From assembly GCA_001567115.1 (NCBI GenBank), contig LMZT01000162.1, positions 1-33,417 on the forward strand: a DNA stretch of 33,417 nucleotides, read 5' to 3'. The first letter of the stretch is position 1. Each line of letters opens with the position of its first letter. The DNA comes from Candidatus Hinthialibacteria bacterium OLB16. GTDB lineage: Bacteria; Hinthialibacterota; Hinthialibacteria; OLB16. Under the pieces are notes generated by a model that was not told the origin of the DNA, did no database searches, and worked only from the letters and a program-made list of their open reading frames with translations. Made by a program: the position numbers and the translations under genes. Positions 1-33,417 of this stretch are shown here, in pieces.

Positions 1-4
1 CAAA

Positions 5-30
5 AGGGCACGTCAAGCCGTGGCCCCTAC
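5..30. repeat. Palindromic intergenic repeat, copy A
   Basis: An imperfect inverted repeat with GGGCACG on the left arm and CGTGGCCCC on the right arm. Its reverse complement matches the two copies near 29.7 kb: GTAGGGGC start, a central GGC-TGACG and GTGCCC end. It lies in non-coding sequence at the window edge, so it may be incomplete. The rest of 1-150 shows nothing else that I can support. Confidence 0.5.
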
Positions 31-150
31 GGGAAATACAAGGCCTCGCTGGGGAACCGGGGAAGGTGCTGGATTGCAGTCAGATTGCGCTACTGGGGCG
101 GGCAAACCAGGAAGGAATGACGGAAGTTGAGTGGAGTCAATAGGTTATGC

Positions 151-228
151 TGGTGCGCCCGGCAGGACTTGAACCTGCGACCAACGGTTTAGGAAACCGC
201 TGCTCTATCCAAACTGAGCTACGGGCGC
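151..228 (-). tRNA. tRNA-Arg (anticodon CCU)
   Basis: On the minus strand the sequence folds as a full cloverleaf. The acceptor stem is GCGCCCG paired with CGGGCGC, and the anticodon arm is GCGGT-TTCCTAA-ACCGT with anticodon CCT at positions 34-36. The T arm is GCAGG-TTCAAGT-CCTGC and the 3' CCA is encoded (151-153). The D arm carries AGCTCAGTTTGG with GAGC. CCU reads the AGG arginine codon. No other RNA gene adjoins it, and 229-399 upstream shows no convincing promoter or ORF. Confidence 0.96.
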
Positions 229-399
229 ATACCCGATTCTCTTCTCCGCTCTCATCACGCGAAATCAGAACCACCAATGCGTTGAATGCATGGCTCCCTT
301 TTCTGACCCCTTTATGGCTCGAACGAATCATAATCCATATCCGCTTTTTCTGGAACAACTTTCCAGCGGAACAGATGGGCCTGCTGCCTGCCGCACCCT

Positions 400-1383
400 T
401 CAACTTTGAAGAATTTTCCTGAACTCTTCAGTCAGATGCGGGACCACTTCGAACAGATCGCCCACTATCCCATAATCGGCGAATTCGAAAATCGGTGCAT
501 CAGGATCCTTGTTGATAGCCACAATACATTTGCTGGTCGACATGCCCGCTTTATGCTGAATCGCGCCACTGATCCCACAGGCAATATAAAGCGACGGGCT
601 GACAGTCTTTCCGGTTTGCCCTACCTGATGGGATGGATGGATGAACCCAGCCAGCACCGCTGCCCGCGAAGAGCCGATCGCCGCCCCCAGGACTTCCGCC
701 AGTGGTTTCAGGAATTCAAATCCCTCCGGGCCTTTCACTCCCATGCCTCCCGAAACAATGACATCCGCCTCGGTCAGCTCAACTTTTCCAGTGGGGCGTT
801 CAACCACCTCCACCAATGAGGTTTTAAGGGCATCCTTCGGCAGAGCAATAACTCGTTCAAGAATCTCCGCCTGCCGTCCATCATTTTCCGCCGGAGGGAA
901 GGCATTCGAACGGACTGTCAGCACAAATTGCGGCTGAAGCATTTCGATTTCATCAAACACTTTCCCCGCATAGCAGGGGCGGATAAAAGTCGGCTTCCCC
1001 TGATGGTCCTCAAGCCGTATGACATCCGAAATCATGCCCCATCCCCACCGTTGGGCGAGGCATGGGCCGATCTCCTTGCCGAGGGAGGTATTCCCAAGGA
1101 CCAGGATATCCCCTTCAAGCTCCTGCCTGGCGGCATGAAGGGTTTCCAGTATTTCCTCCGAGGTTCCCTGCCACGCCTGGTCATGCTCGAGGCGAACCAC
1201 CTGGTCAACCGGCAGACCCGCAGCCTCAGTGGCAACCGATTCGATTTTCGGGCCAGCCAGGACAAGGATAATCCGGGATTCAGCATTTGATTTCAGGCGC
1301 CTGGCGACATCAACCAGCTGAGGGGTATTTTTCCGCAAAGCTCCATTCTGCACCTCTGCAAGAACGATGATCTTTTCAGCCAT
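400..1383 (-). CDS. etfA: Electron transfer flavoprotein, alpha subunit
   Basis: Alpha subunit of the FAD-containing heterodimer that accepts electrons from acyl-CoA and other dehydrogenases and passes them on, usually to the quinone pool through an ETF dehydrogenase. The C-terminal FAD domain is very clear: SRAAVLAGF, QVGQTGKTVSP, the GISGAIQH loop, AINKDPDAPIF and ADYGIVGDLFEVVP. I chose the ATG at 1383 (protein begins MAEKIIVLAEV, 327 aa, normal family length, GGAG about 11 bases upstream). A GTG at 1428 that overlaps the etfB stop would add 15 residues that do not look like the family. It lies just downstream of etfB in the same operon. One oddity is Met214 in SGGMG, where most relatives have Arg (SGGRG). 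No ETF:quinone oxidoreductase gene lies in the window. Confidence 0.95.
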   Translation of the reverse strand: MAEKIIVLAEVQNGALRKNTPQLVDVARRLKSNAESRIILVLAGPKIESVATEAAGLPVDQVVRLEHDQAWQGTSEEILETLHAARQELEGDILVLGNTSLGKEIGPCLAQRWGWGMISDVIRLEDHQGKPTFIRPCYAGKVFDEIEMLQPQFVLTVRSNAFPPAENDGRQAEILERVIALPKDALKTSLVEVVERPTGKVELTEADVIVSGGMGVKGPEGFEFLKPLAEVLGAAIGSSRAAVLAGFIHPSHQVGQTGKTVSPSLYIACGISGAIQHKAGMSTSKCIVAINKDPDAPIFEFADYGIVGDLFEVVPHLTEEFRKILQS

Positions 1384-1424
1384 TTTCTCAGTTGCTCCTG
1401 TCAGTAGAATTGCCGGGCTGTGTT

Positions 1425-2195
1425 TCACACCACTTTGGCTTCATTGCGCAGAGCGGAAACCAGTGCAGCGGCGGCTTCAGAGGGAGTGCCATCGAACAGG
1501 TGCGCACCCGCACGCCCCGCCGGAAGGAAATGCCGGACCACCCGGCAGCCTGGTGATTTGAGATCAACCCCCAGGTCTGCTGGAGTATAAGTGGCCAGTG
1601 GCTTTTTCTTGGCTTTCATGATATTGGGCAATGTGGGGTAGCGCGGCTTGTTCAGACTCTTGTCAGCAGTCACCAGGCAAGGGAGCTGTGTGGCCAGGAC
1701 TTCTGTGCGGCCATCTGCCTCACGCCAGGCTTTGACAGAATTTTCCTGAACCTCCAGCCGGCTGACCACATTGACATGCGGGATGCCAAGGATTTCAGCC
1801 ACACGCATGGGAACCTGAGCGGCATTGTCATCGACCGCCACATAACCCGAGAGGATCAGATCGAACCCGATTTTTTTCAAGGCTGCTGCCAGCAGCTCGG
1901 CAGTGATGGAGGAATCGGCTCCACCCATGCCGCTCTCATCAATTAACACGGCTTCATCCACGCCCATTGCGAGGCACTGCCTCAGGCCTTCCTGGGTCTC
2001 GGTATTCCCCAGGCTCAGGACAGCCGCCTTTTCAGCCTGCTTTCGCTCCACCAGCTGAATGGCCTCTTCCACCGCGAACTCATCGTATGGATTGACCACC
2101 TTCTTCACACGTGAAGAGATAATTTCTCCACTCTCATCCAGCTCGATGCGCGCCTCGGTGGCAAAGGTCTGCTTGACTAAGACAACAACCTTCAT
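1425..2195 (-). CDS. etfB: Electron transfer flavoprotein, beta subunit
   Basis: Partner of EtfA, 256 aa, the usual length. It starts MKVVVLVKQ and shows NPYDEFAVEEA near residue 36, the nucleotide-binding SGYVAVDDNAAQV loop, and the family signature around LPCLVTADKSLNKPRYPTLPNIMKAKKKP. The variant DNAAQV loop, with Asp and Gln-Val kept, fits an AMP-binding housekeeping-type ETF rather than a bifurcating FixA type, but this is inferred from motif only. The ATG at 2195 has a strong AAGGAG upstream. It is the first gene of the etfBA pair and follows the TPR gene by 73 bases, so it may belong to the long leftward run starting near 8.7 kb or have its own promoter in that gap. Confidence 0.95.
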   Translation of the reverse strand: MKVVVLVKQTFATEARIELDESGEIISSRVKKVVNPYDEFAVEEAIQLVERKQAEKAAVLSLGNTETQEGLRQCLAMGVDEAVLIDESGMGGADSSITAELLAAALKKIGFDLILSGYVAVDDNAAQVPMRVAEILGIPHVNVVSRLEVQENSVKAWREADGRTEVLATQLPCLVTADKSLNKPRYPTLPNIMKAKKKPLATYTPADLGVDLKSPGCRVVRHFLPAGRAGAHLFDGTPSEAAAALVSALRNEAKVV

Positions 2196-2268
2196 TCCTG
2201 GGTTTCTCCTTCCCGGTTCTGCTAGATATTATTTCGGTTGCATCAAGGATCGAAAGTCGAACCTTGGA

Positions 2269-3501
2269 TCACTGAGGCCCCAGCAGCTGCTGGAGTTTCC
2301 AGTGATCGGGTGCCTGAATGAGGAGCTCACGAATCAGGATGTCCGCCTGGTCTTTCTGATCCGTTTTGGCATAGGCTTCCGCCAGATTGGCTTTCAGCAG
2401 GAAATCAGCCGGATGCTCCTTGAGCGCGGCGCTCAGTACTTCGATCGCCCGGGGTGCCTGCCCCCGCTCGATCATGGCTTCACTGCAAATGTAAATCACA
2501 TAAGGTGATTTAAGTCCATCGAGTTGTGTCATCACAGCCAGATTGGCTTCCGCTTCGCTCTTTCTGTTTTCTTTGCGATGGGCCAGGTATTCCATGACCG
2601 CTTTGAGAAGGGAATCAGTCTCCCCGGCAGTGACCTGCACCCTTTCGATTCGCTCGATGCGTTTACGTGCGGCATCGGCATAGGGGCCTTGAGCTTCGAT
2701 CAAAATCTCGAGCTGATAGTCGAAGAATGCCTCACGGGTATGTGAGAGGATCTCCTGGTTGATGCCACGGTTCAGGTGCAGAGCCGGAGCCACCGGAAAG
2801 GCTTCGATCCCCTGGTTCAGCAGGTCATGAACCTCCCGGGCTTTCCCTTTTTTATCCAAGGCCCAGGCAAAAAACAGATAGTCCACTGGTGTTGCCAGAT
2901 CCGGATCTTTTGCGAATGCCGATTTAAAGGCACTCTCGGCTTTATCCGTCTCATTCAGATTATGGCAGGCCTCGCCCAGCAGGTACAATGGAAGCGGATT
3001 GGACTGCTTCGCAGCACATGCCTCTTCAAGATACGGAACCGCTTCATGATTCTTTCCGAGCTGGATAAGAAATCCACCCAGGTGTGTCAGGGCTTCATTC
3101 TTGCAGGCCCCCTCCGGGTCCGGGAGCCGGTCGGTTTTGCTGGTCAGGGCCTTGCGCAAGATGTCCACAGCAGGCTCGAGGCGCCCCATCGAGCCACGTA
3201 TCCATCCCAGCAGAAAAGTGCTGCGGAGTTGATCGGGAGCCAGAGAGGTGCCTTTTTCAGCCAGGCTCAAGGCAGTATCAAGATCCCCGATGCGTGCAGT
3301 TTCGCGGACAATCATTTCAATATCATTGAAGTGGTTCTGCAGTGCCTGGCTGGAGGTAATCGAGGAGGGGGTGAGTGCCAGAAGCGCCTGGATCCGATCA
3401 CTGTACTGGCTCTCCCCGGCCCCAGACCATGCATCAGCAGTTGGAAATAGTGACACGCCAATGGCCAGAATCAGGGAGTATCGAATAGAACCGGATCGCA
3501 T
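2269..3501 (-). CDS. Secreted or periplasmic TPR-repeat protein
   Basis: A 410-aa protein with an N-terminal signal peptide (RYSLILAIGVSLFPTADA, likely cleaved near residue 25). The rest is a chain of tetratricopeptide-like helix pairs, for example DTALSLAEKGTSLAPDQ, EPAVDILRKAL, HEAVPYLEEACAA, DKAESAFKSAF and a C-terminal pair around RAIEVLSAALKEHP. TPR scaffolds mediate protein-protein contacts; there is no catalytic motif, so the partner is unknown. The start at 3501 is supported by an AGAGGT about six bases upstream. It sits between the radical SAM gene (43 bases away) and etfB on the same strand, without an obvious functional link to either. Confidence 0.8.
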   Translation of the reverse strand: MRSGSIRYSLILAIGVSLFPTADAWSGAGESQYSDRIQALLALTPSSITSSQALQNHFNDIEMIVRETARIGDLDTALSLAEKGTSLAPDQLRSTFLLGWIRGSMGRLEPAVDILRKALTSKTDRLPDPEGACKNEALTHLGGFLIQLGKNHEAVPYLEEACAAKQSNPLPLYLLGEACHNLNETDKAESAFKSAFAKDPDLATPVDYLFFAWALDKKGKAREVHDLLNQGIEAFPVAPALHLNRGINQEILSHTREAFFDYQLEILIEAQGPYADAARKRIERIERVQVTAGETDSLLKAVMEYLAHRKENRKSEAEANLAVMTQLDGLKSPYVIYICSEAMIERGQAPRAIEVLSAALKEHPADFLLKANLAEAYAKTDQKDQADILIRELLIQAPDHWKLQQLLGPQ

Positions 3502-3544
3502 TATGCACCTCTCTCCATGATCAGGGTTTGGGGTCGTTCGGGCA

Positions 3545-4723
3545 TCAGGTGGAGGCTGTTGCCTTCAATGGAAACAAATTCTGCTCCCCCATGCGCCTGA
3601 GCTGAACACAACCCTTGCAGACTTCGGGGACACGCCCTTCGATCCAATCCCTCTGGAAATCACTATAGCGCTTTGTGCGTATCAACTCATCCAGGGTGTT
3701 CTGATAAAGATTTCCAAGGATTCCCGGATCCTCGGGTGCAGGCTCCAGGTAAGGGCGTGTATTGAGGACATTCAGGTAGCAGCAGGAAGACAGGTTCCCA
3801 CGATAATCCACAAAGAGATTCGTAATCGGGCGAACCAGGCAGGCTCCCTGGGAACCCATCTGGTAAGGGTGGATTTCGATATCGATGCGCCCCTCCGCAA
3901 TGCCGCGGCTCTTCTCTTTGACCCTTTCAAGGTCCTGAATTATCTCGGGATCGGGAGGAGGAACATAGCCCGTATCGAACAGAGCCTCGGAAAATCCCTC
4001 CGCTGTAAGCGTGCACTCGAGGTGCTTGGCGACAATGCGGTTAAATCCAAGTTCGGCAGCATATTCGACAGCCAGTGGAAGTTCCCGGTAGTTCGATTTC
4101 ATGAGAATAAAAACCCACACCATGAAGACATCGGAGCTGGCCTCCTCCTTGAGAGTCCGAAATGCGCGCAGGGTATCCAGGAGTTTGAGGAAGGTTCCCT
4201 TTCCTCTGACCGCCTCATAGGTTTCCGGAGTCCCCGCATCGATTGAGACACTGATGCAGTCGATTCTTTCCTCCAGAAGGCGCCGTGCCATTTTTCCCTT
4301 GAGCAGGAGGCCATTGGTGGTAACAACCGGTCGGGAACCCGCCTGGCGCACTGCATGGACATAATCGAGGAAGTGCGGAGACATGAGCGGTTCGCCATAT
4401 CCAGCCAGGTGGATATATTTGAAGCGGGAGATCCAGGGTTTCACCTTCTCGAACAGTTCGGGTGGCAGAACCTCCTGAGGAACCCCCTCAAAGGTTCTGG
4501 GGCACATCATGCAGTGGAGATTGCAGGCATAAGAGACTTCCAGAGCAAGGTGGTCCGGCAGGATCGGGTATTGAACCGGCTCGGGAAAAGCATCCCTCAT
4601 TTCGATGCGATCCGGCAGGGAAAACGCATCGATCGGATTTTCAGAGCGGGGAAAATGGGAATTCGAACTCCCATTCCTCTGGCGTGAAAAAGATTGGATG
4701 ATGTTTCGAAATTTCGAAAACAT
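3545..4723 (-). CDS. Radical SAM protein with SPASM C-terminal domain
   Basis: A 392-aa radical S-adenosylmethionine enzyme. The 4Fe-4S motif CNLHCMMC (Cys67, Cys71, Cys74) is followed by the GYGEP SAM-contact motif and by TTNGLLL and ISVSIDAGTPETYEAVRG strands of the TIM-barrel. The C-terminal region has a Cys-rich SPASM layout (GAC, SSCC, CKGC) for auxiliary clusters, next to a TPxTLDELI-like helix. SPASM proteins modify peptides or act as dehydrogenases or carbohydrate enzymes; the substrate here cannot be read from the sequence, and no small precursor peptide is next to it. The ATG at 4723 is preferred; a TTG at 4771 overlapping the acylphosphatase stop would add 16 residues. No strong ribosome site is seen for either. 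Confidence 0.88.
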   Translation of the reverse strand: MFSKFRNIIQSFSRQRNGSSNSHFPRSENPIDAFSLPDRIEMRDAFPEPVQYPILPDHLALEVSYACNLHCMMCPRTFEGVPQEVLPPELFEKVKPWISRFKYIHLAGYGEPLMSPHFLDYVHAVRQAGSRPVVTTNGLLLKGKMARRLLEERIDCISVSIDAGTPETYEAVRGKGTFLKLLDTLRAFRTLKEEASSDVFMVWVFILMKSNYRELPLAVEYAAELGFNRIVAKHLECTLTAEGFSEALFDTGYVPPPDPEIIQDLERVKEKSRGIAEGRIDIEIHPYQMGSQGACLVRPITNLFVDYRGNLSSCCYLNVLNTRPYLEPAPEDPGILGNLYQNTLDELIRTKRYSDFQRDWIEGRVPEVCKGCVQLRRMGEQNLFPLKATAST

Positions 4724-4767
4724 GGTTTCAGTCAAATAAGCGGATGAGTGAGATCTCACCCTGCCTG

Positions 4768-5052
4768 TCAAAATCGATACTCCACTCCCCAGGAAGATCC
4801 CTCAGAAGGCGCCTCCCCCTCACGCCAGTCTGAAAGAACCTGGTCCACACGAGACAGGATCGGACCCTGCCTGACACGGACCAGAAGGTTTTCCAGGTCC
4901 TCTTTTTCGCCTGCAGCTTCCAGTTCGACATCACCATCCGGAAGATTCCTGACCCAGCCATTCACATTCAGCTGCCGGGCCTCATCCATGACGAAATAGC
5001 GAAAACCGACCCCCTGGACCCTCCCTTTTACAATACAATGCAGGACCTTCAT
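4768..5052 (-). CDS. acyP: Acylphosphatase
   Basis: A 94-aa small cytosolic enzyme that hydrolyses carboxyl-phosphate bonds. The family signature GRVQGVGFRYFV is followed by GWVRNLPDGDVELEAAG. The catalytic Arg (in VGFR) and Asn (in VRNLPDG) are both present. I start at the ATG at 5052; the open frame continues 34 residues upstream but that extension has no family likeness. It lies between the cytochrome b/c gene (98 bases upstream) and the radical SAM gene, which begins 44 bases after its stop. Confidence 0.92.
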   Translation of the reverse strand: MKVLHCIVKGRVQGVGFRYFVMDEARQLNVNGWVRNLPDGDVELEAAGEKEDLENLLVRVRQGPILSRVDQVLSDWREGEAPSEGSSWGVEYRF

Positions 5053-5150
5053 AGGTTCAGTTTGACATGCTCCCGTGCAGCCATCAAGAAGCAATGGCGA
5101 TCGGGCTGGAATGGAATGGAACAGGTATCGAATCCACCATGGGGCAAAGC

Positions 5151-6518
5151 TCAATCACCGGATCGATCGCCGGGCTTGAACCAGTGGATTTTATCCACCA
5201 GCAGGGCTTTGGCCTGTGCTGGTGAAAGCTTTGAGGCAAAGGCGGGCATCCTTTCATCTTCAGGAATGTTCTGGTCATCAACACCTTCGAGGATCGCCTT
5301 GAGGAGGCGGACCTCCGAGGGAGAACTCTTCCAGTAATCTTCACTTGAGAAATCGGGGGTGGTTTCAAGATACCCGGATCCATCTCTCCCATGGCAGTTC
5401 TGGCATTCCTTTTTGTAAAATTTTTCCGAATCGAAACCGGGTTCGGGTTCGACCTCCCATAAAGCGACCTCTTTGAAATGACCGGACTGGACATCCTGCC
5501 AGACAGAAAGGCCCGATAAACCGCATACCGCTGCAAGAAGGAGCAGGGAAACCAGGATGACCGCCTTGCGGTGGTTCCTTGCCCCATTGTCAATCCATGG
5601 AATCAGGACAAGAAAAAGGAGGATCAGGTGAGGGATCAGGACCGATCCGATAAATTCCCAGGGGGGAGGACAATATTTGAGAGTCTCGAACAGCCAGCGG
5701 AAATACCACTCGGGCCGTGCCGGATAGGTCTCCAACGGATTGGCCACAGCCCCCAGCTGGACCGGCATGCATACCGAAAAAACATATAAAGCCAGAAAGA
5801 CCCCAGCTCCACACAAAGCATCCCGCCAGGCCTGTTCCGGCCAGTAACAGCAGGCTCCAGAAATTTCATCCTTCCCTGACCGCAGGAAAAGAGTGGTCGA
5901 TAGATACAACAGGAAAAAGGCCATCAACATCGATGGCAGGAAAAGGGCATGGAGCGCATAAAAGCGGGTCAAAGCCAGGTTTCCGATTTCGGGCCCCCCG
6001 AGCGCAATCGATTTCAGGATCGGACCCAGAAGAGGAACCGACCCTAGAATCGATGTTCTGACTTTGGTCCCCCAGTAACCATATTGGTCCCACGGAAGCA
6101 GATAACCGGTCGTGGCGATGATGATCAGAATGCCGCCCATCAACAGGCCCAGAACCCATTTGATCTCATTGGGTGTGCGGTACCCGCGGGCCTGGATCCT
6201 CTCCACCAGGCAGAGAAGCAGCAGGGCGGCGATCAGATGGGCGCCATAAGCATGAAGGCTTCTCAGCAGGTGGCCGGCGGTGGTCTCCTGCATCTGGTAT
6301 TTGACACTCGGATAGGCTGCCGACACCCCGGGAGAGTAGGACATCGAAAGGAAACAGCCGGTTATTCCTTCGAAAATCGTCAGCGCAATCACCAGAAAGA
6401 TCAGAGTTTTCCGGAGTGAGGGTTTTCCCTCGAGCGGGAGTGCAGTAAAAAGGGGGAGGATGCGCCTCCCCCCGGTCCGTTGATCCATCCAGTTTACAAA
6501 CTTCGAAAACTTCCCCAT
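5151..6518 (-). CDS. Cytochrome b fused to a C-terminal cytochrome c domain
   Basis: A 455-aa polytopic protein combining a cytochrome b6-type N-terminal half, a subunit IV-like half and a C-terminal c-type heme domain. It is the membrane core of a Rieske/cytochrome b quinol:cytochrome c oxidoreductase. Helix B and D lines align without gaps to cytochrome b6. His89 and His190 match the p-side heme ligands, but Cys103 and Tyr205 occupy the places of the two n-side heme histidines. The quinol-site PEWY motif is intact at 269-272. The c domain has CQNCH (372-376) and a probable distal Met424 (RMPAF). It follows the Rieske gene by seven bases, with GAGGGG just before its ATG. The missing n-side ligands are discussed in the findings. 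Confidence 0.93.
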   Translation of the reverse strand: MGKFSKFVNWMDQRTGGRRILPLFTALPLEGKPSLRKTLIFLVIALTIFEGITGCFLSMSYSPGVSAAYPSVKYQMQETTAGHLLRSLHAYGAHLIAALLLLCLVERIQARGYRTPNEIKWVLGLLMGGILIIIATTGYLLPWDQYGYWGTKVRTSILGSVPLLGPILKSIALGGPEIGNLALTRFYALHALFLPSMLMAFFLLYLSTTLFLRSGKDEISGACCYWPEQAWRDALCGAGVFLALYVFSVCMPVQLGAVANPLETYPARPEWYFRWLFETLKYCPPPWEFIGSVLIPHLILLFLVLIPWIDNGARNHRKAVILVSLLLLAAVCGLSGLSVWQDVQSGHFKEVALWEVEPEPGFDSEKFYKKECQNCHGRDGSGYLETTPDFSSEDYWKSSPSEVRLLKAILEGVDDQNIPEDERMPAFASKLSPAQAKALLVDKIHWFKPGDRSGD

Positions 6519-6525
6519 CAGCCCC

Positions 6526-7025
6526 TCAAACCTCGACCGGCTCGGGGAGGTTCGGACGGAAGTTCACCCACCGGCAATAAATTTGGCCATCCCGGATCTG
6601 TGTGGGGAGCGGATCGAGGTTCCGAGGAGAAGGGCCTCTCAGCCTCGCCCCATTATCTTTCCAGAAAGATTGATGACAGGGGCAGTGGAATTGCTGTGTC
6701 CCACTGTCAAAATTGACCGGACAACTCAGATGCGGACAGACCGAAGAAAGAACCATCGGGGCTTCATCCCGGTTGAGAACAAAAACAGTCTGTTCCTGAA
6801 TGCGCCTCTCCCAGCCGTCACGAACCACCAGGTGAAGGGTTCTGACCGATACGGAACCAGAGGGAAAATCATCGACCGTTCCGAGAAGGTGCCATTCATC
6901 ATCCGGAGCGGATTTTCGCAGACAGGTGACAGGAGGTGCCCCACCCCCGGAACCAGGGCCAGGCCAGACAGGATCCCCCACGAGAAGAATGTCAATGTGG
7001 ACTTCAGAACACCCCTTCTTTCCAT
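6526..7025 (-). CDS. Rieske iron-sulfur protein, frame broken by a one-base deletion
   Basis: The 2Fe-2S subunit that takes the first electron from quinol and passes it to cytochrome c. Two frames together make one normal protein of about 165 aa. From 7025 the first frame gives a basic start and a membrane anchor (WGILSGLALVPGVGHLLSPV). From about 6930 the second frame gives KSAPDDEWHLLGTVDDFP and the cluster motifs CPHLSC and HCPCHQS. Adding one base, for example in the A4 run on the coding strand (6913-6916), joins them as SPVCEKSAPDDEW. The downstream cytochrome b gene is intact. No usable start for the second frame alone would retain the anchor. Either a sequencing error or a recent mutation explains the break. 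Confidence 0.88.
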
Positions 7026-7032
7026 GGCAGAT

Positions 7033-8046
7033 TCACTTTACTTCGGGGGTGCCCCACCGTGAAGGTGGGATTCCATCCAGGTCCCGGGCGCGAATCCAGC
7101 CGCCCCAGAATGTCTCCTTGTCCAGGATTCGGGCCGGATATTCGGGAAAGGTTGATTGCAATGCCTCCTGCAGAACCCGGAAATAGAAGGAAGACCCCTG
7201 CACCAGCCCGCCGGCAGAGACAATCACGGTCCCTGGGGGGAGGTCCGCTTTTTGAATCAGGCTGCCCACACAACGGCAGACCTTCTGCACCTGCCCTTCC
7301 ACAACCGCACACGCGGCCGGCTCCCCACTCTCTGCGAGAGAGAGGACCAGAGGCGCAAACCCAGCCCATTCAGAAACCTCGGCCGAAGCCCGGTAGAGCT
7401 CCCCGCGAAGCGCCTGCACAGAGGCAAATCCACCTGCATCGAGGAAACACCTGCGCCATGTGGTGTTGTCCTCAAGGCCATCTTCAATCCGGAAAATCTG
7501 GAGCAATGCCTGCCGGGCAATTTCAAATCCGCTGCCTGCATCTTCGAACAAAGCTCCCCACCCTCCTGTACGGTGAAGGTTTCCCTCCTGGTCACGGGCG
7601 AAAAAAACACTTCCGGTTCCCAGCAGGCACAACACCACCGGTCCGGTTTCAGCTGCCGCCCGGAGCGCCATGTGCCCATCGGATTCAATCAGCCAGGGAA
7701 ATGGAGATCCGCCATTCGCCAGGGACTGAGCCAGCAAATCACAGTCTTCTTTCCTGCCCAGGCCCGCAAGCCCGGCACTGGCGATACAAATCTCCTCGAG
7801 GGTTTTCTCCTGTCCTGCTGCCAGGCGTGCAGCCGATTCTATCAGCAGCTCAGCCCAATCTGTCTCACTCAATGTCAGTGGCAGGCCCTGCTGACGGCTT
7901 CTGGCAATGATTTCACCGGCTCGATCGAAAAGGATCAGCCTGAGGTGGGTCCGCCCTCCATCCACAACCAGGATCAGTTGGCCGGAGGTGCCGGTGTTTT
8001 GAGAGTTTCGATCCGGTGCTGGAGTTCCGAATTTTTCTGTTTCCAT
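7033..8046 (-). CDS. BadF/BadG-type ATPase, probable N-acetylglucosamine kinase
   Basis: A 337-aa member of the sugar kinase/Hsp70/actin fold. Visible motifs are the phosphate loop VVDGGRTHLRLILFD near residues 27-41, SAGLAGLGRKED, the second phosphate loop LLGTGSVFF, and the sugar-loop GGWGALFEDAGSGFEIA, which is typical of GlcNAc kinases. It would phosphorylate an amino sugar at O6 using ATP in the cytoplasm. The ATG at 8046 has AAGGA upstream but overlaps the preceding gene by 73 bases and adds 23 residues before the first beta strand. Its stop lies seven bases before the Rieske start, so a sugar kinase and a respiratory complex appear to be cotranscribed. The exact substrate is not certain. 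Confidence 0.82.
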   Translation of the reverse strand: METEKFGTPAPDRNSQNTGTSGQLILVVDGGRTHLRLILFDRAGEIIARSRQQGLPLTLSETDWAELLIESAARLAAGQEKTLEEICIASAGLAGLGRKEDCDLLAQSLANGGSPFPWLIESDGHMALRAAAETGPVVLCLLGTGSVFFARDQEGNLHRTGGWGALFEDAGSGFEIARQALLQIFRIEDGLEDNTTWRRCFLDAGGFASVQALRGELYRASAEVSEWAGFAPLVLSLAESGEPAACAVVEGQVQKVCRCVGSLIQKADLPPGTVIVSAGGLVQGSSFYFRVLQEALQSTFPEYPARILDKETFWGGWIRARDLDGIPPSRWGTPEVK

Positions 8047-8255
8047 TCCTGCAGTTCCTTTTCGAGCGCCCTTTGCCTTGCTTCCCTCTCCATCGAGAGC
8101 CGCTTCTGCAGATCGGGGAGTGGTTCTTCCCGGGGAAGATAATCCGACCAGGGGATCACCTGATACAAAGCAGCCGCCAGAAGCAGTAACGCCAGGATGC
8201 CGACCAATACCTGCAGTCCATCAGAGAAAGGTGGCTTGCGGCGCTTACGGCCCAT
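7974..8255 (-). CDS. Small single-pass membrane protein with coiled coil
   Basis: A 93-aa protein with a basic N-terminus (MGRKRRK), one hydrophobic span (LQVLVGILALLLLAAALYQV, about residues 14-33), a proline-rich stretch and a charged helix rich in Lys, Glu and Gln with heptad character (about 50-85). It resembles the layout of septum-initiator or DivIC-like proteins, but no signature supports that name. It begins 11 bases inside the end of the upstream lipoprotein gene and overlaps the kinase start by 73 bases, so the three are likely translated together. I do not recognise a family. Confidence 0.6.
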   Translation of the reverse strand: MGRKRRKPPFSDGLQVLVGILALLLLAAALYQVIPWSDYLPREEPLPDLQKRLSMEREARQRALEKELQEWKQKNSELQHRIETLKTPAPPAN

Positions 8256-8736
8256 TTCCTGGGGTTCCGGGGATCGAATGTTCCGGTTGGAGGTTTATAT
8301 TCACCTCGCGAAGGTCTTCGATTGTGAAAGGCAGGCAGTCAACGATGAAATCAAATGGGGGGTACTCCCACCAGCGTGGTTTGATGTATTCCACATGATA
8401 AGCGGGCCGGTAGCCCTTCTTCATGCAGTAGATGGAATAGCCGCAGGCGATGGATTCGAATTCATATTCGACAGGGGTGAGCTGAAGCCGGTGGCGATCT
8501 TTGTGGAACTCGGTTTCATCCTCATTCAAATCTTTTTCACGTTTGATTTTCTCATCGATTTTTCGTGCCAGGGGGCGGTCACTGTCCTCCAGTCGCACGA
8601 CCTTTCCCTGAACATAAACTGTGGCTCCACCGGGATTGGTCGATACACGCATCAGATTCCTGCGGCACCCCGAGAGGAGAAGCGCCAGAAAAATCATCAC
8701 AAAAATCGGCAATCTGAATTTCACAGAGGCGGACAT
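8245..8736 (-). CDS. Lipoprotein with PEGA-like domain
   Basis: A 163-aa lipoprotein. The signal FVMIFLALLLSGC ends in a lipobox, with Cys near residue 24 as the lipidation site. Immediately after it, RVSTNPGGATVYVQGK matches the start of a PEGA-type beta domain, a surface or periplasmic module of unknown ligand. A charged segment then gives way to a Trp- and Pro-rich tail (PRWWEYPPF). I prefer the ATG at 8736 because it puts a normal-length signal peptide first; an in-frame ATG at 8784 adds 16 residues. Neither has a clear ribosome site. A TATAAA lies just upstream (about 8755-8760) and could be a -10 box, but no good -35 is seen. It is probably the first gene of the leftward run. Confidence 0.72.
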   Translation of the reverse strand: MSASVKFRLPIFVMIFLALLLSGCRRNLMRVSTNPGGATVYVQGKVVRLEDSDRPLARKIDEKIKREKDLNEDETEFHKDRHRLQLTPVEYEFESIACGYSIYCMKKGYRPAYHVEYIKPRWWEYPPFDFIVDCLPFTIEDLREVNINLQPEHSIPGTPGNGP

Positions 8737-8840
8737 GGGAGGGAGTTTAACGGATTTATACCATGGATGGAGCACCATCGCCATGAATTCTTCATCGATC
8801 CCCTTAATTCGATCCGGCTGATTTGGAAAGATAGAGCATC

Positions 8841-9677
8841 ATGGCCCGACCCGATCCCACTGCCCCCGATTCCTGCCCTGTCTGTGAATCCAGAGAGATA
8901 CGTGCAGGCGGCATTTTCTCTTTGCCGGGATTTATCCGGTGCAGAAACTGCGGACTGCATTACCGTAAAGATTTGGACAGCATCCTCCAGCCCAACCAGG
9001 TTTATGAGTCCGATTCCAGCTCGGTTCAGCGCCTCATCGAAGAAGAACCACTGAGGAAATCCTATTACCGAAGCCAGGCGGATCGAATCGAATCGGTAGT
9101 GGATTTCAGGGGATGCCTGCTGGAAATCGGCTGTGGCTGCGGGGGACTTCTGGCGGAGCTGGCATCCCGGGGGTGGAGTGTGGAGGGCATCGAGCCTTCT
9201 CCGTTTCTTTCTGCGGTGGCGGAAAAACAGATTGGAAACCGGGGAATCATTCATAAAAAAGACTTTATGGAAGATGGCGGATCGCACTGTTCGAGAACAT
9301 ACCAGGTGGTCATTGCAATCGATGTTCTCGAGCACCTGGTGGCCCCGCAGGTGTTCATTCAACAGGTTTCCGGGATGCTCCCACGGGATGGCATTCTCAT
9401 CCTGCAGACACCGAATGTAAAAAGCCTGAGAAGATTCATCCAGGGTGCCGGATGGGAGCAGTACCGGCCCGATGAGCACCCACTGCTGTATTCCTCAAAA
9501 ACCCTCCGCCATATCCTCACTCGGGCCGGGTTCATTATGCTCCACATGAAAACCATCAGCGGCACAGCGGTGGAATCCAATGGGCGCAGCCGTTGGCTGA
9601 GAGGAGTTCAGAAAGTGTTAAATTCACTGCATGGGGGAAATACACTCTGGGTTGCATGCAGAAAGGCTGCGATATGA
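8841..9677 (+). CDS. Class I SAM-dependent methyltransferase with N-terminal zinc ribbon
   Basis: A 278-aa protein. Residues about 12-35 form a zinc ribbon (CPVC and CRNCGLHY), as found in methyltransferases that act on nucleotide-sugar or lipid-linked intermediates. The Rossmann methyltransferase follows: LLEIGCGCGGLLAELASRGW (motif I), the acidic GIEPS loop, VVIAIDVLEHL, and LILQTPNVKSL. The substrate is unknown. It is transcribed away from the lipoprotein gene at 8736, and its TGA overlaps the ATG of the PfkB kinase by four bases (ATGA), so the two are translationally coupled. Confidence 0.85.
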   Translation: MARPDPTAPDSCPVCESREIRAGGIFSLPGFIRCRNCGLHYRKDLDSILQPNQVYESDSSSVQRLIEEEPLRKSYYRSQADRIESVVDFRGCLLEIGCGCGGLLAELASRGWSVEGIEPSPFLSAVAEKQIGNRGIIHKKDFMEDGGSHCSRTYQVVIAIDVLEHLVAPQVFIQQVSGMLPRDGILILQTPNVKSLRRFIQGAGWEQYRPDEHPLLYSSKTLRHILTRAGFIMLHMKTISGTAVESNGRSRWLRGVQKVLNSLHGGNTLWVACRKAAI

Positions 9678-10618
9678 TTCATACGGTAACTTTCAATCCC
9701 AGCATCGATGTTACCATCCGCCTCAAGCGAATCATTTTCGGCCAGGCTCATGTTCTGGAGCCGCCGCTCGAGGATGCCGGGGGAAAAGGGATGAATGCGG
9801 CACGCGCCCTTCAGGAACTGGGGATGCCCGTGACCGCCTGGGCCTTCATCGCCGGAAGCCGGGGGGAGCACTGGCTGAAGCTGGCAACTCGAAGTGGCAT
9901 CCCGCTTTATCCGGCATGGCTCGAGGGTGAAACACGTCAAAACTTTAAAATTTTTGAGGAGGATTTGTCGCGTCAGACCGACCTCAACTTTCCGGGAGTG
10001 CTGTTTGATCAGAAGGCCTGTCAGAATTTTCTCCACCAGATAGGCGAGAGCCTCAATCCAGGGGATATCGTCGTACTGGCTGGCAGTGTACTGCAGGAAA
10101 CACCGCCCGTGTTCTGGAAGAAACTGGCGGAAGCAGTCCAGGGATGCCAGGCCATGCTGGTGGTGGATATGGCGGGACAGGCGCTCCGGGAGATCGCGAA
10201 ATGGGATCCCTGGCTGGTTAAAATCAATCGAGAAGAGTTCAACGAATGGATGGATAAAGGCTTTCGGAACCTTGCAGCCATACAGGAGTTCCTCGAAAAA
10301 ACCAACCCGCTTCTTTCCAGCCACCTGGTCGTGACCGATGGCCCTCATGGAGCACTGCTCAAAAGCAGAGAGGGTTCCTGTGTGGTCATCAATGCACCCA
10401 AGGTCAAGGTGGAGGGGACAGTCGGAGCCGGAGATGCCTTTCTGGCGGGACTCCTGACCGGCTGGATTGGCTCCAGTGGAATATGGCAGGAAGCAATGCG
10501 CTGGGGCATGGCGACAGCCACAGGCGCGGTGATGATGGCTGGGACTCGCTTCCCGGACAGAGAGTCGGTCGAGGCCATCCTTGAGAAATACCTCAGCCCA
10601 TCAGATGCCCAGGATTGA
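9674..10618 (+). CDS. PfkB-family kinase, 1-phosphofructokinase type
   Basis: A 314-aa ribokinase-family enzyme that phosphorylates a sugar phosphate with ATP. It begins MIHTVTFNPSID, the hallmark start of the FruK/LacC (1-phosphofructokinase or tagatose-6-phosphate kinase) branch. It carries DAGGKGMNAARAL near residue 35 and the C-terminal PfkB signature GTVGAGDAFLAGLLTGW with catalytic Asp. The start at 9674 is set by the ATGA overlap with the methyltransferase. There is no PTS gene nearby, so assignment to fructose-1-phosphate rather than tagatose-6-phosphate is not secure. Its 3' end overlaps the convergent SDR gene by 18 bases. Confidence 0.88.
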   Translation: MIHTVTFNPSIDVTIRLKRIIFGQAHVLEPPLEDAGGKGMNAARALQELGMPVTAWAFIAGSRGEHWLKLATRSGIPLYPAWLEGETRQNFKIFEEDLSRQTDLNFPGVLFDQKACQNFLHQIGESLNPGDIVVLAGSVLQETPPVFWKKLAEAVQGCQAMLVVDMAGQALREIAKWDPWLVKINREEFNEWMDKGFRNLAAIQEFLEKTNPLLSSHLVVTDGPHGALLKSREGSCVVINAPKVKVEGTVGAGDAFLAGLLTGWIGSSGIWQEAMRWGMATATGAVMMAGTRFPDRESVEAILEKYLSPSDAQD

Positions 10619-11338
10619 CTGCCCGCCATCCACAGGCAGAAAAACCCCGGTTGCAAAATCGCATCGACAGAAAAATTCGAGGGCATCGGCGATCTCTTCG
10701 GGGGTCCCGGCACGCTTGAGCAGGTTTCTCTCGATAACCGCCTGGCGTTGCGCTTCGGTATACTCTTCCGGAAAAAGCACCGGCCCGGGGCCGATGGCAT
10801 TGACCTGCACCTGGGGGGCAAAGGCCTTGGCCAGGCCAGCTGTCAGAGAAACCAGACCGGCCTTCGACACACAATAGGGGATTCGTGAAACCCAGGGAGC
10901 CTGCCAGCTGATATCGGCGATGTTGATAATCTTCCCGGCCCCATTCTGAACCATCGCCGGCCCCAGCCGTTGGGCCAGCCAGAATGGCCCCAGAAGATTC
11001 GCACCAAGAGCAAAATCCCACTGTTCCCTTTCGATCGACGGCAGGGAGACACGCTGGAAATTAGCGGCGGAGTTCACCAGGATGTGGAGGTTTCCTTTCC
11101 ATGCCAGCGCCTGATCCGCCAGCAAGCGTGCCTGCTCTTCATCCGACAGATCAGCCTGAAGGACGAGGGCTTCCTGCCCTTTTCCGGCAATGGCAGTTCT
11201 CAGAGATTCAGCCTCGGCTCTGGAGGTGTGGCAGTGGAGAACACAATGGCAGCCCAGATCAGCCAGACGAAGAGCCAGCACTCGTCCGACCCTTCGCGCC
11301 GAACCGGTAATCAAGGCAACTTTTCCTGAGAGATCCAT
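10601..11338 (-). CDS. Short-chain dehydrogenase/reductase, pteridine-reductase-like
   Basis: A 245-aa SDR using NAD(P)H. The cofactor motif reads TGSARRVG, with Arg where classical SDRs have Gly; this TGxxxRxG form is typical of pteridine reductase 1 and FolM-type dihydromonapterin reductases. Other SDR features are NSAAN, the catalytic Ser region NIADIS, YCVSK (Tyr-xxx-Lys) and GPGPV, with the RAGTPEEIADAL tail. It could reduce pterins or a sugar-related ketone; the partner gene (Gfo/Idh) favours the latter, the motif favours the former. The ATG at 11338 overlaps the last base of the Gfo/Idh stop codon (TGATG), showing translational coupling. Confidence 0.85.
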   Translation of the reverse strand: MDLSGKVALITGSARRVGRVLALRLADLGCHCVLHCHTSRAEAESLRTAIAGKGQEALVLQADLSDEEQARLLADQALAWKGNLHILVNSAANFQRVSLPSIEREQWDFALGANLLGPFWLAQRLGPAMVQNGAGKIINIADISWQAPWVSRIPYCVSKAGLVSLTAGLAKAFAPQVQVNAIGPGPVLFPEEYTEAQRQAVIERNLLKRAGTPEEIADALEFFCRCDFATGVFLPVDGGQSILGI

Positions 11339-12366
11339 CAGATTCGAACCTCGATCCATCGGCGGGTTTCGCTGCTTTCGATGGCGCTGAACACCATCGC
11401 AAGACTCCTGATATTATCGGTGCAGATGGTTTCCGGTGCTTTTCCGGTATGGATGCAGTCGATAAACTCTCGCACCACACCGGCATGGCCGCCCTGTTTA
11501 TCGGGCTGGAGCTGGTCCGGCAGTGCGAGGGATTCGAGTTCGGAGTGAAATCCCCCTGCAGCCATCACTTTCTGCCCGCGGAAAACATCTCCTCCATCCC
11601 AGGCAATACATCCATTGGCGCACTGAATCCGCCAATCGGACTCCCAGGTGGTATTCAATCCCTCACAGCACCAGCTGCCCCGATAGGTGTAAACAACTCC
11701 ATTGCTCATTTCAAACAGCGCCACAGCAGAAGCGCCATGATCATACCAGGAGCCTTCCGGGTTCCAGTCCCTGCAGAAGACCGAGACCGGGTCGGCCTGG
11801 ATGAGGAAACGGGCTGCATCGAAGGTATGAATGGCCATGTCGAGAAGCAGGACATGCTTCATCCGGTCACGGAACCCGCCGAAATGCGCACCGATATAAA
11901 AATCCGAATTAACCGTGCTGATCAAACCCGCAACACCGGTTGCAAGGTATTCCTTCAGACGCCGGATACGGGGATCGTAACGGCGATTCTGGATGACAGC
12001 ATAGATTCGATCCGCTTTTTGCGCCGCCTCGACCATCCTGCGGGCATTGTCCATGCTGTCCGCCATCGGTTTTTCCCCGAGGACATGGCAGCCAAAGGAC
12101 AAGGCTTCCAGGGTCACATCGACATGCGCCTCAGGGACAGTGATATCGAAGACGATATCGGGACGAGTTATTCCGAGAACTGTTTTGAGATCCGAACCGA
12201 TAACTGCATCTGCAATCTGGAACTCTTCAGCCCGAGCCTTCGCGCTATCCTCGCGGATATCCACCAGGCCAACCAGTTCGATTCCTTCGACTTCCGGAAG
12301 AAAGCGAAGCCACTCACGGCTCATTTCACCACAACCAACCAGCACTGCCCGCAGGTGATTCCGCAT
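11338..12366 (-). CDS. Gfo/Idh/MocA-family oxidoreductase
   Basis: A 342-aa NAD(P)-dependent sugar or cyclitol dehydrogenase. The N-terminal Rossmann domain begins AVLVGCGEMSREWLRFL, followed by VDIREDSAKARAEEF and the family signature GEKPMADS (Lys catalytic). The C-terminal half has the GHFGGFRDRMKH-type strand region and HAGVVREFIDCIHTGKAPETICTDNIRSLAM, typical of the family end. The ATG at 12366 has GAGGGG nine bases upstream; the frame is open for another 66 residues but that extension is not protein-like. It is the first gene of a two-gene unit with the SDR and is divergent from the HTH-methyltransferase at 12550. Confidence 0.9.
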   Translation of the reverse strand: MRNHLRAVLVGCGEMSREWLRFLPEVEGIELVGLVDIREDSAKARAEEFQIADAVIGSDLKTVLGITRPDIVFDITVPEAHVDVTLEALSFGCHVLGEKPMADSMDNARRMVEAAQKADRIYAVIQNRRYDPRIRRLKEYLATGVAGLISTVNSDFYIGAHFGGFRDRMKHVLLLDMAIHTFDAARFLIQADPVSVFCRDWNPEGSWYDHGASAVALFEMSNGVVYTYRGSWCCEGLNTTWESDWRIQCANGCIAWDGGDVFRGQKVMAAGGFHSELESLALPDQLQPDKQGGHAGVVREFIDCIHTGKAPETICTDNIRSLAMVFSAIESSETRRWIEVRI

Positions 12367-12549
12367 GATTGCCAGCCCCTCATCCAGGAATGAATAAAAT
12401 AGACTAACAGCCAGAATAGGTGCTGTCAGGATAAACGGCTCTTGGGTAGAATCTCTGCCATCGAGGGGATGGAGTTGAGTTCTCTGAGCAGCCTGGGAGG
12501 CAATTGAACCCGGCTGAGAGATAAAGAAAAACCGGGGGGGAGCATTTCT

Positions 12550-13471
12550 TTGGAATACCGACAACCTGATTTTGGGCGGAGCCTGATGGCGGTGCGCCGC
12601 AGCCAGGGGGGAGACCTGGCAACCCGAAAAGGCCTGGCCTCCGCTCTGGGCATCGCCAAAGAGCTGCTGGTTGACATCGAGGAAGGCAAAGCTTCTCCCC
12701 CTGATTCAGTGATCCGGTGGTTCGAACAGGAGATAAAAAAGGAACTTCCTCCGCCGCGGGGGTCTCGTGGGGGTGTGCTGGAGTATTTCCTTTCGGCTCA
12801 GCAGTTCCAGCCGGACCAGAGAATTCTGGACCTGCCTTGCGGACCCGGGTGGCTCACCTGGGAACTCCGCCGGAAGGGGCTGGATGTCACAGCAGCGGAT
12901 CTGTTCCCGGATACCTTTCAGGCAGGTGAGCCGGCGGCAGTCCAGGTGGATATGAATTCACCTCTTCCATTCCCAGGCGATTCCTTTGATTTCATCATTT
13001 CTGCGGAGGGTGTCGAGCATCTTGAAAACCCCTGGCAGGCATTCCGTGAGTTTTACCGAATCCTGAAGCCGGGAGGGAAACTCCTTCTCTCAACACCAAA
13101 TTATTCAAATATCGAACGGCGTGTGTCTTACCTGCTCAAAGGGTCGGCGGCACGCCCCCCTCTTCCGGTTCATCGCCATCGTGAGATCCCCTTCAATGAT
13201 CCACCGCATCTCTCCACTTTTCCGGCATGTTACTGGAAACTGGCGGGGGATTTCGCCGGTTTCACACTGGAAAAAATGGATACCTGCGCGGCACACAAAA
13301 AACAATGGTTTTTTTTTCCCTCTGGCGCTGCTGATCAGCCTGATGGGAAAATTCGCCAGGGGAAATACACGAATCCGTTATGAAATGGAATGGACTCAGA
13401 GCATGGCGCACCTTCTGGGTGGACGATCTCTGGTCATGATCCTCAGAAAGAGGTCGAGAATCGAAGCCTGA
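12550..13471 (+). CDS. XRE-type HTH fused to a class I methyltransferase, frameshifted at T9
   Basis: Residues about 8-60 resemble an XRE/Cro helix-turn-helix (FGRSLMAVRRSQ, GLASALGIAKELLVDIEEGKASPP). From about 90 the protein is a SAM methyltransferase: ILDLPCGPGW (motif I), AADLFP, FDFIISAEGVEHLENP, RILKPGGKLLLSTPN. The TTG at 12550 is preferred: GGGGGGAG lies seven bases upstream and the HTH needs these residues. The frame ends early at 13383, but removing one T from the T9 run (13309-13317) continues it as KQWFFFPLALLISLMGKF through LLGGRSLVMILRKR to 13471, giving about 305 aa. Substrate and DNA target are unknown. The combination of domains is uncommon. Confidence 0.78.
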
Positions 13472-13631
13472 CCGGGGAGGTAAAAAAACGACAAAATGAG
13501 TGTCATCCAGCCCGGGATGGTGTTATGCTCATCCTCGCCATTGGGGGGAAAGATTCCGGCACAAGGCGGAAGAGTGAGGATAAAACTGTCATTCACCGGC
13601 GATCACACATCGAAAGGGGAGCAGCGAAGGG

Positions 13632-14336
13632 GTGGAAGAATATGTTGTTTGTGTTCTCTGTGGATTGAATCGGGCGACACTTCATCTGGATGAGGTCATC
13701 CAGGGAACACTTCATACCACAGCGCACCTTTGTGATGACTGCTGGTACCGTCTTGGGATCCGCATCCCTCTGGGAAATATCTGGAAACACATCAACCGTC
13801 ACAAACAAAATCCTTTTCCTCCCATGCCGGATCCGGTTGCTGAGGTGAATGCACTCCTGGCGGATGAGGATCTGGGAGAGCTGCTCGATCCAGGTTCACT
13901 GGCGGTTGCCGAGCCGGATGAACATCCAATCGATCTGCCTGATGAGATCGAGAAGGTGCTTCGGGAAAGTGACGAATCCAAACAGCACCATGAGCCTCCT
14001 CTGCAGCTCCCCGATGGGGACCTGCCGACTCCATCAGAGCCGCCTCAAAAACCGGGCATGGAGGCAGTTCATATCGGTGAAATTCATTCAACCCTGGTGA
14101 GCCTGATTCCCATGGATCTCCTCCAGCGCTGCAAAGCGATCCCGATCCGGCTGGAAGGCTCCATGCTCACTGTGGCGATTGCAGATCCTTTCAACAGCCT
14201 GGGAATCGCCAACCTCGAGATGTTTCTGGAGCAGATCGAAATCCTGCTGAAAATTGCATTTGCTGACGAAAAAGAAATTCTCCGTGAGCTGGACAGGCAC
14301 AACCAGCCTCCCCGAAGATTCGGTTCTCTGTCGTAA
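13632..14336 (+). CDS. Zinc-ribbon protein with C-terminal MshEN-like domain
   Basis: A 234-aa cytoplasmic protein in three parts. Residues 7-37 carry two Cys pairs (CVLC at 7-10, CDDC at 34-37), likely binding zinc. Residues about 60-140 are acidic, Pro-rich and probably disordered. Residues about 150-225 resemble the MshEN (GspE/PilB N-terminal) fold: IPMDLLQRCKAIPIR, LEGSMLTVAIADPFN, then an ANLEMF helix. In secretion ATPases this domain binds c-di-GMP or contacts the assembly platform, but here no ATPase domain follows. The GTG at 13632 is the only start keeping the first Cys pair. It precedes the M20 peptidase by 21 bases. Function unknown. Confidence 0.72.
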   Translation: MEEYVVCVLCGLNRATLHLDEVIQGTLHTTAHLCDDCWYRLGIRIPLGNIWKHINRHKQNPFPPMPDPVAEVNALLADEDLGELLDPGSLAVAEPDEHPIDLPDEIEKVLRESDESKQHHEPPLQLPDGDLPTPSEPPQKPGMEAVHIGEIHSTLVSLIPMDLLQRCKAIPIRLEGSMLTVAIADPFNSLGIANLEMFLEQIEILLKIAFADEKEILRELDRHNQPPRRFGSLS

Positions 14337-14357
14337 AACCTGGAAAGGATTTTGTGA

Positions 14358-15740
14358 ATGTCATCGATTCGGACAGTTCTTGATTATGCAACCGCGAACA
14401 AAGCGCGTTATGAAAACGATTTAATCGAATTTCTGAAGTTTCCCAGCATCAGCGCTTCTCCGCAGAGCCGTACAGATATCCTGCAATGCGCCGAATGGCT
14501 GGCCGGGAGATTCAGGGCTGCCGGATTGGAAACAGAAATCACTCCCCACCAGAGGCTGGCCTGCGGTGGTGGCCCGCACAGGCCCACTCAAACCGGAGCG
14601 GCCCACGGTTCTGATATATGGCCATTATGATGTCCAGCCAGTCGATCCAGTGGATCTGTGGAAAACACCTCCCTTCGATCCTGTCGTAAGGATGGTGTGG
14701 TGTATGCACGCGGCGCGACTGATGACAAAGGGCAGCTCCTCACGCATCTGCTGGCTGCAGAGGCCTGGATGAAAACTATCGGGGATATTCCACTGAATCT
14801 GATCTATCTGATCGAAGGTGAAGAAGAAATCGGCAGCCCCCACCTCGAGGAATTCATCCTCGAGCATCGAGAGAAGCTTCAGGCCGATGTTGTGGTGATT
14901 TCCGACACCAGCCAGTTCGGCCCGGAAATGCCGGCTTTATGCTATGCCCTGCGTGGTTTGACCTATATGGAATTCATAGTCACTGGCGCCAACCAGGATC
15001 TGCACTCAGGCATGTTTGGGGGCATTGTCCCGAACCCCAACCAGGTGGTTGCGGCCATTGTGGCGGAGATGAAGGGGCTGGATGGGCGGATACGAATCCC
15101 GGGATTTTATGATGGAGTGAAACCGCCTGAAGGCTGGGAAGTGGCGGAATACGAAAAGCTTCCCTGGAATGATTCCGATCTGGCGGCACAGCTCGGCCTG
15201 CCAGGCCTTTCTGGTGAAAAAGAATACCCGGCCCCGGTTCGGCGCTGGTACCGCCCGACCCTGGATGTCAATGGGATGTATGGGGGATATGCCGGAAAAG
15301 GGGCAAAAACTGTCATCCCTTCGATCGCGGGCGCCAAGGTCAGCATGAGGCTGGTTTCCGGTCAGAACCCGGAAAGGGTTGCAGAGCTGTTTGAGGCCTT
15401 TGTCCGTGAGCGAGTCCCGGATGACTGCAAAGTTGAGGTCATTCGTTATCAGAACTCCCCGGCCATCATCATTCCGGTCGATCATCCAGCCATGCAGGCC
15501 GCCAAAGTTGCCTTCAGGAACGGTTTCGGGAAAGAGCCACTCCTGATCCGGGAAGGAGCCTCGATTCCAATTGTGGCTTTTTTTGTGGATACAATGAAAA
15601 TGCCCTCCATTCTGTTCGGCTTTGGTTTGCCGGATGATAACCCCCATGCGCCCAACGAAAAGTTCACCCTTGCGGATTTCCATCGTGGAATCGCCACCAG
15701 CGCCCATTTCATGGATGTGTATTCAGAAGCTGCGGGATAA
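14358..15740 (+). CDS. M20-family dipeptidase, two compensating frameshifts
   Basis: A metallopeptidase of the ArgE/DapE/carnosinase-like group, about 460 aa when repaired, the usual length. Segment one (14358 to about 14545) has [17 protein letters not shown]. Segment two, in another frame, has [20 protein letters not shown] with the first metal His and Asp. Segment three, back in the first frame from 14688, has [24 protein letters not shown] (catalytic Glu pair), DLHSGMFGG and the C-terminal HAPNEKF metal site. Removing one C from the C4 run at 14544-14547 and adding one A at 14688-14689 restores a single frame. The start has AAAGGA eight bases upstream. All metal and catalytic motifs are intact, arguing against long-term decay. 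Confidence 0.87.
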
Positions 15741-15792
15741 GGACCATTCGCTCCGGGGCTGTTCGAGAGAGAGAGACCTGCTGCGCCGGGCA

Positions 15793-16674
15793 GTGAAATG
15801 GGGTATCTGTTTCTTTGCTGTGATTCTCTTTACCGGATGCCATGCCAAGCGGACCTCCCAGAAGGACCGCCCTCTGGAAACCCTCAATACTATTGTCAGT
15901 GAGGTTGTCCTCCACCGCCACACCGACACATACCGCCTCCCAATGCCGGCAGATGCTGAAGGCAAGAATCTGTTCGCCAATGCGATTGCCCGGGTGAATG
16001 CCTGGGAGAAGGTTCATCCCGGGCAGTTCACAGACATCATTTCATACACCAGGGGAATCTGTTACGAAAAACTGGGCAACCTCAAGGAATCTGCCGATGA
16101 ATACAGCAGGGTTCAAAGCGGTGATCCGGAACTGATTGAAAATGCCAGAAAGAGACTGGTGGTGCTGAATGAATTGCAGGAAGCATTCCGGCCTCCGCTG
16201 ATTGCCAGCGATCCTGAGGAAGCGGCCAGCCTGGTTGGAGCCGCCCGCGACCGGATCGCTTCGGCCATCCGGAAATATAAGGGAACGGAATGGGACAGCC
16301 TGGTGATGCTGTGCGCAGAAAATCGTGCGGTCGAAGAGTTTCTCGACCTTCAGACCCGACGCAGCCAGGTGGGGGAAGCAACCTACCGTCAGGCCATCGA
16401 GTCCTTGATCGAGAGATTTTCTGACAGCAAACGCATCATGGAGCACCAGTTGAGATTGGGCATCTACTACGAAGAAACAGGCCGGGAATGGATCGGGCGT
16501 GCCGAATATGGCCATGACCTCAATGCCTGGAAATATGCTCAGCAGACCATCGATAAAGCCATTGAAATTTATGTCCGCATTGCGCAAGCTGATGGTTACC
16601 CTGAGAAACGTGAAGCCCAGGCGCGCCTGGATGCTGTCGAGGAGCTTGCCCGAAAGATCGATAAAAATGTCTAG
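15793..16674 (+). CDS. Lipoprotein of unknown function, helical repeat type
   Basis: A protein of about 293 aa starting with a short lipoprotein signal (WGICFFAVILFTGC, Cys at 16). The body is helical and TPR-like: ANAIARVNAWEKVHPGQF, YEKLGNLKESADEYSRVQSGDPEL, ATYRQAIESLIERF and QQTIDKAIEIYVRIAQADG. I chose the GTG at 15793 because it gives a standard lipoprotein signal; an ATG at 15715 inside the M20 gene is possible but would add a long charged lead. It overlaps the next gene by eight bases (ATGTCTAG), so both products are made together and probably interact in the envelope. No known family is recognised. Confidence 0.7.
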   Translation: MKWGICFFAVILFTGCHAKRTSQKDRPLETLNTIVSEVVLHRHTDTYRLPMPADAEGKNLFANAIARVNAWEKVHPGQFTDIISYTRGICYEKLGNLKESADEYSRVQSGDPELIENARKRLVVLNELQEAFRPPLIASDPEEAASLVGAARDRIASAIRKYKGTEWDSLVMLCAENRAVEEFLDLQTRRSQVGEATYRQAIESLIERFSDSKRIMEHQLRLGIYYEETGREWIGRAEYGHDLNAWKYAQQTIDKAIEIYVRIAQADGYPEKREAQARLDAVEELARKIDKNV

Positions 16675-18499
16675 GGTTCTGCCGATTCTTATTTTCCTGC
16701 TGGTTTCCGCGATCCAGGCGGAGGAGATGCTGCCGGCGGCGGTGCATGATGCACTGGCCGGGGCGCTGGTCGAAAACCACACACGAGTCAGCTCCATCCG
16801 TGAAGTCATTCAGGGCGACAGCGAAGACCATCCCGACCGGTACAATGCTTTGCTGGATGACCTGGCAGTGCTGGAAATTCTGTCAACCACCCGCACCACA
16901 GAAGAAAAAGGCAAAGCCCTCAAGGCTTATGCTTCGAAAATGAATGACCCGGTATCCCGGGAAAGGCTTTTGAACCTCTCCTCGCGTGTCAATGATGTCG
17001 AGCTCAATGATCTGATTCGAAAACGAAAGATCAATAAAGTGACTGGATTTTTCAACCGTGCCTGGCAGACCACATCGGAAGTCATGACTGGCCAGCCACG
17101 GGCGCTGGCTGTTGCAGGAACGGATGCCTTTTTCGCGGTTACAGGCAAGTCCGAGCCACAGGCAGTGGATAAAAAGATCGCCTATCTCGCACGCCTCAGA
17201 GAGGCCGGGGGAGATGCCTCTCCCGAGGAGCTGGAACAGGGGCGGCAGATCATCTCCAGCCTCGAACAGAAAAAATCCAGGGCCTTGCTCAAAAGCTGGA
17301 AAGAATCAATCAAGGAATCCGAGCGGCTCGGAGAAACAGGCCGAGTGTCCCGCCTTTGCAGAATTGGAACCAACCTCTGGCCTGAGGAGCAGCAGTGGTT
17401 TAGCGACCATGCCCCGGCCGAAGGGAAACCCGATGCACCAACCGGGGAGGTTGCGGCCGAGGCCCAGGCCATCGATGACCCTTCGGTCATGATCTTGAGG
17501 CGCAAACTGGTTGAGAGTGAGAAGGAATCAAAAGAAATTTCTGTCGATCCAGCCCGTGAACCGATCGAGAATGCCTATGCGGTCCGGCGCAGCAAGACTT
17601 TCAACTACCTGCTGTTTGGAGAAACTGGAATCGGCCTCAACACACATGGGGTGGCGCGATCGGTGGCGCAGCACGGAGCCGATGCGCCGGCTGCCATCGG
17701 CCTGATCCAGGGCGCCCAGACAGTGCTGCGGAGTGTCACACTTCTTTTTGGCAACCAGCTCGGCATCGAGCAGGCAATTGAAAGCTATGCAGAGGTGAAT
17801 CGAAAGACCCCTGAAGCGCTCACAAAAAAGGATTACCAGGAGTGGGCCGACCTCTGCTGCAAAGCGGGCCGTTACAAAGAAGCCCTGGATATCCTGAAAG
17901 ACCACCAGATTTCAGATCCGGGCCGTGAGCACAAGTACCGCAGCAAATGGGGAAGCGCGATTCTCAAACGGTGCGAGGATTTGCCGGCGGGTGCAGACCG
18001 ATTCAATGCCTTGAAGTTTATACTGGAGAACCTGGCCGATACCTCTGCGGCCAGCAAGGCGCAGCAGCTCCTGCTGGAAACCCCTTCAAGCGAAAAAGCG
18101 CTGGTACAGGTCAAGAAAGTGGATCTGGTGGAATTTGAGCCCCTGCTCCATCAGGCTGGTTTGAGATTCCAGAAAGAATGGTGGGATGGGCAGGAAGAAA
18201 ATGGGGAAATCAATGACGAGGGTATTTTCTGGGATACAGAGGGGATTGTCTGGTTTCGTGTGGGGAAAAAGAGCGGTTGGAGGAATATCCGGCAGGATCC
18301 CGAACACCTCCAGGCATTGAATGGGGCCTTCACCCGGATTGAGGATGAATCCCTGGCGCGCCACCTTCTTGAAAAGAGACGCGGCAAGCGTAAATTCCCG
18401 GTTGAAGTTGAAGGCGCGCTCGGCCCGGACAGCACCTATATGACCCCAAAAATTGTCCAGTATGAAGTCAATGAGGATGAAGAGGGCCTATTTCAGTAG
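16667..18499 (+). CDS. Secreted alpha-helical protein of unknown function
   Basis: A 610-aa protein with a clean signal peptide (VLPILIFLLVSAIQA, cleavage before EEML). The mature part is mostly charged helix, with no Cys-rich, metal or catalytic motif. A conserved-looking block (NYLLFGETGIGLNTHGVARSV, with a Gly- and Ala-rich neighbourhood) lies in the middle. TPR-like pairs follow (YQEWADLCCKAGRYKEALDIL), and an aromatic domain near the end (FWDTEGIVWFRVGKKSGWRN) may bind a ligand. The start at 16667 is fixed by overlap with the upstream lipoprotein and by the signal peptide. The two genes form an envelope pair. It converges on the GreA fusion gene, with 25 bases between stops. Confidence 0.75.
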   Translation: MSRVLPILIFLLVSAIQAEEMLPAAVHDALAGALVENHTRVSSIREVIQGDSEDHPDRYNALLDDLAVLEILSTTRTTEEKGKALKAYASKMNDPVSRERLLNLSSRVNDVELNDLIRKRKINKVTGFFNRAWQTTSEVMTGQPRALAVAGTDAFFAVTGKSEPQAVDKKIAYLARLREAGGDASPEELEQGRQIISSLEQKKSRALLKSWKESIKESERLGETGRVSRLCRIGTNLWPEEQQWFSDHAPAEGKPDAPTGEVAAEAQAIDDPSVMILRRKLVESEKESKEISVDPAREPIENAYAVRRSKTFNYLLFGETGIGLNTHGVARSVAQHGADAPAAIGLIQGAQTVLRSVTLLFGNQLGIEQAIESYAEVNRKTPEALTKKDYQEWADLCCKAGRYKEALDILKDHQISDPGREHKYRSKWGSAILKRCEDLPAGADRFNALKFILENLADTSAASKAQQLLLETPSSEKALVQVKKVDLVEFEPLLHQAGLRFQKEWWDGQEENGEINDEGIFWDTEGIVWFRVGKKSGWRNIRQDPEHLQALNGAFTRIEDESLARHLLEKRRGKRKFPVEVEGALGPDSTYMTPKIVQYEVNEDEEGLFQ

Positions 18500-18524
18500 A
18501 CTCTCGACTTCGATCTGGGCGATC

Positions 18525-21011
18525 TCAATTTCCATTCCATGGCGTGATATCAAGAACATCGATGGTTGTTGAATCATTGCCCATGTTGAAGACGAAGGAA
18601 TCTCCTGGTTTGCGCCCCCAGAGAGCCTGCCCGAGAGGGCTTTCATAAGACAGAACATCCTTGTCCGGGTTGGATTCCCAAGGCCCGAGAAGAACAATCC
18701 TGCGCTCAGAATCACCCATCTGGATGTGCAGTTGTGCCCCGAATAGAGCGGCTTCCGAAGCGAATTCTTCCTGCCGGACCGAAGTCGCCCGGGCGATGTC
18801 CAGCTGAAGCTGGTTCATCACCGAATGAAGCTGCCCCAGGCGTTCCTTCGAGGCGTGGTACTCCGCATTTTCACGCAGGTCACCAAGCGCCCGTGCTGCC
18901 TCCATCTCGCTGCGTGTTCGAGGAATTTCTTCCTCCTGAAGGCGTTTCAATTCCGCCTGCTTGTCAAAAAATGTCTGCTCAAGGCAGAGCAGCCGGGTCG
19001 GCAGTGGCGCAACAGACAGGGGTTCTTCGGTTTCCTGGGTGAGCTGGCTCAAATCAGAAAAGTGAGCGACGAGATACCCGGTGATTTCTTTTCGGATCCG
19101 GTCCTCGAGGCCAACAGCTCCTTCAGCGATTTTCCAGAGCTGGCGAGCGGTGGTGACATCGGTTTCGGTCATGATTTCACGCAGGCGTTTGAAGCTGGAG
19201 CGTTTGAGAATCTGGCGGATATCCGACATCTGGGCGCGCAGGACCTGGGAAGAATCTTTTTTCGATGTCCGGGAGCGGTAATTCAAAACTTCATGGAGGC
19301 CGACAAGGTGTTCGATGAGTGTGGGTCGTGTGATGCCTGCCTGCTCGGCCACCTCAGGGCCTGCCAGCAGGCGCCGTGAGAACCAGATGAACAAGCCGGC
19401 TTTGTCTCTGAAGAACGGGCGGACCCTGGTTTTGAAGAGGTCGTTGATGCGCCCCTCCTCATGTGTCTTGGCCACATGTTCTGAAACCAGGTCACGCAGG
19501 GAGTCCGGACCGGATTCCAGCAGGGATTCATAAGCATCCTGCAGCTGCTCCCCGAGCCTGTCCTCCATCAGGCGGAACCAGCGCAGCTGAAGGTTGACAT
19601 TGCGCATCTGCACAAGGGCATTAACCGCACGGTCCAGATCCAGCAGGATTGGATCGATGATCTGGTCGAGATGGGCTTGATTGACCTCGACACCTGCCTG
19701 CTGAATGAGATCCCCGACAACAAAAACAGATTCTGCAGCCTCACTGTCCGACCGGGTCTGGGAAGCCTTTGAAACCAGGTCATTGGCCATCTGGTTGAGA
19801 ATCTTTTTCTCGCAGCTGGCGCCGCGGTGTTTGCGGTAATCATCGAGGATATCAAGCCTTCCTCGCAGGGTTCGGCATTCACGGAATCTCCGGGCGTATT
19901 CTTCATCCGGGGTTTCGGCGACCTCACGCATGGAGAAAGTTTTCAAAGCCCCACCGGTAACCTCGACGTAGTGATCATCCTTGAGGAGTTTCGAAGCTGC
20001 CGACCACCATTTGGCCCAGCTGGCTTCAGGGACAGGCTTGTCCAGAAGGGCATCCTTGATGTCTTTGGCATTGGCTTTATACCCCATGGAGACCAATGCG
20101 GACTTGACAAGGCCGACCGGGTCATCGTCCACCATCTGCCTGAGTGCTTCTTCACTCTCCAGGCGCATCGCACGCAGGTCATTGGCCGGGATAGGCGCCA
20201 GGGACTTATCGGCCATTTCGAGAGTCAGCATGTGGTCTCTCTTTTTGGCGAAGTCGATGACGACCCGCTGCTGGGCCGGTTCGACCCGCTTCACTTTTCC
20301 CGCACCCCAGCCATTGTGGTAGAAATACTGGCCTTCACCGAATTTGAGGTAACGGTCCAGGTTCTGCATGGCAGCAAACAGGGAATCCCCAGTCTTGATA
20401 TTGGCGAGGTCGATCAGCTTGTCCAGGTCAGGACGATCACCATAGGACTTGCGGTAAGCTTCAAGAAGGGTCTGGCGGAAACTGTCCTGGCGATCCGGCA
20501 GATACTCGATGATGAGGCGAAGGCAGCTGAGATTATCCCCCGGATCCGAATCACTTGATTCCACATAAATCAGAAGCAGTTCACCCGCACGCTCCTTTTC
20601 CCTCCTGCTGGCAAGGCGCTGCGCATAGCTGATAAAATCTGCGGCTCGAACAGTCCCGATATCGACCAGTTCCAGCCATATCTCCTCGACTTCGGCAAGG
20701 TTTCTCCGGTCAATCGAAATGGTCAGGGCCTGATCCAGATACTTGACGGCATCCGAATCCCCTCTTTTTTTGAGGGCGATTCCGAGTTTGGTGGAATACG
20801 GGCAGATTTCATGATGCCGGTCAACCAGGATTCGCCAGATGGCCATGGCCTGGTCAACCTGATCGATCCTTTCACAGGCTTCCGCCAGGCTCCTGAGAGC
20901 GGCGAGGTCACCGGGATCTTTTGAAAGAATTTCCTGAGCGATGGGGATGATTTCGTTCCATTCGCCTTTCTGGCGATGGTTGTTAATGATGTCCTTAGGT
21001 GTCATTGTCAT
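18525..21011 (-). CDS. greA: TPR protein fused to transcription elongation factor GreA
   Basis: An 828-aa protein. Residues 1-150 are TPR-like (PKDIINNHRQKGEWNEIIPIAQE onward). Residues about 225-285 (GEGQYFYHNGWGAGKVKRV) look like a CarD/Tudor-type beta barrel. A long helical middle follows. The last ~165 residues are a full GreA: the coiled coil with ALGDLRENAEYHASKE, whose Asp and Glu at the tip are the cleavage-stimulating acids, then a FKBP-like C-domain with VLSYESPLGQALWGRKPGDSF. GreA rescues backtracked RNA polymerase. Long GreA fusions are known, as I recall, in Chlamydiae and Spirochaetes. The start is ATG 21011 or 21005; neither has a good ribosome site. A GGTTA-CTTGA-TAACC inverted repeat lies just upstream. 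Confidence 0.88.
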   Translation of the reverse strand: MTMTPKDIINNHRQKGEWNEIIPIAQEILSKDPGDLAALRSLAEACERIDQVDQAMAIWRILVDRHHEICPYSTKLGIALKKRGDSDAVKYLDQALTISIDRRNLAEVEEIWLELVDIGTVRAADFISYAQRLASRREKERAGELLLIYVESSDSDPGDNLSCLRLIIEYLPDRQDSFRQTLLEAYRKSYGDRPDLDKLIDLANIKTGDSLFAAMQNLDRYLKFGEGQYFYHNGWGAGKVKRVEPAQQRVVIDFAKKRDHMLTLEMADKSLAPIPANDLRAMRLESEEALRQMVDDDPVGLVKSALVSMGYKANAKDIKDALLDKPVPEASWAKWWSAASKLLKDDHYVEVTGGALKTFSMREVAETPDEEYARRFRECRTLRGRLDILDDYRKHRGASCEKKILNQMANDLVSKASQTRSDSEAAESVFVVGDLIQQAGVEVNQAHLDQIIDPILLDLDRAVNALVQMRNVNLQLRWFRLMEDRLGEQLQDAYESLLESGPDSLRDLVSEHVAKTHEEGRINDLFKTRVRPFFRDKAGLFIWFSRRLLAGPEVAEQAGITRPTLIEHLVGLHEVLNYRSRTSKKDSSQVLRAQMSDIRQILKRSSFKRLREIMTETDVTTARQLWKIAEGAVGLEDRIRKEITGYLVAHFSDLSQLTQETEEPLSVAPLPTRLLCLEQTFFDKQAELKRLQEEEIPRTRSEMEAARALGDLRENAEYHASKERLGQLHSVMNQLQLDIARATSVRQEEFASEAALFGAQLHIQMGDSERRIVLLGPWESNPDKDVLSYESPLGQALWGRKPGDSFVFNMGNDSTTIDVLDITPWNGN

Positions 21012-21190
21012 TGTGGTTACTTGATAACCGAAATGGAAGTTTTTTTCCAGACTGTCACTCGGCGGCCCGGTTTTCAGGAATTGCCCGGATTTTGAGCCTG
21101 GATTCGCCGGGGAATAAGGAATCCATGGATCAGTCCCTGTTCGTTTTTTACATCCCGGGCTAGAATTTGATTAGAAAGGAGATGGGTCAG

Positions 21191-23446
21191 GTGGTTGAAG
21201 GATCTGGTGGAACGACACAGGAAGGAACGCTCCTCGAAGAAGCAGGGTTGACCCTGCGGAAAGAGGATCGCAGCCAAATTATCTCACCTGAAGAACGCCA
21301 GGATCTCGAAAATCGCCTGCAGATTCTTCTCGCCCGGATTCCACCTGAAAAAGACAGCCCTCTCGAATCACTGCCTCGAAAAGCCTTCGAATATGCCATG
21401 CAGGCCCATTCCGGCCAGTGGCGTGTTTCTGGTGAGCCTTATATCACCCACCCGTTGACAGTGGCAGAGATCGTCACCGACCTGGTCCCCGACCGTGAGA
21501 CCCTCGCAGCCTGTTTATTGCATGATGTTCTCGAAGACACCTCTGTCAATGCAGACATGCTCCGGACCGAATTTGGAGAAGAAGTCGCATTTCTGGTTGA
21601 AGGGGTCACCAATGTCAGCCGCATCCGTTTCGGCATGCCCCACGAAAAGCAGGTCGAAAACCTGCGCCGGCTGCTGGTGGCCACCGCCAAGGACCTGAGG
21701 GTTATCCTGATCAAGCTCTGTGACCGTTTGCACAACATGCGGACACTCGAAGCCTTGCCGACCATCAAGCAGCGCCGAATTGCGCAATCAACCCTCGATA
21801 TTTTCGCACCCCTGGCTCACCGGCTGGGGCTGGAAAGGATCAAAAACGAGCTCGAGGATCTCTGCCTGTATTATCTTCATCCCTCCATCTACCGTGACAT
21901 CAAGCACAAGGTGGACGAACGGCTGGCGGCACGCCTCGATTACGGGCGCAAGGTGCAGAATATCGTGGCCGATGTGCTGGCGACCAATGGAATCGATGCG
22001 GAAGTGGAATGGCGGGTCAAGCACTTCTACAGCATTTTTTCCAAGATGCAGCGGGACAACAAGGATTTCTCCGAGATATACGACCTGACCGGAATCCGCA
22101 TCCTGGTGGGGACAGTGGAGCAGTGTTATGCCAGCCTCGGGATGCTCCATGGAGTCTGGCCTCCTGTCGAGGGGCGGTTCAAGGATTACATCTCCAAACC
22201 GAAACCGAATGATTACCGCTCGCTGCATACCACGGTTCTTGGCCCGGAAGGCAGGCTGCTGGAAGTTCAGATACGGACCCATCAGATGCACCGGGTATGC
22301 GAGGAAGGGGTTGCCGCTCACTGGCGGTATAAGGAGCGGGGGCGCAGCAGCCGCAAACTGGGAGATGATGCAGTCTGGTTATCCCAGATGTCAGGCCTGC
22401 TTCAGGAAACCCGGGATCAGGATGAATGGTCCTATTCGATCAAGACGGATCTTTTTACAGATGAAGCCTATTGTTATTCGCCGAAGGGAGACATCATCCG
22501 GCTGCCGGCGGGATCCTGCCCGATCGATTTTGCCTACCACATTCATACCGAACTCGGGGACCGTTGCCAGGGAGCGAGAGTGAACGGGCGTTATGTGCCG
22601 CTTTCCTATCAGCTCAAGACCGGCGATGTGGTGGAAATCGAAACCTCAAAATCAGCGCATCCCTCACCGGACTGGCTCGGGCTGGTAAAAAGTTCCCGGG
22701 CACGCCACAAAATCCGGAATTACCTCATCGAAGCGAATCGTGAGCAGCTGATCGAACAGGGGAGGCTGATGCTGGGCCGGGAGCTGCATCGCCTGGGTGT
22801 CAATCCCCCCACTTTCTTCAGCTCGGATGCCTGCATGGAAATCATGGAGTCGCTGGAAATCCAGCACCTCGATGACCTGTTCGCGTTGATTGGTTTCGGA
22901 CGCATTGCCACCAAGCAGGTGGTGATGCGCATCATGAAATCACGCGCCAGGGAGAAGAAGGTCGAAAAGCGCCCAATCGGAGAGACCCTCAAGGCAACCG
23001 ACATCGATGACATGCTTTACCGTCTGGCACGCTGCTGCCAGCCGGTCCCTGGTGAAAGCATCGTCGGACTGGTGACACGCGGGCGGGGGATTTCAATCCA
23101 TCGTGAAGATTGCACCAATATCATCAAGTTCCAGGGTGATCGTGCGCGTCTGATCCCGATTCGATGGGAAGAGAATGGCCAGGCGGGTTCTCAGGTCGAA
23201 ATCACAGTCCACGCCAATGACCGTCAGCAATTACTGGCTGACATTACCAGCGTGATTTCCTCTCATGCAGTCGACATTCGTGGCAGCAATACAGTGAGTA
23301 CAGATGATAGCAAGGCAATCCTGACTTTCACCATTCTGATACGGGACATCAAGCAGCTTCGCCGGCTGGCAACCAGTCTGATGGACATCCGCGGGGTGAC
23401 CAATGTATCGCAGAAACGTGGATCGAGAACGATTCGATTGACCTGA
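21191..23446 (+). CDS. rel: Bifunctional (p)ppGpp synthetase/hydrolase, RelA/SpoT family
   Basis: A 751-aa Rel protein making and degrading the stringent-response alarmone. In order it has the hydrolase HD domain (SGEPYITHP, LLHDVLEDT), the synthetase domain (YDLTGIRILV, GRFKDYISKPKPNDYRSLHTTV, EVQIRTHQMH, AAHWRYKE), a TGS domain (IDFAYHIHTELGDRC), a zinc-finger-like region (RCCQPVPGESIVGLVTRG with SIHREDCTNI) and a C-terminal ACT domain. The RFKD motif in the synthetase is the form typical of bifunctional enzymes. I start at GTG 21191, nine bases after AAAGGAG; the ATG at 21182 would sit directly on that site, and a TTG at 21167 is upstream of it. A TAGAAT at 21161-21166 could be a -10 but has no good -35. 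Divergent from the GreA fusion. Confidence 0.95.
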   Translation: MVEGSGGTTQEGTLLEEAGLTLRKEDRSQIISPEERQDLENRLQILLARIPPEKDSPLESLPRKAFEYAMQAHSGQWRVSGEPYITHPLTVAEIVTDLVPDRETLAACLLHDVLEDTSVNADMLRTEFGEEVAFLVEGVTNVSRIRFGMPHEKQVENLRRLLVATAKDLRVILIKLCDRLHNMRTLEALPTIKQRRIAQSTLDIFAPLAHRLGLERIKNELEDLCLYYLHPSIYRDIKHKVDERLAARLDYGRKVQNIVADVLATNGIDAEVEWRVKHFYSIFSKMQRDNKDFSEIYDLTGIRILVGTVEQCYASLGMLHGVWPPVEGRFKDYISKPKPNDYRSLHTTVLGPEGRLLEVQIRTHQMHRVCEEGVAAHWRYKERGRSSRKLGDDAVWLSQMSGLLQETRDQDEWSYSIKTDLFTDEAYCYSPKGDIIRLPAGSCPIDFAYHIHTELGDRCQGARVNGRYVPLSYQLKTGDVVEIETSKSAHPSPDWLGLVKSSRARHKIRNYLIEANREQLIEQGRLMLGRELHRLGVNPPTFFSSDACMEIMESLEIQHLDDLFALIGFGRIATKQVVMRIMKSRAREKKVEKRPIGETLKATDIDDMLYRLARCCQPVPGESIVGLVTRGRGISIHREDCTNIIKFQGDRARLIPIRWEENGQAGSQVEITVHANDRQQLLADITSVISSHAVDIRGSNTVSTDDSKAILTFTILIRDIKQLRRLATSLMDIRGVTNVSQKRGSRTIRLT

Positions 23447-23464
23447 TAGAGCCGTCTGCTGCAC

Positions 23465-25203
23465 TCAGTTCCTGGCGCCAGCCTGGAGCATCTCCTCAGC
23501 CAGACGCAGGCTTCCCTCGCTCGTCTCGCTTCCCATCATACGGGCCAGTTCTTCGAGGCGCGCCTGAGCTTCAAGCGCCACAATAGTGACCCGGGTGGTC
23601 TGGCCGCTGGCTTCCTTTTCAATCTTGAGATGATGGTCTCCCTTGGAAGCGATCGGAGCCAGGTGGGTGATGCACAAAACCTGGCGCTCATTTGAGAGGG
23701 ACTTGATCTTGCCGCCGACCACCAGTGCCGTTTTCCCCCCATTCCAGAGTCGATTTCATCGAAGACCAGGGCATCGACGCCATCCACCCGGGCCAGAACC
23801 GCTTTGATGGCCAGCATGACGCGAGAGATTTCCCCCCCCGAAGCTACCTGGCGAAGAGTCTTCATCGGCTCACCCGGATTGGTGGTAATGCGGAAATGCA
23901 CCATATCCCAGCCGGTTGAGGTAATGGGATTCTCCTCATCCTGGGGATAGCGCACCCGGTGAACATTCGGAGCGCTGGATGCATCCAGCCGGGCCACTTC
24001 AGCTTCAAAGCGGGCAGAAGGCATACCGAGCTGGCGCAGTTCGGTGGTGATCTCACCACACAGCTGTTTGGCAACCTTGCGGCGTTTGACAGTCAGATCC
24101 GCCGCCAGCCGCCCCAGTTTCTGGTTCAGCTGGTCCAGCTCCTTCTCCAGCAAGGCGCGTTCTTCATCGAAGTTCTCGAGTTTGTCGTATTCGGTTTTTG
24201 ATTCGCCAAGGAACGCAAGGATTTCCTCGATGGAGTTTCCATATTTTCTTTTCAGGTTATGAATGAGGTGGAGGCGGGATTCAATTTCATCGAGCCGTCC
24301 GGGCTGGAATTCAAGGCCTTCCTGGTAACGGCGGATCAATGTGAGGAGTTCATCGATTGCAGCAGCCGCTGAATCAGCCAGTGACCGTGCAGGAGCGAGA
24401 TCAGGATCACGCTGGCTGAGATCCTCGATCAGAGCCTGCACCTGGCCAAGCCCATGATCGATTCCAGGGGAGTCTTCAGCGCCTCCTTCGAGCAGAGAGA
24501 GAATCGCAGTTGAATTCTGGGTCAGGGCTTCGAAATTTCTGAGGCGGCGCCTTTCAGCAGCCAGTTCATCTTCTTCGCCGGGTTTCAGGTTTGACTGTTC
24601 AATTTCATTGACCTGGTAGCGCAGCTGGTCGAGGATGCGGTGGCGCTCCCTCTCCTGTGCGACCAAATCATCGAAACGCTGCCGGGTTTCTCTCCATTGC
24701 TCATAGATTGCGCCAAGCCTGACGACATCCTCATTGAGTTCACCGAAATCATCGAGAATGGTGAGGTAATTGCGCGGATGCAGCAATGTCTGATGGTCAT
24801 GCTGCCCATGAAGATCCACCAGCAGATGGCCGATTTCATTGAGTGTCGCCAGTGTGGTGGTCGAGTTGTTGACATAGCAGCGATTTTTTCCGGCCTTGTT
24901 GAGTGTGCGTTTCAGGATGAGGGTTTCATCGACCTCCAGCCCGGATTGCTCGAGGAACTCGACAAAACGCCGGTAACCAGGCCTTTTCGCATCCAGTTCA
25001 AAAACAGCCTCGACTGTCGCCTGATCCTGGCCCTGGCGAATCAGGTCACTGGAGGCTCTCTCGCCAAGAACCATCGACAAAGCACCGATGACGATGCTCT
25101 TGCCGGCTCCGGTTTCACCAGTAATGACATTCAGACCCGACCGGAATTTGAGATCAGCCTGATCGATCAGGACATAATTGCGGATTGAAAGATCGGTCAA
25201 CAC
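23465..25203 (-). CDS. recN: DNA repair ATPase RecN, frameshifted near the Walker B end
   Basis: An SMC-like ATPase acting in double-strand-break repair, 579 aa when repaired. The N-terminal half-ATPase has Walker A GETGAGKS (29-36). The long coiled-coil middle runs to about residue 370. The C-terminal half has the signature ASGGEISRVMLAIKA and Walker B ALVFDEIDSGMGG. At 23731-23740 (G6A4 on the coding strand) the frame is lost. Adding one base there continues it as GGKTALVVGGKI, LCITHLAPIAS and the normal C-terminus to 23465. The unrepaired frame instead runs on to 23536 with unrelated residues. GTG start with GGGGGAG seven bases upstream and a good promoter at 25294-25322. Confidence 0.9.
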
Positions 25204-25293
25204 GGGCCAGCTCCCCCTTTGGTTTTCGAATTCAAATCAAACCCGGCGATGAAATCAGGCAACGGTCTACCCGAAAAAACGAATACACCGGGA

Positions 25294-25322
25294 ATAATAG
25301 TCAAAGAAGATGGATTTGTCAA
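25294..25322 (-). promoter_or_regulatory. Sigma70-type promoter for recN
   Basis: On the minus strand there is a perfect TTGACA (25317-25322), a 17-base spacer and TATTAT (25294-25299, five of six to consensus). Transcription would begin near 25287, giving a leader of about 85 bases before the recN GTG. No LexA-like box can be recognised by eye. Confidence 0.72.
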
Positions 25323-25417
25323 ATTTGTTTGATTTAGGCCGGGGTATTTTCTTTCGGGTTTGTCATTCCATCAGCCCGTTCAGAAAATGTAGAATGTCTC
25401 GACAGAAAACCTGAGCC

Positions 25418-25579
25418 ATGACGAAACCCACCGTATATATCGACACCACAATCCCAAGTTACTATGTTGATACCCGCTCATCGCTCTTTATCCACATCAG
25501 GCGAACCATCGAATGGTGGGATATAGAGCGTCATTCATATCAGGTTTATACCGGCGGTTGGGCCTTTTTACTCCTTTGA
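25418..25579 (+). pseudogene. Truncated PIN-domain (VapC-like) toxin gene
   Basis: A 53-codon ORF whose first 45 residues match the start of PIN-domain ribonucleases: TVYIDTTIPSYYVDTRSS with the first catalytic Asp, then IRRTIEWWDIERHSYQVYTG. After that, the sequence changes to unrelated residues (GWAFLLL) and stops. The remaining ~100 residues, with the other acidic catalytic residues, are absent; only 45 bases separate the stop from the next small ORF. This is best read as a toxin inactivated by an internal deletion. It is too short to be a working nuclease. Confidence 0.6.
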
Positions 25580-25624
25580 TCGTTACCCCACTTGAGTTAA
25601 GATTATAAAAGCATGACACCCGTG

Positions 25625-25822
25625 ATGAATGAACCATGGTCTGATCCGGTGGTTGAGGAAGTTCGCTCAAGGGGGCGTGCATACACGACCCGTTTTTGCC
25701 ATCAGATCCAGGAAATTTTCAAAGATTTAAACAGGCATCAGGAACTCCATCTGCATCGTTATGTTTGCCAGGTCTCCCATCCTGGCCAGGCTCATCCAAG
25801 CAGATCAGATGAAAAACTCTGA
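25625..25822 (+). CDS. Small ORF resembling the partner of PIN-type toxins
   Basis: A 65-aa ORF from the ATG at 25625 (or 69 aa from 25613). The first half (DPVVEEVRSRGRAYTTRFCHQIQEIFKDL) recalls small proteins that accompany PIN-domain genes, in the form DPIVEEVRxxRexyaarFxyD. The C-terminal half (HRYVCQVSHPGQAHPS) does not fit and may be a frame-shifted tail. No good ribosome site is visible. It may be a surviving antitoxin or a decaying remnant. The likeness rests on memory of the family pattern. Confidence 0.4.
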   Translation: MNEPWSDPVVEEVRSRGRAYTTRFCHQIQEIFKDLNRHQELHLHRYVCQVSHPGQAHPSRSDEKL

Positions 25823-25942
25823 TCGACTTTTTCTCTGAAAGACCCCGATTTTTCAAAATAGCTCAACAGCATTCCCACAGGGATTGTACCTCGCTGCAGT
25901 CCTGATTACCTTTCTGTCGAATAAAAAGGGAGGGAAAAGGAC

Positions 25943-27064
25943 ATGGCGGCAGAACGAATCCTGGTGACAGGCGGTGCAGGTTTTATTGGCTCTTTTCTGG
26001 TCGATCGACTGGTCGAGCAGGGGGAAAAGGTAACGATCCTGGATTGCCTGGATCCTCAGGTCCACCCTGCAGGGAAACCGGATTATCTCAACCCACATGC
26101 CGAGTTCATCCAGGGAAATGTCCTGGATCGAAATCTTCTGGCTCAGATCCTGAAGCGGGTTGATGTGGTATATCACCTGGCATCGGCGGTCGGTGTGGGC
26201 CAATCCCAGTACCAGATCGAACATTATGTCAGCGCCAATACCCAGGCCACCGCTGTCCTGCTGGATGTGCTGGTCAATGACAGGCCCGCGGTTCGAAAAG
26301 TGGTTGTGGCTGCCAGCATGTCCAGTTATGGCGAAGGACTCTATGAAGCCCCCAGCAATGGTGTAAGGCTGCGTCCCGGGTTGCGTCCGGAAGCACAACT
26401 GGCACGACATGACTGGGAACCGCGCCATCCTGTTTCCGGAGAGGTTCTTCACCCCATCCCCACTCCGGAGAGTGAGGTTTTTCAGAGCAATTCGATCTAT
26501 GCGATGACCAAAGCCCATCAGGAGGAAATGACTCTGCTGATCGGCAAGACCTATTCAATCCCATCGGTAGCGACACGGTTTTTCAATGTGTTCGGGCCGC
26601 GCCAGTCGCTTTCGAATCCATACACCGGGGTGGCCGCAATCTTCATGAGCCGCCTGAAAAATAATCAGCCCCCGGTCGTTTATGAGGATGGCAACCAGAC
26701 ACGTGATTTTATTTCAGTCCATGATGTCGCCCGTGCCCTGGCAATGATCAAGGATAATTCCGCGGTGGATTATCAGGCTCTCAATGTCGGAACCGGAAAG
26801 CCCATCGAAATTGCCGAGGTCGCCCGAACGATCGCGCGTGTGTGCGATAAGCAGATCGAGCCGGACATCCAGATGAAATTCCGCAAGGGTGATGTGCGCC
26901 ACTGCTATGCGGATATCACCCGAATCCAGACACTGCTCGGCTGGAACCCTCAGGTGAAATATGAGGAGGGGATTCGGGAGCTGGTCGCCTGGTCGGAAAA
27001 AGTTGAGGCGGAAGACCATTTTGAGCAGGCCTCCGCCGAGTTACGGGCCAAGGGGCTGCTCTGA
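25943..27064 (+). CDS. NAD-dependent epimerase/dehydratase (extended SDR)
   Basis: A 373-aa extended SDR acting on a nucleotide sugar, of the UDP-glucose 4-epimerase type. GGAGFIG (10-16) binds NAD; the catalytic Ser lies in AASMSSYGEG and the Tyr-Lys pair is Y186-K190 (YAMTK). RFFNVFGPRQSLSNPYTGV, DGNQTRDFISVHDVARAL and LNVGTGKPIEI complete the family pattern. An insertion between the Ser strand and the Tyr helix reads APSNG and RHPVSG. In the subgroup I recall, this place has two Cys-x-x-Cys pairs, so a zinc site appears lost here. Strong ribosome site (GGGAGGG) and an ATG at 25943. It may supply UDP-sugars for envelope glycans; the exact sugar is unknown. Confidence 0.88.
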   Translation: MAAERILVTGGAGFIGSFLVDRLVEQGEKVTILDCLDPQVHPAGKPDYLNPHAEFIQGNVLDRNLLAQILKRVDVVYHLASAVGVGQSQYQIEHYVSANTQATAVLLDVLVNDRPAVRKVVVAASMSSYGEGLYEAPSNGVRLRPGLRPEAQLARHDWEPRHPVSGEVLHPIPTPESEVFQSNSIYAMTKAHQEEMTLLIGKTYSIPSVATRFFNVFGPRQSLSNPYTGVAAIFMSRLKNNQPPVVYEDGNQTRDFISVHDVARALAMIKDNSAVDYQALNVGTGKPIEIAEVARTIARVCDKQIEPDIQMKFRKGDVRHCYADITRIQTLLGWNPQVKYEEGIRELVAWSEKVEAEDHFEQASAELRAKGLL

Positions 27065-27241
27065 CCCGAAAGCCTCTGCACTTGAGATAAAATCCATTCC
27101 TTAAACACAATTCCACCCCTGCTTCTCGAAGGGAAAAATCCCTCTTTCAGGCCGGTTTTCCTTGCAGATCCATACCATTTCCTGTTTGAAGAGAAAATGC
27201 GAGTTTCTCCAGACGTAAACCGGTATTTCTAAAAATAATGC

Positions 27242-27269
27242 TTGACAAATCCACCCCTTGCCGTATGTT
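27242..27269 (+). promoter_or_regulatory. Sigma70-type promoter for the secreted repeat protein
   Basis: A perfect TTGACA (27242-27247), 16-base spacer and TATGTT (27264-27269). The first 12 bases, TTGACAAATCCA, are identical to the recN promoter. Transcription should start near 27276. Confidence 0.6.
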
Positions 27270-27363
27270 TATGGCGGAGCCTCACTGATATTTCGTTGCC
27301 TGGATTTTCATTGAGAACCTTAAGATACTAAAAAAATAAAGGAGGTGGTGAGAGGGCACACAG

Positions 27364-27429
27364 ATGAAGGTCAATTCCCGGACATGCAGGCTGTTGTCCC
27401 GGAAGAATCTCGAACGGCGAGATAAATGA
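27364..27429 (+). CDS. Possible 21-aa leader peptide
   Basis: An ATG at 27364 with GAGGG seven bases upstream opens a 21-codon ORF rich in Arg and Lys (RTCRLLSRKNLERRDK). Its TGA overlaps an ATG at 27426 (ATGA), which is in frame with the following secreted protein. Such coupling fits a leader peptide, but the ORF is short enough to be chance. Confidence 0.28.
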   Translation: MKVNSRTCRLLSRKNLERRDK

Positions 27430-27464
27430 TGATGGCATCAGATTGTAATCGGAGGTCGAACCAA

Positions 27465-29000
27465 ATGAGATTATTCAGAACACTTTGCACAGTTGCTTTC
27501 ATGCTTCTCCTTGTTATTGCGATTCCAGGTGCATCCGCAGTGGACTATCAGGTCCTCTGGGAAATACCCTTCAATAACACAGGAACATGGTCCCCGATCC
27601 AATTCCCGGATCTGCCTGGAGATACCGGGTCTCTGGCACAATCATTCCAGACAGCAACACCGATCGTTGGGATTCGAATTCACAGCCCCTCCTGGAGTGG
27701 CACGGGCGCTGGATACCGGATGCGCCTGTTCGCCTGGAACACCGATTATGCCACCTCCATTACTGGAACTGTTTTAGGTGAAAGAGTTCTTGTCAATTAT
27801 CCGGACAATGGTGCCCATGAGCTGACCCTGCCAGCGGCTGTGCCGGCTGGATCTTACCTGCTGGTCACCGATCAACCGGTTCCCGGAACAGGTGCTGCAG
27901 GGCATTGGGGTTGGAATGCATCCACAGCGTATGGGAACCCGATTCCTTCGGCGTTTTCGAATGGTGAACCTGTCGATGGCCTGGTCTTCCAAATCCAGCT
28001 GGGAACCGCTGTTGAGCGAATTTATGAAACAGTTGAAGATTTCTTTACTGTGGGTGGCACAGCCCCTGCCTCATTGGCAGCTTATCCTAAAATCGGGCAG
28101 CGCTTCACAGCCACTCAACCCTTCGAAGGTGTCGAGGTGAACGGCCCGACATGGAGTACCAATGGCCAGAAAGGCATGACGATCCGCCTTTACAACTGGG
28201 CTGGATCCTATGCCGCCACTGTGGCCCAGACCCCGCTCCTGACCTCAGTTCTGACCGCCCTGAACGACAACTTCTGGCATCCCTGTGTTGGAACGACCAC
28301 CTACCCGCCTGGGGTGTATTTCTTCGAACTTTCTGATCCGACCAACCCGGGGAACCCGGGGGATCTTCAGGTGGGCGCATGGATTGAAATGGAAAGCACC
28401 TATGCGGATGGCGAAGCTTATCTGAATGGTGTTTTACAAACCGGTGGATTTGTCTGGAAACGTGTATTCGCACATGAAAATCCAGGCGCATGGACACCCT
28501 TCGCTTTTGTAGGTTTCTACCCCGGGGCCAGCCTGGCCCAGACAGTTGAAACCACCGAACCAATCTATGGAATCGGCTTCCAAAGTCCCTCCTGGAATGG
28601 AACCGGCGCTGGTTACCGGATCGGGTTATATAATTGGAATACCGATTTTGATACCTCTTACAACGGAACTCCAATCAAAACCCAAACTTTCGCCAACTAC
28701 CCTGACAATGGTACCAACAAGATGCTTCTGGATAATCCAGTTCCTCCCGGAAACTACCTGTTCATGACTGATGAACCGGTCCAGGGAACTGGCAATGCCG
28801 GTCACTGGGGATGGACGGGATCACCCTTCAACACGGGTGGAGATGTCCCCAATTCATACTTTGACGGGGTGAAAGGCACCGATTTCTATGATGCCCCGGT
28901 TTTCGATGTTTATTATGCAGTTCCAGGAGAGGGTGGACCGGATGTCAAGTCTCGTTCGGTTCGCAATCCTGCCAGCATTATTGAGTGGAGCCAGTACTGA
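27465..29000 (+). CDS. Secreted protein with three related beta-rich repeats
   Basis: A 511-aa exported protein. The signal peptide (TLCTVAFMLLLVIAIPGASA) is followed by three related units of about 150 residues. Unit one has SPSWSGTGAGYRMRLFAWNTD near residue 74, then VNYPDNGAHELTL and GHWGWN. Unit three repeats it almost exactly 300 residues later (SPSWNGTGAGYRIGLYNWNTD, ANYPDNGTNKMLL, GHWGWT). Unit two is divergent (GPTWSTNGQKGMTIRLYNWAG near 227). High aromatic and Gly content and few charges suggest beta-sandwich, perhaps sugar-binding, modules. The ATG at 27465 has GGAGGT eight bases upstream; ATG 27426 in frame is an alternative. Own promoter and terminator: monocistronic and probably well expressed. 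Family not recognised. Confidence 0.8.
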   Translation: MRLFRTLCTVAFMLLLVIAIPGASAVDYQVLWEIPFNNTGTWSPIQFPDLPGDTGSLAQSFQTATPIVGIRIHSPSWSGTGAGYRMRLFAWNTDYATSITGTVLGERVLVNYPDNGAHELTLPAAVPAGSYLLVTDQPVPGTGAAGHWGWNASTAYGNPIPSAFSNGEPVDGLVFQIQLGTAVERIYETVEDFFTVGGTAPASLAAYPKIGQRFTATQPFEGVEVNGPTWSTNGQKGMTIRLYNWAGSYAATVAQTPLLTSVLTALNDNFWHPCVGTTTYPPGVYFFELSDPTNPGNPGDLQVGAWIEMESTYADGEAYLNGVLQTGGFVWKRVFAHENPGAWTPFAFVGFYPGASLAQTVETTEPIYGIGFQSPSWNGTGAGYRIGLYNWNTDFDTSYNGTPIKTQTFANYPDNGTNKMLLDNPVPPGNYLFMTDEPVQGTGNAGHWGWTGSPFNTGGDVPNSYFDGVKGTDFYDAPVFDVYYAVPGEGGPDVKSRSVRNPASIIEWSQY

Positions 29001-29023
29001 TCAAATCTGAAGGCCGATTCAGG

Positions 29024-29059
29024 AAAGGGCCGTGGGGCAAACCCCTGCGGCCCTTTTTG
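29024..29059 (+). terminator. Rho-independent terminator
   Basis: Twenty-four bases after the secreted-protein stop, AAAGGGCCG-T-GGGG pairs with CCCC-TG-CGGCCCTTT around a CAAA loop, followed by TTTTTGTTTCTT. The GC-rich stem and T-tract make it the best terminator in the window. Confidence 0.88.
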
Positions 29060-29116
29060 TTTCTTCCGTTGTGGCTGCTGGAATAGAAAGGACAGGCGCC
29101 AGGAAAACGCGATGGT

Positions 29117-29614
29117 TTATTCTTTGCGCAATCCGGAGGCGATGCTCTTGCTGCGTTCAATCGACTGTAAAGCCAGGTAATTCTCACCAAATTTATCGAG
29201 GTTGGCCAGCTCGATATCATACTGGTCGAAATGGCGCTCTTCATCCGACACCAGTTCTTCGAACAGTTTTTTGGAGATGGAATCGGCTTTGGAAGAGCAC
29301 TCATTGGCCCACAGGTTATAGTCCCGGGCACTTTCCTCCTCCATCTTTGCAGCCAGCTGGAGCATTGATTTGACATCCACGAACTTCTGGGTTTTGGCGG
29401 ATGTCTTCATTTCAACATCCCCTTTAAGGAACAGGATTCGTTCAGCCAGCTTTTCGACATGGATCATTTCTTCAATGGCGGTCCGCTTGAAGAGAGAAGC
29501 GAGCAGATCATAACCCTGATCATCACAGTGAAAATGGAAATACATGTACTGGTGCACCGCGGTCATTTCATCGGCAAGGGCTTTGTTGAGTAAAACGACA
29601 CTTTCTTTGTGCAT
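29117..29614 (-). CDS. bfr: Bacterioferritin
   Basis: A 165-aa iron-storage subunit that assembles into a 24-mer shell, oxidises ferrous iron and stores it. Every ferroxidase ligand lines up with E. coli Bfr at an offset of two: E16, E49, H52, E92, E125 and H128, with Tyr23 beside the site. Met50 matches the heme ligand Met52. The ATG at 29614 has AAGGAG nine bases upstream; an open frame continues upstream but covers the palindromic repeats and is not coding. It is transcribed toward the secreted-protein terminator, which lies between the two stops. No bacterioferritin-associated ferredoxin is nearby. Confidence 0.94.
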   Translation of the reverse strand: MHKESVVLLNKALADEMTAVHQYMYFHFHCDDQGYDLLASLFKRTAIEEMIHVEKLAERILFLKGDVEMKTSAKTQKFVDVKSMLQLAAKMEEESARDYNLWANECSSKADSISKKLFEELVSDEERHFDQYDIELANLDKFGENYLALQSIERSKSIASGLRKE

Positions 29615-29686
29615 ATCGGCGATCTCCTTTTCAGAAGGATACGGTGTGCATCCAGCCGGATCAAGGCGAACGGGTGCGGGCTGCCA

Positions 29687-29720
29687 GTTTTCGGTAGGGG
29701 CACAGCATGATGTGCCCAGG
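29687..29720. repeat. Palindromic intergenic repeat, copy B
   Basis: TTTTCGGTAGGGGCACA, then GCATGA, then TGTGCCCA. The arms GGGGCACA and TGTGCCC pair around the GCATGA centre. It is a direct repeat of copy C, starting about 44 bases earlier. Confidence 0.65.
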
Positions 29721-29731
29721 GAGATCACCCA

Positions 29732-29765
29732 TTTTCCGAAGGGGCACGGCATGACGTGCCCCTAC
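29732..29765. repeat. Palindromic intergenic repeat, copy C
   Basis: AGGGGCACG pairs exactly with CGTGCCCCT around GCATGA, flanked by TTTTCC on the left and AC on the right. It shares the core and the TTTTC lead with copy B and, in reverse complement, the core of copy A at the window start. It could be a REP-type element or a bidirectional transcription end, though it lies upstream of both genes. Confidence 0.68.
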
Positions 29766-29947
29766 ATGGCAGGGTCGAAAGAGGGGGTAAAAGGTGCGAG
29801 GCAGAATGAGATCTCGAGGCGTTTTTGAACCTTTTGGATGCAAATATTTCTGAATCTGATAAACATCAACGATGTATTTGTGCAACAATACGGAACTGGA
29901 ATCGGTTGCCACTGCAGAGGGTGGAAAATTGGAAGGAGGCAGATGGA

Positions 29948-32023
29948 ATGATTTCGTTCAGATCCTTTATGTCAGGCGTATTGATCCTGGTACTGGCCGC
30001 AATAACACAGGAGGCATATCCAGAAATGGCGGGTTCAACAGGTCATGATAAAGAGCCGGCCAAGCAGCTGGCAAATGAAATTTTTAATGCCGAAGGGACT
30101 TTTTTCTCTTTTCTCTCTGGAGAGAAGAAATCGGCCGAAATCATTCCTACCTGGAAGACCGAACGTTCAGAGAAAAGTCTCGATGAAAATCGAAAACAGT
30201 TGATACTGACCTTTGCCGAGCCTCAGTCCGGCCTGGTCATACAGGGTGAAGCGATTCAGTACACGGATTTCCCGGCCATCGAATGGGTTTTCAAGATCCG
30301 TAACGAGGGAAAAGAACCGACGCCGATTCTGGAGAACATCCTCCCGATAGACCTGGGTTTCCCGCTTTCACGTGAAAAAAAGGCAAAGGTGCGTTATGCC
30401 AATGGAAGCGAGTGCCGCCTGGATGATTTTGCGCCTTTCGTCATGTCGCTGGGTCCAAATGAGGATGACCCGCAGGCGGGATGGATTGGAGAAAAGAACC
30501 CCTTTCGCCTGGAATCCAAAGGAGGCCGTTCCTCCTGTGGGCGATTGCCTTTTTTCAACCTCGATCTGGGTACCCATGGGTGGATGGTGGCCATGGGATG
30601 GACCGGAGACTGGTTCATGGAGTTTTACCGGACAGAGGCAGAGGTCCGGATGCGAGGCGGGATGAAAAAGACTCACCTCTCCCTGCATCCAGGGGAGGAA
30701 ATACGCACCCCGCGCATCCTGCTGCTGCACTGGGACAACCAGCCGATCGAAGGGCACAACCAGCTCAGGCAATTTCTCCTGAAACATCACTCCCCACAGA
30801 TAAATGGCAAACGTGCAGAAGTGCCGATCGGGCTGGCCACCTGGGGGGGAAATTACATCAAGAACCATATCGAGCATGGAAAATGGCTCGCCGACAACCA
30901 GCTCCCTTTCGATCTGCTGTGGGTGGATGCCGGCTGGTTCGGAAATGACGAAGCGAAAGAAGGGGCCAATGTCTTCAACAGCCAGTGGGGCGCCTTTGTG
31001 GGGGATTGGCATCCGAATCCGGGATACTTCCCTGATGGGCTGGCTCCGCTCGGAAACTCACTCAAGCAGAACGGGTTGGGATTTCTGCTGTGGCTGGAAC
31101 CGGAGCGAGTCTTCAAAGGGACCTCATGGACTCGTGACCATCCGGACTACCTCCTCGGTCCGGTCGGTGACAACTGCCTCTTCAATCTTGGAAATCCCGA
31201 AGCACGCAGGATGCTGGCAGATTTTCTTGCCGACCTCATCCAGAAAAATGGCCTGACCTGCTACCGGCAGGATTTCAACATGGATCCGAGACCATTCTGG
31301 GATGCCGCCGATGCCCCTGACCGGATCGGGATGGCTGAAATTAACCATATCACCGGGCTGTATGCATTGTGGGATGAGCTGCTCGAAAGATGCCCGAACC
31401 TCCTGATCGACAACTGTTCGAGTGGTGGGAGAAGAATTGATCTTGAATCGATTTCACGCAGCATCCCGCTCTGGCGCAGTGATGTGCAGTGCTGGCCAGG
31501 CTTTGGCACCACCGCCATGCAGGGGCAGACCCATGGGCTTGGCTCCTGGGTGCCTCTCAGCTCGGGTTGCTGCGACCGGGAAGACACTTATGTATTTCGG
31601 AGTGCTCTCGGCCCTGGGATGGTGCTGATCATGTATGAATTTGAGAAAAATATTCAGAAACATTTTTCGGTTGAATGGTTTAAGGACATGCTGGGACAGA
31701 TGCAGCATGTTCGCCCCTATTTTACCGGAGACTTTTATCCGCTGCTGTCCTTTTCCCTTGCAGAGGATGCCTGGTCCGCCTGGCAGTTCAATCGTCCGGA
31801 TCTGAATGAGGGAATGATCCTGGCGCTGCGCCGTCCGAAAAGCCCATTCTCAGCCATGCAGCCCCACCTCTCAGGGCTGGACCCGAATGGGAAATATGAA
31901 CTGGAGGATATCGATACAGGGGCGAAGATGCAGGTCCAGGGCAAAGACCTGCTTGAAACAGGGGTGCAACTCCAGATTGACAATCAGCCCGGTTCAAAGC
32001 TTCTGGTGTACAGGAAGATTTAG
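29948..32023 (+). CDS. Secreted alpha-galactosidase, GH36 family
   Basis: A 691-aa glycoside hydrolase releasing terminal alpha-galactose from oligo- or polysaccharides. A signal peptide (SFMSGVLILVLAAITQEAYP) is followed by an N-terminal beta-supersandwich and the barrel of clan GH-D. Sugar-site motifs include LLWVDAGWFG, NPGYFPDGL and FLLWLEPERV. The nucleophile is Asp442 in CYRQDFN and the acid/base is Asp512 in LWRSDV, 70 residues apart as in other GH36 enzymes; NCSSGGRRIDLE lies between. The C-terminal domain ends GSKLLVYRKI. ATG 29948 is preceded by AAGGAGG eight bases upstream; upstream open frame is non-coding. Export suggests it acts on external galactans or glycoconjugates. It converges on the membrane protein gene. 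Confidence 0.93.
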   Translation: MISFRSFMSGVLILVLAAITQEAYPEMAGSTGHDKEPAKQLANEIFNAEGTFFSFLSGEKKSAEIIPTWKTERSEKSLDENRKQLILTFAEPQSGLVIQGEAIQYTDFPAIEWVFKIRNEGKEPTPILENILPIDLGFPLSREKKAKVRYANGSECRLDDFAPFVMSLGPNEDDPQAGWIGEKNPFRLESKGGRSSCGRLPFFNLDLGTHGWMVAMGWTGDWFMEFYRTEAEVRMRGGMKKTHLSLHPGEEIRTPRILLLHWDNQPIEGHNQLRQFLLKHHSPQINGKRAEVPIGLATWGGNYIKNHIEHGKWLADNQLPFDLLWVDAGWFGNDEAKEGANVFNSQWGAFVGDWHPNPGYFPDGLAPLGNSLKQNGLGFLLWLEPERVFKGTSWTRDHPDYLLGPVGDNCLFNLGNPEARRMLADFLADLIQKNGLTCYRQDFNMDPRPFWDAADAPDRIGMAEINHITGLYALWDELLERCPNLLIDNCSSGGRRIDLESISRSIPLWRSDVQCWPGFGTTAMQGQTHGLGSWVPLSSGCCDREDTYVFRSALGPGMVLIMYEFEKNIQKHFSVEWFKDMLGQMQHVRPYFTGDFYPLLSFSLAEDAWSAWQFNRPDLNEGMILALRRPKSPFSAMQPHLSGLDPNGKYELEDIDTGAKMQVQGKDLLETGVQLQIDNQPGSKLLVYRKI

Positions 32024-32033
32024 AGAAGCCAGT

Positions 32034-33417
32034 TCATGAGGCAGCAGTTGCCGAGGGCGCATGGCCTTTCCTTGTCCCGAAAAGAACCAGGAGGGTCAGC
32101 CCCACTGCACAGGTGGTAAAAATCAGGCCACTGGGGGTGCGGCCTGTCCAGGGCAGCCAGGGAAAGGGAAAATTGAAGAAGGCATAGTTCAGGCTGAAAT
32201 AAAGCCAGGTGGCTGCAAGGAGGGCGATGCCGGCGAATTGCCTGCATGACTGCCCGAGGTCCGCTTTCTTCTTGAAGTAAACCGCAGCGAGGACCGCCAG
32301 AGAAACCGGGAGGATGACATACAGAATCCAGCCCGCCTGAAGCGAAATCGACATCTCTTCATATCCAAGAGAGCGCAATGTCTTTCCGGCAATCGGCACC
32401 AGTGTCACCGGGAAGATCAAAAAATAGGGCCACCAGGCTCCGCCTGTCACAGCCACAATCGGAATGATCGCCAGGATCAATCCATTGTCATAGAGTTCCA
32501 TAATGACAGGAATCTCGATGAACTCAGCGGCCACCAGTAAAAAGCAATGAACCACAAACAGCCCCCATTCCCAGGCAGAGGGAATTGAGTTGTGAGGTTC
32601 GGTTTCTGTGGGGAAATGGATCCGGGCACGATTCAGCCAAATCCCCAGCCCCAGCAGGCTTCCCATGATTGTCCCGAAAGTGATTTCCATCATGTTCCAC
32701 CAGTTCATATATGGATCGAGGGAGACCCAGAATCCATGGTGAAAGACCTCCGGGTTCCAGGCATGGAAAGACTGCAGGCACTGCCCCAGTGGAAACCCGA
32801 GAGCACCACCGAGAAAGCCCCACAGCGCCATGTGAAGTGAGAGGCGGTCTTTACGAATGAGGGAGGCATAAACCACCAGCGCCACGAGAGCGAAGAGAAG
32901 CCCTCCCCAGTATTCATAACGTGGCTTGAGATCCACACCATCCGGGTTCCAGTACCAGGATTCTGAAAAATAAATTCCGGGAAGTTTTTTATTGGCAGGA
33001 TCAAAGGGAGAGTTCAGCAGGAAAATCCCGGCCATGTAAGCCACCAGGAGCCCCCCCATCAGGAGCAGCATCTCTCGATAACGGTATTTCACACCCCCCA
33101 GGCCGATGCCCAGGAAAGCCCCGGCGAAGCTGATCCAGATGCCACCCTTGATCGAGAGTCCAATCATGCCCCACCGCCAGGCTTCCCAATGACCGATGAA
33201 ATTTGCATTCTGTGTCAACCCGATGGTCTGGCCATAGGTCATCGTGCCCCCGATTCCAATGGCGGCAGTGGCCAGAGCGGCTGCCCTGGCAGCAGAGAGG
33301 GATTTGATTGTTGATGGAGCCAGTAAGGAAAACCAGGGTGAGGCTGACCAGAAGCCCGGCGATCATCGCACCGGTTTCATGGCCATACTGGCCGCGAATC
33401 CCCCATCCCATTCCGCC
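32034..33417 (-). CDS. Polytopic membrane protein, 5' end outside window, one frameshift
   Basis: The N-terminus lies beyond the right edge, so the protein is partial (about 460 residues visible). From the edge the frame reads GMGWGIRGQYGHETGAMIAG. The next part, in another frame, reads SLSAARAAALATAAIGIGGT and continues MTYGQTIGLTQN. Removing one A from the AAA run at 33303-33305 (coding-strand) joins them. Further on come IKGGIWISFAGAFLGIGLGG, FDPANKKLPGIYFSESWYW, ALGFPLGQCLQSFHAWNPE and MNWWNMMEITFG, with about ten hydrophobic spans. I recall this as an unnamed family in Planctomycetes-like genomes; function unknown. Its stop is 10 bases from the alpha-galactosidase stop, but the two are convergent and not an operon. 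Confidence 0.72.

Follow-up and report, generated by a model that had tools for sequence, protein, structure and literature searches.

The cytochrome b encoded in the window, that is the whole stretch of 33,417 nucleotides analysed here, has lost both ligands of the n-side heme as far as its sequence tells, each being replaced by a residue other than histidine, while the p-side heme site, the quinol oxidation motif, a Rieske partner and a fused c-type heme are kept. With a probability put at roughly 0.55, the complex would operate on its p-side only, as a linear, non-bifurcating quinol:cytochrome c oxidoreductase standing beside an alternative complex III. The paired loss had been described for this single protein in an earlier note on the same DNA; not only does it hold, it extends to the whole clade to which the protein belongs.

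The window protein and its family

The locus comprises the following features, numbered along the window.

5151..6518, minus strand: cytochrome b (seven predicted membrane helices) with a fused C-terminal cytochrome c domain, 455 aa (Pfam, AlphaFold2, Foldseek)
5247-5249, minus strand: Met424, conserved, likely distal ligand of heme c (alignment)
5391..5405, minus strand: CQNCH heme c attachment site (residues 372-376) of the fused c domain (sequence, Pfam)
5703..5714, minus strand: PEWY motif (residues 269-272), quinol oxidation site, kept (sequence, alignment)
5904..5906, minus strand: Tyr205, second n-side ligand position, Tyr in 3/3 family members (alignment)
5949..5951, minus strand: His190, p-side heme ligand, kept (alignment; His in 258/258 surveyed proteins)
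6210..6212, minus strand: Cys103, first n-side ligand position, mostly His among relatives; the other two family members have Thr and Ile (alignment)
6252..6254, minus strand: His89, p-side heme ligand, kept (alignment; His in 258/258)
6399..6401, minus strand: Ile40, at the site of the n-side heme-packing glycine of helix A (Gly in 244/258; alignment)
6526..6981, minus strand: Rieske [2Fe-2S] domain ORF (CPHLSC...CPCHQSF), directly upstream of cytochrome b (Pfam Rieske, E 1e-9)
6921..7025, minus strand: N-terminal membrane/TAT anchor (MERR...) of the Rieske gene, in another frame, ATG at 7025 (match to the Rieske gene of G002)

By fold as well as by sequence, the protein belongs to the Rieske/cytochrome b (bc1/b6f) family. 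Its gene runs on the minus strand from an ATG at 6518 down to 5151, over 455 codons with no internal stop, and the product matches the Pfam domains Cytochrome_B (PF00033, E 8e-36) and Cytochrom_B_C (PF00032, E 6e-6) followed by a C-terminal cytochrome c; the AlphaFold2 model (pLDDT 86, pTM 0.83) has bc1 cytochrome b chains as its best Foldseek matches (TM 0.6-0.7). It is also the sole Cytochrome_B match in the window genome (G000; 4.05 Mb, 93% complete). Residues 44-206 align gap-free with the cytochrome b6 chains 2zt9 and 1vf5 (HMMER), and in the multiple alignment the four ligand positions read H89/C103/H190/Y205 where b6 has H/H/H/H, Cys103 lying 14 residues past His89 and Tyr205 15 past His190. 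The assignment by eye in the earlier note, which put His89 and His190 on the p-side ligands and Cys103 and Tyr205 on the n-side ones, is sustained by both alignments at all four positions. Compared with the bc1 and b6f complexes, the window complex has in common the fold, a predicted p-side bis-His site, PEWY, the Rieske partner and a c-type heme, which the CQNCH-bearing domain would supply; it differs in lacking both histidines expected for n-side bis-His ligation and in carrying its c heme on a domain joined to the C-terminal end of the cytochrome b chain.

While the phylum sample is small (14 genomes, three of which, G000, G001 and G002, make up the family), the homologues in both other family genomes exhibit a double loss as well, where histidine at both sites would have spoken against the note. 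They read H/T/H/Y in G002 and H/I/H/Y in G001, at 46% and 42% identity and with the same order of parts; the tyrosine of G001 was placed 15 residues past the histidine by MAFFT with a stricter gap penalty and by hand count. With C/Y, T/Y and I/Y across the family, the tyrosine is conserved (3/3) and the cysteine is not, so that the expectation that Cys and Tyr would be conserved together stands for its second half only. The suggestion that Cys103 holds a different cofactor fails on this variation, all the more as independent double-loss proteins have Tyr or Gln at this position. Two further candidates for the n-side site were discarded, namely a replacement histidine, since His94 is not conserved among the members, and a heme cn of the b6f type, since the column of b6 Cys35 in helix A holds no cysteine in 3/3 members. 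In the three-member alignment, helices B and D contain no family-wide histidine in their n-side halves.

In a tree computed without the two ligand columns, the three family proteins form a single clade (support 99/95), the window protein having the longest branch (1.04 versus 0.66 and 0.75). Their nearest neighbours are likewise c-fused cytochromes b, from Planctomycetota and from a MAG labelled Deltaproteobacteria (L032-L039, L151-L153); unlike the window family, these all keep four histidines, which makes the loss a derived state. Of these neighbours, L033-L039 (Schlesneria and other Planctomycetota) have four His, yet TGNPLS instead of TGYLLPWDQ after helix C. The quinol site motif reads PEWY, PEWY and PEWF across the three family members, and the p-side motifs common to all of them speak for constraint on these proteins, which are too divergent for a comparison of substitution rates. 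Besides its double-loss gene, G001 encodes a separate four-His cytochrome b adjoining its own Rieske gene (locus L041).

Repeated loss among 258 cytochromes b

The survey covered 258 distinct cytochrome b cores, gathered by profile searches over other phyla and from about 118 further loci. Both p-side histidines are present in 258/258, and one or both n-side ligands are replaced in 15/258, an imbalance beyond what chance would produce. The double loss concerns six of these rows, namely the three family members, G763 (Tyr/Tyr), and G873 and G914 (Gln/Gln), the last two genomes being 100% complete in one or two contigs. Single losses affect the first ligand in L149/L189, L283 and L028 (all Q/H), L252 (Y/H) and L197 (A/H), or the second in L217 (H/G), L201 (H/Y) and L194 (H/F). 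Like the window genome, G002, G873, G914 and G763 have no Cytochrome_B match besides the double-loss gene. With all rows placed on a tree that omits the ligand columns, built by a quick method under a single-matrix model, parsimony requires 10 changes when any loss is scored and 3 when only double loss is, the latter falling on the window family, on G763 and on G873/G914. G763 groups with its own family at support 100, and since three of those members are four-His, its double loss is separate from that of the window.

Most loss cases come from the phylum of G498, which is probably Planctomycetota, given that in the tree its members are intermingled with loci assigned by name to Schlesneria. 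A single genus contains both states at the first n-side ligand, Gln in L149/L189 (G498 and G647, both complete genomes) and His in L190/L298 (G890, G984), and the Gln/His state thus reads as a recent single loss within the genus. Several single-loss proteins also depart from PEWY (PEWE, PEWH, PEWM and PEWF among L201, L197, L252 and L149), hinting that the quinol site changes as well. In the highly divergent cytochrome b L028 (G027), the first n-side ligand is Gln and SISWYI takes the place of PEWY.

Helices A and C of cytochrome b contribute the glycines against which each heme is packed, and abandonment of the n-side heme predicts that the n-side glycines be lost alongside its ligands. The n-side pair (columns 40 and 124) is Gly/Gly in 231/243 four-His rows versus 6/15 ligand-loss rows; put the other way, glycine is missing in 9/15 loss rows versus 12/243 others, with a Fisher p of 9e-8 that overstates the evidence because the rows are related by descent and not independent. 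At least one n-side glycine is gone in 6/6 double-loss rows, and the p-side pair is unchanged in 15/15 ligand-loss rows. The Gln/Gln and Gln/His genes are under purifying selection and not decaying: for the double-loss gene, G873 versus G914 gives a dS of 0.166 and a dN of 0.0146, that is a dN/dS of 0.088 (0.060 for the b part), and for the Gln/His gene, G498 versus G647 gives a dN/dS of 0.036.

Respiratory setting and proposed mechanism

In the window genome and its family, an aa3-type oxidase cluster is preceded by NrfD-like and ActF-like genes. In G002 the order is ActA (five CxxCH), ActB, ActC, ActD/E, ActF and SCO, then the oxidase genes; called by this gene order, an alternative complex III is encoded in the family, so that the heme-poor Rieske/cytochrome b complex is probably not the sole quinol:cytochrome c route. 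At the level of domain matches, the NrfD family is also present in G873, G914 and G763. Two long heme-copper proteins of the window genome (775 and 763 aa; L059:4247-6574, minus strand, and L060:6222-8513, plus strand) look like quinol-dependent NO reductases. A CRISPR-like repeat array lies beside a TnpB/Cas12-like ORF in G002 (L043:2293-2916 and 3483-4916, minus strand).

The non-bifurcating quinol oxidase proposed in the earlier note is a plausible mechanism, and the one preferred here. The n-side heme b would not be bound and quinol would be oxidised at the p-side site, its first electron passing to the Rieske cluster and on to the fused c heme. The second electron, with no n-side heme through which to reach an n-side quinone, would be barred from crossing the membrane and would park on the p-side heme, or be shared by this heme and its counterpart in the other half of the dimer, until a later stroke in which it too exits through the Rieske cluster; both electrons would therefore leave in turn by way of the Rieske protein and the c heme. 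Such a complex would release protons with no charge moved via the b branch, and the alternative complex III would take over the main energy-conserving duty. A bc1 complex blocked on its n-side normally oxidises quinol slowly, and for this reason the linear mechanism would need extra adaptations. Growth is reportedly still supported when the Q cycle of a Rieske/cytochrome b complex is broken, as in the Chlamydomonas b6f mutants of Malnoe et al., which are laboratory mutants of a b6f that keeps its heme cn. Another man-made likeness is the H212N mutant of the Rhodobacter capsulatus bc1, in which the change of a single n-side ligand abolishes heme bH, so that the n-side branch is impaired while the p-side branch is left (PMC4807273; PMC4330944). 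That mutant reverted under selection to a heme-binding Lys (PMC4807273), whereas the type found in the window is natural, concerns both ligands, and is old and maintained.

Rival readings and significance

Among the alternatives, a shortened Q cycle is the one that survives best, although it is rather improbable. Quinone would bind in the vacated, Tyr205-lined n-side cavity and be reduced directly by the p-side heme, bifurcation surviving over a shorter distance. The invariance of Tyr205 in the family and the recurrence of Tyr in G763 and G968 fit this reading, as does Asp233, which the alignment places close to where ordinary cytochrome b binds its n-side quinone and which is kept in 3/3 members; however, four-His relatives, too, often have Asp or Glu at 233, so that Asp233 is not diagnostic and was set aside as proof of such a site. 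Besides, the Gln/Gln lineage has Asn at this position, and no conserved polar cluster was found there other than the tyrosine.

Somewhat less probable still is an n-side heme that remains bound, either in a high-spin state with Tyr as its single axial ligand (in the family and in G763) or through other non-His ligands. That a high-spin heme can sit on the n-side is illustrated by heme cn of b6f, and the Tyr found at the second ligand position in 3/3 family members would provide the ligand. The engineered His-Lys hemes b of R. capsulatus assemble and function, so that non-His ligation can work, which counts against a heme-free n-side (PMC4807273). Against a retained heme, every double-loss protein is without an n-side packing glycine, the partner position holds Cys, Thr, Ile, Tyr or Gln, and the Gln/Gln lineage has no plausible ligand at all.

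It is unlikely that the complex is merely a pseudogene in progress in the window's organism, as its long branch and its Rieske gene could suggest. Residues 1-35 of the G002 Rieske protein match one frame of the window and residues 36-166 another, with a switch near 6921; the claim that the Rieske partner is kept is accordingly right as to the presence of the gene, which is intact in G001 and G002, but the window copy is frameshifted between the anchor and the cluster domain. Over 131 aa, the latter has 44% identity with its counterpart in G002, and the Rieske gene adjoins cytochrome b in G000, G001, G002, G873 and G763. Two normally intact genes of the window are frameshifted too: recN (23350-25203, minus strand) loses its frame near 23760, its conserved C-terminal part lying in another frame, and an M20-type peptidase gene (14340-15740, plus strand) switches frame twice near its start, around 14600. 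For this reason, the Rieske frameshift is probably an indel error of the assembly; moreover, the cytochrome b frame is open with all p-side motifs present, and the Rieske genes of those relatives that share the loss are intact. As for a mere alignment or sequencing error, with other histidines filling the n-side site, it is refuted by the relatives despite the indel errors carried by this metagenome assembly, since the alignment is gap-free to structures and relatives alike, the frame is intact as the earlier note had stressed, and the double loss, which consists of substitutions that indels do not explain, is seen again in two further genera of the family and, independently of these, in G873 and G914, both complete genomes.

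The two-heme motif is highly conserved in Rieske/cytochrome b complexes (PMC9720722). Since the Q cycle depends on it, the pair of b hemes that spans the membrane is regarded as the invariable core of bc complexes. In the open literature, no natural cytochrome b without n-side ligands was found; an earlier mention may exist in subscription reviews of Rieske/cytb diversity. It is proposed, tentatively and at slightly less than even odds, that p-side-only complexes devoid of heme bn evolved repeatedly in bacteria that also encode an alternative complex III, and that together they make up a natural class of non-bifurcating quinol:cytochrome c oxidoreductases. Since the anchors of one heme have been lost several times, the bacteria concerned probably oxidise quinol without the textbook Q cycle. 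If true, these natural complexes would let one ask how the second quinol electron is handled without crossing the membrane, what holds down short circuits and superoxide, and what purpose such a complex serves beside another quinol:cytochrome c enzyme, questions for which a testable host may be available, the genomes of G873 and G914 being complete.
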